From a virus, in the IMG/VR virus record IMGVR_UViG_3300049043_000191, positions 1-38,682 of that record: a DNA stretch of 38,682 bases; one strand, written 5' to 3'. Shown piece after piece: positions 1-38,682 of the stretch (the first letter of the stretch is position 1; the number at the start of each line of letters is the position of its first letter). Position numbers and translations under genes: made by a program. The notes beneath the pieces are model-generated. The model had not been told where the DNA came from, searched no databases, and was given only the letters and a program-made list of their open reading frames with translations.

Positions 1-85
1 GCTGCAGCTGAGGATGACTGTGCGTACTGCCTGCAGCATCTGACTGCCAACGTCGTGCTGCGCTGGGGCGAGAGCAACAGGTCGT

Positions 86-103
86 CCAGGTCACCTGACC
101 TGG
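86..103. repeat. CCAGGTCA inverted pair
   Basis: CCAGGTCA is followed two bases later by its exact complement TGACCTGG. The same word recurs singly near 471, 1160, 1430, 1770, 2150, 2182 and 2325 and in tandem at 1567-1622, so this is one instance of a dispersed element and not an isolated operator. Confidence 0.6.
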
Positions 104-153
104 CAGAAGCGCTCCCTACCAAACTGGTGGGTTTGTCGATGCTGGCGATGGGG

Positions 154-180
154 GCTGCTGCTGCTGCTGCTGCTGCTGCT
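154..180 (+). repeat. (GCT)9 microsatellite
   Basis: Nine uninterrupted GCT triplets. On translation it gives an Ala, Leu or Gln run depending on frame and strand, which explains the apparent low-complexity ORFs here. Confidence 0.9.
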
Positions 181-604
181 GGGCCTCCTGCTCATGCGCA
201 GCCGCATCAGCAGCGGCGGCCACCCTGTCTGGGTGGCTGCGCCAAGCAACAGTCGCCTCCAGGGCAGCCCTACTGCTGCTGCTGCCGTTGCTGCTGCTCC
301 CTGACCTGTCACCACTGCCCCAGTACCCGCTGCTCTGTCAGCAGGAAGCGCCAGCAACAAAACCTCGACCTGCATCCCGAGCGCTAGGCCGCCCCCGCCG
401 GTGAACTTGCTGCTGCTGCTGCTCTTCAGGGCTGTGCTCAACCCCCTGCTGTGGGGCCCTTCTCTTCTGCCAGGTCATCATTCGCTTGGCTTCCATGCTG
501 TGGCCTGCTCGGCCTCCTGCAGTTCTGGCGGCAGCTCAGGGCTGCAGAGCAGCCCTGGCAGGTGCCACTCGCCCAGCTTACTACGGACGCCTGCAGGCAG
601 CGGT

Positions 605-653
<49 letters not shown>

Positions 654-1103
654 CACCAAGTGGCGGCAGCAGCAGCACAAAATTAACAACCCAGGCACCA
701 CATACAATTCCCGCTTGCTGTGGTGTCTGCTAATACCCATTCATGCATTGACAGACCAAAACATGAGTCAAAACGAGAACTGACCGGTCAAACACCCGAC
801 CAGCCACACAGCAGTACCGTGCTCCAGGACCAAACCTAATCGACGGATACAGGTCAGTGTCATCCAGTACAACTTGCAGGACAGCAGCTGCCATATGTCC
901 AGGATAAAAGCTGACCAGCGGCCACATGCACCAGCTGATGACGCATGGTTGACTCACCCTGAGAAACCAGCGCTCCCTGACGGGCGGCGACTGCCTCAGT
1001 GCCAACCCTGTCAGCGTGTAGCTCTCAGCCAGAGTGGGGTCATTGGCTTTCTTGGGGGCCAGGGACTTGCGGACTGCGTGAACCGTGCAGCTCCCGTACT
1101 CGG

Positions 1104-1258
1104 CTACCTTGCTGCCCCTCTGCACCAGCAGCAGCAGCTGGCCCCAGGTCCCGCTGCCAGGTCATGGCTGCCGCCGCTGATGTCTGCGGCCCCCGGCAGC
1201 AGCAAGACCAACTGCAGGGCCACCGCGTGGTTGGTTGACGGCGCCAGGGCGGCCATCT
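1104..1258 (-). other. Exon-like stretch 1 (NHA-LQLVLL-AADIS motif)
   Basis: Read on the minus strand from 1258, after a possible acceptor (cttccag), an open frame gives NHAVALQLVLL then PGAADIS. A second stretch at 2650-2781 gives NHAIQLQLVLLPPEAADIS after a similar acceptor (caccag). The shared residues and the shared position relative to the AG suggest two homologous exons of one algal gene, or a duplicated gene fragment. I do not recognise the domain. Exon ends and the donor site are not resolved; the open frame continues to about 1104. Confidence 0.35.
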
Positions 1259-1566
1259 CTGGAAGATGAGCGTTCACAAATGACACTGGGACCGTGACAG
1301 CACTGCCCATGTTCTGGATCTACAAGGACAGCCAACCAAATGCAGCACTCATGTCAGTGACATCACATGGGTGATGCTCCTGGCAAAACAACACAACGTC
1401 GGCAAGCACCCAAGGCTGGACTGGTGCATCCTGACCTGGCACCGCTGATGTGTTTCCAAAAAATGGCGGCTGCCGAGATGAGCTGTGATGCTGCTGCTGC
1501 TGCACTGTCATCACTGTGATGCAGACGCTGCAAAGCAAAGAGCCCTGCACCAGTCCTCCAGCAGCA

Positions 1567-1622
1567 GTGCCAGGTCAGCAGTGCCAGGTCAGCAGTGCCA
1601 GGTCAGCAGTGCCAGGTCAGCT
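1567..1622 (+). repeat. 14-bp tandem repeat, four copies
   Basis: Unit gtgccaggtcagca is repeated four times, with the last two bases of the fourth copy changed. The unit contains the dispersed CCAGGTCA word, so the word has been locally amplified. Confidence 0.92.
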
Positions 1623-1666
1623 GCAGGTACTGCACTTACCAGGAGCCCGTGTATGGGCAGTCGTCT

Positions 1667-1697
1667 GCAGCAGCAGCAGCAGCAGCGGCGGCGGCGG
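1667..1697 (+). repeat. CAG/CGG trinucleotide tract
   Basis: A run of CAG triplets passing into CGG triplets, as at 605-653. Confidence 0.8.
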
Positions 1698-1969
1698 AGT
1701 GGCTGCTGCTACTGGCGCCGCGGTCTGCCTGGCAGGCCTCCTGGTCGCACGAGCTACGACCTTATCTGCTGCTGACCTGGCCCTAGTGTGCGGCCTGCTC
1801 GGCTGCGGTTGCTGCTGCTGCAACACCACCTCCTCGCCATCATCAAAAACATCTAAAACATCACCATCATCATCCTGCTGCTGCTCTGTCAGGCGCCAAT
1901 CCATATCGACCGCCTCTACGACCTGCACTCCGTCACTGTCAGTAACGTCATCTGCGATCGCTTCTTTGA

Positions 1970-1991
1970 TCTGCTGCTGCTGCTGCTGCTC
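1970..1991 (+). repeat. CTG microsatellite
   Basis: About seven consecutive CTG triplets, the opposite orientation to the CAG tracts. It sits in the same low-complexity region. Confidence 0.8.
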
Positions 1992-2490
1992 TGCAGCAAT
2001 TCCTTGTGCCGGCTTTGCTCTTCTTCTTCTGCTGCTGCTTCGACTATAGGCTTTCTCCAATTCCGGAGGCAGACGGGGGCTGCACAGCAGCTGCACCTGC
2101 CACTCACCCAGCCGCGGACCCCTACAATCACGCCAGGTCGTACAGCCAGGTCATCATAAGACAGGTCTTTCTGCAGCATGTGCCAGCCAGGTCACTGCAC
2201 AGCAGCAAGCGCTGCCCTGAACACTCTGCCACCCATGCTGGCCAAATTGTCATGTGGCGGACCTGAGCACGGCCACAACCTGCCTGGCGATGTACATCAC
2301 AAGGTCAAGGACAGGTCACTTGAATCCAGGTCACTGATGACTTCACTGGGTGCTACCAAAAACAATCAGGATCCAGAAGCCACGGGCCACACAGCAGGTG
2401 CCAGGTGTCATGACAGGTCGCATGCGGGCCGGCGGCATGATTGCCGCTGGGGCTGAGCCACCGCAGGCAGCCAGGCAGCCAGGCTGACAG

Positions 2491-2545
2491 TGACCTGTCA
2501 CACACCTCTCAGGCCTGACAGGTGACCTGTCACGCACCTCTCAGG
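2491..2545 (+). repeat. 23-bp direct repeat, two copies
   Basis: Copies at 2491-2513 and 2523-2545 differ at one base and each begins with tgacctgtcac, a relative of the dispersed CAGGTCA word. The 9-base spacer is cctgacagg-like. Confidence 0.8.
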
Positions 2546-2649
2546 TACCAGTTCTTCTGGCAGGGCTCTGAGTAGGCCAGCGACAGACCTGACAGCCCAA
2601 ACACGCTAACAGCCGGGCTTTGTTTTTGTCTGCTGGCGGCGGTGCCGCA

Positions 2650-2781
2650 CTGCTGACCCGGGCTTCAGCCAGACGATGCTGTCAGGGGGCGTCTCGGCGC
2701 TGATGTCAGCTGCTTCAGGGGGCAGCAGCACCAGCTGCAGCTGGATTGCGTGGTTGATGCCTTCAGGCAGGTCCTTCAGCT
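2650..2781 (-). other. Exon-like stretch 2 (NHA-LQLVLL-AADIS motif)
   Basis: On the minus strand from 2781, after a possible acceptor caccag, the frame reads LKDLPEG, then NHAIQLQLVLLPPEAADIS, then DSIVWLKPG, with a possible donor (GGGTCAG) just after. It matches the stretch ending at 1258 in sequence and in position of the motif relative to the acceptor. This is the best protein-level evidence of a gene in the eukaryotic segment, but its family is unknown to me and the exon boundaries are guesses. Confidence 0.35.
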
Positions 2782-3197
2782 CTGGTGACACAAGGCAGGC
2801 AGCTGACAGGCAACACAGAAGTGGGCAGCTGAACAAGAGTAAACTCAGTGGTGCTCGCCTGAGCAGGGTTGAGAACGTGCTGAGTCAGACGAGCGCTTGC
2901 AGCCATCAGGCAGCAAGGCAGCAAGAGATAACAGAGAGGCAGCTGCAGCAGCACAGCTGCTGCTTGTGGCACAGCATTGTTTAGGTCCGTTGCAAGCAAG
3001 CCATGGGAGACAGCAGAAGCAGTGGTACAGGCGCATGGGGACCACGTCGTGTACTGCCCTGTGCTTCACAGCTGGGGTAGCTCAGCCATGGATCTTGGTG
3101 TACTGCCTTGACACACAGTCAGCATGAGGATGCTGCCGTGATGAGGTCAGGCTGTGAGCAAGATGAATCTTACCCCAAACCATTTACCACCGCCTGC

Positions 3198-3452
3198 TCT
3201 GTGCTCTCTATCGCTCTTTGCTCTTCCGCCAGGGTTCTATCCAAGTAGGACTGGAAGGAAGCTCTTTGGTTGGTCCTTTTGCGGGCGTCCTCACGGCCTT
3301 TTGGATCGCGCCTGATGACGGCGTGTCAGAATGAGCGTTGTGAGCTCCTGGCATCAAGCGACGTGAATCAGCCTTGGTACTCAACTTGCAGGTGCTGGAA
3401 TCTCGTCTATTTGCTCTGATTGTACTGGGAGCGCTTGTGAACTTACTGAGCC
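3198..3452. other. Short unidentified insert before the first clear adapter
   Basis: Composition differs from the CAG-rich DNA to the left and from the AT-rich DNA to the right. The minus strand is open for about 80 codons, rich in Ser, Thr, Arg and Pro, and the plus strand is also open in parts. I do not recognise either translation. A weak possible adapter pair lies at 3159-3197, so this may be its own insert of about 255 bp. Confidence 0.3.
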
Positions 3453-3478
3453 AGCAAGATGTAACTGAACGAGGTAGA
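3453..3478 (-). other. Sequencing-adapter remnant (junction 1)
   Basis: agcaagatgtaactgaacga matches the complement of the nanopore ligation adapter (agcaatacgtaactgaacga) at 17 of 20 bases. Directly after it the sequence switches from mixed composition to strongly AT-rich DNA, as expected at the end of one insert and start of another. Confidence 0.75.
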
Positions 3479-3698
3479 TCCAAAAACATCTTCTTTGACT
3501 TTTCTTTGATGCTCTAATCTGTTGCTCTTCCATCTCAATGTAATCTTCACCTCCTAAATGTTTCATGTAATGAGATCTCTCAATAAATGTAGCAGTTCTG
3601 TTAGGGTATCTGATTTTATTAGGGTCTGTTTCAATATAATTAACTAAGTCATCATAGGATTCTCTTTTCCTTAAACCATTATAATTTATTCCAAACAT
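3479..3698 (-). CDS. Small phage-like protein, 3' end cut at junction
   Basis: The minus-strand frame begins MFGINYNGLRKRESYDDL and continues through YIETDPNKIRYPNR and MKHLGGEDYIEMEEQQ to a basic tail. It is a compact, charged, AT-rich-codon protein of at least 70 residues, of the kind seen in marine phages of AT-rich bacteria such as pelagiphages; that resemblance is from memory and no function is known to me. The frame runs into the adapter at 3478, so its end is missing. It lies downstream of the remnant at 3744-3917 on the same strand. Confidence 0.5.
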
Positions 3699-3743
3699 TA
3701 TATATTATAATAAGAATATTTTTAATATAATATATAATGTTTT

Positions 3744-3917
3744 CTAATCTTTGATTTTATTTACAGCTTTTGCACCTAATTCTTCTAAATGTTTCATTCT
3801 GTCTTTTATCATATTTTTAGTGGTATTAGGAATAAGATTATCTATGTAAAACACCTCTAATACGATCATATTCTAATTGATAGTTATGTTTCTTCTGATT
3901 TCTTAAAGCATTATGTC
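3744..3917 (-). pseudogene. Frameshifted phage-like gene remnant (possible endonuclease VII)
   Basis: Two minus-strand frames join around 3851. The upstream part reads CRHNALRNQKKHNYQLEYDR then IRGVLHR, the downstream part DNLIPNTTKNMIKDRMKHL and ends at a TAG. The string D-x-IRGVLHR followed by NLIPN recalls the recombination endonuclease VII signature (D-H-x-T-G-x-IRGLLC-x-x-CN), but the histidine and cysteine ligands are not intact here, so the call is weak. The 5' end is cut by the adapter at 3919. The intact pieces on both sides of one indel suggest sequencing error more than decay. Confidence 0.3.
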
Positions 3918-3918
3918 G

Positions 3919-3962
3919 GCAATACTAAACTAACCAAGACCTTAAAAACATTTGGGATTGCT
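3919..3962. other. Adapter pair remnant (junction 2)
   Basis: gcaatactaaactaaccaag at 3919 resembles the adapter complement, and ttgggattgct ending at 3962 resembles the 3' end of the forward adapter. The AT-rich phage-like DNA ends and a purine-rich simple repeat begins here. Each half alone is a weak match; the paired order is the same as at 4478-4519 and 4755-4789. Confidence 0.6.
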
Positions 3963-3963
3963 T

Positions 3964-4075
3964 GGCGAGAGGGGAGGGAGAAAGAGAGAGCGAGGCACAG
4001 CGAGAAGGAGAGCGCGAGAGGGAGAGGGAGAGGGACAGAGTGAGAAAGAGAGGAGAGGGAGAGGCCAGGGGAAGA
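3964..4075 (+). repeat. Purine-rich (GA)n simple repeat
   Basis: About 110 bases almost purely of A and G, mostly gagagg and gagaaag units. It opens the insert that spans 3963-4477 and suggests eukaryotic origin. Confidence 0.8.
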
Positions 4076-4477
4076 AACTCAGTGTTTCTTGGTTGCTGTG
4101 TGGAGGTTGCTGTTGGTGGCGAGCATCAGTCTCCACTCCATCTTCCGGTCAGGTCGGCCTCAACGTGAACATGATGTCCATGACCACTGGCCCAGGTCCA
4201 TGGCCGCACTCAGAGACCTTGCCCGCGTTGCTCGCAGCGAGACGTCCTTGGTGTTCGTTGCTTCTTGTCACACGCAGTGCTCATTTGCGTAGCATTGGTG
4301 GGCATTGAAGGGCCATCCGTGCGACGCCACACGCTTGCGCCCGACGTTGACGCAAACCAGGTAGCGCCGCAGTACGTTGTGCGGGTATTTTTCGAATAAG
4401 TTGTGCGATGTGGCGTGACGCTGCGTGGTGATTCTCGCAGAAGAACAAGCACAAAACTGCCACGGCATCTGCCGGGA
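4076..4477. other. Remainder of a short insert, no recognisable gene
   Basis: A minus-strand frame from about 4477 to 4268 includes NLFEKYPHNVLRRYLVCVNV and GRKRVASHGWPFNAHQCYAN, which look protein-like, but another minus frame is equally open. I cannot assign a family or decide the frame. The insert is bounded by adapter pairs on both sides. Confidence 0.3.
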
Positions 4478-4519
4478 AGCAATACGCAACGCAACGAAGA
4501 ATATCAATTAACGATTGCT
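4478..4519. other. Adapter pair remnant (junction 3)
   Basis: agcaatacgcaacgcaacga at 4478-4497 is the adapter complement with three differences, followed at once by caattaacgattgct ending at 4519, the forward adapter end with three differences. Complement followed by forward adapter is the expected order for two reads or inserts left fused. Confidence 0.8.
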
Positions 4520-4754
4520 TGGTGATGGCGTGCAGAAGCAGTCTGTGGCATGCTGCGGAAGGCAGTGCTCTAGATCCTGAGAAAAAGTGATTTTGGAAAC
4601 GGGAAAAAACACAATTTGTTTTTAAAACTAAAAAATAAGAGCGTGGCAAAGCTATTTTATTTTACGATGGAAGGAAAAATTCTCTGAATTTGTCCTAAAT
4701 TTTCTTCTGTACAGCTTAATCTGTACTCTTCCTTTCAGCTTTATCCATTTCTGT
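4520..4754. other. 235-bp AT-rich insert, nothing recognised
   Basis: Bounded by adapter pairs. It contains A- and T-runs and no open frame worth reporting; its origin is unknown. Confidence 0.5.
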
Positions 4755-4789
4755 AGCAATATGTAATGAATGAAGAGTTACGTATTGCT
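4755..4789. other. Adapter pair remnant (junction 4)
   Basis: agcaatatgtaatgaatgaa at 4755-4774 is the adapter complement with a few changes. It is followed directly by an exact gttacgtattgct at 4777-4789. This is the clearest back-to-back pair in the window. Confidence 0.88.
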
Positions 4790-5151
4790 TTTCCGGTGCT
4801 ACAAAGTAGCGGGTTGACCGGAAGCATGATGGATTCCGGGTCCGCTTGAGCTGCAGGCGGCAGGCGACCCAGAGTCCCTCAGGAGTCAGCATTGTCGAGC
4901 TCCTGGTATTTTTAGGCACGATGCGTGATATGGCCAACGCCTTGTGCCAGGGAAGGGAGCTGTCGTTGATTACATTGGTCGCTTGGTCGACCCAGACTTG
5001 GCGGTTGACGCCGGGTGTACGGCTCCACTCCTGGAAGGTATCCTCGCACGATGGCGAGTCCCAGGCGTTGCCCTGCACATAGCAGCAGGCTTGCTTGCCC
5101 TCGTGCGTCACCATGACCCGCTCCTCGGAGCGGGGCTTGTCGATGACGGCC
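4790..5151 (-). other. Short insert with one long minus-strand open frame
   Basis: The minus strand stays open across the whole 360-bp insert, with readings such as VNRQVWVDQATNVINDSSL and HKALAISRIVPKNTRSSTM. A plus-strand frame at 4846-5082 is also open. I recognise neither. Both ends are truncated by adapters, so even a real gene would be partial. The minus frame is slightly favoured by length only. Confidence 0.3.
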
Positions 5152-5190
5152 GCACGCAACAACATGAACCGAACCAGTTTACGTATTGCT
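5152..5190. other. Adapter pair remnant (junction 5)
   Basis: cagtttacgtattgct, the forward adapter end with one extra T, finishes at 5190. It is preceded by gcacgcaacaacatgaaccg, a degraded complement. GC content jumps to about 70% exactly at 5191, and the BtpA gene that starts there lacks its N-terminus, so the adapter marks the insert end precisely. Confidence 0.88.
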
Positions 5191-5908
5191 GCCGACGCGC
5201 GCGCCTACGCCGAGGGCGGGTTCGACGGGATCGTCGTCGAGAACTTCGGCGACGCCCCGTTCCACAAGGGCACCCGCGGCGACCCCGTGCCGCCCGACGC
5301 GGTCGCCGGCCTCGCCGTCGCCGCCGCGCGCATCGTGCGCCGACACCGGCCTGCCGGTCGGCATCAACTGCCTGCGCAACGACGGCATGGCCGCGCTCGG
5401 CGTCGCCGCCGTCGACCGGCGCGCGGTGGGTGCGCGTCAACGTGCTCGCCGGCGCGCTACGTCGACCGACCAGGGCGTCGTCGAAGGCGAGGCGGCGCGG
5501 CTCGCTCGCCTACCGTCGCCGACTCGGCTGCGCAGGGCGTGGTGCTGGCCGACCACCTGGTCAAGCACGCGGCGCCGCTGGCGACCGATCGACGCGGCCG
5601 CCGGCGCGCAGCGACGCTGGCCGAGCGCAGCGGCGCCGATCGGCCTCGTGCTGTCGGGCCGGCGCACCGGCGAACCCGTGCGACCTCGCGCTGCTGGCGA
5701 CAGCGTGCGCGACGGCGGTGGGCGCGGTTTCCCGATCTGGCTCGGCTCCGGCCTGTCGCTCGCCAACGCCGCGAGCGCTGTGGCCCGCGATGCGATGGGG
5801 CGATCGTCGGCACGGCGTGCAAGCAGCGACGGCCGGGTCGACCAGCCGGTCGACGCCGGCGCGGGTGCGCGCGCTGCGCGCCGCCTGTCCGGCCGCGAGC
5901 CGCGCTGA
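5191..5908 (+). pseudogene. BtpA/SgcQ family protein, 5'-truncated and frameshifted
   Basis: Joining three forward frames gives the conserved order of the BtpA family: DARAYAEGGFDGIVVENFGD, then DAPFHKG, then TGLPVGINCLRNDGMAALGV, then VRVNVLAGA, TDQGVVEGEAARLARL, VLSGRRTGEP, FPIWLGSGLSLANA and RVRALRAACPAA. BtpA proteins have a TIM-barrel-like fold; the cyanobacterial founder affects photosystem I stability, and bacterial relatives of the SgcQ type have unclear roles. At least six single-base shifts break the frame. The N-terminal part (roughly the first 25-35 residues) is missing because the insert begins at 5191. It lies just upstream of a glycosyltransferase on the same strand. Confidence 0.8.
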
Positions 5909-5945
5909 AGGGCCCGTCGCCGGCGATGGCCGAAAGAGGCCGATC

Positions 5946-6998
5946 GTGAAGGTCCTGCTGATGCCACCGGCGCCGACCAGCGTTGCACCTGGGCGGCATG
6001 CGCGACCGGTCGCGCCGCTGGCGCGACAGGCCTGCAGGCGCCGCGGCCACCTGCTGCGAGACTGTTCGGCGGCACCGACGAAGGCGGGCTCAAGCAATCG
6101 CTCGAAGGCACCCTCGACGCGCTTCCGGCCCGATCGTCGTGCACGCGCACGACGCGGCCTGCGCGCGGCGTGCAGCTGCTCGGCCTGCGCACGCCGTGGG
6201 TCGGTGTCGCTGAGCGGCGAGGACCTGCACCACGACATGCTCGACGGAGCAGCGCGGCGCCGCTCGTGCTGCGAGGTCGTGCGGCGCGCGCACCGGGTGC
6301 TGGCGCCGTCCGCCGGCCGCCGCGCGCGACGGTCGAGGAACGGGTGCCCGACGCGGTCGGCAAGATCGACGTCGTGCCGCGCGCGGCGCGCGCGCCTCGC
6401 CACCAACGGCACCGACCTGCGCCGTTGTCGCTCGGCATCCCGACGCCAGCGCTTCCTGGTGTCTCCTGCCCGGCGGGCTGCGGCCCATCAAGGGCCAGCA
6501 CCGCGCGGTCGGCCGTGGTCGGCATCCTGCGCGCCGCCGGCGCCGACGTGGAGATGATCATCGCCGGGCCCGACCAGGACCCGGCCTACGCAGGCCGAGC
6601 TGCGCGCGTCTGTGCCAGCAGCAGCCCGGGCGTGCGGGTGCTGCCGACGCTCGCGGCGCACGATCGCATGGGCGCTGCCTACCTGCGACGCCGACGTCGT
6701 GCTCAACACCTCGTTGAGCGAAGGCGCGGCGCCGACGCTGCTCGAAGCCGGCGGTTGCTCGGTCGGCCGATCGTCGCTCGGCGACGTGCCGCGGCAACCA
6801 GCGAACTCGATCCGCCACAAGGAGACCGGGCCTGCTGCTACGCGTACGGAAGAGGACATGGCCAAGCAGATCCTCGCCCTGTGCCGCAACCGCTCGGCGG
6901 CCGGCGCGCTGGGCGTGCGCGTGCGCGAGGACTTCCAGCGGCGCTTCGGCGCCGATCGCGAACTCGGCGCGCTGCTGTCGGCCTACGCGGCCGCCTGA
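5946..6998 (+). pseudogene. GT4-type glycosyltransferase, frameshifted
   Basis: Starting at a GTG that gives (M)KVLLM, the joined frames contain VVGILRAAGADVEMIIAGPD, then PGVRVLPTL, DRMGAAY, CDADVVLNTSLSEGAAPTLL with EA following, RHKETG, and a C-terminus ending AAA before TGA at 6996. The EGAAPTLLEA string is the E-x7-E donor-binding motif of retaining GT-B enzymes of family GT4. It would transfer a sugar from a nucleotide-sugar donor; acceptor unknown. Many indels break the N-terminal half, whose reading I could not reconstruct. It follows the BtpA gene and ends at a hairpin. Length of about 350 residues fits the family. Confidence 0.75.
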
Positions 6999-7023
6999 CG
7001 CAGACGCCGAGGAGTTTGCGTCA
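6996..7023 (+). terminator. Inverted repeat after the glycosyltransferase gene
   Basis: tgacgca and tgcgtca flank a GC-rich loop, starting at the gene's own stop codon. There is no T-tract, so it may be a weak or factor-dependent terminator or a REP-like hairpin. A related string (gacgcagactccgaggagtc) recurs near 7162. Confidence 0.35.
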
Positions 7024-7218
7024 CGGAACGCGCGCCGGGCCGGCGCATGGATTCGCGTCCGGGGCGAAGCGGACGACCGCAGGCGAATCGGTGGATTCGC
7101 CGAGGATCGGCCGCGAGTCCCCGGGCGCGAAGACGCGCGTCGGGCGGCGTGGCCTTTCGTGACGCAGACTCCGAGGAGTCGCCGCGCACGCTCCGTCAGG
7201 TCGCGCGGCCGGCGATCG

Positions 7219-8755
7219 CTCAGAGAGCGAGAAGCAATCGCCGTCCCGGCCGTCCCGAGCCGTTTCGACGTAGTTTCAGCGCGAGTTGCGGTCGCCCGCG
7301 GCCTCGCCGCGGGCGGCGAGCAGGGCCGCGAGGCCCTGCCGGCCGCTCATGGCGAGCGGCGGCGACAGCTTGATCCATTGCATCACGTTGTACCGCGAGC
7401 GCCATCCAGAGGCTGATGCACAGCGCCTTGTCGAGGCCGCGCACCGGCAGCTGCCTCAGCCCTCGATGCTGCCGAAGGTCCGCGTTGACGCACTCGGCGA
7501 CCGATCCTCGTTCTCGATAGATCTTCGCCGCCCGCTCCGTGCCCATGCGCCTGCGCCATGCCGCGACGTGCGGGCCGTCGCCATCCTTCGGCTTCGCCGG
7601 ATCGATGCTCTCGTCGGCGCGGCAACTGGGGCGGCGCGAAGACCGTCACGCCTTCGGCGCCGGCGCGCTCGATCTGGTCGAGTTGGACGTAGCCGCCGGT
7701 CGACGAGCATCTGCTCGGGCTTGCGGCCGGTGCGATGCTGGATGTCCTCCAGCATCGGCGTCAGCTGCCCAAGGTCGCTGCCGCTGTTGGTCACCTGCAC
7801 GCCGACGATCACCCGCGTCTTCGGTGTCCGTCGCGACCTGCACGTTGTAGCCAGGCCGAAAGCCGCCGTCGGGCATACGCATCACGCGCGCCTCGGGATC
7901 GGTCGTCGAGGCCCGCAGCGTCTCCGTCTCGTCGTCGTCGTCGTCCAGGCCGCGCATCGACTGAACTTCCTTCAGCTCCTCGAGCGCTTCCTGCACCAGT
8001 TGCTGGCGTTCGCGCACGGCACGCTCCTGCGCCGCCCGCTGCCGGTCGCTACGAGTCGAATCGTCGTGGTCGAGTTCGGCTCGTACCGCCTTCACCTGCT
8101 GGCGCGCTTCCTTCAGGCAGCGCTGCAGGCCGGTCTTGCGGCGGAACGACGCAGCGCCGGCGTTCGCGCGCACCCGCATGCCGTCCTGCGCCACCACGCT
8201 TCAGCTGCACGAGGCCTTGCGCATCGAGCACGCCGAGCAGCTGCGTGAGCAGCTCGTCCAGGCGCTTGCCGTGGCTGGACGCGGAAGTCCGCTCAGCGTG
8301 TGCTGGTTCGACCGCGACGCCACCGCAGATCCACCGAGTACGCGTCGTCGCGCTCGCACAGCCGTGCGAGCTGGCGGCCGCTGCCCACGCCTTCGCTGCG
8401 TCGCGAAGAGCCACAGCGCGACCAGCATCGCAGGGTCGGTCGCCGGGCGGCCAGGATCGCTGCCGCGCGCCACGATCGACTCGTAGAAGGACGACAGGTC
8501 GAGCTGCTCCACCGCCGCGACGATCGCGCGCGCCCGATGGTCGATCGGCAGCACCTGATCGAGCACCTCGGCGCGCAGCAGCGACTGCCGGCGATCTGGG
8601 CGGTTCACGCGCGGCGCGCCGCCGCCGCGCTTCTGCTTCCTGCCCTTCGCTTCACCGCCGAGATCGCCGAACAGACCCTGGTTGCCCACGCATCAGGGTT
8701 TTCCGACGACGGCGTCAAGGGACGACGCCGCGGCGATTCTTTCTCACTCTCTCAG
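7219..8755 (-). mobile_element. Complete IS1182-family insertion sequence
   Basis: The left end 7219-7243 (ctcagagagcgagaagcaat then cgccg) and the complement of the right end 8731-8755 (ctgagagagtgagaaagaat then cgccg) match at 21 of 25 positions, giving terminal inverted repeats around a single transposase gene. The element is 1537 bp, usual for IS1182. No clear target-site duplication is seen; errors in the sequence could hide a short one. It lies in high-GC bacterial DNA downstream of the glycosyltransferase. Confidence 0.8.
7276..8689 (-). pseudogene. IS1182-family DDE transposase, frameshifted
   Basis: Joined minus-strand frames give the N-terminal LPIDHRARAIVAAVEQLDLS and SFYESIVARGSDPGRPATDP blocks with MLVALWLFA typical of the family. 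After these come a Lys/Gln/Glu-rich coiled-coil region, RMPDGGFRPGYNVQVATDTE, then VTNSGSDLGQLTPMLEDIQ, VAECVNADLR and a C-terminus at MQWIKLSPP to a TGA complementing 7276-7278. These match the DUF772 domain and the DDE catalytic region, where the glutamate before CVNADLR and the aspartates of the central block are expected. About 470 codons, the usual length. The repeated shifts look like read errors because every conserved block is present in order. It lies inside matching terminal inverted repeats. Confidence 0.85.
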
Positions 8756-8861
8756 GCTTCCGGCGGAGGATATGTACGAAGCCTTTGTGCTAGCGTTCTG
8801 CGAGTTTCTGAGGTGGAGGGCTCAGTGCTAGCTAAGCCAGTTTTCCCAGTTTACTAGCTAT
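8756..8861. other. Flank of the IS and possible adapter (junction 6)
   Basis: After the IS the GC content falls. cagtttactagct ending at 8861 resembles the forward adapter end with a gap, and agcc-cag strings precede it, so an insert boundary near 8836-8861 is likely but not certain. No gene is visible. Confidence 0.4.
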
Positions 8862-9443
8862 GAATGGAAAAGTTAAACATTTCTCAGATTTGGGAAACGT
8901 GTACAAATTGCTTTCTGAGACGCATTGGCGTGATTTAGCTCTAGTATCGTTTCCATTAGTTTGGTTAGCTAAAACATTCTGTGAAACCATTGCACAGAAA
9001 GGGAAGAAGTTTCACAATCAACAATGGTGGCTTTGATGGAATTCTCTGCAGCCAAAAGTCGGTTTGGCTAGTTCCATGGTTGAACCAAGCCAAAATCAAA
9101 GACCTGTCCAGAAGGGCCTGTATTGAAATTTTGAGTTTCTGGTGCTGAAGTGATCTTAAAACCAGGTCCCACCTTTTGGGAGTTTGTTGGCTAAGAAGGG
9201 ACTTTTTCGGACTAGAGTGGCTATTTACTCCGTCTTGCCGCACTTGACTAGCAATTTCGACCAGAGAAGTTTCAGCTTGAGGATGAGTCTGTTTAGCTTC
9301 TGGTTCCAACGTCAATAACTCGTCGAGCTGATAATCGGAACCCTCTAGACGTTGTTCAATATCATCAATAGATTGAGTATAATCGAGGATACGATTCGCG
9401 GATAGTTGCCACCGAAGAAGCAAAGTTTCTCTTGGGTGTTCCC
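8862..9443. other. Unidentified insert with open frames on both strands
   Basis: A plus-strand frame starts at an ATG at 8862 (VKHFSDLGNVYKLLSETHW, then SFPLVWLAKTFCETI) and closes near 9037. A minus-strand frame of about 150 codons runs 9423-8965 (WQLSANRILDYTQSIDDIEQ, then LDELLTLEPEAKQTHPQAE). Both look protein-like and they overlap, so at least one is false or indel-broken. I recognise neither. The right end is cut by the adapter at 9444. Confidence 0.3.
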
Positions 9444-9471
9444 AGCAAGACTAAACTGAATGATTTGACAT
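9444..9471 (-). other. Adapter remnant at the left edge of the phage (junction 7)
   Basis: agcaagactaaactgaatga then tttgacat aligns along 28 bases with the adapter complement agcaatacgtaactgaacga followed by agtacatt, with scattered substitutions. It marks where the phage-bearing DNA starts. Confidence 0.75.
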
Positions 9472-9795
9472 AAAACCTTTAGTTATTATCAACAACCCGT
9501 TCTTACAAAAGGGGCTTTGTAGCTTACCGCCGCACACTATCACGCTACACCATGCACGATACAGCTACTGGCTAAGGGCAATGGGTACGGTAACCAGAAC
9601 CAGCGCACGGCAGCGCTTGCGTGGTCATCGATTTGGGTTTGAGGATGCTGAGGTGCGTGCCCCTCTTCCCTTTCCCCCCAAAAAAATATCACTTTTCTGC
9701 TAGAGTTAAGCCTTGTCATTTCCTTCTGGCTTTAGCCACTCTTGCGGGTGGCTATTTTTTTATCTATACTGGTGAGCATTGGTAGAGGGATATAT
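9472..9795 (+). other. Leader of the phage region, no supported gene
   Basis: A short frame from an ATG at 9580 gives about 42 codons with RLRGHRFGFEDAEV, but another frame reads NGYGNQNQRTAALAWSS, and neither is recognised. The stretch ends in a hairpin terminator and a short AT-rich spacer before the first phage gene. A partial upstream gene, broken by indels, could lie here. Confidence 0.4.
9734..9761 (+). terminator. Rho-independent terminator
   Basis: agccactc and gggtggct form an 8-bp stem with one G-T pair and a 4-base loop, followed by a run of T residues. It should close transcription entering from the left before the phage gene cluster. It would also act on an upstream gene that is not recognisable here. 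Confidence 0.75.
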
Positions 9796-10009
9796 ATGGT
9801 TAATGTAGAGATTAGTAGGGATGTGCCAGTACCGCCACCTAAGAGAAGGTATCCATATCGGGATATGGAGATTGGGGAGAGTTTCTTGGTGACGGATGGG
9901 GTGTTACAGGTGGTGTGTAACAACAACTATCGGACTGGCAAGAAGTTGGAGAGGAAGTTCATTGCTCGCAAAGAGCTAGAAGGGAGTGAGGGTATGGAGA
10001 ATAAAGTAA
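9796..10009 (+). CDS. Small conserved phage protein (DUF7303-like), one frameshift
   Basis: From the ATG at 9796 the protein reads RRYPYRDMEIGESFLV, then RTGKKLERKFIARKELEG, and after a one-base shift near 9985 ends VRVWRIK. The pattern YPYR-x-ME-x-GESF at the start, a K/R-rich middle and a VRVWRIK tail is that of a short family common in phages and plasmids, function unknown. An in-frame start at 9742 would lie inside the terminator, so 9796 is preferred. The next gene begins at an ATG overlapping its end. Confidence 0.65.
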
Positions 10010-10213
10010 ATGGACATGACCACACGATGATGCCTTTGGCTATGGAAGATGTGAAGAAGGCGTATATGGAGCGTGTGTATGCGATGAATCATGCGGAGTT
10101 GTTCCATGAGCTGATGCGTGTGCATACCAGAGAGTGCTAGGCTATTGCAGATAGCTGAAGGGGAGTTAAGACGCTTACAGGAACGCATTGAGCAATACGA
10201 ACCAATACATTGA
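9994..10213 (+). CDS. Small hypothetical phage protein, frameshifted
   Basis: Begins MENKVNGHDHTMMPLAMEDV, continues KKAYMERVYAMNHAELFHEL, and after a shift near 10125 probably continues SARLLQIAEGELRRLQERI to a TGA at 10211. The helical, charged character suggests a small regulatory or structural protein; I do not recognise it. It overlaps both neighbours, as in a tightly packed phage operon. Confidence 0.45.
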
Positions 10214-10412
10214 AGAGTTAAGGGCTAGTAGGTTACTGTTGCAAGGAGAAGTCAGGGCTGCCTTGGCTTGTAGGACGAAGAAGCAGAAGATTGCTCTAGT
10301 GGCTAAGTGGAAAGAGAAATATTCGCCCATATTTGTTCAAGAGTTATTGAATGTGGCTCGGAACAAACAGGCTGCTGGAGACATACTACATTGGAACTTA
10401 GATGAAATTTAA
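10188..10412 (+). CDS. Small protein upstream of terminase (possible small terminase)
   Basis: 74 residues from a TTG start with AGGAA six bases upstream: SNTNQYIEELRASRLLLQGE, then TKKQKIALVAKWKEKYSPIF. It is Lys/Arg-rich and helical. Position directly before the large terminase, with an 11-base overlap, would suit a small terminase subunit or packaging accessory, but the sequence gives no recognised DNA-binding domain. Treat function as unknown. Confidence 0.55.
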   Translation: MSNTNQYIEELRASRLLLQGEVRAALACRTKKQKIALVAKWKEKYSPIFVQELLNVARNKQAAGDILHWNLDEI

Positions 10413-12172
10413 CTTGCAACAGTTCTACAAGTTCTGCTCTAACTTGAAGATTGAGACTAAGGAAGAGGGGCTTAGGAATTTAGACAAGCTCTCAGGGACT
10501 CAGACCTATGTCATGCAAGAAATCTCTGAAGGTCTGGCTAACGGGGTTCACTTCTTTGTTATTCTGAAAGGTAGACAGCTAGGGATTACGACTATCAGCC
10601 TAGCCTTAGACCTTTATTGGCACTTTACTAATGCAGGACTCGGTGGCACTTTGGTGACAGATACCGAGAGAAACCGAGATATGTTCAGAGGCACTCTTGG
10701 TGCTTATATGGAAGGCTTGCCAAAAGAGTACAAGATACCCATGCTTGCCCACAACAGAAATAGCCTCTCCTTGAAGAACCGAAGCAGAATCTTCTACCAA
10801 GTCGCTGGACTTAGAGCTAAGGGTTCTCTTGGTCGCGGTAAGGGAATTACCTTTCTGCATGGCACTGAGACATCTTCTTGGGGTGACGAAGAAGGCTTGG
10901 CATCTCTGCCTAGCCTCTCTCGCAGAGACTAACCCTAACCGCCTCTACATCTTTGAGTCCACCGCTCAGAGGCTTCAATATGTTCCATGAGATGTATGTC
11001 ACCGCTAAGAGGGCTAGAACCCAGAAAGGCAATCTTCTGTGGCTGGTGGCGCAATGAGTTCTATTCTGCTGACCCCAGAGTCTGACATCTACAAGGTCTA
11101 CTGGGATGGCGAAGCTTGACGCCAGAAGAGAAAGAGTGGACACGGGATATTAAGAAGCTCTACAACTTTGAGGTCAACTCAAGACAGATGGCTTGGTGGC
11201 GCTGGAAGATGTTGGAAGGCATTAAGGACGAATCCCTGATGTACCAAGAGTTTCCACCCACAGAGGACTATGCCTTTGTGATGACAGGCACTATCCTTCT
11301 TCTCCATAGCCACGATGCACAGACGCAGCCAAGATTGCAAAGAAGATAACCTATGACAACTACCGCTATGTCTTTGGCGCTAACTTCCAAGACACCCAAG
11401 TAGTCAAGTCCACAGAGCGCTTGGCTACCTTGAAGGTATGGGAAGAGCCAGTCGATACCGCCTACTACGTCATTGGCGCAGACCCTGCCTACGGGTCAAG
11501 CGACTGGGCTGATAGATTCTGCATCCAGGTCTATCGGTGCTACTGCTGACGGACTAGAACAAGTGGCTGCGTTTGCCAACCTCAGAACTGAACACCTACC
11601 AGTTTGCTTGGGTCATTGCCCACCTTGCTGGCGCATACAAGAACTCTACGCTGAACCTTGAGGTCAATGGACCGGGGCAAGCGGTGATTAACGAACTCAA
11701 GAACTTGAAACGCCAAGCGGCTGCTATGGCAGGGGATATTGGCAGACAACTTATGGATGTCTACGGTTCGATGTCCAACTACATCTGGCGCAGGAACGAT
11801 ACCCTCGGAGGAATGTCCAACTCTATTGGTTGGCTGACTACGGTGCAGACCAAGGAGCGGATGCTCAACTACACCAAAGACTACTTTGAGCGCGGAATGA
11901 TGGCGGTCTACGACATGGAAACCCTAGAAGAGATGAAGACCATTACTAGAGAAGGTGGGTCAATCTCAGCCTCTGGTCGCAACAAAGACGATAGGGTTAT
12001 CGCTAGTGCCTTGGCTTGCGCTGCCTATGCCGAGCAACTCCAGCCCCGCCTTATCAACATGAGGATTAGCCGACAAGTCTCTAGAGCCTTGGAAGACAAG
12101 ACCCCAGAGGAAGTCGCTGTCGGCAGAAATGTCTCGGACTACCTCAAAAGGATAGGGGTCTATGGAACATAA
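10402..12172 (+). CDS. terL: Terminase large subunit, frameshifted
   Basis: This is the packaging motor ATPase-nuclease. The Walker A-like P-loop is GRQLGITT (residues 57-64), of the variant RQLG type, and Walker B is the FLHGTETSSW region (151-160). Later come NRLYIFEST (motif III), then the RNase H-fold nuclease with IGADPAYGSSDWADRF, LEVNGPGQAVINELKNLK and KDDRVIASALACAAYAEQL supplying the acidic metal ligands. About 590 residues, normal for the family. At least six indels break it (for example near 10915, 10970, 11035, 11118, 11300 and 11510) while all motifs persist, so the gene was probably intact in the phage. It starts the packaging and head module; the next gene overlaps its end by 11 bases. 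Confidence 0.92.
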
Positions 12173-12965
12173 CAACCTCACCATAGTCTCTGTCTACGGA
12201 CACAACGATGGGTCTAGCGCCATTCCTTCTATTCATGAAGTCTATGCAAGAACTCTCTGGGTCAAGGGGGCTACTGCTGTCTATTGCCAAGCCAGAGAAC
12301 CTTCCTGAGAGCATAGAGTGGAAGCAAATAGGCTTTCTTGACTACATGATGTATTCAACATTTGTCATGCACAGCCTCTACGCCTTCATTGAGACTGACT
12401 ACTGCTTGATGGTGCAAGACGATGGTTGGGTGCTAAACGGGGCTAACTTCCATCCTGAGTACTACGAATATGACTACATTGGCGGCTGTTTGCCACGCTG
12501 CTATGGTCGGCAACGAACTGCTCTTGTGGGGGACTTGGCACGACAAGCACCCTCGCACCATTGTCCAAAACGGTGGCTTTAGCCTAAGAAGCAAACGCTT
12601 CCTAGAAGCCCCTAACAAACTTGGCATCGTCACATAACCACGCCACAGACATCCACTTGTGGAACGAAGATGTGCAACTGTCTTGCGTCAAGAGACAACG
12701 CTTTTCCGAGCTTGGCATGAAATACGCCCCTGAGAATGTGGTGCGAGACTTTGCTTTAGAGAGCGTCATCCCCACATTCCATGATGACTTTGACTTCTCT
12801 AGACTTCTTGGCGCACATTCAACCTCGCGAAAACTAGTTTCTGCTAATCACATAGTGGTTAACCCTGAGTGTGTAACTTCTTACAGAGAGACTGAGTTCT
12901 TAGACTTCCTTCAATCCCTTGGATACACCGTAGAGTATGTTGTCAGAAGTAATCCCCAAGCGTGA
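12162..12965 (+). CDS. DUF5672 glycosyltransferase-like protein, frameshifted
   Basis: From ATG 12162 (LTIVSVYGHNDGSSAIPS) the joined frames give FIETDYCLMVQDDGWVLNG, YYEYDYIGG, then TIVQNGGFSLRSKRFLEA, then WNEDVQLSCVKRQRFSELGM and FAPE-like KYAPENV. The QDDG-WVLN, YDYIG, NGGFSLRS and NEDV blocks are the hallmarks of DUF5672, a GT-A-like glycosyltransferase family often in surface polysaccharide clusters. The DD of QDDG would bind the metal and nucleotide sugar. It lies between terminase and portal, an unusual place. It might glycosylate a virion protein or change a host glycan; that is inference. Frameshifts near 12205, 12495, 12590 and 12640. Confidence 0.8.
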
Positions 12966-13335
12966 GCTACTAGCCATCATCAAGCGCTTTATCAAAGACA
13001 AGAACAGGGGCATCTCTGTCAAACTCTTTGCCGAGCTGTGTGGGATAAACAAGGAGCATTTGCTAGATGTTTTCTACTTTCGCGTCCATCCTCTGACCGA
13101 ATACATCCAAATACGGGTCAGCAAAGGCTACAAAGCCTGGGAAAAGGGCGAGGTAGCCATTATGCAGAACCGTGATAAGACCAGATTTGTGTCGTATAGA
13201 CGCGAAGCAAAGCCAAGATTGGCTAGGACAACGGGTTTACACCTAGTCAATGGGCAAATAAAGGTAAAGGTAGGGGTGAGTAATCATGGGGATTACTCTA
13301 AGCCTACCCTTGATGAATTACTTGAAAGGGGATAA
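12937..13335 (+). CDS. Conserved hypothetical phage protein
   Basis: 132 residues, intact: VIPKRELLAIIKRFIKDKNR, then ISVKLFAELCGINKEHLLDV, then VHPLTEYIQIRVSKGYKAWE and a basic tail. The second block looks like a helix-turn-helix (KLFAELCGINKEHLLDV), so DNA binding is possible. It overlaps the previous gene by 29 bases and lies between terminase and portal. It could be a packaging accessory or regulator; no family is recognised. Confidence 0.65.
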   Translation: MLSEVIPKRELLAIIKRFIKDKNRGISVKLFAELCGINKEHLLDVFYFRVHPLTEYIQIRVSKGYKAWEKGEVAIMQNRDKTRFVSYRREAKPRLARTTGLHLVNGQIKVKVGVSNHGDYSKPTLDELLERG

Positions 13336-13337
13336 CT

Positions 13338-13855
13338 ATGGCGGTCTTAAAGGACTACAAATGCGATAAACACAGGTATTTTGAGAGCAGAGAAGCTAAA
13401 TGCCCGATGAAAGACTGCTGCTGAAGAGGTTTATGTGGTGTTTCTCCAAGCGCCAGCCCTCATGTCAGACGCTACCAAGAAGAATGACCGTACTGTCAAG
13501 CAATTAGCGATGGATTTTGATATGACAGACATCAAATCCACCCGTGAGGGCGAAAATCAGTCAGGATTCTTCACTCGTAAGAACAAAACAAGCAAAAAGC
13601 AGTTAGAAAAGGAAGCCAAGGAAGCAGCAGAGCGCCCACGCGAGGCTAGACCGGGGGACGCTGCCATTTGGGGAAGCGGTGGAGCGCTTAGATATGAAAT
13701 CTGCCCTCGCTGGAAGGTTCAATCGTCCCGTTGGTCCGCAACTTGGCAAAGAAACAGAGATTGTTTCAGTTATTCCTAAGTCTATGGGCAATTTGACAGG
13801 ACCAAAGGCGGCAAGTTACATTAACGACCATCAAAATCTGACTATTGACAAATAA
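13338..13855 (+). CDS. Conserved phage protein with Cys-rich N-terminus, frameshifted
   Basis: ATG 13338 follows a ggggataact leader. It reads MAVLKDYKCDKHRYFESREA, then KCPMKDC (a probable zinc-binding Cys/His cluster), then APALMSDATKKNDRTVKQLA, MDFDMTDIKSTREGENQSG, then LDMKSALAGRFNRPVGPQLG and ends at TAA 13853. This type of protein is common just before the portal in podoviruses of aquatic bacteria; role unknown. Indels lie near 13425, 13665 and 13690. The portal probably starts at an overlapping TTG. Confidence 0.65.
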
Positions 13856-15663
13856 TGCGGATACCAAGCAACGATTTATTGAGAGAGCAGTTTCTGCCGT
13901 GACTTGATTGAAAAGTGCATGGTGTCCTTGCAAGAGCGCAAAGGTGACTACGCTGCTCTACGGTCTTGGTTCTTGTTCGGTGCTGGTCCAGATGAGTCCC
14001 CGACCATCTTCAACAAAATCTATCCTCACATTGACCAACTCACATCTTTCCTCTACTCCGCAGAGACTACTCAGGTTCTCTATCAACGTAGGGGCATCTG
14101 TTCCGAATCAGGAACACATCAAGATTCCAAGACTCACGCTTGCCTTGAATGATGAATGGCTTAACTCTAATGCTGACCAAGTATTTAGCTCTGCCCTTAC
14201 TTGGTCACTTGGTCTTTAACTCCACCTTTGTCAAACTCGTCGTACAACAACGGCATCCATCCCTACATGGTCGAGCCAGCCAGTATTGGCGTATTGCGAG
14301 AAGACACCCCTTATACAGATAGGCAAGAAGCCCTTGTCCAAACGTACTACATCACGAAGTCGGAGCTATTCGCCCGTCTGTATTCCCATCCAAAACGAGA
14401 GTCCATCGTCAAACGCATAACGACTAGCATCCATACCAAGACCGAGGATTTGCCAGAGGGCGTTGACCGACTCATCATGTCGCAGTCCAACCCCACCATC
14501 TACGGTAACGTCAACCTAGACCTCTTTGGCATGAACCGCTACAAGGCGCGTGTAGCCGAAGAAACGCGTCAAGATGTATGAGCTATGGGTCTGGAATGAT
14601 GAGACTGAGGACTATCAGGTCATCACAATGGCTGACCCAGATGTGTTCATCTACGACAGAACTGGCAAAGAAATGTTCCTAAAAGGCGAATTGCCTTTTG
14701 TTCAAGTCTGCCCGAACCCTCAGTTTGACTACTACTGGGGACAGTCTGAGGTTCAGCGACTGCGTCTTCTTACAGCAGTTACGCAATAACCGCATGACTG
14801 AAATCTTGGATTTGCTCTCTAAGCAAGTCATCGCCTCCCACAGCGCTGACAGGCTTTACAGGCATCTTGGATGAAAAGAACTTTGCGCTAAACCGCGCTG
14901 GTGGCTTGTTGGCTACTGATATGCCAAACGCCAAGGCTGAACGCCTAGCCCCTGAGATGCCCTCATCTTTGTTTGAGGTTATCCACGAAGTAGACGCAAT
15001 GTTCTTCAGAAGCCTCTGGCATCTCCTCTGTCTTGCAAGGCAAGGGAGAATCTGGGGTTCGTTCTTCTGGTCACGCCTCACAACTTGCCCGTCTTGGTTC
15101 TAGCCGAGCCAAAAAACGCGCCCTTATCGTAGAAGACTCGCTAGAGAAGGTGGCAACGCTTTACCTCAAACTCATGCAAGCCTACGACAAGACGCACTTC
15201 AAGGACGAAGACGGTCACCCATTTATTGCCGAGCAGTTCACGAAAGACTATGTGGTCAAGGTCGATGCCCACTCGCAATTCGCCTATCTTCACAGAGGAT
15301 TTGCGCCAGTTAGCGTTTAATCTATTCAAGGCGAAGGCTATCGACACCGAGTCACTACTTGACTTGCTAGAGCCTCCGATGAAACAATTACTCAAAGACA
15401 AGTTGAAGAAGAGAGATGCAACAAGCCTCTCAGCCTCAACCGCAAGAGCAACCTCCCAAAAGGGAAAAGCCAGATTTGAAAGCACTTTGATGGCAACACA
15501 GCAATTAACGCCAAAGGCAGACCAACCCAGAATAACGACTGGGGAGTTAGGTCGCTCTGAGAGAGCTGGCGCTGGTGGCACATTGCAGTACAAGAATGTT
15601 GATGTTAGAGTCAACCCCGCAGCAAAAGCGATGCGCTCTATGCGCCAAATCAAACGAACTTAG
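13845..15663 (+). CDS. Portal (head-tail connector) protein, frameshifted
   Basis: The joined frames give a protein of about 600 residues: TNNADTKQRFIERAVSAV, then WFLFGAGPDESPTIFNKIYP, HIDQLTSFLYSAE, GIHPYMVEPASIGVLRED, YGNVNLDLFGMNRYKARV, PFVQVCPNPQFDYYWGQSEV, FTGILDEKNF, then SGISSVLQGKGESGVRSSGH and ASQLARLGSSRAKK. The order (helical N-terminus, WG-x-SE stem motif, GV-RS-GHA-QLARLGSSRAK clip region) is that of P22/podovirus-type portals. The start may be TTG 13845, overlapping the previous gene by 11 bases; ATG 13855 is in a frame that stops after 15 codons. About ten indels. The portal forms the dodecameric DNA channel at the capsid vertex. Confidence 0.82.
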
Positions 15664-15672
15664 GAGAACACC

Positions 15673-15708
15673 ATGTACGAGAAACGCGGTCGTAAATCTT
15701 GTCGATAA
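15673..15708 (+). CDS. Tiny basic ORF 1 after portal
   Basis: AGGAG lies 8 bases before ATG, giving MYEKRGRKSCR and stop. It may be the start of a longer protein cut by an indel, since an adjacent frame continues VDNFPQGKGYGCFPL. Either way a ribosome binding site marks a real start. Confidence 0.4.
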   Translation: MYEKRGRKSCR

Positions 15709-15782
15709 TTTCCCGCAAGGAAAAGGGTATGGCTGCTTCCCCTTGTAAGTAAGTGGCCGCCTCAGGAACCAAGGAGCGCAAT

Positions 15783-15821
15783 ATGCGTAAAGGTCGTAAA
15801 GGTCGTAAGAGCCGCAAGTAA
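15783..15821 (+). CDS. Tiny basic ORF 2 (12 residues)
   Basis: AAGGAG sits six bases before ATG and encodes MRKGRKGRKSRK then TAA. Nine of twelve residues are not hydrophobic and seven are Lys or Arg. It could be a DNA- or RNA-binding micropeptide or a leader. The strong ribosome binding site is the main support. Confidence 0.4.
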   Translation: MRKGRKGRKSRK

Positions 15822-15963
15822 TTAGTTGGGGTTACAGCCCCTTCTAATTGCGTGGCTTGACCACTGCAAATTCCTTCGGGGGGCTGGAATCTAAACTTGC
15901 CCCTCACTGACAAACTACAATAGTTTGGTTTAATCCGAACTGTTGAAAAGATAGAGGGCATTT
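15822..15963 (+). other. Spacer between portal and head genes
   Basis: Contains a GGGG-ttacag-CCCC hairpin at 15828-15841 without a T-tract, too weak to call a terminator, and otherwise no gene. A promoter for the next gene could lie in the AT-rich end but no clear boxes are seen. Confidence 0.4.
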
Positions 15964-16451
15964 ATGGCAGACGAAAAAATGTTGGATTTGATTCGCTCAC
16001 AGCAAGGTGGAACTCCCTCTGCTGCACCCGAACCATCAATGTCTGATGCTTCAACTCCCCCAATGTCTGCACCTATGTCTACGCCCGAACCCAAGATGGG
16101 AAACAAAGAAGGTGCGTTAGTTAACATAAGTATGGCGATGGACTTGATTGAACAAGCCTTGCCAAGCCTCGGTAGCGAATCTGAAGAAGGGCAAAAAGCC
16201 CTTGCCGCTATTCGTAGCCTGACTGGTGTCCTCGGTCAGAAGAAACAAAAAACTGGTGAATTACAGCAGTCTGAGATTATTCAGATGCTCCAGAACTTGC
16301 CCCAAGCTGGCGGTGCTACGCCAGAAGGTCGGGCAATGTCTAAGCCCCGGCTGTTCCAAACTTGCCGCCAATGCCGGGCGCAGCCCCTAGCCCCATGTCA
16401 ATGCCGGGTGCTGGTGGAGGTGGCGCTTCTCCTCAACCAACTCCAATGTAA
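15964..16451 (+). CDS. Pro/Gly/Met-rich hypothetical head-region protein
   Basis: MADEKMLDLIRSQQGGTPSA starts a disordered Pro/Ser/Met-rich N-terminus. A helical middle (ISMAMDLIEQALPSLGSESE, then SEIIQMLQNLPQ) follows, and after an indel near 16343 a tail rich in Pro, Met and Gly (NLPPMPGAAPSPMSMPGAGG) ends at TAA 16449. Similar Met/Pro-rich proteins lie between portal and scaffold in many podoviruses; role unknown. About 162 residues. Confidence 0.6.
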
Positions 16452-16454
16452 GTT

Positions 16455-16935
16455 ATGGTGAAGCAATCCATTCAATCTCGGTTTGAATCAAAGGTTGCAT
16501 TTGCGCCTTGAGCGAGTGTCATTTGTGGACTGCATCAAAAAATGCTTTTGGTTATGGAAAGTTTGGACAAGGCTCGAAATGGATGCTTGCTCACAGATAT
16601 TCTTGGCAAGCAACAAATGGCGATATACCAGAAGGCAAATATGTTTTGCATACTTGCGATAACCCATCTTGCGTAAATCCCAAGCACTTATATCTTGGTA
16701 CATATAAAGAAAATGCTCGTGATAGAGAAGACAGAAAAAGAGGCAATCACTCTAAAGGTGTAAATCACGGGCGTAGCGTTTTATTAGAATCTCAGATTTA
16801 TGAGATAAGAGATGCTTTTGATACTGGAAATTACTCTTTCAAACAATTAGGAAGAATTTACGGTATTGATGGTAAGTCTGTCGCTAACATCAGTTGACAG
16901 GAAAAATTGGAAACATCTTCACTAAGGAGTACTAA
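16455..16935 (+). CDS. HNH homing-type endonuclease, frameshifted
   Basis: ATG 16455 is followed by MVKQSIQSRFESKV. After a shift near 16512 the protein reads SECHLWTASKNAFGYGKFG, then WMLAHRYSWQATNGDIPEGK, HTCDNPSCVNPKHLYLG, then KENARDREDRKRG. H-T-C-D-N-P-x-C-V-N-P-x-H-L is the HNH_3 nuclease motif. The C-terminal part (LLESQIYEIRDAFDTGNYSF, then LGRIYGIDGKSVANIS) is a NUMOD/HTH-like DNA-binding region. A free-standing homing endonuclease inserted in the head module. It has no good ribosome binding site. A second indel lies near 16895; the stop is TAA 16933. Confidence 0.8.
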
Positions 16936-16936
16936 A

Positions 16937-17121
16937 GTGGACCTTTTAAGCCCCGTGGCGCTAACAACCCACGCAGACCCACAGACAACAACCAACAAAA
17001 CGGTGTTGTGACCAACACTCCACGCTTCTCCCAACTGGGTGGCTTGGACTCTCCAACTGCAACTGGTTCTAAGAACAAGATGCAAGTTCAAAAGCCCGGT
17101 GATGGCAAAAAAGTAATCTGA
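16937..17121 (+). CDS. Small basic/Asn-rich protein before scaffold
   Basis: AAGGAG precedes the start by a few bases. After an indel at the very start the frame reads GPFKPRGANNPRRPTDNNQQ, NGVVTNTPRFSQLGGLDSP, then KNKMQVQKPGDGKKVI to TGA 17119. About 60 residues, disordered. The start codon is uncertain (GTG 16937 is out of frame with the body). Unknown function, in the head operon. Confidence 0.5.
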
Positions 17122-17139
17122 TTGAACTAGGGGATAACT

Positions 17140-17670
17140 ATGAGTTTAGAAGATATGAGCTTTGAGCAACGCGACCAAATGGCGTTGCTGATGCGTGAAC
17201 TGTCCGACAATCCTGACACACGGAAAGAAATACTGCGCCTGACCAAGAAGGTCAAGCCCGGTCTTGTCATTCCTGAGTTAGATATTGAAGAACACACTTC
17301 ATCTGCGGTAGCAAGTGCTAACAAGCGTGTCGAGGAACTAGAAGCCAAGATGCGTGAGAAGGACGCTCTTGCTGATTTAGATGCACGCAGAATGAAGCTC
17401 ATCAAAAAAGGCTTGATTCAAGACGAAAGCGAAATTGAAGAAGTTGAAAAAATAATGCTCGACAAGGGCATTACGAATCACGAAGCGGCTGCCGAGTATT
17501 GGAGCTGGATGAAACAATCCGCAGTACCGACACCGACTGGCTACAACCCAAGTGCTGTTGCGAAGTTCGACTTAGGTAAATACTATAAGAACCCAGTTAT
17601 GGCTGCGCGGGATGAAGCCTCCAAAGCGCTCAATGAGTTGCGGAAAAATCCGCGACCCATTGGTTTGTAA
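17140..17670 (+). CDS. Scaffolding-like protein
   Basis: 176 residues, intact, directly upstream of the major capsid gene: MSLEDMSFEQRDQMALLMRE, LRLTKKVKPGLVIPELDIEE, then a coiled coil (ANKRVEELEAKMREKDALAD) and a Lys/Pro-rich C-terminus (ALNELRKNPRPIGL). Acidic, helical proteins of this size before the capsid gene usually act as internal scaffold for procapsid assembly. The assignment rests on position and composition. The start follows a ggggataact leader. Confidence 0.7.
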   Translation: MSLEDMSFEQRDQMALLMRELSDNPDTRKEILRLTKKVKPGLVIPELDIEEHTSSAVASANKRVEELEAKMREKDALADLDARRMKLIKKGLIQDESEIEEVEKIMLDKGITNHEAAAEYWSWMKQSAVPTPTGYNPSAVAKFDLGKYYKNPVMAARDEASKALNELRKNPRPIGL

Positions 17671-17697
17671 ACAGGGGATATTTTTTAGGAGATTCTT

Positions 17698-18699
17698 ATG
17701 CCAATAGGCGGCGGTATCGTTCCAGCAACGGGTAGTACCCAATACACCGAGCTTACGTATGTAACTCGCCGGGCATTTATCCCTAAGTTGGTCGTTCAAC
17801 TTTATAACTCGACACCTTTGATGGCGGCTTTGATTGCTAACAGTCAAACTGCTTCTGGTGGTGTTGCATCTGTAACCGTTCCAGTTCAAGGCGCTCAATT
17901 TGTTAACGCCCAATGGTCTGACTACTCTGGTTCATTCAACCAGCCTTCAGTCCAACAAGGTGCTTTCAACGCTGAGTTTGACTTGAAACTGATGATTGCC
18001 CCCGTGCCGTTCCTCGGTATGGAAGGTGCAGTTCAGCAAGACGCTGCAATCATTCCTTTGATTGAAGCTCGTATGAACGATGCTACCAACGTGATGATGG
18101 ATGCAATGGCAACTGCCTTGTATAACAACACCACGAACACTCAGCAGTTCACAGGCTTGCCAGCCGCAGTTTCTGCCTCTGGAACATACGGCAACATCAG
18201 CCGTTCTGCTTACACATGGTGGCAGTCCAAGGCTTATTCTGCTGGTAACGTCAACCCAACCCGTCAAAACATCCTTCAGTACATCTCTGGTACTGTGAAG
18301 AATGGCGCTGAAGTGCCTTCTTTTGGTGTCTGCGGATTTGGTACTTGGACGCTGTTGGCTCAAGACTTCGTAGGTCAAGAGCAATACGTAATCACACCCG
18401 GTCACGGTTTTGATGGTGATGCTAACGGTCCTCAAGCCGCTTTCCGCGCTTTGATGGTTGCTGGTGTGCCAATCTACCCAGACCCATACTGCCCAGAAGG
18501 TACTGTGTACTTCTTGAACACTAACTATCTCTCGCTCTATGTCCATGAGCAAGGTTCGTTCGTGTTTACAGGATTTGAGTCCACACTCCCGAACTGGCAA
18601 ATCGGTTATGTCGGTGCTGTTCTGATGATTGCTGAAATGGTTTCAACGAAACCTAAGTCAATGTCAGTAGTGTCGGGTTACAACTCTTTGTCACTATAA
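17698..18699 (+). CDS. Major capsid protein
   Basis: 333 residues, intact, from an ATG with TAGGAG upstream. N-terminus: TYVTRRAFIPKLVVQLYNST; then TASGGVASVTVPVQGAQFVN; FNAEFDLKLMIAPVPFLGME; middle TWWQSKAYSAGNVNPTRQNI; then PSFGVCGFGTWTLLAQDFVG, RALMVAGVPIYPDPYCPEGT and a C-terminus with LNTNYLSLYVHE. The order of the N-terminal arm, a long helix region with MNDATNVMMDAMATALYNN, and a VPIYPDPYCPEGT-VYFLNTNYL strand fits HK97-fold capsid proteins that lack a large N-terminal delta domain. It forms the icosahedral shell. Preceded by the scaffold, followed by decoration proteins. Confidence 0.88.
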   Translation: MPIGGGIVPATGSTQYTELTYVTRRAFIPKLVVQLYNSTPLMAALIANSQTASGGVASVTVPVQGAQFVNAQWSDYSGSFNQPSVQQGAFNAEFDLKLMIAPVPFLGMEGAVQQDAAIIPLIEARMNDATNVMMDAMATALYNNTTNTQQFTGLPAAVSASGTYGNISRSAYTWWQSKAYSAGNVNPTRQNILQYISGTVKNGAEVPSFGVCGFGTWTLLAQDFVGQEQYVITPGHGFDGDANGPQAAFRALMVAGVPIYPDPYCPEGTVYFLNTNYLSLYVHEQGSFVFTGFESTLPNWQIGYVGAVLMIAEMVSTKPKSMSVVSGYNSLSL

Positions 18700-18712
18700 G
18701 GAGAAACTAACC

Positions 18713-19039
18713 ATGTCATTAAGCACAAACAAAATCATCCTCTCTGGCGCACAAACCAACACGGCTGGTGCGTATTTTTTAACCACCACAATCACATCAA
18801 CAAGTACTGGTAACGGTACGGTGATTCCTGCTGGTGTGTATATCATGTTCCCACAAGCAAACACTTCTGTGGTCGCTTACAACGGTTCGTCTAATGCGAC
18901 TGTTATGGCTGCCAATACTGGTGGTGTTGTCATCTCTGATGGTGTGAACGTATATGCAAAATCTACTGCATCTGCTGATACTGTGACTCTGTTGGCTACC
19001 AACGGTGGTCAGAATGTCTCTAGCACTTACGCAAGTTAA
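18713..19039 (+). CDS. Probable capsid decoration / head protein
   Basis: 108 residues, Thr/Ser/Asn/Gly-rich beta protein: LSTNKIILSGAQTNTAGAYF, then VIPAGVYIMFPQANTSVVAY, ending TLLATNGGQNVSSTYAS. AAGGAG precedes ATG. Small beta-rich proteins right after the capsid gene are usually decoration or head-stabilising proteins. Relatives occur in many aquatic phages; no exact name known. Confidence 0.65.
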   Translation: MSLSTNKIILSGAQTNTAGAYFLTTTITSTSTGNGTVIPAGVYIMFPQANTSVVAYNGSSNATVMAANTGGVVISDGVNVYAKSTASADTVTLLATNGGQNVSSTYAS

Positions 19040-19048
19040 GGAGACATC

Positions 19049-19498
19049 ATGGCAAATCCAGACGCAGTTGGACAAAATTACCCAGACAGCTTTGGCAACT
19101 ATGCGGTTGCCTCTGCTCAAGCGGTATCTTTAGCTACTACTGGAAATGCTGTTGTTGCCCTGCCCATCTTAAAAGGTGGGTTGACTGCTGGTAATAGCGT
19201 TGCTACTTCTGGTGCAGTTATTCTTCGTAGAGTGACAGTCCAAAACCCAAGCGCAAGCGTGGCTACTGGAAATATCACTATCTTTACGAGCAATGACGGT
19301 AACACCAGCAACATCGTGGCAAACGCTGTTACTTTAAGCAGCCTCTCAGGTACTGGCACATTCCAAGACATTCCGTTAACTACGGGTGGCAACGTGATTG
19401 TGTCGGGTTACAACAGCCAAGCCTTATTCGTGAAAGTCGGCACAGCAGTCGCTGGCACAGTTGACATTCGCGTATATGGTGACACAGTAAACTTCTAA
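19049..19498 (+). CDS. Virion structural beta protein
   Basis: 149 residues, intact, with AAGGAG upstream: ANPDAVGQNYPDSFGNYAVA, AVVALPILKGGLTAGNSVA, ILRRVTVQNPSASVATGNIT, ending TVDIRVYGDTVNF. All-beta, low charge, so probably a capsid accessory or minor head protein. Role inferred from position between decoration and adaptor genes. Confidence 0.6.
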   Translation: MANPDAVGQNYPDSFGNYAVASAQAVSLATTGNAVVALPILKGGLTAGNSVATSGAVILRRVTVQNPSASVATGNITIFTSNDGNTSNIVANAVTLSSLSGTGTFQDIPLTTGGNVIVSGYNSQALFVKVGTAVAGTVDIRVYGDTVNF

Positions 19499-19501
19499 GC
19501 T

Positions 19502-19879
19502 ATGCAAACCTTATATGTGACGAACAAATGGGAAAAACCCATTACGTTTTCTTACGCTTACAAGCCGTACACCTTCCCCGTAGGGCAGACGGTTGAAGCG
19601 CCAGAGGATGCTGTTTGTCACATATTTGGGCATGGTGACCCCAATAAAGAACAATACATGGCGAGGCTCGCTTTGATTAAGACAAAGAACGATATTCCAG
19701 AGGGATTGAAGATTTTGTCTAAATTTGAAATCACAGATAAGCCTCCCGTGCAGAACCACTTGTTATCCCCGGTGGTTGAGCGAGTACCCCTTCCCAAACG
19801 GGTTGGGGGAAAAGTCAACTCTGCAAAACGATGGATAACGCATGGCTCAAACACTCCAAGGCTATATCACGCAAGTTAG
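19502..19879 (+). CDS. Small head-region protein
   Basis: Begins MQTLYVTNKWEKPITFSYAY, then KPYTFPVGQTVEAPEDAV, HIFGHGDPNKEQYMARLAL, KILSKFEITDKPPVQNHLL. About 108 or 125 residues: the listed stop overlaps the next gene by 38 bases, and a one-base indel after about 19820 could give an earlier end. Related short proteins sit between capsid and adaptor genes in many podoviruses; function unknown. Confidence 0.6.
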   Translation: MQTLYVTNKWEKPITFSYAYKPYTFPVGQTVEAPEDAVCHIFGHGDPNKEQYMARLALIKTKNDIPEGLKILSKFEITDKPPVQNHLLSPVVERVPLPKRVGGKVNSAKRWITHGSNTPRLYHAS

Positions 19880-20690
19880 ATATTTGCTGCATGACGCAAC
19901 TGCTAACTTCTACACTAATGACCAGCTAATCGGCTATATCAATAGTGCGCGTGAGCGTGTCGTGCGCGACACAGGGTGTCTGAGAACAATCCAAACTTCG
20001 CAAACCCCTTGCACCCCCGTAGCGGGTGGTAGCAACCCAGTTATTTGGTCTGCTGGTTTGAGCGTAGCGACTGATAGCTATGTCTTTTCTAACATCTATA
20101 TTTATAAAGTTGTAAGTGGTGGTGTGCTTGGCACAACCTCGCCTCCCTACCCATCTGCGAGTGAGGTTTATCCACCTACAACAACTTTAGCCGATGGCAC
20201 GGCTACTTTGCAGTATGCAGGACCATGCGAAGTGATTAACTTCTCTTGCTTGCCATCTGGTTTGCAGACGTTAGACATCATCAACATCAATCTGTATTGG
20301 GGAAACTCTAGAATCCCAATGCGTTATTTGCCTTGGTCTGACTTTAATGCCCAGTTGCGTTATTGGCAGAACAATGTTCAGCGACCTATTTGCTTTAGCA
20401 TTTACGGTCAATCTCAAATTTATGTCGGACCAGTACCTGACCAAGCCTATGTAATTGACTTGGACACGGTTATTTTGCCTACTGCTATGGTCAATCTGTC
20501 AGATACAGATACCATCATTGACCCATACGATACTGTTGTGCAGTTCTACGCTGCTCATCTTGCCAAATACTACGAACAGTCTTTTGGCGAAGCAGAAATC
20601 TATTTACAGCAGTACAAGCAAAAAACCCAAGCGGTATTGGTTTCCACTTTCACTAGAAGGATTCCAACCCCGTATTCAACACCGTTCTAA
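19842..20690 (+). CDS. Head-tail adaptor protein (P22 gp4-like / DUF6682-like)
   Basis: 282 residues, intact: QTLQGYITQVRYLLHDATAN then FYTNDQLIGYINSARERVVR, which is the typical adaptor N-terminus, then YWGNSRIPMRYLPWSDFNA, YVGPVPDQAYVIDLDTVILP and PYDTVVQFYAAHLAKYYEQS. It would bind below the portal and form the first ring of the tail. Follows head genes and precedes the tail hub, as expected. Confidence 0.78.
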   Translation: MAQTLQGYITQVRYLLHDATANFYTNDQLIGYINSARERVVRDTGCLRTIQTSQTPCTPVAGGSNPVIWSAGLSVATDSYVFSNIYIYKVVSGGVLGTTSPPYPSASEVYPPTTTLADGTATLQYAGPCEVINFSCLPSGLQTLDIININLYWGNSRIPMRYLPWSDFNAQLRYWQNNVQRPICFSIYGQSQIYVGPVPDQAYVIDLDTVILPTAMVNLSDTDTIIDPYDTVVQFYAAHLAKYYEQSFGEAEIYLQQYKQKTQAVLVSTFTRRIPTPYSTPF

Positions 20691-20693
20691 GAC

Positions 20694-22673
20694 ATGGCAG
20701 CCGCAGAGCAAAAAAAGTCCTACGAAGTTGTCAAGCAGTTCAAGGGTGTTAACACCAAGGCGAACAGAACGGCTATTGGGGATGACGAGTTTTATTGGCT
20801 TGAGAACGCCATGCCCGTTGGATATGGCAACCTCAGAATCACGCCTACCTACTCTAATGTCGGTAGCGTTACTTTTTCTAGCACGGTCACTTACTACAAG
20901 TCAGCCAATATTGGCTTAGTTGATTACTTAATTGCTTTTGAGTCAAATGGCTCGGCTGAGTATGTCAGGCTAGATACCAATGCCAAGGGAACGATAGGGG
21001 CGGCAGGGACGTTTAGCTCTAGTGGAGTCAACATCTCCCAATGGAAGAATGACAGAATTTTAATTGCTGACCCTGCCAAGGGCTATTTTACTTGGGACGG
21101 CACAAACTTAGTGTTTATTGGTTCTGTTGGTCAAATAGGCATTGTGCAAGGTGGTTCTGGTTTTACTTCAGCGCCAGCAGTTGTCATTTCTGCTCCAAAC
21201 AATGCAAATGGAGTGCAAGCCACGGCTGTTGCTACCATTACGGCTAATGCAGTCTCTTCTATCACGATTACAGAAGCTGGTACGGGTTACAACGCTTCTC
21301 CTACCATTACTTTTGTGGGTGGCGGTGGTTCTGGTGCTAATGCAGTAGCAGGGATTACGACCTTTGCAACTGGGACTGTCTCTGTCTTGGTTACAAGTGG
21401 TGGCACAGGCTACACCAATGCGTCTAATCTGAGTGTGACCATTAGCGGTGGTGGTGGTGCAAATGCGACTGCTCAAGGCATAGTCTCTGGTGGCATCGTT
21501 ACCCAAGTCGTAATGACCAATGTAGGAAGTGGGTATACCAACGCATCCAACATATCGGTAAGCATTACTGGGGGTGGTGGCTCTAACGCTACGGCTAAAG
21601 CCATCATCAATCTAGAACCCAATGTAGGCATCCAGTCGTTCTCAGGGCGTGTTTGGATAGCCAATGGACGCACAGTCAGCTACACAGGGGCAGGGTCGTA
21701 TAGCGACTTTACAAGTGTTTCTGCTGGACAAGTCACCTTAACTGACGCTACCTTGCATGGCAACATAGTCCAGTTACTGTCTGCTAATAACTTCCTCTAC
21801 ATTTTTGGAGATGACTCTATCAACGTCTTCTCTGATGTCAGGGTGACTGCTGTTGGCACTACCCTCTTCACAAACACTAACGTGAGTGCGTCTGTCGGCA
21901 CAAAGTTACCAAACGCCATTTACCCTTATTTCCGCTCGGTTCTGTTTATGAACAACTATGGCGTGTATGCGCTAGTTGGCTCTACGACAACCAAGATTTC
22001 AGATAGCCTAGATGGGGTTTTCCCTAACATTGACTTTACTGCACCAGTTTATGCGGGTCAGGTCTTGTTGAACAACATCTTGTGCGCTGCCTTTAATTTC
22101 AAATATACGGGTGGTTTAGGGGTATCAAGTTCTAGTCGGTATATACAAGCCATCTTCTTTGAGAAAAAGTGGTTCTTCACTAGTGCTGGTAACAATTTGG
22201 CTTACATCACTTCTGCTCCGCTTGGTGGCAGGATTAACCTTTACGGGACAGATGGCAACTCTTGTGTGCGTCTGTATTCAGACTCTACGTCTGAGATTAG
22301 CAGTTATGTGCAGACTTCCTTAAATCCGATGAAAGACCCGATTAGGACGAAGCAAGCCTTGAAGGTCGGGATTGAGGCAACGCTGACAAACTCTGCTCAG
22401 TTGACGGTGACGGTGGATTCTGAGACTGGTTCTAGCGCACCAGTTTTGCTTGGACAAATTGTGACTTGGATAAATAATCTGAGTAATACAATTTCTTGGG
22501 TAAACAACAGTTCTACGACAATCAGTTGGTATGGTGGTGCTACGGGTTATAACCTATACAAGACGGATGCTCGGCAATGGGGCAAGTATTTGGGTATGAC
22601 TGTGACATCGACTGGTGCTAATTTTGTAATCAATGGGTTCGAGTACGAACACGAATTAAGAGTGAGGTTCTAA
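20694..22673 (+). CDS. Tail hub / DNA stabilisation protein (P22 gp10-like) with inserted repeats
   Basis: 659 residues, intact. N-terminus VVKQFKGVNTKANRTAIGDD, then FYWLENAMPVGYGNLRITPT; later LSANNFLYIFGDDSINVFSD and FEKKWFFTSAGNNLAYITSA with LYGTDGNSCVRLY, the beta-propeller-like pattern of gp10-type hub proteins. Residues about 147-303 are an insertion of four repeats of about 38 residues each: G-(T/S)-GYT-NAS followed by VTISGGGGANATA-type glycine strands. It would plug the channel and seat the fibres. Role by analogy with P22; the inserted domain is probably surface-exposed. Confidence 0.72.
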   Translation: MAAAEQKKSYEVVKQFKGVNTKANRTAIGDDEFYWLENAMPVGYGNLRITPTYSNVGSVTFSSTVTYYKSANIGLVDYLIAFESNGSAEYVRLDTNAKGTIGAAGTFSSSGVNISQWKNDRILIADPAKGYFTWDGTNLVFIGSVGQIGIVQGGSGFTSAPAVVISAPNNANGVQATAVATITANAVSSITITEAGTGYNASPTITFVGGGGSGANAVAGITTFATGTVSVLVTSGGTGYTNASNLSVTISGGGGANATAQGIVSGGIVTQVVMTNVGSGYTNASNISVSITGGGGSNATAKAIINLEPNVGIQSFSGRVWIANGRTVSYTGAGSYSDFTSVSAGQVTLTDATLHGNIVQLLSANNFLYIFGDDSINVFSDVRVTAVGTTLFTNTNVSASVGTKLPNAIYPYFRSVLFMNNYGVYALVGSTTTKISDSLDGVFPNIDFTAPVYAGQVLLNNILCAAFNFKYTGGLGVSSSSRYIQAIFFEKKWFFTSAGNNLAYITSAPLGGRINLYGTDGNSCVRLYSDSTSEISSYVQTSLNPMKDPIRTKQALKVGIEATLTNSAQLTVTVDSETGSSAPVLLGQIVTWINNLSNTISWVNNSSTTISWYGGATGYNLYKTDARQWGKYLGMTVTSTGANFVINGFEYEHELRVRF

Positions 22674-22674
22674 C

Positions 22675-23349
22675 ATGGCAGTTCCATATACCTTTGGTAG
22701 CGCAACGAGTGCTATCCCGCTATCTCAGTTAGATAGCAACTTTGCTACGACTATTACGCTTGGTAACACGGCTATCCAGCTCGGCAACACCGTAACTACT
22801 CTAAACAACATGACGCTTGCTAACGTCACGATTAGTAGCGTTGCATCAGCTTTCCCAAACAACTACTTATCCAATAGCACGGTAACGCTTGGTAACTCTA
22901 CGTTGACCCTTGGTGGCACAACTAGCTCCGTTGGCAATTTAACAGTAACTAATACGACTGTTACTGAAATGAAAGAGACTGCTACTGTTTCTGCAACGGC
23001 AGCGACTGGCACAGTTAACTTTGACGTATTGACGCAAGTTGTTTTGTATTACACGACAAATGCTAGTGGAAACTGGACTACTAACTTCAGAGGAAATAGT
23101 GGCACAACACTAGATTCTGTAATGGCTACGGGTCAATCGTTGTCTGCTACTTTCTTGGTTACGCAAGGCTCTACTGCGTATTACAACTCTGCTGTGACGA
23201 TTGATGGCAACTCTGTCACACCTAAGTGGCAGGGTGGTTCTGCACCGACTTCTGGAAATGCTAGTTCTGTTGACAGTTATACGTATGTAATTGTGAAGAC
23301 AGGAAGTGCAACATTTACTGTTTTTGCTTCGCAGACCAAGTTCGCATAA
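22675..23349 (+). CDS. Tail fibre-like protein
   Basis: 224 residues, intact. N-terminal FGSATSAIPLSQLDSNFATT anchor-like segment, then Thr/Asn/Ser beta repeats (LGNTAIQLGNTVTTLNNM, LGNSTLTLGGT), then a conserved C-terminal domain TTNFRGNSGTTLDSVMATGQ and KWQGGSAPTSGNASSVDSY ending FASQTKFA. This C-terminal domain is common in cyanophage and pelagiphage fibre proteins. It starts two bases after the hub stop. Confidence 0.7.
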   Translation: MAVPYTFGSATSAIPLSQLDSNFATTITLGNTAIQLGNTVTTLNNMTLANVTISSVASAFPNNYLSNSTVTLGNSTLTLGGTTSSVGNLTVTNTTVTEMKETATVSATAATGTVNFDVLTQVVLYYTTNASGNWTTNFRGNSGTTLDSVMATGQSLSATFLVTQGSTAYYNSAVTIDGNSVTPKWQGGSAPTSGNASSVDSYTYVIVKTGSATFTVFASQTKFA

Positions 23350-23358
23350 GGACAAGAG

Positions 23359-25776
23359 ATGCCACGCCTATCTAAAGTTGGAGCAGCCGCACTAGCCGCC
23401 TTTGGGTGGACTTCTGGCACAACTGTATCTGCTAGTTACCTTGTGGTTTCTGGCGGGGGTGGTGGTGCTACTGGTGTTGGTGGTTCTGCAAATGGAGGTG
23501 GTGGCGGAGCGGGTGGTTATCAAACAGGCACAACATCACTCAACCCTACTCTTTCTTACACGGTAACTGTTGGTGCTGGTGGTGCGACAAATTCAAACGG
23601 AACAACATCTCAATTAGGTGCTTTGACCGCTTCAGTAGGTGGCGGTGCTGGTGGATACAACACAGGAAATGGTCAAACAGGCGGTTCTGGTGGCGGTGCT
23701 AGTAGTTATGTTAGTTCTACTGCTGGTTCAGGAACTGCTGGACAAGGTAATGCTGGTGGTACTCAAGTTCTTAATACTGGAACTGGTGGCGGTGGTGGTG
23801 CTAGTGCTGTTGGCGGTAATGCAAGCGGAGTAAATGGCGGTAATGGTGGCGCTGGTACTGCCTCGTCCATTTCTGGTTCATCGGTCACTTATGCTGGTGG
23901 TGGCGGTGGTTCTACAAATACTGGTGGCTCTGCTGGAACTGGAGGTTCTGGTGGAGGGGGTGCTGGTGGTGTAAGTGCGGCTGGAACATCTGGAACTGCT
24001 AATACTGGAGGCGGTGGAGGAGGCGGTGCTTCTTCTGCATCAGGTGGTGCTGGCGGCTCAGGCGTAGTCATCATTTCATACACATCAGCCACGCAATTAT
24101 TTGGCGGTGGAACTGTTACCCAGTCAGGTGGCAAGTTCATCCACACATTCACATCTTCTGGCGCACTTAGCCCGTTGTCATCTGTTTCAGCGAGTTACTT
24201 AGTAGTTGCTGGTGGTGGTTCTGGTGGTGCGGGTAATGGCGGTGGAGGTGGAGGTGGAGCTGGAGGTTTGCTTTCTGGTTCTGGTCTGACTCTTGATGCC
24301 AACTCAATTTATACAGTTACCGTTGGCGGTGGTGGTTCTGGTGCTGGTTCTGCTCCATATAGAAACACTGGCTCTAATTCTGTGTTTAGTGGTTATGCCA
24401 CATCCGCAATAGGTGGCGGTGGCGGTGGTTACGATGCAACATACACCCCGCAATCTGGTGGTTCTGGCGGTGGTGGAAATTACAGTTCTACTACTGGAGG
24501 TTCTGGCACAAGCGGACAAGGCTACGCTGGTGGAAATAACACAGGAACATCTCCTGCATACGGAGGAGGTGGTGGTGGTGGCTCTGGTGCTGTGGGTGCT
24601 GTTGGCACATCCTCTGTTGGTGGTAACGGTGGTGCTGGTACTGCATCTTCTATAAGTGGCTCTAGCGTCACTTACGCAGGAGGCGGTGGTGGCGGTACTA
24701 ACGGAGCGCAAACAACTGGAACTGGTGCGGCTGGCGGAGGCAATGGTGGTGCTAACTCTGGAATTGGCGGAAATGCTACTGCTAACACAGGCTCTGGTGG
24801 TGGCGGTGGAGGTGGTGGTTCTGTATCAGGCGGTAACGGTGGCTCTGGCGTTGTAATCATCTCCTACGCTGGCTCACAAAAGTTTACTGGCGGCACAGTC
24901 ACATCTTCTGGTGGCAACACCATTCACACATTTACTTCTAGCGGGTCTTTGACTCCAGCATATAGCGTTGACTTTTTAGTTGTCGCTGGCGGAGGCGGAG
25001 GCGGTGGAGGCTATCCCGGAATTACAACTGGTGGCGGTGGAGGGGCTGGTGGCTACCGAACTTCTGCTGGCACATCAGGAGGCGGCGCATCTGCTGAGTC
25101 TGCTTTGTTACTAACCGTTGGAACTATTTACACCGTCACCATTGGCGCGGGTGGTTCTGGTGGCGCTGGAAATGCAGGTGGCTCTAATGGAAGTGCTGGT
25201 GCTAACTCAGTCTTTGGCTCAATCACATCAACAGGTGGTGGTTACGGTGCATGGAATCAACAAGTAGGTGGCAACGGTGGTTCTGGTGGTGGTGCTTCTG
25301 GTCCAACCAACCCTAGCCCACCATCGTATGCTGGTGGCTCTGGCACAGCCAATCAAGGTTATGGTGGTGGTTCAGCAGGTAGATTCCAAGGCGGAAGCGG
25401 TGGTGGCGCGGGTGCGGCAGGTGTTACCTCTGGCGCTGGTGGAGTCGGTGTTGCTTCCTCTATAACAGGAACATCAATTTACTATGGCGGCGGCGGCGGT
25501 ATGTCAGGTTTCTTGGGTGGTAATGGTGGTGGAGGTCAAGGTTCTGACTATCCATCAGCTACCGTTCCTGCTGGCGCTGGTACAGCCAACACGGGTGGTG
25601 GTGGTGGCGGCGGAGGTAATCCTTCAACTTCGGCTGCGGCTGGTGGCTCTGGTGTTGTTATTCTTTCTATACCAACATCACGCTACTCAGGATTGACCAC
25701 AGGCTCACCAACAGTCACAACCAACGGTTCAAACACAATTTTGAAATTTACATCATCTGGAACATACACGGCATAA
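23359..25776 (+). CDS. Glycine-rich tail adhesin with three repeated domains
   Basis: 805 residues, intact; about 40% glycine. Three modules start with SASYLVV (residue 24), SASYLVV (275) and VDFLVV (535) and end with GVVIISY, GVVIISY and GVVILSI (about 241, 502, 770). Between modules lie short beta linkers with GGTVT-SGG and IHTFTSSG. Each module alternates Gly runs with short Ser/Thr/Asn/Tyr loops and a YTVTVG(A/G)GG strand, like the glycine-rich domains (PF21722 type) and the polyglycine-II sandwich of S16 phage gp38 adhesin. It probably binds the host receptor; variable loops are the likely contacts. AAGGAC precedes ATG. Domain copies could recombine or expand. Confidence 0.7.
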   Translation: MPRLSKVGAAALAAFGWTSGTTVSASYLVVSGGGGGATGVGGSANGGGGGAGGYQTGTTSLNPTLSYTVTVGAGGATNSNGTTSQLGALTASVGGGAGGYNTGNGQTGGSGGGASSYVSSTAGSGTAGQGNAGGTQVLNTGTGGGGGASAVGGNASGVNGGNGGAGTASSISGSSVTYAGGGGGSTNTGGSAGTGGSGGGGAGGVSAAGTSGTANTGGGGGGGASSASGGAGGSGVVIISYTSATQLFGGGTVTQSGGKFIHTFTSSGALSPLSSVSASYLVVAGGGSGGAGNGGGGGGGAGGLLSGSGLTLDANSIYTVTVGGGGSGAGSAPYRNTGSNSVFSGYATSAIGGGGGGYDATYTPQSGGSGGGGNYSSTTGGSGTSGQGYAGGNNTGTSPAYGGGGGGGSGAVGAVGTSSVGGNGGAGTASSISGSSVTYAGGGGGGTNGAQTTGTGAAGGGNGGANSGIGGNATANTGSGGGGGGGGSVSGGNGGSGVVIISYAGSQKFTGGTVTSSGGNTIHTFTSSGSLTPAYSVDFLVVAGGGGGGGGYPGITTGGGGGAGGYRTSAGTSGGGASAESALLLTVGTIYTVTIGAGGSGGAGNAGGSNGSAGANSVFGSITSTGGGYGAWNQQVGGNGGSGGGASGPTNPSPPSYAGGSGTANQGYGGGSAGRFQGGSGGGAGAAGVTSGAGGVGVASSITGTSIYYGGGGGMSGFLGGNGGGGQGSDYPSATVPAGAGTANTGGGGGGGGNPSTSAAAGGSGVVILSIPTSRYSGLTTGSPTVTTNGSNTILKFTSSGTYTA

Positions 25777-25786
25777 GGAGAAACAA

Positions 25787-26137
25787 GTGTCACACTTTGC
25801 AAAAGTAGAAAATGGAAAAGTCGTTCAAGTCATCGTGGCTGAACAAGAGGTCATTGATTCTGGCATCTTTGGTCATGGATGGGTGCAGACTTCATACAAC
25901 ACGCATGGCGGTGTTCACGCAACTGGTGGCACACCCTTGCGTAAGAACTACGCTGGCATTGGCTACACCTATGACGAACAGCGTGATGTGTTTATTCCTC
26001 CACAGTCTTATCCCTCATGGGTCTTGAATGAAGACACTTGTCTTTGGGATGCTCCAACGCCAATGCCCACAGATGGCAAGCGTTACACATGGGATGAGGC
26101 TACAACTTCATGGATTGAGGTGACAGATGGGGCTTAA
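25787..26137 (+). CDS. Conserved aquatic-phage virion protein (SHFAKV-family)
   Basis: 116 residues from a GTG start with AAGGAG upstream: MSHFAKVENGKVVQVIVAEQ, then GHGWVQTSYNTHGGVHATGG, LRKNYAGIGYTYDEQRDVFI, then PSWVLNEDTCLWDAPTPMP and YTWDEATTSW. A family widespread in cyanophages and pelagiphages, usually near fibre genes; thought to be a structural or assembly protein, function unproven. It overlaps the next gene by 11 bases. Confidence 0.72.
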   Translation: MSHFAKVENGKVVQVIVAEQEVIDSGIFGHGWVQTSYNTHGGVHATGGTPLRKNYAGIGYTYDEQRDVFIPPQSYPSWVLNEDTCLWDAPTPMPTDGKRYTWDEATTSWIEVTDGA

Positions 26138-26456
26138 TGCTTTTACCAAGACTGGCAACACAGTAACTTTTACTGCTGCCACAAGTGCGCCAACGCCTAT
26201 CCAATGCGTATCTACTACGCTTGGTGGCAACCAGTACCGCATCATCAACTCTGGCAACGTGACCGTATTCTTAGGCTACGGCTCAACTGCTAGTGATGCG
26301 ACTAACAATTCTGTTGTAGTCACAACTACTGGAACATCTTTTCCGCTACTAGCTGGAACGGATGAGATATTGACTTTTGTGCCAAACGCTTACTTTTCTG
26401 GGATAACTTCTAGTGGTACAGCTAGTGTGTATATCACTCCGGGCGATGGCATGTAG
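26127..26456 (+). CDS. YITPG-family virion protein, copy 1
   Basis: 109 residues: MGLNAFTKTGNTVTFTAATS, then YRIINSGNVTVFLGYGSTA, ending ASVYITPGDGM. It has the same organisation as the protein encoded at 33893-34235, which ends LYITPGEGL after the same NQYR-N start. Small beta proteins like these are probably tail or capsid decoration proteins. Overlaps the previous gene (ATG in GATGGGG). Confidence 0.6.
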   Translation: MGLNAFTKTGNTVTFTAATSAPTPIQCVSTTLGGNQYRIINSGNVTVFLGYGSTASDATNNSVVVTTTGTSFPLLAGTDEILTFVPNAYFSGITSSGTASVYITPGDGM

Positions 26457-26466
26457 TATAAAAGTA

Positions 26467-26912
26467 TTAAGACCATGATTTATAACCAGAGTGTTCAATA
26501 TGAAGTTGATTGTGATGTGGTTGGCAAAGCCATGTCACAACAAGTTTCATGTCTTGGGCGTATGAAGAATGGTGCGCTTGACCAACTTCTCCGCATACAA
26601 AGCACGGCTCTCGGTTTATTTTTCCAGTCCTCAAAGCGTAACGAACTGCGTTTCGAGCAGATTCTTTTGTTGGCTCACGCTTGTATCGTTTGTTGGCTAA
26701 CTTGCCTTTCTCGGTTAATTTGTAGCGTTTTTTGTTTTCTGGGTATTGCTTCTCTTTTTCCGATTGGACTTTCCCACTTCGGTCAGTCGGTAGTTTTTTA
26801 CCCATTTGTAACAACAAGATTTACACTTATTTAAATGACCATCTTTCATTCCTTTATGAAAATGAAATTCAAACAACGGCTTTGTTTGATTGCACCATTT
26901 ACAGACCTTCAT
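26467..26912 (-). CDS. HNH endonuclease on the opposite strand, frameshifted
   Basis: Minus strand from ATG 26912: MKVCKWCNQTKPLFEFHFHK, HLNKCKSCCYKWVKNYR (a CxxC/CxxC zinc ribbon), a Lys-rich linker, then INREPCFVCGEVGQAHHSSY and LVVTWLCQPHHNQLHIEHSG. CxxC ... HH ... H-x-x-N-x-x-H is an HNH nuclease core with zinc ligands. The frame shifts near 26790. It lies antisense to the fibre genes, between two plus-strand genes, as typical of a free-standing homing endonuclease. About 148 residues. Confidence 0.78.
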
Positions 26913-26951
26913 TACAACCCTTTCAACTAATGCGGGATGGAGTAATAACGC

Positions 26952-27455
26952 ATGCTAAAGACGGTCCAAATAACTGCTGGTGGAACTAACGGAACTGTAA
27001 CCAACATTGCAACTGGTACAGGGCTTACTGGCGGTCCTATTACGACCACAGGCACGATTTCTATTGCTAACACTACGGTTACTGCTGGAACGTATGGCAA
27101 CGCAACCTCTGTTTCTCAAGTTGTTATCAATGCTCAAGGACAAGTAACTAACGCTGTCAACGTAGCCATCTCTATTGCTAACTCTGCGGTGACAGGGCTT
27201 GGCACTATGTCTACTCAGAACGCTAATGCGGTAGTGATTACTGGTGGCACGATTAACAGCACTACACAGACAAATGGCACATACGCAAGCGCCAACATTA
27301 CGTCTGGCACGATGAATGTGCAAGTAACCAGTTTGACCTCGACCACAAGCGCAAGTGCAACATTCGCAACGTCTAGCTTGCCTTTAGTGCCAGCAGGATA
27401 CATACAAGTCAACCTTAACGGCACGGTTGTCAAAGTGCCTTACTACGCTGTTTAA
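26952..27455 (+). CDS. Tail fibre protein with Thr/Asn-rich repeats
   Basis: 167 residues, intact: TVTNIATGTGLTGGPITTTG, TISIANTTVTAGTYGNATSV, VVINAQGQVTNAVNVAISIA, then ITSGTMNVQVTSLTSTTSA and PAGYIQVNLNGTVVKVPYYAV. The TGLTGG-PITTTGTISIANT and AQGQVT-NAVN patterns belong to a fibre repeat found across cyanophages and pelagiphages. The C-terminal YIQVNLNGTVVKVPYY is a conserved end. Located directly after the antisense HNH gene. Confidence 0.65.
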   Translation: MLKTVQITAGGTNGTVTNIATGTGLTGGPITTTGTISIANTTVTAGTYGNATSVSQVVINAQGQVTNAVNVAISIANSAVTGLGTMSTQNANAVVITGGTINSTTQTNGTYASANITSGTMNVQVTSLTSTTSASATFATSSLPLVPAGYIQVNLNGTVVKVPYYAV

Positions 27456-27456
27456 C

Positions 27457-27691
27457 ATGGAATTTCAAAGCATATTTAATCTCAGTCGGTGGTGCAATCC
27501 TATGTGCAATAGGGTGGTGGTGTCGTGAGATATGGGATTCTGTGAAGGCTCTCAAGTCATCTTTGAAAGATGTTGAGGTTGACATAGCCAAGAACTATGT
27601 GAGCAAGTCTGAGATAAACGCAAGGCTAGACAAGATTGATGATGTGCTTGAGCGCATCTTTGACAAGCTAGATGGCAAGGCTGATAAATAA
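27457..27691 (+). CDS. Small membrane-anchored coiled-coil protein
   Basis: After ATG 27457 an indel leads to a frame reading YLISVGGAILCAIGWWCREI, one transmembrane helix, then SLKDVEVDIAKNYVSKSEIN, ARLDKIDDVLERIFDKLDGK. About 78 residues. Such proteins are holin-associated or tail-tube-associated accessory proteins in some phages; not proven. The stop overlaps the next ATG (TAATG). Confidence 0.5.
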
Positions 27692-27846
27692 TGGATTTTT
27701 TTGATATTCTTTCAAAAGCCTCGCCATTTTTGTTGGCGTTGATTACGCTCATCATCGTGCTTGCAAAACTAGATTTGCGCGTTGCCGTTTTGGAAGAGAA
27801 GATTAAAACTGCATTTGAACTTTTAAACAAAAAGGCTGACCGATGA
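27691..27846 (+). CDS. 51-residue membrane protein
   Basis: MDFFDILSKASPFLLALITL, then IIVLAKLDLRVAVLEEKI, ending ELLNKKADR. One transmembrane helix followed by a charged coiled coil. It begins in the TAATG overlap with the preceding gene and its own end overlaps the next. The pair of small anchored proteins might form a holin or a signal-anchor system; inference only. Confidence 0.55.
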   Translation: MDFFDILSKASPFLLALITLIIVLAKLDLRVAVLEEKIKTAFELLNKKADR

Positions 27847-28187
27847 ATTTCGATACCTTGTCAGCCGTAGAGTATGGAAACAATGACTCCTTGACGGAGT
27901 TTTTGTTTGAGAATGGCTTGCAACACAAGTTATTTCAGCAAACCTTCATGGATGCTGGCATAAGTGTGCCGATTTTCCCTTTAATTGACGCTGATACGGC
28001 TAATTTAGATGACTGGTTATTGGCTCATCAGGTCGAGCATCAGGCGTTTTCTGGACTGCTTGGACTCAATAATCCCTTCAATATGTTGGATGTTGACTTC
28101 AATAATGAGAATGATTTTTATGACTGGTTGGCTAGTCATTTGTACATTCACCAACAGATAGCTGCGTCCCTCAACCTGAGTTCTTGA
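27843..28187 (+). CDS. Hypothetical acidic virion-module protein
   Basis: 114 residues, intact: MNFDTLSAVEYGNNDSLTEF, LFENGLQHKLFQQTFMDAGI, then a second related half with LLAHQVEHQAFSGLLGLNNP and HLYIHQQIAASLNLSS. Asp/Asn-rich and helical, with no known family; related proteins lie between fibre and ejection genes in podoviruses of aquatic bacteria. It overlaps the previous gene by four bases (ATGA). Confidence 0.55.
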   Translation: MNFDTLSAVEYGNNDSLTEFLFENGLQHKLFQQTFMDAGISVPIFPLIDADTANLDDWLLAHQVEHQAFSGLLGLNNPFNMLDVDFNNENDFYDWLASHLYIHQQIAASLNLSS

Positions 28188-28189
28188 TT

Positions 28190-28375
28190 ATGAAAACACT
28201 TCCCCCGCCCCAAGAAAAATCAGTTTTTGAGCAAGTCAAGAAGGAGCGTTCCTCCTCTAAGGCTGACCCACGGGACATCATAAAAGCCGATGTAGAGAAG
28301 ACTGGTGGAGACTTTAATCAGGTCTATTCCAAGTTGGTGGCATCTGCACAGCGGGAAAACACGGATTATGCGTAG
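28190..28375 (+). CDS. Small charged hypothetical protein
   Basis: 61 residues from ATG 28190: MKTLPPPQEKSVFEQVKKER, then KADPRDIIKADVEKTGGDFN, ending SAQRENTDYA. Lys/Glu-rich and helical. Overlaps the next gene by eight bases. Unknown function. Confidence 0.55.
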   Translation: MKTLPPPQEKSVFEQVKKERSSSKADPRDIIKADVEKTGGDFNQVYSKLVASAQRENTDYA

Positions 28376-28640
28376 CGGAAACACCTTGTTGATTTACAAC
28401 ATCTTGTCTCCCGGAGTAGCGGAAGTGCATATTTCTACGCTAGATAAGCCCAAAAACCTCATAAATGCCGTAAAAGAGTTTTATCAAGCCATGCTTAAGG
28501 CTGGCTTCAAAAGCGCTGTTACGACCACTACAAGTCCAGAGATTAGCCGTGTCTTGAACGCTGCTGAGATACCAGTCAGAGTAAGTCAGAAACCAGATGC
28601 TTCTGGTCAGATGACGTTTGAATTGAAGTTTGGAGCGTGA
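28368..28640 (+). CDS. GNAT-like small phage protein
   Basis: 90 residues: GNTLLIYNILSPGVAEVHIS, then NAVKEFYQAMLKAGFKSAV, EISRVLNAAEIPVRVSQKP, ending TFELKFGA. The strand-helix-strand pattern with AGFKSAVTTTTSPEISRVL recalls the core of acetyltransferase-like internal virion proteins seen next to ejection genes in aquatic podoviruses. No acetyl-CoA binding R/Q-x-x-G-x-G/A is visible, so enzymatic activity is doubtful. Confidence 0.55.
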   Translation: MRSGNTLLIYNILSPGVAEVHISTLDKPKNLINAVKEFYQAMLKAGFKSAVTTTTSPEISRVLNAAEIPVRVSQKPDASGQMTFELKFGA

Positions 28641-28641
28641 T

Positions 28642-29401
28642 ATGGGTGGCGTACAAAAAGCGGTAGAAAAGGTAGAGGCTGTTGGTCAAAACATCATCAA
28701 CAACCCTTTGCCATTGATTGAGACAACCCTCTTAACTGCGGCTGGCGTTCCTGCTCCTGCTGCGTCTGCTGTTGTGACCTATGCAAATGGTGGCTCTGTT
28801 GAGGATGCTGCTAAGTCTGGTGCGGTTTCTTTTGCTGGTCAGCAAGCGGGTGAGGCTTACCAACCAGTAAACCCAAGTGCTGAACAATATTGACGTTGGT
28901 GGCGGTTTTAACCCTGCTACGGGCAAAGGAGATATGGCTACGGCTGCTGCGGCTACTGCTCCAACTGTTGAAAAGTCTGCGGTTAGTGGCGCTACATCTG
29001 GAGCTACACGAGCTGCCTTGAAGGGTGGCTCTGCATACTGACATCGTGACTGGCGGTGTAGTCGGTGGTCTTGCTGGCGCTGGTGGCGAGGCTGCTAGTG
29101 AATCGGCTGGGTTTGAACCCGGCTCTGTGGGAAGCACTTTGACTAAGAGCGTGGTCGGTGGTTCGATACAAGACATATTTACGCCCAACAAGGTCTGCTC
29201 AGACTGTTGGTGGCGGTGGCTATACACCGACTAGCGTAACAACGACTGGGGCTGGACAAGCGCCCGGCTTCGAGGCATTGTCGCAAGCGTTGAGGATTGG
29301 TGACGCCCGGTGCGCCAATATTCGGTGGTGACAAGGATGAGAAAACTAAAGCATCTGGTTGGAACGTAGAGTCTCTAAGATATATGGGTCAGGAGGGTTA
29401 A
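28642..29401 (+). CDS. Ala/Gly-rich internal or structural protein, frameshifted
   Basis: From ATG 28642: GGVQKAVEKVEAVGQNIINN, LLTAAGVPAPAASAVVTYAN, GAVSFAGQQAGEAYQPVNP; after shifts near 28885, 29035, 29190 and 29310 it continues NIDVGGGFNPATGKGDMATA, GGVVGGLAGAGGEAASESAG, and ends RYMGQEG at TAA 29399. Low complexity with amphipathic stretches fits proteins carried in the head and ejected. Role inferred from neighbours. Confidence 0.5.
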
Positions 29402-29614
29402 ATGAAAAAGATTGCAAAACTGCTCAAAGCAGACATCAACGCTACTAGCGACTTAGCTGAGATAGCATCTATGCTGGCAAGCAAAGGACGGGGAAAAGAC
29501 ACCATCCTTGCTCACATTACTCCCCAAGAGGCTAAGTTGTTAAAAGACTTGGGTGGCTCTGGTACGACTAACCCTGAAACTGGCTTGCTAGAGTTTGAAA
29601 ATGATGATATATGA
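29402..29614 (+). CDS. Small hypothetical protein
   Basis: 70 residues, intact: MKKIAKLLKADINATSDLAE, IASMLASKGRGKDTILAHIT, then EAKLLKDLGGSG and an acidic end. Starts one base after the previous stop and overlaps the next gene. Unknown function. Confidence 0.6.
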   Translation: MKKIAKLLKADINATSDLAEIASMLASKGRGKDTILAHITPQEAKLLKDLGGSGTTNPETGLLEFENDDI

Positions 29615-30441
29615 CTACGGAAATGTCCCTGTAACAGAGCAATTTGGTGACTTTCAGCCCGGTGGACAGTCTCCTCAAGAGGTTGCGGCAGCAAATCCAG
29701 ACCTTTATCCCAGAGGAGAGATAGCAAAAGAACCTTATACGGGAACAGTTTTTTTCCCTTCTGAGGGCGGGTTAGCGAATGTTCAGCCTACTGCAACAAA
29801 CCAAGATATTCAAAATGCTTACCTAAAAGCGACCACCGCACCCGGTGATGTATCTAGCGCACCACGCACACCTACTGGCTCGGGAAGCGTTTGAAATGGG
29901 GCAAGCCCTTTCGACTTCCCCGCCCCAGAAAAAACAGATTTTTTGAAAAGTCTGACAAAAGACCTAACTTCTCAAGACATGATTCGCCTTGGGTTGGCTG
30001 GAGGTCTAGGAACTCTTGGTTATGCAAAGAGCAAACAAGCAGCCAAGCAAGCAGAACAAGCATCAGCCGAGCAAAAAGCTCTTGCACAACCTTACCAAAC
30101 AAAAGGACAAGAACTTGTCAGAGCAGCCGAAGCTGGTGAGTTGAGTCCTACTGGTCAACAAGCGTTACAAGCAACACAGGCTAGATTAGCCCAAGGTGTT
30201 GAGCAACGTGGCGGTGTTGGCGCTCAACAGGCGGCAGTACAGGCAGAACAATTCAGACAACAGTTGTTACAACAGCAATACAACTATGGATTTACAGGTT
30301 GCCCAGATTGGTGACAGTATTGCTATTGGTGCTATTAAGACTGGTTTACAGGCTGACCAACAGGTTCAGCAAGCCACTCAGAACTTCTACACAAGCCTCG
30401 CAATGGTTGCAGGGGGCTTGCCGTTAGCTCAGAGGGCATAA
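29595..30441 (+). CDS. Ala/Gln-rich internal virion protein, frameshifted
   Basis: ATG 29595 (or 29601): IYDYGNVPVTEQFGDFQPGG, GTVFFPSEGGLANVQPTATN. A shift near 29893 leads to NGASPFDFPAPEKTDFLKSL, then GLAGGLGTLGYAKSKQAAKQ, ARLAQGVEQRGGVGAQQAAV and QFRQQLLQQQYNYG; a last shift near 30293 gives IAIGAIKTGLQADQQVQQAT and TSLAMVAGGLPL. The Ala/Gln-rich helical middle with a Gly-rich membrane-like segment suggests an ejection protein. Confidence 0.55.
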
Positions 30442-30443
30442 AC

Positions 30444-31814
30444 ATGGCAACAGATAACCAAGCACTTAATGCTGCTCTTGGGACGGACATGACTCCTGCC
30501 CCATTTAAAGAGCCTGATTATTCAAAAATCAAAACCATGCCACAAGTGTTTGCTGAACAGCAACGAGTGGCAAATGATGTGGTTGCGACTAGAGGAGAAC
30601 TCAAACGCGCTGAATTAACTCAAGCTGCTAATGTGGCGGGTGAGAACTATAAGGCTGCCAAGGAAGTTGCCGATAAAGCAAAGACCTATGTCGATGACAA
30701 CAAGAAGAAAGAGGCTGAGTTTCCTTATCCTGAGTTCCATCCCACAAAAGACAACGCAGAGTCCCTCGGTGGACTTTTTAGCATTGTTTCTGTCCTTGGT
30801 GTTGCTCTAGGCAGTTCTGGCAAGCAGTCTGGTTTGAACGCCATGAACGCTATGACAGGAATGATGAGTGGCTGGCAAAAGGGTCGTGCCGACTTGTTCA
30901 AGCGTGAGAAAGAAGAGTTTGACAAGGAGTTCAACAGAATCAAGGTAATACGCGAGAACTTGCGTAAAGACCTAGAGGATTACATGAAACTCTTGCCTTA
31001 CGACAAAGAGGCTGCCATGTACAAGGCTTCCGAGATTTCGGCTAAAACAGGCGCTGACTCAATCATCAATGCTTATGTCAAGAACGGCAGACCAGAGATG
31101 GCTATGCAGTTGTTGCAAGACTTGGGAAAAACCATTCAGCATGAAGAAGACAGACGCGCAAAGGCGGCTGAAAAGACTGCCAAGATTACTCAGCAACAAC
31201 AGATGGCGCAACGTGCCGTTAACTCGCTTGGTGGCGTGGCTAGTGCGCTTGAATCAATTAAAGAATTGCCAGCAGGAACTACTACGGGTCTGTTGCCAAA
31301 CTTACAGACCAAAGATGGTTTGCTGAACTATGTAAGAAACAATGTTGGCAGAAAGATAACTAAGCGTGAGTCAGAAGAGATGAACACCATCTTTACTGGT
31401 ATTGGTCGTAACCTTGCTTCTATTGAAGCCTCTGGCGCTGCTACTGGTTTGTCTGAACTTGCCAAGCAAATGCAGTCAGGTTTGTATATCAACGCTGGTA
31501 CGGATGACCCATACAAGGTTGCTATCAAACTTGCTGACATTAAGCGTATTGCTGTTGAGAACATCTTGCCAGCCATTGAATCAGGCACTCTCACGCCCGG
31601 TCAGGCACAGGCGGCAACAGGACTTATCAACAGAATTAACCAAGCAATTCCTTACACAACTATTGAGGTTATTCAAGCTGGTAGACAGTCTGGCAAACCC
31701 ACTATCGGTGAAGTTACGCAACAGGCTGTCAAAGGCGGCGGAGCGACTGAGGCTTACTCAGACCCCGAAAAAGAGAAGCGTTATCAAGAGTGGTTGAAAG
31801 GAAATCAACAATGA
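30444..31814 (+). CDS. Probable ejection (internal virion) protein
   Basis: 456 residues, intact. Long helices: VANDVVATRGELKRAELTQA, ENYKAAKEVADKAKTYVDDN; then a hydrophobic Gly-rich segment SLGGLFSIVSVLGVALGSSG; more helices with DLEDYMKLLPYDKEAAMYKA, and a C-terminus with TFIGIGRNLASIE-like TIFTGIGRNLASIEASGAAT. Size, helical content and order before another helical protein fit proteins ejected with DNA. No enzymatic motif seen. The next gene starts within its last codons. Confidence 0.62.
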   Translation: MATDNQALNAALGTDMTPAPFKEPDYSKIKTMPQVFAEQQRVANDVVATRGELKRAELTQAANVAGENYKAAKEVADKAKTYVDDNKKKEAEFPYPEFHPTKDNAESLGGLFSIVSVLGVALGSSGKQSGLNAMNAMTGMMSGWQKGRADLFKREKEEFDKEFNRIKVIRENLRKDLEDYMKLLPYDKEAAMYKASEISAKTGADSIINAYVKNGRPEMAMQLLQDLGKTIQHEEDRRAKAAEKTAKITQQQQMAQRAVNSLGGVASALESIKELPAGTTTGLLPNLQTKDGLLNYVRNNVGRKITKRESEEMNTIFTGIGRNLASIEASGAATGLSELAKQMQSGLYINAGTDDPYKVAIKLADIKRIAVENILPAIESGTLTPGQAQAATGLINRINQAIPYTTIEVIQAGRQSGKPTIGEVTQQAVKGGGATEAYSDPEKEKRYQEWLKGNQQ

Positions 31815-33217
31815 CGGAACAAGAAGAATTTGAGTTTCGCGCTCGTAGAGAAAAGGAAAAAGCGCCTAAAGTTGAAACACCGAAAGAACCTACTTTTGGT
31901 GAAAAGGCTGGCGCTACCGCTTATGGTGCTGCCACGGGTCTTGCTGGTGGTTCGGGAGAGTTGGAAAAGTTTGGCGCTTACGATGTCCCTGAGTTTCTTG
32001 GTTTACGGGAAGCGGGTGAACGCGACAAAATGATGGGTCGGCAAACCATTTTTCCTACTGTTGAGGAAGCGCAAAAAGTTCTTGGCAAAGTTGGTATTAA
32101 GAAACCAAGAGAAGAAGTGTCTGGGCTATCAAACCGTTGGAGAAATCCTTGGTGGGTTTGGCACATCTTTGCCGGGCGCTATTAAAGGTGGTGCAAAAGC
32201 ATTGCTTGGTTCTACTAGCGCTGTTGGTGAGCAATCAGCCAAGGCTTTAGAAAAGCTGGGTTTCAAACTGTCTCCTTCTCAAGTCAGAGAGTTTGGTCCA
32301 GTTGGTGAACGCGGAGCAAAAGGATTTGGTGAATACAACCAACGACTTGCCAACAACCTTGCTTCTCAAGGAACTGGCGAAGGCGCAGACTTTATAACAA
32401 AAGACTTTATTAAAAAAAGATTGACTAAACTTGGTACTGAGTTTGACAAGGTTTACCAAGGAAAAACTTTTAACATTGATGCTGATGCGGTGAAAGCCGT
32501 GCAAGACATTTTGGCTGAAGAGGCTGCTGCAATAGGTCCGTCAGGCACATCCGCAGTCAGGTCTGCTGCTGAAGACATTGTTAAAAACTTCAATCAGCTC
32601 GCAAGCAGAACTGGCGCTCAACCAAATACTTTTGGCATACAAGGCGAAGGTTTGCAAAGATTACGTAATGCTTTGACAGAACGCGCTAGGTCTACAAGCA
32701 GAACTAATGCACATGAAATCTATGATTTAGTAGATGTAATTGACGCAAGCATTGCTAAAAATCATCCTGCTGTTGCCGCTAAGTTAGCAGAAATTCGCCC
32801 TCAATATCGCAATAGTGTTATTTTGGAAGACTTGTATCGTTCTGGTGGCATAGAGCGCGGAGACATCTCTCTTGAGCGTTTGGGAACAATGTTAAGAACT
32901 GAGCGCTCTTCTGTTAGACGTTCTCCGCAAGATATTGATACTCTTGGAAAACTTGGGAAAGAAAACAAAGTAAGGGCTATTTGGGAAACTGAAGGGAAAG
33001 CCCGACTGAAGCAACGCAAGCCTTGAAAGAGGGTTTGGGTACTGATATAGCGCGTTTTGTTGGCACGCCATTACGCACCCGCCCAGCGAGAGTTGTTCAG
33101 CGTGCGGTCGGCGGAGAACCCGGAACACGCAGAGTAATTGGACCGGGCATGGCAACAGCACCTCAAGCGGTGGCTGCTGGCACATTAACGAGACCACTTC
33201 AATCGGACGAAGAATAA
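31811..33217 (+). CDS. Probable ejection protein 2, frameshifted
   Basis: ATG 31811 has GAAAGGAA upstream. The sequence starts MTEQEEFEFRARREKEKAPK, then GATAYGAATGLAGGSGELEK and EAQKVLGKVGIKKPREEVSG. After a shift near 32128 it reads VGEILGGFGTSLPGAIKGGA, SAKALEKLGFKLSPSQVREF, LVDVIDASIAKNHPAVAAKL and RRSPQDIDTLGKLGK. Shifts near 32960 and 33005 lead to GTPLRTRPARVVQRAVGGEP and end at TAA 33215. About 465 residues of Ala/Gly-rich helices typical of virion-carried proteins. Next gene overlaps by one base. Confidence 0.6.
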
Positions 33218-33429
33218 TGGCTAAGAAGAAAAAGGCATAAACCGCAAGACCTTGAGGAAGCCATCTCGAAGATGCTCAAGGAGGTGATGCTAGACCCTAC
33301 GGCAAGCATTACGGACAAGACCAAGGTGATTGACCGCGCCCTAAACTCGAGGCAATTAAATTGAAAATGTCTGACGATGAGTGGGGCGCTGGATTCGGCA
33401 CAGTTGATGATGAAGATGAGCGAGGTTAG
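33217..33429 (+). CDS. Small conserved protein, frameshifted
   Basis: ATG 33217 (TAATG overlap) gives MAKKKKA; after an indel the frame reads PQDLEEAISKMLKEVMLDPT, ASITDKTKVIDRAL, then LEAIKLKMSDDEWGAGFGTV and ends DEDERG at TAG 33427. About 70 residues, helical with an acidic tail. It resembles short phage proteins that regulate or assist packaging (small-terminase-like helices), but I cannot assign it. Confidence 0.5.
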
Positions 33430-33432
33430 ACT

Positions 33433-33660
33433 ATGGTTTTCATCAGTCATAAGGGGCATAAGTACGGACGGAATCACTTTGGTCAGAGTAGCGTTGGGGC
33501 GTAATCACAGACCGCCTCATCACGATATTGGTTTTAATTTCAACCAGCGTGATGTGTGGGTGGACAATGTGGAATCCGATATGGGAGCGTGTAACGACCC
33601 TTGCGATATTCGTGATTTTCAGTTACCTTTTAGTAAGAGTCAAAGAAAGGACTTCAATGA
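33433..33660 (+). CDS. Small two-helix membrane protein (holin-like), frameshifted
   Basis: ATG 33433 reads MVFISHKGHKYGRNHFGQSS. A shift near 33500 leads to VITDRLITILVLISTSVMCG (helix 1) then TTLAIFVIFSYLLVRV (helix 2), and a last shift to KKGLQ ending in ATGA with the next gene. The two transmembrane helices and location before the 3TM holin and endolysin suggest a holin or antiholin. Two indels in 230 bases make the exact ends uncertain. Confidence 0.42.
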
Positions 33661-33776
33661 GCAAGAACAGACCACACCAACGTGACCATGAGAAGAACCA
33701 GCAGACTGCAACTGCTGTTCGCCCTCCCATTCCCCGTGATGCAACTGGCGGTTTACAACGCTGGAAGTCCCGTTAA
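33657..33776 (+). CDS. 39-residue basic/polar protein
   Basis: ATG with AAAGGA eight bases upstream: MSKNRPHQRDHEKNQQTATA, then VRPPIPRDATGGLQRWKSR. Disordered and basic. Its start overlaps the end of the membrane protein gene (ATGA). Confidence 0.45.
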   Translation: MSKNRPHQRDHEKNQQTATAVRPPIPRDATGGLQRWKSR

Positions 33777-33809
33777 CTGCCCTATGGGTGGCTATCGCTA
33801 GTCATTGAT

Positions 33810-33893
33810 ATGTCTGGCAACGCTACACCGACTACTAGCCCATTGAACACCAAGATGTCTCCCACTTCTGGTGGCGGTAAGAAGGTGTACTAA
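33810..33893 (+). CDS. 27-residue Ser/Thr/Gly peptide ORF
   Basis: Reads MSGNATPTTSPLNTKMSPTS then GGGKKVY and stops in TAATG with the next gene. The start lacks a good ribosome binding site, so it may be the end of a longer frame-broken protein that begins near 33783. Confidence 0.35.
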   Translation: MSGNATPTTSPLNTKMSPTSGGGKKVY

Positions 33894-34235
33894 TGGCTAA
33901 TAACATCGCCTTCACCCCAATGGGTAAGACGTTGCAAGTTACTGGCAAGTAACGCTTCCGTCAACAATGCGGTATTGCTTTCTGATAGCCCAAGCAATCA
34001 ATACAGACTTGCTAACCATGCGGGACAGCCTGTCTATGTTTGGATTAGTCCCGGCTCTAACCCAGTCAATGTGGCTTTGCCTACTGGTACTGCTCAATAC
34101 GCTATTGTTGTTCCCCCATCAACTGTTTCCATCATTACTGGTCCTCAATGCACAAACTCATCTAACGTGCGTGTTTCTGTCATTTCTGAATCTGGCACAC
34201 CTGAGTTGTACATAACCCCCGGAGAGGGCTTGTAA
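33893..34235 (+). CDS. YITPG-family virion protein, copy 2, frameshifted
   Basis: ATG 33893: MANNIAFTPMGKTLQVTGK. After a one-base shift near 33950 it reads ASVNNAVLLSDSPSNQYRLA, HAGQPVYVWISPGSNPVNV, ending ELYITPGEGL. It parallels 26127-26456: an FT(P/K)-x-G start, NQYR, a VxVxLG or VYVWIS strand, and a YITPG(D/E)G end. Probable structural protein. TAATG joins it to the holin gene. Confidence 0.58.
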
Positions 34236-34603
34236 TGGTGCTGACCCACTAACCGCAGTTCTTGATGTTGGTGGCAAGTTGCTGGATAAGTTCTTTCCAG
34301 ACGCAGATGCTCAGATGAAGGACAAGATGCAGCAATTCCTTGCTGTATTTACTGCTCAAGCGCAGATTGTCCAAGCAGAGGCGGCAAGCAATAACTGGCT
34401 GGCTTCAAGTTGGCGTCCACTGAACCATGCTGACCTTTGTGGGATTGATTGTTGCCCGTTGGTTTGGGTGGGCTGCGCCTAATCTTTCTGAAGCCGAATA
34501 CCTCAAGTTATGGGATATTGTCCAACTTGGCTTGGGTGGCTATGTCATTGGTCGCAGCGTTGAGAAAGTCGTTCCTTCTATTGCGGAAGCCGTTAAAAAA
34601 TGA
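34235..34603 (+). CDS. Holin of the GTA_holin_3TM type, frameshifted
   Basis: From ATG 34235 an early indel leads to DPLTAVLDVGGKLLDKFFPD, then AQAQIVQAEAASNNWLASSW and RPL, another shift near 34425, then FVGLIVARWFGWAAPNLSEA and LGLGGYVIGRSVEKVVPSIA. D-K-F-FPD, a helical middle with EA-x-x-x-W-x-x-SWRP and two to three C-terminal hydrophobic helices match PF11351. It would let endolysin reach the wall. The endolysin gene starts at ATG 34600 inside its last codons. Confidence 0.68.
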
Positions 34604-34940
34604 GTTTGCTCTGATGACCAAGCAGAGTTCCTGCTAGACGCTTGTAAGCTCATTGGCTACGCTACTGAGCGTGGCTGGACGGTTACTGGCGGTGAGTTGT
34701 ACCGCACACAAGACCGAACAAGAGATTTACTTCAAGGCTGGCAAGACTAAGACCATGCAGAGCAATCACATGAGAAGGCTTGCGATTGACCTTAATTTTC
34801 TGCGTGATGGACAGCCCGTGTGGGATAAAGTTGCTTTAGCAGAACTAGGTTCTTTCTGGGAATCCTTGCATCCTAAGAATAGATGGGGTGGCAACTTCAA
34901 GTCTTTACCTGATGTGCCTCATTTTGAAAGGAATGTGTAA
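34600..34940 (+). CDS. Endolysin, M15-type peptidase, frameshifted
   Basis: MSLL, then after a shift DDQAEFLLDACKLIGYATER, GWTVTGGELYRT; after a second shift IYFKAGKTKTMQSNHMRRLA, IDLNFLRDG, then LGSFWESLHPKNRWGGNFKS, LPDVPHFER. S-x-H-x-x-x-x-A-x-D and the late D-x-P-H-F-E supply the zinc ligands (H, D, H) of M15 / VanY-like L-Ala-D-Glu or D-Ala peptidases. It cleaves peptide stems of peptidoglycan. About 113 residues. It overlaps the holin gene (ATGA) and the next gene (TAATG). Confidence 0.8.
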
Positions 34941-35165
34941 TGGCTAAAAATCCTAATCTTTCTGTCGGCAGAGGTGAGAAGCTCTCGTCAGAGCTGGTGG
35001 TGGCTTGACCGCTAAAGGTCGTGCCAAGTACAACAAGGCTGTACTGGTAGCAAGTTAAAAGCCCCAACCGAGTCTGGTCCTCGCCACAAGTCGTTCTGCG
35101 CCGTAGCAAGAACTGGAAAGGCGAGAGAGGAACAGCAGCAAGAAAGCGGTGGGGCTGTCGGTGAG
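34940..35165 (+). CDS. DUF6321-family small basic protein, frameshifted
   Basis: MAKNPNLSVGRGEKL, then SRAGGGLTAKGRAKYNKA and GSKLKAPTESGPRHKSFCAR, then SKNWKGERG and RKRWGC-R. The string GGLTAKGRAKYN-x-x-GS-LKAP-x-x-x-G-R-KSFCAR is diagnostic of DUF6321, found in cyanophages and other aquatic phages. Function unknown; the basic Cys-containing tail suggests nucleic acid or zinc binding. Frameshifts near 34985, 35040 and 35132. Last plus-strand gene before the strand switch. Confidence 0.7.
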
Positions 35166-35179
35166 CTGATCGAGCGCAA

Positions 35180-35419
35180 CTAGAGTTTGTCTCTTTCGTT
35201 CGAGAGAAGTTCCCTCAGTATTTCCAACACAAGCGTGTTCAGAGGATCGGCAGTCTGGAATCTGAACGGTTCGATTCGCCCGTTTTTTAAAGACCCGGCG
35301 CTGACCTTGGCGTAGACCTTGGCATAGGGGCGGGGGTTGATTTGGTAGCAAAGGGAGAAGAGCTTGTCTTTCCTGACAATTCTTTTGATGTCGTGGCTAG
35401 TCGTGAGCGTTTTGAACAT
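35180..35419 (-). CDS. Hypothetical protein after the strand switch
   Basis: 79 residues on the minus strand, intact: MFKTLTTSHDIKRIVRKDKL, FSLCYQINPRPYAKVYAKVS, AGSLKNGRIEPFRFQTADPL, then NTLVLEILRELLSNERDKL. Not recognised. It is convergent with the DUF6321 gene, only 14 bases away, with no visible terminator between. Confidence 0.5.
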   Translation of the reverse strand: MFKTLTTSHDIKRIVRKDKLFSLCYQINPRPYAKVYAKVSAGSLKNGRIEPFRFQTADPLNTLVLEILRELLSNERDKL

Positions 35420-35592
35420 AACCCCTGAGCTGGGTTAAAACATTCAACGACATGAACGCAGGATGGGGTGTGGTCTTGTCTCTTCTTCCTGCGCTACAAC
35501 TGGCAGACCAGAACACGGCACACGCAAGACCAACCGACAGAAACACGCACCGTTTTGCGGTGACTGATCTATCGCAATCTGACGAGAAGATT
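35420..35592 (-). other. Stretch with possible small lipoprotein frame
   Basis: Downstream of the glycosyltransferase stop on the minus strand, one frame contains RCVFLSVGLACAVFWSASC then SAGRRDK, which looks like a signal peptide with a lipobox-like ASC. No start codon with a ribosome binding site fits and another frame is also open. It could be an Rz1-type spannin or chance. Confidence 0.22.
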
Positions 35593-36461
35593 TTAGAAGC
35601 TCGTGACATGAAGCAAGTTCGTGGACATTACCAGTTCGGTATTAACCCCAGTTTGCCCCATGACCTCTACTTTTACGGCGTTTTAAAGAAGCTGACCTTC
35701 AAAGGCGTATGTGGCCGACATGGGCTAGGTCAACCCAAGGCGCTGCCGAGACCTTAAAGCCATGCTCACGGCTTTCTTGCAGAAGTAGTAGTCCTCAGAC
35801 AAAAGGATGTTGGACTCTTCTTCAATGCAAGTAGCAAAGAACTCATTGATGCCCTCGCCATTTTGAGGGTTCGGTATGTCCATCACATTGTTCAGATAGG
35901 TCGGCACTTTTCCGATTAGCCCCTCATAGACCTCACGCTTGATGAGCATAAAGCCAGTACCGCCATTCCAGATTTCTAGGGGTTCTCCGATAGGCACAGT
36001 CACCTCCTGGCTGGTAATCAATCAGATTGACCTCAACAAAAGCCCCTGTATGGTGTTCTAGTTCGTTGTCTGGCACTCCAGCATCCATAGCCTTGCGAAC
36101 TGTCTGCCAGTTGATTTCCTCTTGGGATAGATGCCACAGATGATGTCTTTGTTGCTCTTAGCATTGGCAGAATCTGCTCTGGGATAAAGCGGATGTCTGC
36201 GTCAATGAACATCATGTGGGTGCATTTAGACTTGAGGAAGGCGTTAGCTAGTAGGTTTCTAGCCCGTTGAATGAGAGACTCATTAAAGAGGAATGAGAAG
36301 CTCAAGTCGATGCCGTGGTTCTGAGCGAGCTTTTGAAACTGAAGGCAGCCTTGCGTAAAGAAGCCAAAGCATTGCCCACCATACATAGGTGTAGCTACAA
36401 ATATGTGTTTCTTTTCTGATATGTCTACGTTACCGACTTCTGGGATTGGGATGGTTTCCAT
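35593..36461 (-). CDS. Glycosyltransferase-like protein of aquatic phages, frameshifted
   Basis: Minus strand from ATG 36461 with AAAGGAAAC upstream: KKHIFVATPMYGGQCFGFFT, FSFLFNESLIQRARNLLANA, HMMFIDADIRFIPEQILPML. Shifts near 36148, 36090 and 36010 join parts with PIGEPLEIWNGGTGFMLIKR, FFATCIEEESNILLSEDYYF and AAPWVDLAHVGTYAFEGQLL, ending HVTSF. D-A-D-I-R is the DxD metal site of a GT-A fold; WNGGTGFMLI, SEDYYFC and HVGTYAF are acceptor and catalytic blocks. A family common in pelagiphages and cyanophages, probably modifying phage DNA, virion or host glycans. Confidence 0.78.
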
Positions 36462-36508
36462 TTGTTTCCTTTTGTTGAATGAGTGGGGCTACCCGAAACG
36501 CTGCCCTG

Positions 36509-36910
36509 TCACGTTCCTAACTGTCCTCTAGGGACTCGCCTTCGGGATGGCGGGGGGTTATTCCCCATGCAGACATGGAGTAAGCCACCCTTGATTGAGT
36601 GCCTCGTAATCATCTCTATGTGGTCAACTTGGAAGTCATCATCAAATACACCAGCGAGGTTCTGAGTGCATCTCAATACCGCTTTGATACGGTTGTCGAC
36701 GCTCGATTTCTCTCTTGTCTCTAGGGCGCAAGATAAGTGTTAGTTTCAATTTCTTATCCCCAAACTTAGGAATGTTGTTGTCTATGACTGAACTGAATGA
36801 CTGCTTCCTGCAGCTCTCTACCGTTTCTCGCCGACGACGGTTCTACCGGCGAAAGTTTCGCCAGTAGGTGTTCATCGAGGGATGGAAACGGCAGAGTGAA
36901 TGTGAGCCAT
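36509..36910 (-). CDS. RusA-family Holliday junction resolvase, frameshifted
   Basis: Minus strand. Joined frames give LPFPSL- and MNTYWR-like N-terminal strings, then KFGDKKLKLTLILRPRDKRE, then VDNRIKAVL, GVFDDDFQVDHIEMI and KGGLLHVCMGN. VDN-x-x-K-A-V-L ... GVFDDD-x-QV is the RusA catalytic pattern, whose aspartates (DN and DDD) bind magnesium. It resolves recombination or replication intermediates. The N-terminal 60 codons contain several shifts, so the start (ATG 36910) is approximate. Confidence 0.75.
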
Positions 36911-36989
36911 CAAAAGGGTAACGTCGCGATTGCCCGTATGCGGTTGACCTCTCTAGGGTACTTGCTGCCTTTGCTTGTTCCAGTCAGGG
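36911..36989. other. Gap between RusA and upstream minus-strand gene
   Basis: Short frames only (for example NRIRAIATLPF on the minus strand). It may hold the broken start of the RusA gene or a tiny ORF; nothing supported. Confidence 0.3.
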
Positions 36990-37134
36990 TCAGCTTATCT
37001 TCATGTTGAAGTATGGACCATAGCCAGCGTCATTTTGCCAAGCACCGAAGTTGATTACCTCGCCCTCTGTAACAGGTACGTGCCCTTGCAGTCTGGCTCT
37101 GTCGGAGCTTCTTCTTAGTAGCGTGCTTAATCAT
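36990..37134 (-). CDS. Small protein, frameshifted
   Basis: Starts MIKHATKKK at an ATG that overlaps the upstream stop (ATGA), then after a shift near 37100 reads HVPVTEGEVINFGAWQNDAG and YGPYFNMKIS to TGA at 36990. About 48 residues. The basic start and aromatic-rich end are unlike any family I know. In the recombination module. Confidence 0.4.
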
Positions 37135-37432
37135 TCTGCCTTTTGAAGTTCTCGCGGAACAAGGGTTGCTTCTCTTTGGTTTGTCGATCCGCATACATAG
37201 CGTGCGTATTCCTTTCCATTTTCTTTGACCATTGTTGTGTGGATTGGGCGTTCCGTTGTTTGCGAAGACTATTCGATACTGGGCTGCAAGCCTGAAACTG
37301 CCATAGTGTTGTAGTGCGTCCATCGGAGCGCCAGTGAGCCGTATGATTTGTGCAAGTGATTCAAAATATTTGCTCGTCTGGCTTCCATGTCGGCACACGA
37401 ACTGGGACGCTGCCGACTTTGGGGCTAGACAT
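37131..37432 (-). CDS. Helix-turn-helix protein (HTH_55-like), frameshifted
   Basis: Minus strand from ATG 37432 (MSSPKVGSV); after a shift near 37375 it reads QTSKYFESLAQIIRLTGAPM, DALQHYGSFRLAAQYRIV; after a shift near 37265 HTTMVKENGKEYARYVCGST. A-P-M-D-A-L-x-x-Y-G-S-F-R-L-A-A-Q-Y-R-I followed by a basic beta-hairpin (GKEYARY) is the PF14090-type HTH of short phage DNA-binding proteins. Likely binds DNA in the recombination/replication module. Overlaps RecT upstream and the small gene downstream. Confidence 0.6.
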
Positions 37433-38213
37433 TTACCCCCGCCTTGGCTAACTCCCCACGAATCTATTTTGTCAAAGCTGACAAACTTCTCTGTAACCGA
37501 CTGGTTTGCTTCAGCAAGGGCAGCAATCTTCTCTGTGCGTTGCTCATCGTTGAGCTTAGTGGACTGCATGACCTTGGATGCCATTTGGGTGTAGGCGGTT
37601 ATCCATGCGTCGTACTGTCAAAAGAGGCGTATACCGAGCCGTCAGGGAGAATCAAGGGGTAGTCACCTGTCGGGGCTTCTATGCTCTCTACGGGGCTTCT
37701 AACCTCTTCCACCATGCCCATGTGCTTCGGAGCTGGTGAATCAAAGTCTTGCACCTCTTCAACCGCATAGTGTCCAAGGATACAAGCAGGGTAGATGGAG
37801 CGAACAGCCCTAGAGATAACCCTAGCTCTGAGCATATCTTCGGCAACGAGACCAGCCACTACCCTCGCTGTAAATGCCAGCCTGTTTAGCCATCTCGATA
37901 GTCCACTCGACTTGCAGAGTCCCTCCCTGTGGGTGCTTGAAAGTCCCGACAACCTTCTTGGGTGACACCTCGTCCCATTGGACTGAGCCACCAGAGAGTT
38001 GGAAACGGGCTAGGATTGCTTGAGACTTAAGAGCTGGTCTGCCTTGGATGATGTCGTATTCTTGAACGACATAGGCAGGGTGCTTGTTCTCAGCCTGTGC
38101 GACAAGCATGACAGCCATGACTTGCTCTTTGGTTTTGAAACCCATAAAAGCCAGCTTTCGACGATGCTCTCAGCCATGACAGCCATGTCGGTTACGGTTA
38201 CTAGATTGCTCAT
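37425..38213 (-). CDS. RecT-like single-strand annealing protein, frameshifted
   Basis: Minus strand from ATG 38213 with GGAG eight bases upstream: VTVTDMAVMAESIVES, MGFKTKEQVMAVMLVAQAEN, KHPAYVVQEYDIIQGRPALK, ILARFQLSGGSVQWDEVSP, VEWTIEMAKQAGIY, then MLRARVISRAVRSIYPACIL, GHYAVEEVQDFD. The order (RPALKSQAILARFQLSGG, then MA-QAG, then MLRAR-ISRAVR-x-YP) is the RecT/Redbeta-like annealase family used in phage recombination. A Lys-rich C-terminus follows with MASKVMQSTKLNDEQRTEKI and, after a last shift, LAKAGVNV. About 260 residues. Shifts near 38165, 37870, 37725 and 37622. Confidence 0.78.
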
Positions 38214-38295
38214 GTATAGTTTCTCCACGATGGTTAGTGAATAGGTCTACGACTGAGGATGGCTGCCATGACGTAGATTGCTAGGTCTTGGGCTG

Positions 38296-38579
38296 TCACG
38301 CGTCCCTCGCCTTCATCATTTCGTGCTGGCCCATCTGTGCCAGCTGCATCGACACAACTTGTTCTGGCGTCAAGCGGTCTTCAGGAAATCTGCCGGGATA
38401 CGTCTTCGCGTTGAATCATGGGCTTGCATAGCCTTGGCTGCGATGTAGTCTCTCAGCGTCATGCCACGAGTCTTGAGTGCCAGTCTTGGGGTCATGTGAC
38501 CGCTAAGGAAATGCGTACATCTTTCTGCCTTCCTGCCCCGGGCTTTGCCTTTGGCGTTCCGTCCACCTTCATAGCCCAC
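38296..38579 (-). CDS. Partial phage gene at the window end, frameshifted
   Basis: Minus strand, frames joined: KDSRGMTLRDYIAA-like reading TRGMTLRDYIAAKAMQAH, then after shifts MIQREDVSRQI and TPEQVVSMQLAQMGQHEMMK, then ARDA and TGA at 38296. GMTLRDYIAAKAMQA is a widespread short phage protein signature; function unknown. A tiny frame (GTG at 38299, TAQDLAIYVMAAIL) overlaps its stop. The 5' end beyond 38579 is unclear. Confidence 0.48.
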
Positions 38580-38682
38580 ACCGCGCTGCCTCTGAGGCGT
38601 TGGCTATGCGAGTTTCCAGTTGCATCAGCAAGCAGGCTGCTCAAGCACGTGCAACACGCACGCGCTAGTAATGTTTACCTCT
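38580..38682. other. Window end with possible adapter-like strings
   Basis: No gene is seen. agcacgtgcaacacgcacg and aatgtttacctct at the very end weakly resemble the adapter complement followed by the start of the forward adapter. If real, the contig ends at another junction. Confidence 0.25.

Follow-up and report, generated by a model that had tools for sequence, protein, structure and literature searches.

Nanopore reads in which two strands passed consecutively through a pore and were left unsplit, with adapter in mid-read, have been described (PMC5600009, PMC6156371). In such in-silico chimeras (White et al, 2017, PMC5600009; PMC6156371), adapter lies between unrelated inserts inside the read, and this signature is what the middle-adapter test of Porechop uses. 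The ligation adapter is printed as AATGTACTTCGTTCAGTTACGTATTGCT for its start and GCAATACGTAACTGAACGAAGT for its end (PMC7490894). The window analysed here, the complete 38,682-nucleotide virus record IMGVR_UViG_3300049043_000191, likewise carries adapter between unrelated inserts. It differs from the published in-silico chimeras in that several joins follow one another within 2 kb and are still present in an assembled virus contig that has been made public. We consider this record to be a nanopore-assembled contig consisting of a real 29-kb phage body and a left part of 9.5 kb that is a low-coverage overhang of a chimeric, probably single, read (probability about 0.96). The artefact is a known technical one of low biological interest and was correctly recognised at first reading, in a first-pass annotation; the adapter sequence quoted there is correct and matches the printed version.

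All five sites named in that annotation contain degraded copies of the ligation adapter in one orientation, with the end-adapter first, then a short linker and then the start-adapter. The first (3,453–3,486) comprises the reverse-complement end-adapter and the linker AGATCCAAAAACAT. The second (3,919–3,962) shows a degraded end-adapter, the linker and a terminal GATTGCT, and the third (4,478–4,519) an end-adapter with the forward end GATTGCT. In the fourth (4,755–4,789) the end-adapter is directly followed by an exact AGTTACGTATTGCT, and the exact core gttacgtattgct reported at 4,777–4,789 is present, whereas the fifth (5,152–5,190) combines a degraded end-adapter with TTTACGTATTGCT. The forward adapter end, said to follow usually, is found at four of the five sites and is missing at 3,453.

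Aligned with gaps, as the annotation had suggested, the reverse-complement adapter scored 38 at 3,453–3,479, 34 at both 4,478–4,504 and 4,755–4,786, and 28 at 3,919–3,943; the first three exceed the maximum of 31 obtained in 40 dinucleotide shuffles of the window, and the last falls below it. A two-part score, which takes an end-adapter and then a start-adapter within 30 nt, reached 59 (4,755–4,789), 52 (4,478–4,519), 46 (from 3,453), 45 (5,152–5,190) and 38 (3,919–3,962). Shuffled sequence (3.7 Mb) contained two peaks of 44 or more and none of 46 or more, and related phage DNA (765 kb) contained six of at least 46 and none of at least 48. Because peaks at the level of 39 or less occur about once per 9 kb of natural DNA, those inside the phage part (20,901, 30,285 and others, none above 39) were rejected as background, and by the two-part score 3,919–3,962 is likewise at background and not significant. 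When the linker from other contigs of dataset 3300049043 was included, this site scored 46, a value reached a single time when 1.53 Mb of natural DNA was scored, and the site at 3,453 scored 56.5. Blastn also aligned the 3,919–3,962 remnant (82%, E 1e-5) with a further contig from that dataset. An nhmmer profile built solely from other 3300049043 contigs recovered the sites at 3,453 (E 2e-5) and 4,478 (E 6e-4); this profile of exact copies is too strict for the degraded sites at 4,755 (E 0.04) and 3,919 (E 3.3). Four sites are thus far above shuffled sequence, and the fifth is so once the linker is counted. Their description as five clear sites stands for adapter presence, at 3,919 only with the linker, and misses a weak sixth. 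This probable remnant (9,444–9,484) has a reverse-complement score of 27 and a two-part score of 37, weak when taken alone, and phage homology starts at about 9,485.

The same architecture recurs across dataset 3300049043. An exact 23-base adapter core was found in 11 stretches among 2.9 million IMG/VR contigs, all 11 from this dataset, and the layout around it reads insert, AGCAATACGTAACTGAACGAAGT, a linker near acatccacaaaacatt, a partial start-adapter ending in acgtattgct, and a new insert. The linker is common to the window and the dataset, as seen from GTAGATCCAAAAACAT at 3,453 against GTAGATCCGAAAAACAT in a locus (L083) of contig 000188, and two other loci (L082 and L089) also lack the forward end, as at 3,453. 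Contigs 000116, 000152 and 000188 share the order of end-adapter, linker and start-adapter with the window, and one of them also shares an insert; the adapter copies found in them are exact or nearly so, whereas those of the window are more degraded. With a 16-mer of the end-adapter, 57 stretches were found in IMG/VR. Of these, 44 belong to 32 contigs from 3300049043, where several lie no more than 40 bases from the end of the contig and a single locus has as many as six. The mean GC change was 0.120 at the 16-mer sites of this dataset, 0.048 at random positions of the same contigs, and 0.026 at the same 16-mer outside the dataset. One locus (L087) shows a run of adapter joins in about 2 kb, like the window. 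The 120-kb contig IMGVR_UViG_3300049043_000188 (L083, L088, L090 and L091) has at least eight internal 16-mer matches and is probably itself a chimera.

The artefact is very probably systematic in 3300049043, with many virus contigs, including the 120-kb one, adapter-joined to unrelated DNA; if so, virus gene content and host links taken from such contigs are partly false. We found no literature naming this dataset, and the main value of the present result is a data-quality warning about it. Searching for the exact adapter is a fast way to screen contigs: the 16-base core is present in at least 32 from this one public dataset, and studies of viral diversity, genome size or host prediction that use such contigs should trim them at adapter sites. 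In contig 3300049043_000116, a join at 7,800–7,913 of locus L084 is too degraded for the 16-mer search, so exact-match counts underestimate the contamination.

The remnants delimit a series of inserts in the window. Insert A (1–3,452) has a GC content of 0.60 and is rich in CAG/CTG and ccaggtca repeats, and insert B (3,487–3,918) is AT-rich (GC 0.26) with an ORF on the minus strand whose protein found no relative among viral contigs. Inserts C (3,963–4,477; GC 0.58, GA-rich at its start) and D (4,520–4,754; GC 0.37) are, like A, characterised by composition. From the first site to the fifth, GC jumps by 0.28, 0.33, 0.20, 0.23 and 0.16. No jump within the phage part is as large as the first four, and the largest one there equals the fifth within 0.001, which bears out the earlier statement that composition or gene content changes at each site. 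For joins 1–4 the evidence consists of adapter plus composition, origin from different genomes being indicated there by GC only, whereas at join 5 it is indicated by two references.

Insert E (4,790–5,151) has a source in common with part of contig 3300049043_000116, the identity to L084 being 93.4% over window positions 4,872–5,161. The L084 copy starts directly after an adapter of its own (the degraded join described above), where the window runs unbroken, and L084 continues past 5,161 into other sequence, where the window has adapter. On the other side of this remnant, insert F (5,191–8,750) is Planctomycetota (Phycisphaerales-like) DNA, in which we identified a BtpA gene fragment (Pfam), a downstream gene region and an IS1182-like transposase. 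Positions 5,191–7,001 match contig JADCJE010000088.1 of a Phycisphaerales metagenome-assembled genome (MAG) at 88%; the match opens at 5,191, the first base after the adapter, and upstream of it the MAG contig continues differently. Homology thus breaks at about 5,151–5,161 and at 5,191, and sequence comparison with two independent references establishes that the breakpoints of join 5 coincide with the edges of the adapter.

Insert G (8,790–9,443; GC 0.43) is joined to F somewhere within 8,700–8,830, where GC drops abruptly from 0.73 to 0.43 (jump 0.28) and no adapter is recognisable. This boundary may reflect direct ligation, a remnant degraded past recognition, or a natural boundary; when the surroundings of the transposase were searched for inverted repeats, no clear end of an element was seen close to it.

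The phage segment (9,485–38,682, plus strand) makes up 75% of the window, about 29 kb, and encodes a terminase region, a major head protein and tail or other structural proteins according to PHROGs. Homology to short-read contigs is collinear from about 9,485 (by megablast from 9,614) to about 38,611. The nearest GenBank relative, MW202753.1 (Bacteriophage sp., Manatee Spring), corresponds from terminase through the head genes with a DNA identity of only about 70–78%. Unlike this part, insert A gave no match among phage records and insert G none among plasmids and phages. In the relative L003/G001, about 4.9 kb separates the places that match the two phage ends of the window, so the phage part is incomplete, and in nature more phage DNA would adjoin it on the left.

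A real biological mosaic, with horizontally acquired segments beside the phage and a chance likeness to adapter, could draw on the varied composition of the inserts and the transposase in F. It would have to account for an exact adapter confined to one dataset, for breakpoints on adapter edges against two references, and for inserts of 235–515 bp with GC contents from 0.26 to 0.61 that correspond to no known element, and we regard it as extraordinarily improbable. The first-pass annotation was right that unrelated inserts are joined by adapter, as the adapter match, the shared architecture in 3300049043 and the breakpoints against two references indicate, and that gene neighbourhoods across these joins are not real. 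It would therefore be a mistake to take insert A with its many repeats, the Planctomycete genes or the transposase for cargo of the phage. Its title went further and made the entire window a concatemer of unrelated inserts. Frame-breaking errors do occur in the phage part as well; its collinearity with short-read contigs over 9,485–38,611 and the lack of any further adapter site above controls within it make this extension very improbable, so that the claim holds for 1–9,484 and not for the contiguous phage DNA of 9,485–38,682.

The word concatemer is apt for joined inserts and less so for its suggestion of ligation, the layout better fitting successive strands in one unsplit read. Ligation chimeras occur in nanopore libraries, and the adapter-free boundary between F and G could be one. 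In a true concatemer, ligase would have joined the fragments end to end during library preparation, adapters included; ligation before adapter attachment, however, would leave no adapter between inserts, and only F and G meet without it, the five sites all having it. A linker and start-adapter after each end-adapter is also the expectation for consecutive reads, and we consider a true ligation concatemer unlikely. This layout favours unsplit strands, and we infer that these, rather than ligation, gave rise to the overhang as a single read. A single pore would have read at least seven unrelated strands shortly after one another, with no split made between them. The basecaller would have written the end-adapter, a short call of the gap and the next start-adapter as internal sequence; adapter trimming would have missed the internal copies, and the assembler would have retained the overhang as a contig end.

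The distribution of errors makes the left end look like such a low-coverage chimeric-read overhang: about three frame-breaking events are supported in the centre of the phage part (18.5–27.5 kb), and their number climbs toward both ends. Over the 1.8 kb in which F aligns with the MAG contig, the window has 60 insertions and two deletions (about 34 indels per kb). The insertions within 5,191–7,001 are mostly a single G or C beside CG and begin only after about 146 bases. Nanopore reads do not usually show such a surplus of insertions over deletions. This counts against the proposed explanation, as do the boundary of F and G, where no adapter is recognisable, and the weakness of the remnant at 9,444 when taken alone.

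Several features of the phage part itself were also observed. A segment of about 485 bp (16,453–16,937) with an HNH endonuclease gene is missing at this position in most related phage contigs, and in one (L022) the matching sequence extends into it; the segment looks like a mobile homing-endonuclease insertion. A second HNH-type endonuclease is encoded at 26,467–26,817 on the minus strand, opposite to its neighbours. Positions 23,359–25,776 encode a glycine-rich repetitive protein of 805 amino acids that matches phrog_2295 (unknown function) at 1e-122.
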